Source: Clostridia bacterium (GTDB lineage: Bacteria; Bacillota_A; Clostridia; Oscillospirales; CAG-272). From it: a stretch of DNA of 7,641 nt. Shown here one piece after another: positions 1-7,641 of this stretch (position 1 is the stretch's first letter; each line of letters begins with the position of its first letter). The DNA lies in NCBI GenBank assembly GCA_017472105.1, contig JAFUQY010000240.1, positions 1-7,641 on the forward strand. Reading direction: 5' to 3'. Both the position numbers and the translations under genes were made by a program. Below the pieces are notes generated by a model. The model was not told where the DNA came from. It saw nothing but the letters and a program-made list of their open reading frames with translations, and did not search any database.

Positions 1-2
1 AG

Positions 3-122
3 CTCGATGCTACGCGTGTAGAAAAGGTTGAAGATGTTGTTTCTGTTGGCGACCATGTGCTTGTTAAGGTTACCGAGATTGACGATCAAGGAAGAATCAA
101 TCTCTCCCGCAAGGATGCTCTT
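3..122 (+). other. Displaced S1-domain tail fused in frame ahead of PNPase PH2
   Basis: These 40 codons align without gaps to the gene's own S1 tail at bases 651-770. By my count 25 of 40 residues match, including EKVEDV and NLSRKDAL. The nucleotide copy is clearly diverged: 19 of 40 codons end in T here, against 3 of 40 in the proper S1 tail. The join falls around codons CTT-GCC-GAC (120-128), where an S1 tail reading ALAD and a PH2 segment reading VLAD would share bases. It looks like a piece of a different PNPase gene joined by recombination or by assembly error, not a recent tandem duplication. Confidence 0.85.
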
Positions 123-782
123 GCCGACATTCAGGGTCTTGAAGACTTCTACGGCGACATGGACTTCAAGGTTGCAGGTACTCACAAGGGTATCACCTCC
201 ATCCAGATGGACCTCAAGATCGACGGTCTGACTCCCGAAATCATCAAGGAAGCGCTCGCTGTTACCCACAAGGGCCGTGACTACATCATCGACGAAGTCA
301 TCCTCAAGGCAATTCCCGCGCCCAGAGAAGAAGTTTCCGAATTCGCTCCCAAGATGCTCTCCATGAAGATCCCGCCGGAAAAGATCGGCGATGTTATCGG
401 TAAGCAGGGCAAGGTAATCCAGTCCATCACTGAAGAAACCGGCACCAGCATCAACATCGAAGACGACGGCTCCATTTTCATCTCCGGTATCGAAAAGGCA
501 GGCATCGAAGCTGCAAAGACCATCATCGAAGGCATCATCTTCGAACCCGAAGTAGGCGCAGTTTACGAAGGCGTTGTTACCAGAATCATCCCGATCGGTG
601 CGTTCGTTGAGTTCGCTCCCAAGAAGGAAGGCATGGTACACATCTCCAAGCTCGACAAGAAGCGTACCGAAAAGGTGGAAGACGTCTGCAACGTAGGTGA
701 CAAGATCAAGGTCAAGTTCCTCGGCACCGACGAAAAGGGCAGATTCAACCTCTCCCGCAAGGATGCACTCGATGCTGAGTGA
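3..782 (+). CDS. pnp: Polyribonucleotide nucleotidyltransferase (PNPase), 3' part, with an abnormal 5' junction
   Basis: PNPase is a phosphorolytic 3'-5' exoribonuclease of RNA decay, normally ordered RNase PH1 - helical domain - RNase PH2 - KH - S1. From base 123 the reading frame follows the family: the end of PH2 with the GDMDFKVAGT active-site motif (metal-binding Asp and a Lys), the linker, a KH domain with a GKQG loop at bases 399-410 (GxxG fold kept, though GPGG or GKGG is more usual), then S1 starting near base 550 and ending NLSRKDALDAE-stop, the usual C-terminus. The frame is open to the left edge. However, bases 3-122 encode a second, divergent S1 tail, which cannot normally precede PH2. 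The N-terminal half of the true gene is therefore absent or replaced. Identity as PNPase is very secure; integrity of the gene as shown is doubtful. It is convergent with the next gene across a shared terminator. Confidence 0.95.
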   Translation, partial: LDATRVEKVEDVVSVGDHVLVKVTEIDDQGRINLSRKDALADIQGLEDFYGDMDFKVAGTHKGITSIQMDLKIDGLTPEIIKEALAVTHKGRDYIIDEVILKAIPAPREEVSEFAPKMLSMKIPPEKIGDVIGKQGKVIQSITEETGTSINIEDDGSIFISGIEKAGIEAAKTIIEGIIFEPEVGAVYEGVVTRIIPIGAFVEFAPKKEGMVHISKLDKKRTEKVEDVCNVGDKIKVKFLGTDEKGRFNLSRKDALDAE

Positions 783-817
783 GCGTCCGGCTTCCGGCTG
801 ACAGAATTTGAATAGCA

Positions 818-853
818 AAAAGCTCTGATTCAGAAAAATGAGTCAGAGCTTTT
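818..853. terminator. Bidirectional intrinsic terminator between convergent genes
   Basis: A 14-bp stem (818-831 with 840-853, one G:U pair) closes an 8-base loop. The stem carries AAAA at its left end and TTTT at its right end, so it gives a U-run after the hairpin on either strand. It lies 36 bases past the pnp stop and just after the stop of the minus-strand gene, so it can end both transcripts. Confidence 0.9.
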
Positions 854-859
854 CTGTAT

Positions 860-2272
860 TCAGCGATGGCTGAGCATTTCATCGTAGACCTTCATGACTT
901 CGTGAAAGGCTTCGGGATAACGGAGTTTGTACCACTGATAGATCATCGAATCCCGGGTGTAGCGGATGCTGTCCGATTTCGGGAAGATATACTTCCCCTT
1001 GCACATCGAATCGATGAACCATTCCGGTATCTCCAGCTCCAGAAGTGCCGCACGGACGGACTCGCTCATGCCGTTTTTCAGGTAACTGCCGCGCCGGGCG
1101 TGATCCGTCACCGTGACTGCGAATCCGTAATCGGTACAGCCGCGCCGGATCATGGCATCGCGGACCGTACAATAGATATCCTCGCGGCATGAGATCAGCT
1201 GATCCAGAGGGATTCCGGCTTTCAGCAGATCTATGCCGTTGTCCAGCCATAATCCGATTGCATGTGTGAAGCCCGTGATTTTTGCCAGCTGTGCAAAATT
1301 CTGAGGTTTCGAGGTTTCAATCACCTGGCGGGAAAACCGAAGTCCCATGTCGGGGAGTCCCTCGCAGTCCGCGTTCAGCAGATGCTCAAGGACGTCGGGA
1401 GCGAGATAATCAATCCGGTCTGCGGATGTGTTTGTCGCCTGCTCCAGAAGATACATGGCTTCCCGGACCGGCTGTGCGATTGCGCGGAGGTAGACCACAG
1501 GATTCCGGAAAGCAAAATGGAATTCATTGGCGTTGTTGATCAGCGGTGTTTCGGCGGCTCCCGGATAATTGCGGAAAAATTCCGTGGCGGTCTCTCTGAA
1601 CTGACAGTCCGAGAGGATGCCGTAGTATTCGGGCAGCTGTATCGTGACATCCGGCGGAATGCTGTGACCGTCCCGATCCATCGCCGTGCCGCAGGTGCAG
1701 GTTTTCGGCGGCAGATCGTATCCGTCGGTGTATTCCGGGACAAATTCGAGTGTCCTGCACTTCGGGCAGTAATAGTGCGCCGGCAGCGGATTGACCGGAT
1801 GCAGTCCCAGGAGATACAGGGCAAAAGCGGAAGTGCGGTAGCCGTAGATCGAGAACCGGTGCCCCGTGCTGTCCGCAAGCTCCTTCAGCTCACGCAAAAC
1901 CTGCATGGCAAAATAGTACGACGGACTTTGCAGCTCATTCCGCTCCGTTTCCAGCCGGTTCACCACGGTCAGAGGCGGAGTTTCGCCGTATTTCTCGTGC
2001 AGTGCGGAGTCCACGCGGTTCCAGAATTCAGTTTTCATTCGATTGGTTCCTTTCCTGTTGTCTTCCCAGCCGCAGAACAGCAGGTCGTCCAATGAGACGT
2101 TCAGCACATCCGCGAGCTTGGGCAGAATTCCGCTCTGAGGCATGGAAAGACCGCATTCCCATTTGGAAACCGCCTTGCCCGACAGCCCCAGAAGCTCACC
2201 GAGACGTTTCTGCGAGAGTCCCCGCCGCCGTCTCAGTTCGTATAAGTATAGTCCGAAAGAATCAGCGTTCAT
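860..2272 (-). CDS. XRE-family HTH protein fused to a degenerate PolC-like DNA polymerase domain
   Basis: The 470-residue protein has two parts. Residues about 7-64 are a Cro/C1 (XRE) helix-turn-helix with the recognition-helix motif GKAVSKWE. Residues about 100-460 match, in order, segments of PolC as I recall that family: RLETE before the palm; YLLGLHPVNPLPAHYYCPKC (PolC has EVNPLPPHYVCPNC); GYDLPPK, then CTCG and DGHSIP (PolC GFDLPDK, CPRCG, DGHDIP); FSRQVIETSKPQNF near 313-326; LWLDN near 341; SCREDI at 361-366 (PolC GCRDDI); IPEWFIDS at 415-422 (PolC VPEWYIDS); and KYIFPK at 427-432 (PolC KYMFPK). The palm aspartates seem lost, and exonuclease, PHP and C-terminal parts are absent, so polymerase activity is unlikely. 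The ATG start has GGGAGG five bases upstream. It is probably a DNA-binding regulator; ligand and targets are unknown. The homology call is from recognition, not a computed alignment. Confidence 0.85.
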   Translation of the reverse strand: MNADSFGLYLYELRRRRGLSQKRLGELLGLSGKAVSKWECGLSMPQSGILPKLADVLNVSLDDLLFCGWEDNRKGTNRMKTEFWNRVDSALHEKYGETPPLTVVNRLETERNELQSPSYYFAMQVLRELKELADSTGHRFSIYGYRTSAFALYLLGLHPVNPLPAHYYCPKCRTLEFVPEYTDGYDLPPKTCTCGTAMDRDGHSIPPDVTIQLPEYYGILSDCQFRETATEFFRNYPGAAETPLINNANEFHFAFRNPVVYLRAIAQPVREAMYLLEQATNTSADRIDYLAPDVLEHLLNADCEGLPDMGLRFSRQVIETSKPQNFAQLAKITGFTHAIGLWLDNGIDLLKAGIPLDQLISCREDIYCTVRDAMIRRGCTDYGFAVTVTDHARRGSYLKNGMSESVRAALLELEIPEWFIDSMCKGKYIFPKSDSIRYTRDSMIYQWYKLRYPEAFHEVMKVYDEMLSHR

Positions 2273-2277
2273 AATTA

Positions 2278-2283
2278 CCTCCC
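2278..2283 (-). promoter_or_regulatory. Ribosome binding site of the HTH-PolC-like gene
   Basis: GGGAGG on the minus strand, five bases before the ATG at 2272-2270. It supports the full-length start that includes the HTH. Confidence 0.8.
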
Positions 2284-2286
2284 ACG

Positions 2287-2305
2287 TGGTACTTCTATGA
2301 TACCA
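2287..2305. promoter_or_regulatory. Candidate operator (inverted repeat) over the -10 of the HTH-PolC-like gene
   Basis: TGGTA-N9-TACCA is a perfect 5-bp inverted repeat whose centre and right arm overlap the minus-strand -10 box (2297-2302). A second short palindrome, CCACGTGG, abuts it at 2282-2289. XRE regulators commonly repress their own promoter from such sites; that this protein binds here is inference. Confidence 0.5.
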
Positions 2306-2325
2306 TACCGATGCCCGTTTTGCAA
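2297..2325 (-). promoter_or_regulatory. Sigma-A-type promoter of the HTH-PolC-like gene
   Basis: On the minus strand TTGCAA (2325-2320) and TATCAT (2302-2297) are separated by exactly 17 bases. The predicted start of transcription is near 2290, giving a short leader of under 20 bases that holds the GGGAGG site. Confidence 0.65.
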
Positions 2326-2396
2326 GGCGGTGCTGTCTCCCGGCGGTGGAACTTTCCGGCGTTCACGAACATTTTACGACTTTTTCCACGGGGGAC

Positions 2397-2425
2397 TTGA
2401 TTTCACAACCAATATATTTTATAAT
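2397..2425 (+). promoter_or_regulatory. Sigma-A-type promoter of the VanY-like gene
   Basis: TTGATT (2397-2402), a 17-base spacer and a perfect TATAAT (2420-2425) lie 36 bases before the TTG start at 2462. A second TATAAT at 2432-2437 lies in the same AT-rich tract. This promoter is divergent from the minus-strand promoter; the two -35 boxes are about 70 bases apart. Confidence 0.75.
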
Positions 2426-2461
2426 AATGTATATAATAATTGAAGAAAGAATGGTGCAGCT

Positions 2462-4033
2462 TTGAACAACAATCCCGATACCAACAACAACCGCTACCGT
2501 GCATCGAGACCTGTGAATCAGACGCTCCCGGAAAGCGATTTCCATCAGGCTCCGCGTCAGGCACGTCCCGTCTCCCGGCAGCCGCAGAATATGAACGGCG
2601 AAATGCCGAGACAGAATCCGAACCGCGCCGTGACCCAGCAGAATCCGAACCGTCAGATGCAGCCGAACGTACAGCAGCAGAGACCCAGACGTCCCCTGAC
2701 CGATGAGGAACGCCGCCGTCTCGAAGCCGCACGTCAGGCATCGAACCGCGTCAATCCCGATGATGAAGCACGCAGACGCCGTATGGATCAGGCGGAACTG
2801 AATGCCGCGCAGGCGTCGATGGTCGGTGACATGCAGCGCAGAGCCATGGTGAATCAGCAGACTGCGCAGGCACAGCGTCAGGCACAGCAGCAGAAGAAAC
2901 GGAAGAAGAAGGTCCGCATCAACGTCGGTCTGATCCTGTTCGTCCTGCTCATCTCCGGCGTCATCGGCGTGTCCGCGTACCAGATCAATCAGAATTCCGA
3001 CGGATCCGTGCCCGATCAGCCCGATTACTCCTTGCAGGATCAGAACGAGGAAACCTCCGGCGAAATCAACCGCGACGGTACCTTCGGGGACGGGGACGAA
3101 ACCGCGGAAAGTGCCGAAACCTCCGCTGAAACCACGGAAAATGGCGAAGAAGTGCCGGTCAATCTCAATCTGTACGACACCGTGACGGTGCAGAATACCG
3201 CAGTGGATGAAGGTGACCTGATTCTCGTAAACTATCAGTACGCCTACGCCGATGCGGATACCGTCGCGCTGAAGAATATCTACGAAGAACGCACCGTTCT
3301 CAACAACGCCGGCTCCCGGAAGCTGCTCCGCGTTTCGAGAAGCGATACCTCCATGACCGCGGAGGCATTTGCGGCTCTGGAAGCGATGGCACAGGATCTG
3401 CGTGAGGATACCGGGGACGAAAATCTTCTCATCAACAGCGGTCACCGCGGCACGGCATCCCAGCAGAGTGTATGGGACAGTTATCTCGCCTCCCACGGTG
3501 AGGAATATACGAAGCAGTACGTTGCGGTTCCCGGATACAGCGAGCATCACACCGGACTTGCCTGCGACCTCGGATTCTACACCGACGACGGTGCGACCGT
3601 TTCCGTTGCCGATTACGAATACGGCTGGTGGCTGGCGGCAAACTGTGCGGACAACGGCTTCGTACTCCGCTATCCCGACGACAAAGTGGCAGTCACCGGC
3701 ATCGCATACGAAAAATGGCACTTCCGCTACGTCGGTGTTCCGCATGCATACGCGATGACGGCGAACAACCTCTGCCTTGAAGAATACATCGACTACGTCA
3801 GGGCATACACCGCCGACGGCAAAATGCTCCATGTCAAGTCCGACCGTACCCTTGCGGAAGTGGACGTGACTGCGGCGGAAATTCCTGCGGACGACGGCTG
3901 GCTCATCTACTACGTCCCGATGACAGAAGGGGAGGCGACCGAATTCAAGGTTCCGAGAAACTCCGTTTATGAGGTTTCCGGCAACAATGTCGACGGCTAT
4001 ATCATCACCGTCGCGCTCGATGAAACAAACTGA
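2462..4033 (+). CDS. Membrane-anchored D-alanyl-D-alanine carboxypeptidase, VanY / peptidase M15B family
   Basis: This 523-residue zinc peptidase is expected to trim the terminal D-Ala (or a related bond) from peptidoglycan stem peptides outside the membrane. Residues 1-144 are a low-complexity Q/N/R-rich cytosolic tail, 145-152 a KKRKKK cluster, and about 154-173 a single membrane helix, followed by an acidic, Thr/Ser/Glu-rich linker to about 230. The catalytic domain (about 270-450) shows SGHRG at 326-330, the VanY signature SEHHTGLACD at 360-369 (zinc ligands H362 and D369) and EKWHFRYVG at 417-425 (base E417, zinc ligand H420). A further 70 residues follow without a fold I recognise. There is an in-frame stop at 2441-2443 and no ATG before residue 44, so TTG at 2462 is the best start; its ribosome site is weak (GAAAG). 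It could be an L,D-carboxypeptidase (LdcB-like) instead; this cannot be told from sequence alone. Confidence 0.92.
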   Translation: MNNNPDTNNNRYRASRPVNQTLPESDFHQAPRQARPVSRQPQNMNGEMPRQNPNRAVTQQNPNRQMQPNVQQQRPRRPLTDEERRRLEAARQASNRVNPDDEARRRRMDQAELNAAQASMVGDMQRRAMVNQQTAQAQRQAQQQKKRKKKVRINVGLILFVLLISGVIGVSAYQINQNSDGSVPDQPDYSLQDQNEETSGEINRDGTFGDGDETAESAETSAETTENGEEVPVNLNLYDTVTVQNTAVDEGDLILVNYQYAYADADTVALKNIYEERTVLNNAGSRKLLRVSRSDTSMTAEAFAALEAMAQDLREDTGDENLLINSGHRGTASQQSVWDSYLASHGEEYTKQYVAVPGYSEHHTGLACDLGFYTDDGATVSVADYEYGWWLAANCADNGFVLRYPDDKVAVTGIAYEKWHFRYVGVPHAYAMTANNLCLEEYIDYVRAYTADGKMLHVKSDRTLAEVDVTAAEIPADDGWLIYYVPMTEGEATEFKVPRNSVYEVSGNNVDGYIITVALDETN

Positions 4034-4187
4034 CACGCACCCGTCAAACCGGAATCAAAAAATTACTTTCACAATTCAACTATGTTCAACTAACATTTCG
4101 CGCGTTGTCATAAAACCATCACATTCGGGCGGTATAATAAACGCGTAAAGAAAACAGGGCGTATGATCGTCCGGAAAGGTATGAGTT
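4034..4187 (+). promoter_or_regulatory. Upstream region of htrA: promoter, direct repeat and ribosome site
   Basis: A perfect TATAAT sits at 4133-4138, preceded at 17 bases only by a poor -35 (ATAAAA); TTGTCA at 4105-4110 is 22 bases away, too far for a normal spacer. A weak -35 fits an activator-dependent promoter. The direct repeat TTCAACTA occurs at 4075-4082 and 4085-4092. GGAAAGG at 4173-4179 precedes the ATG at 4188 by eight bases. I see no convincing terminator hairpin after the VanY-like gene, so read-through into htrA is possible. Confidence 0.6.
4075..4092. repeat. 8-bp direct repeat TTCAACTA with 10-bp period, candidate regulator site
   Basis: Two exact copies separated by TG, about 50-70 bases before the predicted htrA transcription start. 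OmpR/PhoB-family regulators bind tandem direct repeats spaced by about one helical turn, and an OmpR-family gene lies downstream. Binding is inferred only. Confidence 0.45.
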
Positions 4188-5990
4188 ATGAAAGATTACG
4201 ATATGAACAACGGATTTGACAATATGAACCGTAACGACAGAGCATCCGAAAACAACGAAGCGGCAGAAAACAACAATGTGAATGAAGTGCCGGCTGAAAA
4301 CGCCGAGAGCCGCGAGAATGCACAGAACAATGACACAATCCATGCGGTAAATGACGCGCCGGCAAATGCACCGATGAACCAGAGTGCGCCGCAGAATCCC
4401 GGGAACACCGCGTATAATCCCTATTTTCAGGGATACGGTCAGCAGAATCCCCGGCAGGAACCCGCACAGCCCGATTATCAGGCACAGGCACATCAGCGCG
4501 AGTACCCGTATCAGGGACTGAACGGACAGCAGATGAACAATCCGCAGATGAACCGGCAGAATCCCTATCAGCAGCAGTACACCGGCTACAATGCGTACGC
4601 TCCGCAGAATCAGCAGCCGCACTCCCAGCAGTATTCCCAGGGTCAGATTTCCTATGCCCCGACTGCGGAAAAGAAAAAGAAGCAGAAGAAATCCGCGTCC
4701 ACCGGCGTCGTTGCCGTCATCTGCGCGGCGGCTGTGGTGCTCTCCGGGCTTTCCGGCTTCGGCGGCGCAATGCTGGCTAACCGCATCACCGACAAGGGCA
4801 ATGCATCCAATGTGAGCGAATCCGCGGGAAACAGCACTGTATCCGATCAGGGCGGCGTCGATGAACCCGTTGTGATCTACCGCAGTGTGGACGAAGTGGA
4901 AACCACCACCAGCACGGACGGCGAAAACCTCACATACAGTCAGGTTGCGGCAATCGTCAAGAATTCCGTGGTCGAAATTGTCACCGAATTCAACGTGCAG
5001 AGCGGCTGGTATCAGTACGTGACGCAGGGCGCCGGCTCCGGTGTGATTATCTCCACCGACGGCTATATCATCACCAATACCCACGTCATCACCGACGAAT
5101 CCACGGGTGTTCCCTCCGATCAGATCACGGTTCGCCTTGCTGACGGCACGGAATATCCCGCAAAGACCATCGGCTACGACGCGGACTCCGATATTTCCAT
5201 CATCAAGATCGAAGCGACCGGTCTGACTGCGGCTCAGTGCGGCGACAGTGACAAGCTGTCCGTCGGTGAAGAGCTCGTCATCGTCGGCAATCCGCTCGGT
5301 GAGCTCGGCGGCACCGTCACCAACGGCATCGTCAGTGCGACCGAACGTGAAATTCAGGTCAACAGCGTCACCATGAGCCTGATCCAGACCAATGCGGCAG
5401 TCAACCCCGGCAACTCCGGCGGCGGCATGTTCAACATGAAGGGTCAGCTCGTCGGCATCGTCAACGCAAAGTCCTCCGGTTCCGATATCGAGGGTCTGGG
5501 CTTCGCGATCCCGATCAATGAGGCGCTGGATGTTTCGAAGCAGCTTCTCGAATTCGGCTACGTACGCGGCAAGGTCATGATCGGCGTAACCTTCGAGGAA
5601 GTCTCCGGCTCCAACTACTTCTTCTACTACAACATCGAGCCCGGTCTGTACGTGACTGCACTGACCAAGGGCTATAACGATCAGGTGCTCAAGGTGGGCG
5701 ACCGCGTTGTGGCAGTGAACGGGGAAACCGTCTCCGCCGTTGCCGATATCAAGGCGATCGTGAGCGCGTCCACGGTGGGCGACAAGATCAAGTTCCAGGT
5801 GGAACGTGACGGCAAGCTGACTGAGCTGGAAGTGACCTGCTACGAACAGGTTCCTGCCGAGCTGAGTCAGAGTGAAGACATCACCTTCGAGGAAGAACCT
5901 GCGGAATCCGAGCAGACATGGAGCCAGCAGAGCCCCTATTCCTACTCGTTCCCGGACATTTTCGGTAATTTCTTCGGCGGCGGTCACTGA
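4188..5990 (+). CDS. htrA: Membrane-anchored HtrA/DegP-type serine protease with one PDZ domain
   Basis: This 600-residue S1C protease is expected to degrade, or chaperone, misfolded exported proteins at the outer face of the membrane. Residues 1-160 are a disordered N/Q/Y-rich cytosolic tail, 162-168 a lysine cluster (KKKKQKK), about 171-196 one membrane helix, and about 250-450 the trypsin-like domain. The triad is visible: H299 in TNTHVI, D335 in DADSDISII, and S410 in NPGNSGGG. A PDZ domain spans about 458-550, with LKVGDRVVAVNG at 501-512 typical of its core. A short acidic and Phe/Gly-rich tail ends FGGGH. HtrA proteins are usually 350-450 residues, so the extra length is the cytosolic tail. 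The ATG at 4188 has a good GGAAAGG site. A two-component pair follows, recalling CssRS and CiaRH control of htrA in other Firmicutes. Family assignment is secure. Confidence 0.95.
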   Translation: MKDYDMNNGFDNMNRNDRASENNEAAENNNVNEVPAENAESRENAQNNDTIHAVNDAPANAPMNQSAPQNPGNTAYNPYFQGYGQQNPRQEPAQPDYQAQAHQREYPYQGLNGQQMNNPQMNRQNPYQQQYTGYNAYAPQNQQPHSQQYSQGQISYAPTAEKKKKQKKSASTGVVAVICAAAVVLSGLSGFGGAMLANRITDKGNASNVSESAGNSTVSDQGGVDEPVVIYRSVDEVETTTSTDGENLTYSQVAAIVKNSVVEIVTEFNVQSGWYQYVTQGAGSGVIISTDGYIITNTHVITDESTGVPSDQITVRLADGTEYPAKTIGYDADSDISIIKIEATGLTAAQCGDSDKLSVGEELVIVGNPLGELGGTVTNGIVSATEREIQVNSVTMSLIQTNAAVNPGNSGGGMFNMKGQLVGIVNAKSSGSDIEGLGFAIPINEALDVSKQLLEFGYVRGKVMIGVTFEEVSGSNYFFYYNIEPGLYVTALTKGYNDQVLKVGDRVVAVNGETVSAVADIKAIVSASTVGDKIKFQVERDGKLTELEVTCYEQVPAELSQSEDITFEEEPAESEQTWSQQSPYSYSFPDIFGNFFGGGH

Positions 5991-5991
5991 G

Positions 5992-6045
5992 CAAACGAAT
6001 ACCGATGACGGAGGGAGGCAGGCATGTCCCCCTTCGTTTGGTTTT
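5992..6045 (+). terminator. Possible intrinsic terminator after htrA
   Basis: CAAACGAA (5992-5999) and TTCGTTTG (6033-6040) form an exact 8-bp stem, followed by GTTTTG. A short inner GGGA/TCCC pairing is possible. The large 33-base interior and the broken T-run make it weaker than the terminator near 835, so some read-through to the regulator gene is plausible. Confidence 0.5.
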
Positions 6046-6094
6046 GAATGAGGGAAGAGAATCAGGCAAAGTATATTATATTGACATTCATACA

Positions 6095-6100
6095 GAGAGG
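6095..6100 (+). promoter_or_regulatory. Ribosome binding site deciding the response regulator start
   Basis: GAGAGG lies seven bases before the ATG at 6108, at the usual spacing. No comparable site precedes the in-frame ATG at 6048. A loose AT-rich TATATT at 6072-6077 could be a -10, but I find no -35 at proper distance. Confidence 0.7.
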
Positions 6101-6107
6101 GATACAC

Positions 6108-6809
6108 ATGTACAACATTCTGGTAGTGGACGATGAGGAAATGATCCGGCGGATGATTGCAAAATCCGCGACGCGCGAAGGTCATACCGTGACAGAAGCG
6201 GGTGACGGCATTCAGGCGATCGAACAGTGCCGGACGGGTGCGTTTGATCTGATGATTATCGACATTATGATGCCGGAGCTGGACGGATTTTCCGCATGCC
6301 GCGAGATCCGCAAGTTTTCCGCCATCCCGATTATTATGCTGTCGGCGCGCGGTGAGGAATACGACAAGATCAACGGTTTTGAAATCGGTATCGACGATTA
6401 TGTCGTCAAGCCGTTCTCGCCGAAGGAACTGATGCTCCGGATCGATGCGCTCATGCGGCGTGCGTCCGGGAGAGTTTCGGCGGCAGTTTCGGCTCAGCCG
6501 CGCAATGAAGTGATCGAGCTGGCAAACGGCGGACTGCGGGCGGATCTTTCGGCGCGGATTGTCTACGTCGACGGCAGGCGCGCGGAGATGACGCCCAAGG
6601 AATACGATCTGTTCTTCTACATGCTGAAAAACAAGAATATCGCCCTGACCCGTGAGAGATTAATCAGTGAGGTCTGGGGCTACGACTACTTCGGCGATGA
6701 CCGGACACTCGACACCCACATCAAGCTCCTGCGCAAGAGTCTCGGGAAATACGCCGACTATATCGTGACGCTGAGAGGAGTTGGCTATCGTTTTGACGCG
6801 GAAAAATAA
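6108..6809 (+). CDS. OmpR/PhoB-family response regulator
   Basis: This 233-residue transcription factor should be activated by phosphorylation from the kinase that follows. The receiver domain (about 1-118) has the acidic pair D8/D9, the phospho-acceptor D52 in IIDIMMPELDG, S79 in the switch position and K101 in VKPFSPKEL. The winged-helix DNA-binding domain (about 138-230) has MTPKEYDLF, RERLISEVWGYDY and the terminal TLRGVGYRF motif, all usual for this family. The start at 6108 is chosen over an in-frame ATG at 6048 because GAGAGG lies seven bases before it and because MYNILVVDDE is the normal beginning of a receiver domain; the 20 extra residues would be atypical. Its target genes are not shown; the htrA promoter is a reasonable candidate by proximity. 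Confidence 0.95.
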   Translation: MYNILVVDDEEMIRRMIAKSATREGHTVTEAGDGIQAIEQCRTGAFDLMIIDIMMPELDGFSACREIRKFSAIPIIMLSARGEEYDKINGFEIGIDDYVVKPFSPKELMLRIDALMRRASGRVSAAVSAQPRNEVIELANGGLRADLSARIVYVDGRRAEMTPKEYDLFFYMLKNKNIALTRERLISEVWGYDYFGDDRTLDTHIKLLRKSLGKYADYIVTLRGVGYRFDAEK

Positions 6810-7641
6810 ATCCGAACGCCGCTTCTCGAGCCTGCGTGCGAAGATGTTCCTGTCGTTTGCGCTGTTCTGCGTGATCGTGCTGGCGGTGCTGTGGCTGTTT
6901 CAGATGGTGCTTCTGGACGATATTTACCGGGCACTGAAGCTGAATTCGCTGGAAAAATGCGCGGATCAGGTGTACGAAGCTGTGATGCAGTCGCCGAGCT
7001 ACGACGATTTCGACGATGCGGCGGGAGAACTGGCGAAAAAACACGCCGTGTGCTTCTCGATTTACGACATTCAAGGCACGGGGCGTCAGAAAACCGGCAC
7101 CTGCGTGATGGAAAAGCACGTGAATTCGTTCTGCTTCATCCATAACGTGCGGACGGGCGAAATGCTCAACCGCCTGTACCGGGAGGCGAAAAAATCCGGC
7201 GGAGAACTCACGGAACGGGTATCCTTGTCCGAGATGTTCGGCGGGCGCGGTGAGGATGCGGGAGAAAACGTGATTTTCGTACGTCTCGTCGAGAAAAACG
7301 GCGTGGAGCTGCTGATTCTGTTCAACAATGAGTTACAGCCGCTCGATGCAACCGTGTCGACTCTGCGGGTTCAGCTGATCTGGATCAGTGTGATACTCCT
7401 GCTGGCGGCGGGAATTCTCGCGTTTGTGCTGTCCGGACGCATTTCACGGCCTATCGCGAAGATGAGTGAGGAAGCGTCGAAGCTGGCACTGGGCAACTAC
7501 AACGTCAATTTCGACGGCGGCAACTGCACGGAAACGGCAAACCTGTCGGCAACGCTCAACCGCGCGGCGTATGAATTGTCCCGGCTCGACAAAATGCAGA
7601 AGGACCTGATCGCGAACGTTTCGCACGACTTGCGCACACCG
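6793..7641 (+). CDS. Sensor histidine kinase, N-terminal part (cut by window end)
   Basis: The frame is open from a stop at 6772-6774 to the window edge, 283 residues. It shows a short basic cytosolic start, membrane helix 1 (about 18-40), an extracytoplasmic sensor region of about 150 residues, membrane helix 2 (about 193-214), a HAMP linker (about 215-265, with SGRISRPIAKMSEEA), and the HisKA H-box LIANVSHDLRTP, whose H278 is the phospho-acceptor. The ATP-binding domain lies beyond the window. TTG at 6793 is the likeliest start: it overlaps the regulator's end by 17 bases, and AGGAG at 6776-6780 lies 12 bases upstream, rather far. ATG at 6844 is an alternative but would start at the edge of the first membrane helix with no ribosome site. 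The overlap implies translational coupling with the regulator. The sensor region resembles nothing I recognise; it has cysteines at 56, 87, 104 and 114. Confidence 0.93.
   Translation, partial: MTRKNKSERRFSSLRAKMFLSFALFCVIVLAVLWLFQMVLLDDIYRALKLNSLEKCADQVYEAVMQSPSYDDFDDAAGELAKKHAVCFSIYDIQGTGRQKTGTCVMEKHVNSFCFIHNVRTGEMLNRLYREAKKSGGELTERVSLSEMFGGRGEDAGENVIFVRLVEKNGVELLILFNNELQPLDATVSTLRVQLIWISVILLLAAGILAFVLSGRISRPIAKMSEEASKLALGNYNVNFDGGNCTETANLSATLNRAAYELSRLDKMQKDLIANVSHDLRTP

What the first reader, a model, noticed from the sequence alone, without database searches (positions are those of the whole stretch)
860..2272. A transcription regulator built from a replicative polymerase: XRE HTH fused to a PolC-like domain
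Seen: an XRE HTH (residues 7-64) followed by a chain of motifs in PolC order: NPLPAHYYCPKC, GYDLPPK, DGHSIP, FSRQVIETSKPQNF, SCREDI, IPEWFIDS, KYIFPK. Known: PolC is the essential Gram-positive replicase of about 1,400 residues; I know of no described regulator made of an HTH plus part of PolC. Inference: a duplicated polC fragment was recruited as a sensor or protein-contact domain, perhaps reading dNTPs, primer-template DNA, replication status or a PolC-directed inhibitor. It has its own promoter and terminator, so it looks like a functional unit rather than debris.
Basis: partly seen in the sequence, partly recalled or inferred. Interest (0 to 1): 0.88.

Follow-up and report, generated by a model that had tools for sequence, protein, structure and literature searches.

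The report
Self-regulating mobile gene made from polymerase
A bacterial gene-control protein has been built by joining a DNA-binding switch to a dead copy of the enzyme that replicates the chromosome, and relatives of it appear to move between gut bacteria as a single gene that controls itself.

The parts
860..2272 (-). HTH-PolC gene, 470 aa: XRE HTH fused to a PolC palm-fingers pseudopolymerase with most of the thumb missing
2336..2350 (-). operator-like imperfect palindrome TCCAC-CGCCG-GGAGA (one mismatch to TCYAC-N5-GTRGA), 10 nt upstream of the -35 box
   Evidence: by itself not significant in the window (76 of 200 shuffles have a match); its weight comes from the conserved position in 19 relatives
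2297..2325 (-). promoter-like site TTGCAA-17-TATCAT with TG before the -10
   Evidence: consensus match only; 6 found in the window against 4.2 expected
2278..2283 (-). ribosome-binding-site-like GGGAGG before the ATG
   Evidence: read from the sequence
2081..2245 (-). XRE helix-turn-helix, residues 10-64
1793..2047 (-). palm, N-terminal part, residues 76-160, with a degenerate GS motif
1649..1792 (-). palm zinc knuckle, residues 161-208; Cys169, 172, 192, 194, invariant in alignments of 33 and 67 relatives
   Evidence: 15 of 17 PolC-invariant columns kept
1364..1648 (-). diverged catalytic palm, residues 209-303; catalytic Asp lost, thumb largely excised
863..1363 (-). PolC fingers, residues 304-470, keeping His337, Arg363, Tyr428, Phe430, Lys432
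   Evidence: (best stretch 304-456/457)
817..854 (-). terminator-like hairpin with T-run, shared with the convergent pnp-like gene
   Evidence: -24.6 kcal/mol for 808-864, z=-6.5

Best explanation
SHOWN by sequence and model: the gene encodes an XRE DNA-binding domain fused to a PolC palm-fingers domain that has lost most of the thumb and the catalytic aspartates. It belongs to a selected family, and in the best-sampled related branch it travels horizontally as a one-gene cassette of operator, promoter, ORF and terminator. INFERRED, strongly: the HTH binds the palindrome just upstream of its own -35 box and controls its own synthesis. INFERRED, weakly: because almost nothing else in those genomes carries the strict operator, the protein itself is the effector. 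It acts as a PolC mimic: something that normally engages PolC (a phage or element protein, a PolC-directed inhibitor, or a nucleotide or DNA ligand) binds the pseudopolymerase domain, changes HTH occupancy of the own promoter, and so adjusts the amount of mimic that can sense or titrate that factor. The operator centre, about 55 bp before the predicted start site, is more typical of an activator than of a steric repressor, but the sign is not known.
Against: No ligand, partner or phenotype is known. Sites looser than the consensus could form a wider regulon; one strict site in G441 is not at an HTH-PolC gene. Many of the 20 upstream regions are close relatives and not independent, and 5 of them (L010, L011, L013, L016, L019) match the palindrome with three mismatches, keeping mainly the left half-site. 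Neighbouring genes do not clearly form defence islands. No copy was found in the phage, plasmid or viral collections, so the vehicle of transfer is unknown. Most loci are from metagenome bins, so mis-binning could exaggerate the transfer signal; in G002 the cassette and polC share one contig. 11 of 36 locus pairs share more upstream sequence than the cassette. The Lachnospiraceae-type trio G011, G013, G016 shows no transfer excess (55-71% against PolC 64-65%). The window's own operator is imperfect, and cassette boundaries and transfer were shown only in a branch 34-37% identical to the window protein.
Confidence: 0.4

Rival explanations
1. Nucleotide or replication-status sensor: the retained fingers pocket binds dNTP or another nucleotide, like an allosteric one-component regulator with a regulon.
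For: Fingers residues near the nucleotide and inhibitor site of PolC are largely kept: Tyr1274 19/22, Phe1276 19/22, His1185 14/22; also the CRD/CRE Arg 22/22 and the FPK Lys 21/22 (His1185, Tyr1274, Phe1276 as pocket residues from PMC12592400; the roles of the Arg and Lys were not checked).
Against: Catalytic Asp lost; GS-motif Arg kept in 9 of 22; His1280 8/22, Tyr1284 9/22; only 10 of 55 PolC-invariant finger columns kept; no recurrent strict operator sites away from the own promoter.
Confidence: 0.15
2. Replisome antagonist: the mimic competes with PolC for a replisome partner or DNA and slows replication, as a selfish or stress-response protein.
For: PolC core fold and zinc knuckle conserved; horizontal movement.
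Against: Thumb largely missing, and the protein ends with the fingers, before the tandem HhH and clamp-binding parts that follow the core in PolC (architecture in PMC3919608). No conserved neighbour was found beside the HTH types.
Confidence: 0.12
3. Plain autoregulator: the PolC fold is only a stable dimerisation or scaffold domain and senses nothing.
For: The catalytic palm and most PolC-invariant finger columns have drifted.
Against: dN/dS about 0.08-0.20 in the PolC part; near-complete retention of the zinc knuckle and of specific finger residues; a regulator controlling only itself needs some other benefit to spread.
Confidence: 0.2
4. Debris: an accidental fusion of an HTH with a polC pseudogene fragment.
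For: Lost domains and catalytic residues.
Against: Monophyletic family with many members, low dN/dS, conserved operator position, confident fold.
Confidence: 0.01

Closest known systems
[quoted passage not shown]
   Different: About 395 residues of PolC core instead of a protein of about 1,400; no OB, exonuclease, PHP or HhH/clamp parts and little thumb; catalytic Asp lost; HTH added
XRE/Cro-CI one-component regulators (P22 c2, SinR, ImmR, C-proteins, Stl)
   Different: The remaining part is a pseudopolymerase; hardly any strict sites at other genes
Enzyme-derived transcription factors and autoregulated drug-binding regulators (BirA, PutA, TipA: recalled); WhiA, related to homing endonucleases (start of abstract seen in the listing)
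   Same: An enzyme fold reused in a regulator
   Different: No replicative polymerase origin is known to me for these
Inactivated polymerases of other families (inactivated Y-family iPolY and PolX with inactive polymerase site: passages of PMC12926913; ImuB and B-family cases recalled)
   Same: Polymerase fold kept without catalysis
   Different: None is C-family or an HTH regulator in the passages read
PHP-containing truncated PolC paralogues (P0060, P0061, P0074, L030, L037)
   Same: Sequence relatives that branch between true PolC and this family
   Different: They keep thumb and nearly all catalytic Asp positions and lack the HTH; PHP is annotated for P0060 and P0074

Membership tests
C-family DNA polymerase (PolC) | PolC palm-fingers fold and sequence homology | tested here: met
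C-family DNA polymerase (PolC) | three catalytic aspartates (absolutely conserved in the family according to PMC3919608) | tested here: not met
   D972 and third Asp 0 of 22, D974 column Asp 9 and Glu 7 of 22; the strand alignment is uncertain by about two residues, so at most one may survive
C-family DNA polymerase (PolC) | thumb, PHP and HhH/clamp-binding parts | tested here: not met
   13 of 18 PolC-invariant thumb columns deleted in most HTH types; the model covers PolC 826-1309 only
XRE one-component regulator | Cro/CI-type HTH domain | tested here: met
   HTH_3 E=1.1e-11 over cut-off; fold matches
XRE one-component regulator | operator at a controlled promoter | tested here: inconclusive
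   conserved palindrome position at the own promoter in relatives; one mismatch in the window; binding itself not assayed
XRE one-component regulator | ligand- or partner-controlled DNA binding | not testable with these tools
   needs biochemistry
Anti-phage defence gene | match to a known defence family beyond the HTH | tested here: inconclusive
   PADLOC best stretches for 3 of 3 proteins (window, P0034, P0009) end at residue 102 at the latest; the library holds only described systems
Anti-phage defence gene | location among defence genes | tested here: inconclusive
   113 neighbours from 14 of 17 HTH loci match 64 PADLOC families, 117 control proteins match 39; HTH-type matches are the most frequent in both; a few stronger matches near cassettes

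The most novel reading that the evidence does not exclude
A new class of mobile one-gene guard: a decoy of the cell's own replicative polymerase fused to an autoregulatory HTH, which detects or soaks up phage proteins, element proteins or natural inhibitors aimed at PolC and adjusts its own amount when one is bound.
Probability: 0.25. Interest if true: 0.92.

Novelty: new variant of a known kind. Interest (0 to 1): 0.78.

Why it matters
A dead C-family replicase reused in a regulator was not found in what was searched. Of the two surveys of which passages were read, one states that the active-site aspartates are absolutely conserved in the whole C family and that fragments without an intact active site were removed (PMC3919608); the other does not contain the terms helix-turn-helix or HTH (PMC12926913). 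Keyword searches (only the top 10-20 titles of each seen) listed no such regulator. If it is a PolC sensor or decoy, it shows how cells watch their own replisome, points to natural PolC-directed attackers, and gives a ready reporter for ligands of the PolC palm-fingers region, a drug target in clinical development (PMC12592400, abstract start). One relative is in a named isolate, Fusibacillus kribbianus YH-rum2234 (L013), so it can be tested.

Tried and rejected
Pseudogene or chance similarity: rejected.

Two isolated PolC blocks with an unrelated insert: rejected; the model superposes over 76-469.

Viral or plasmid origin: the viral scan gave 23 loci, all matching only within residues 1-96, the HTH side. 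Phage and plasmid tblastn gave 22 and 19 records, none with one place covering 80% of the query; the 15 rows listed of each begin at residue 80 or later, and the annotated plasmid rows mostly read PolC or DNA polymerase III. Absence in these collections is not absence elsewhere.

Conserved gene neighbourhood: by eye none for the 17 HTH loci; three HTH-less loci share neighbours. Pfam tally of 113 neighbours. Defence-island test inconclusive; the 14 control regions were taken around one-mismatch operator sites in some of the same genomes, so they are not strictly random. One search looked at 10 of the 113 and found one match, to an HTH.

Wider regulon by one-mismatch operator: 45 sites, 11 of them strict, against 66 for the reversed control in 11 genomes. 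One strict site in G441 (C9:64278, L181) is not at an HTH-PolC gene and was not explained. In the first set the reversed control had 2 strict sites.

Class-wide profile search mostly found true polC (358 of 391 genomes matched) and is not a census of the family; at most 3 candidates per genome were scored. Family of G001: 6 of 196 genomes at E<=1e-45.

Rows dropped: P0073 and P0075 left out of the tree; of 59 PolC-like ORFs in the loci, 15 full-length or partial PolC plus 4 marked truncated forms were put in the core alignment, and 13 of the 15 in the residue tally. Of the homologues found, 33 went into A1 and, with the window, 66 into A2. dN/dS was printed only for pairs above 55% identity (36 pairs of nine genes; L008 dropped out), and one search printed only pairs above 45%. 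Support values were read from the Newick string, because rerooting misplaces them in the printed view. L004 and L135 overlap by 100 identical nt and are probably one gene split over contigs; L004 has no upstream region.

Roles of single PolC finger residues in triphosphate binding could not be checked: the PolC crystal paper is not held.

Full report
What is in the window. The ORF 860-2272 on the minus strand codes for 470 aa. It lies between the 3' part of a gene with KH and S1 domains (polynucleotide phosphorylase-like) and a VanY-type carboxypeptidase gene, followed by an HtrA-like protease (trypsin-like and PDZ domains) and a response regulator; the next ORF resembles a histidine kinase by eye only (no Pfam match at 1e-5). 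The gene has a promoter-like site at 2325-2297 and a strong terminator-like hairpin at 817-854 (-24.6 kcal/mol with flanks, z=-6.5).

What was kept and what was lost. In a MAFFT alignment with true PolC most of the thumb, which splits the palm in PolC (PMC12592400, passages and section 7 part 1), is missing. Tally over 22 HTH types including the window, beside 13 PolC: catalytic D972 column 0 of 22 Asp; D974 column 9 Asp and 7 Glu; third Asp 0 of 22; four zinc-knuckle Cys and the His before them 22 of 22; the CRD/CRE Arg 22 of 22; the FPK Lys 21; Tyr1274 and Phe1276 19 each; His1185 14; His1280 8; Tyr1284 9 (E. faecium numbers from PMC12592400). The alignment of the catalytic strand is uncertain by about two residues, so I claim only that at least two of three Asp are lost. 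By region, PolC-invariant columns kept in at least 80% of the HTH set: zinc knuckle 15 of 17, fingers 10 of 55, N-terminal palm 7 of 35, catalytic palm 0 of 20, thumb 0 of 18 (13 deleted in most), C-terminal palm 0 of 17. So this is a pseudopolymerase kept for something other than synthesis, and the knuckle is the best-kept part.

Family. The first search gave 81 relatives; a profile search gave 277 clusters at E<=1e-15, of which the best 120 are listed and all 120 carry HTH_3; the other 157 were not seen. In an IQ-TREE of 49 sequences and 405 columns, the HTH types plus nested HTH-less forms (P0056, P0057, P0062) separate from true PolC, truncated paralogues and P0076 with ultrafast bootstrap 100. 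The HTH-less forms are therefore best read as secondary losses or truncated gene calls. In 196 genomes sampled from the family of G001, 6 carry it at E<=1e-45. Of 18 genomes reached through loci (16 with HTH types, 2 with HTH-less forms), 16 have a PolC over the curated cut-off, 15 of them with HTH types; G012 has two complementary pieces on two contigs and G017 only a piece at a contig end. The window's own genome is not held.

Selection. Nei-Gojobori comparisons of the PolC part among nine related genes (36 pairs above 55% identity) give dN/dS of about 0.08-0.20 in 32 pairs; in four pairs synonymous sites are saturated.

Operator. The upstream regions of 18 related genes and the window were scored for the best -35/-10 pair and, separately, for TCYAC-N5-GTRGA; L010 was added afterwards. 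It is exact in 12 of 20, with one mismatch in the window, two in L007 and L177, and three in L010, L011, L013, L016 and L019, which keep mainly the left half-site. In all 20 a best-scoring candidate ends 10-11 nt before the -35 box (in L010 and L177 it is one of two tied candidates). L008 carries TCCAC/GTGGA, a symmetric change in both arms. Eight of the exact cases (L002, L003, L005, L006, L014, L015, L135, L176) are close relatives, so the independent evidence is mainly L001, L008, L009 and L012. In the window alone the match would not be significant (76 of 200 shuffles have one); its position carries the weight. The strict form TCTACCNNNGGTAGA occurs 9 times in 8 of 11 genomes, every time just upstream of an HTH-PolC gene (positions); the reversed control had 2. 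In a second, overlapping set of 11 genomes with G441 and G522 there are 11 strict sites, 10 of them at HTH-PolC genes; allowing one mismatch gives 45 in all against 66 for the reversed control. So there is no sign of a wider set of targets with this motif. The operator centre is about 55 bp before the predicted start site (my count from the -10 box).

Cassette and transfer. blastn between ten loci of the best-sampled branch: in 23 of 36 pairs similarity begins at -83 to -85, the edge of the operator; in 11 it reaches further up (-107 to -291) and in 2 it begins at -33. In 24 of 28 pairs it ends between 4 nt before and 40 nt after the stop, about where the terminator lies; in 4 it goes on to +102 to +238, and 7 pairs share extra short patches. 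By eye no neighbour recurs at the same place among the HTH loci. Protein identity is 94-96% between G004, G005 and G006, whose PolC proteins are 64-67% identical; G002 has 86-87% against 55-57% with the same three, and there the cassette and polC lie on one contig. Synonymous differences are 0.17-0.25 per site in the PolC part of the cassette gene (L005, L006, L014) but 0.75-0.82 in polC. This is horizontal transfer unless several bins are wrong. Other pairs show no such excess, for example G011, G013 and G016 (55-71% against 64-65%). G004 carries two copies, 73% identical.

Mechanism. Shown by sequence and model: fold, loss of catalytic residues, selection, conserved operator position, transfer in a related branch. 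Strongly inferred: autoregulation. Weakly inferred: since the gene stands alone and the strict operator is found almost nowhere else, the product itself is likely the effector, as a PolC mimic that senses or titrates something that engages PolC. Rivals are a nucleotide sensor, a replisome antagonist and a plain autoregulator. The conservation pattern does not favour simple dNTP sensing. Comparisons with BirA, PutA, TipA and Stl-type control are recalled, not tested.

Literature. PMC3919608 (passages) and PMC12926913 (passages) classify C-family polymerases; the term helix-turn-helix gave zero in both. PMC12592400 was read in passages and one section part; PMC11963600, abstract and results, concerns the spectrum of a PolC inhibitor. 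Keyword searches of the held library (listings only) showed no described regulator of this kind; subscription papers are mostly not held.

Noticed in passing
L018:9033-11128: An HTH-less relative (365 aa) overlaps by 4 nt the end of an AAA/TniB-like ATPase gene, with a weakly DnaA-like ORF before it; two other HTH-less loci (L017, L021) share small conserved neighbours with each other. This may be a different, operon-based use of the same domain.
   Followed up: partly
L020, L030, L037 and proteins P0060, P0061, P0074: Truncated PolC paralogues with palm, thumb and fingers (PHP where annotated) but no HTH branch between true PolC and this family; their function is unknown.
   Followed up: partly
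P0147: A 663-aa protein begins with a sigma-70 region 2 part and runs through what looks like the translated operator-promoter region into the HTH-PolC frame; either an insertion of the cassette into a sigma-factor gene or an assembly join.
   Followed up: no
P0068: An HTH-PolC N-terminal part runs into GAF and GGDEF domains; possibly a chimeric assembly.
   Followed up: no
plasmid records H16-H19 (Lactococcus, 178-211 kb): Plasmid-borne PolC-like genes match the window protein over residues 89-456; a PolC-type gene on plasmids may be worth a look.
   Followed up: no
L181 (G441:C9:64278): The one strict operator copy found that is not at an HTH-PolC gene; its role is unknown.
   Followed up: partly
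neighbours within 6 kb of cassettes (A4): Strong single matches to phage-defence candidates (PDC-S04, PDC-S45, PDC-S72) and a mad3 match at 9.9e-60 exceed anything shown for the control set (best 3.1e-23); also two DDE transposase matches and five sigma-70 region 4 matches. Numbers too small to judge.
   Followed up: partly
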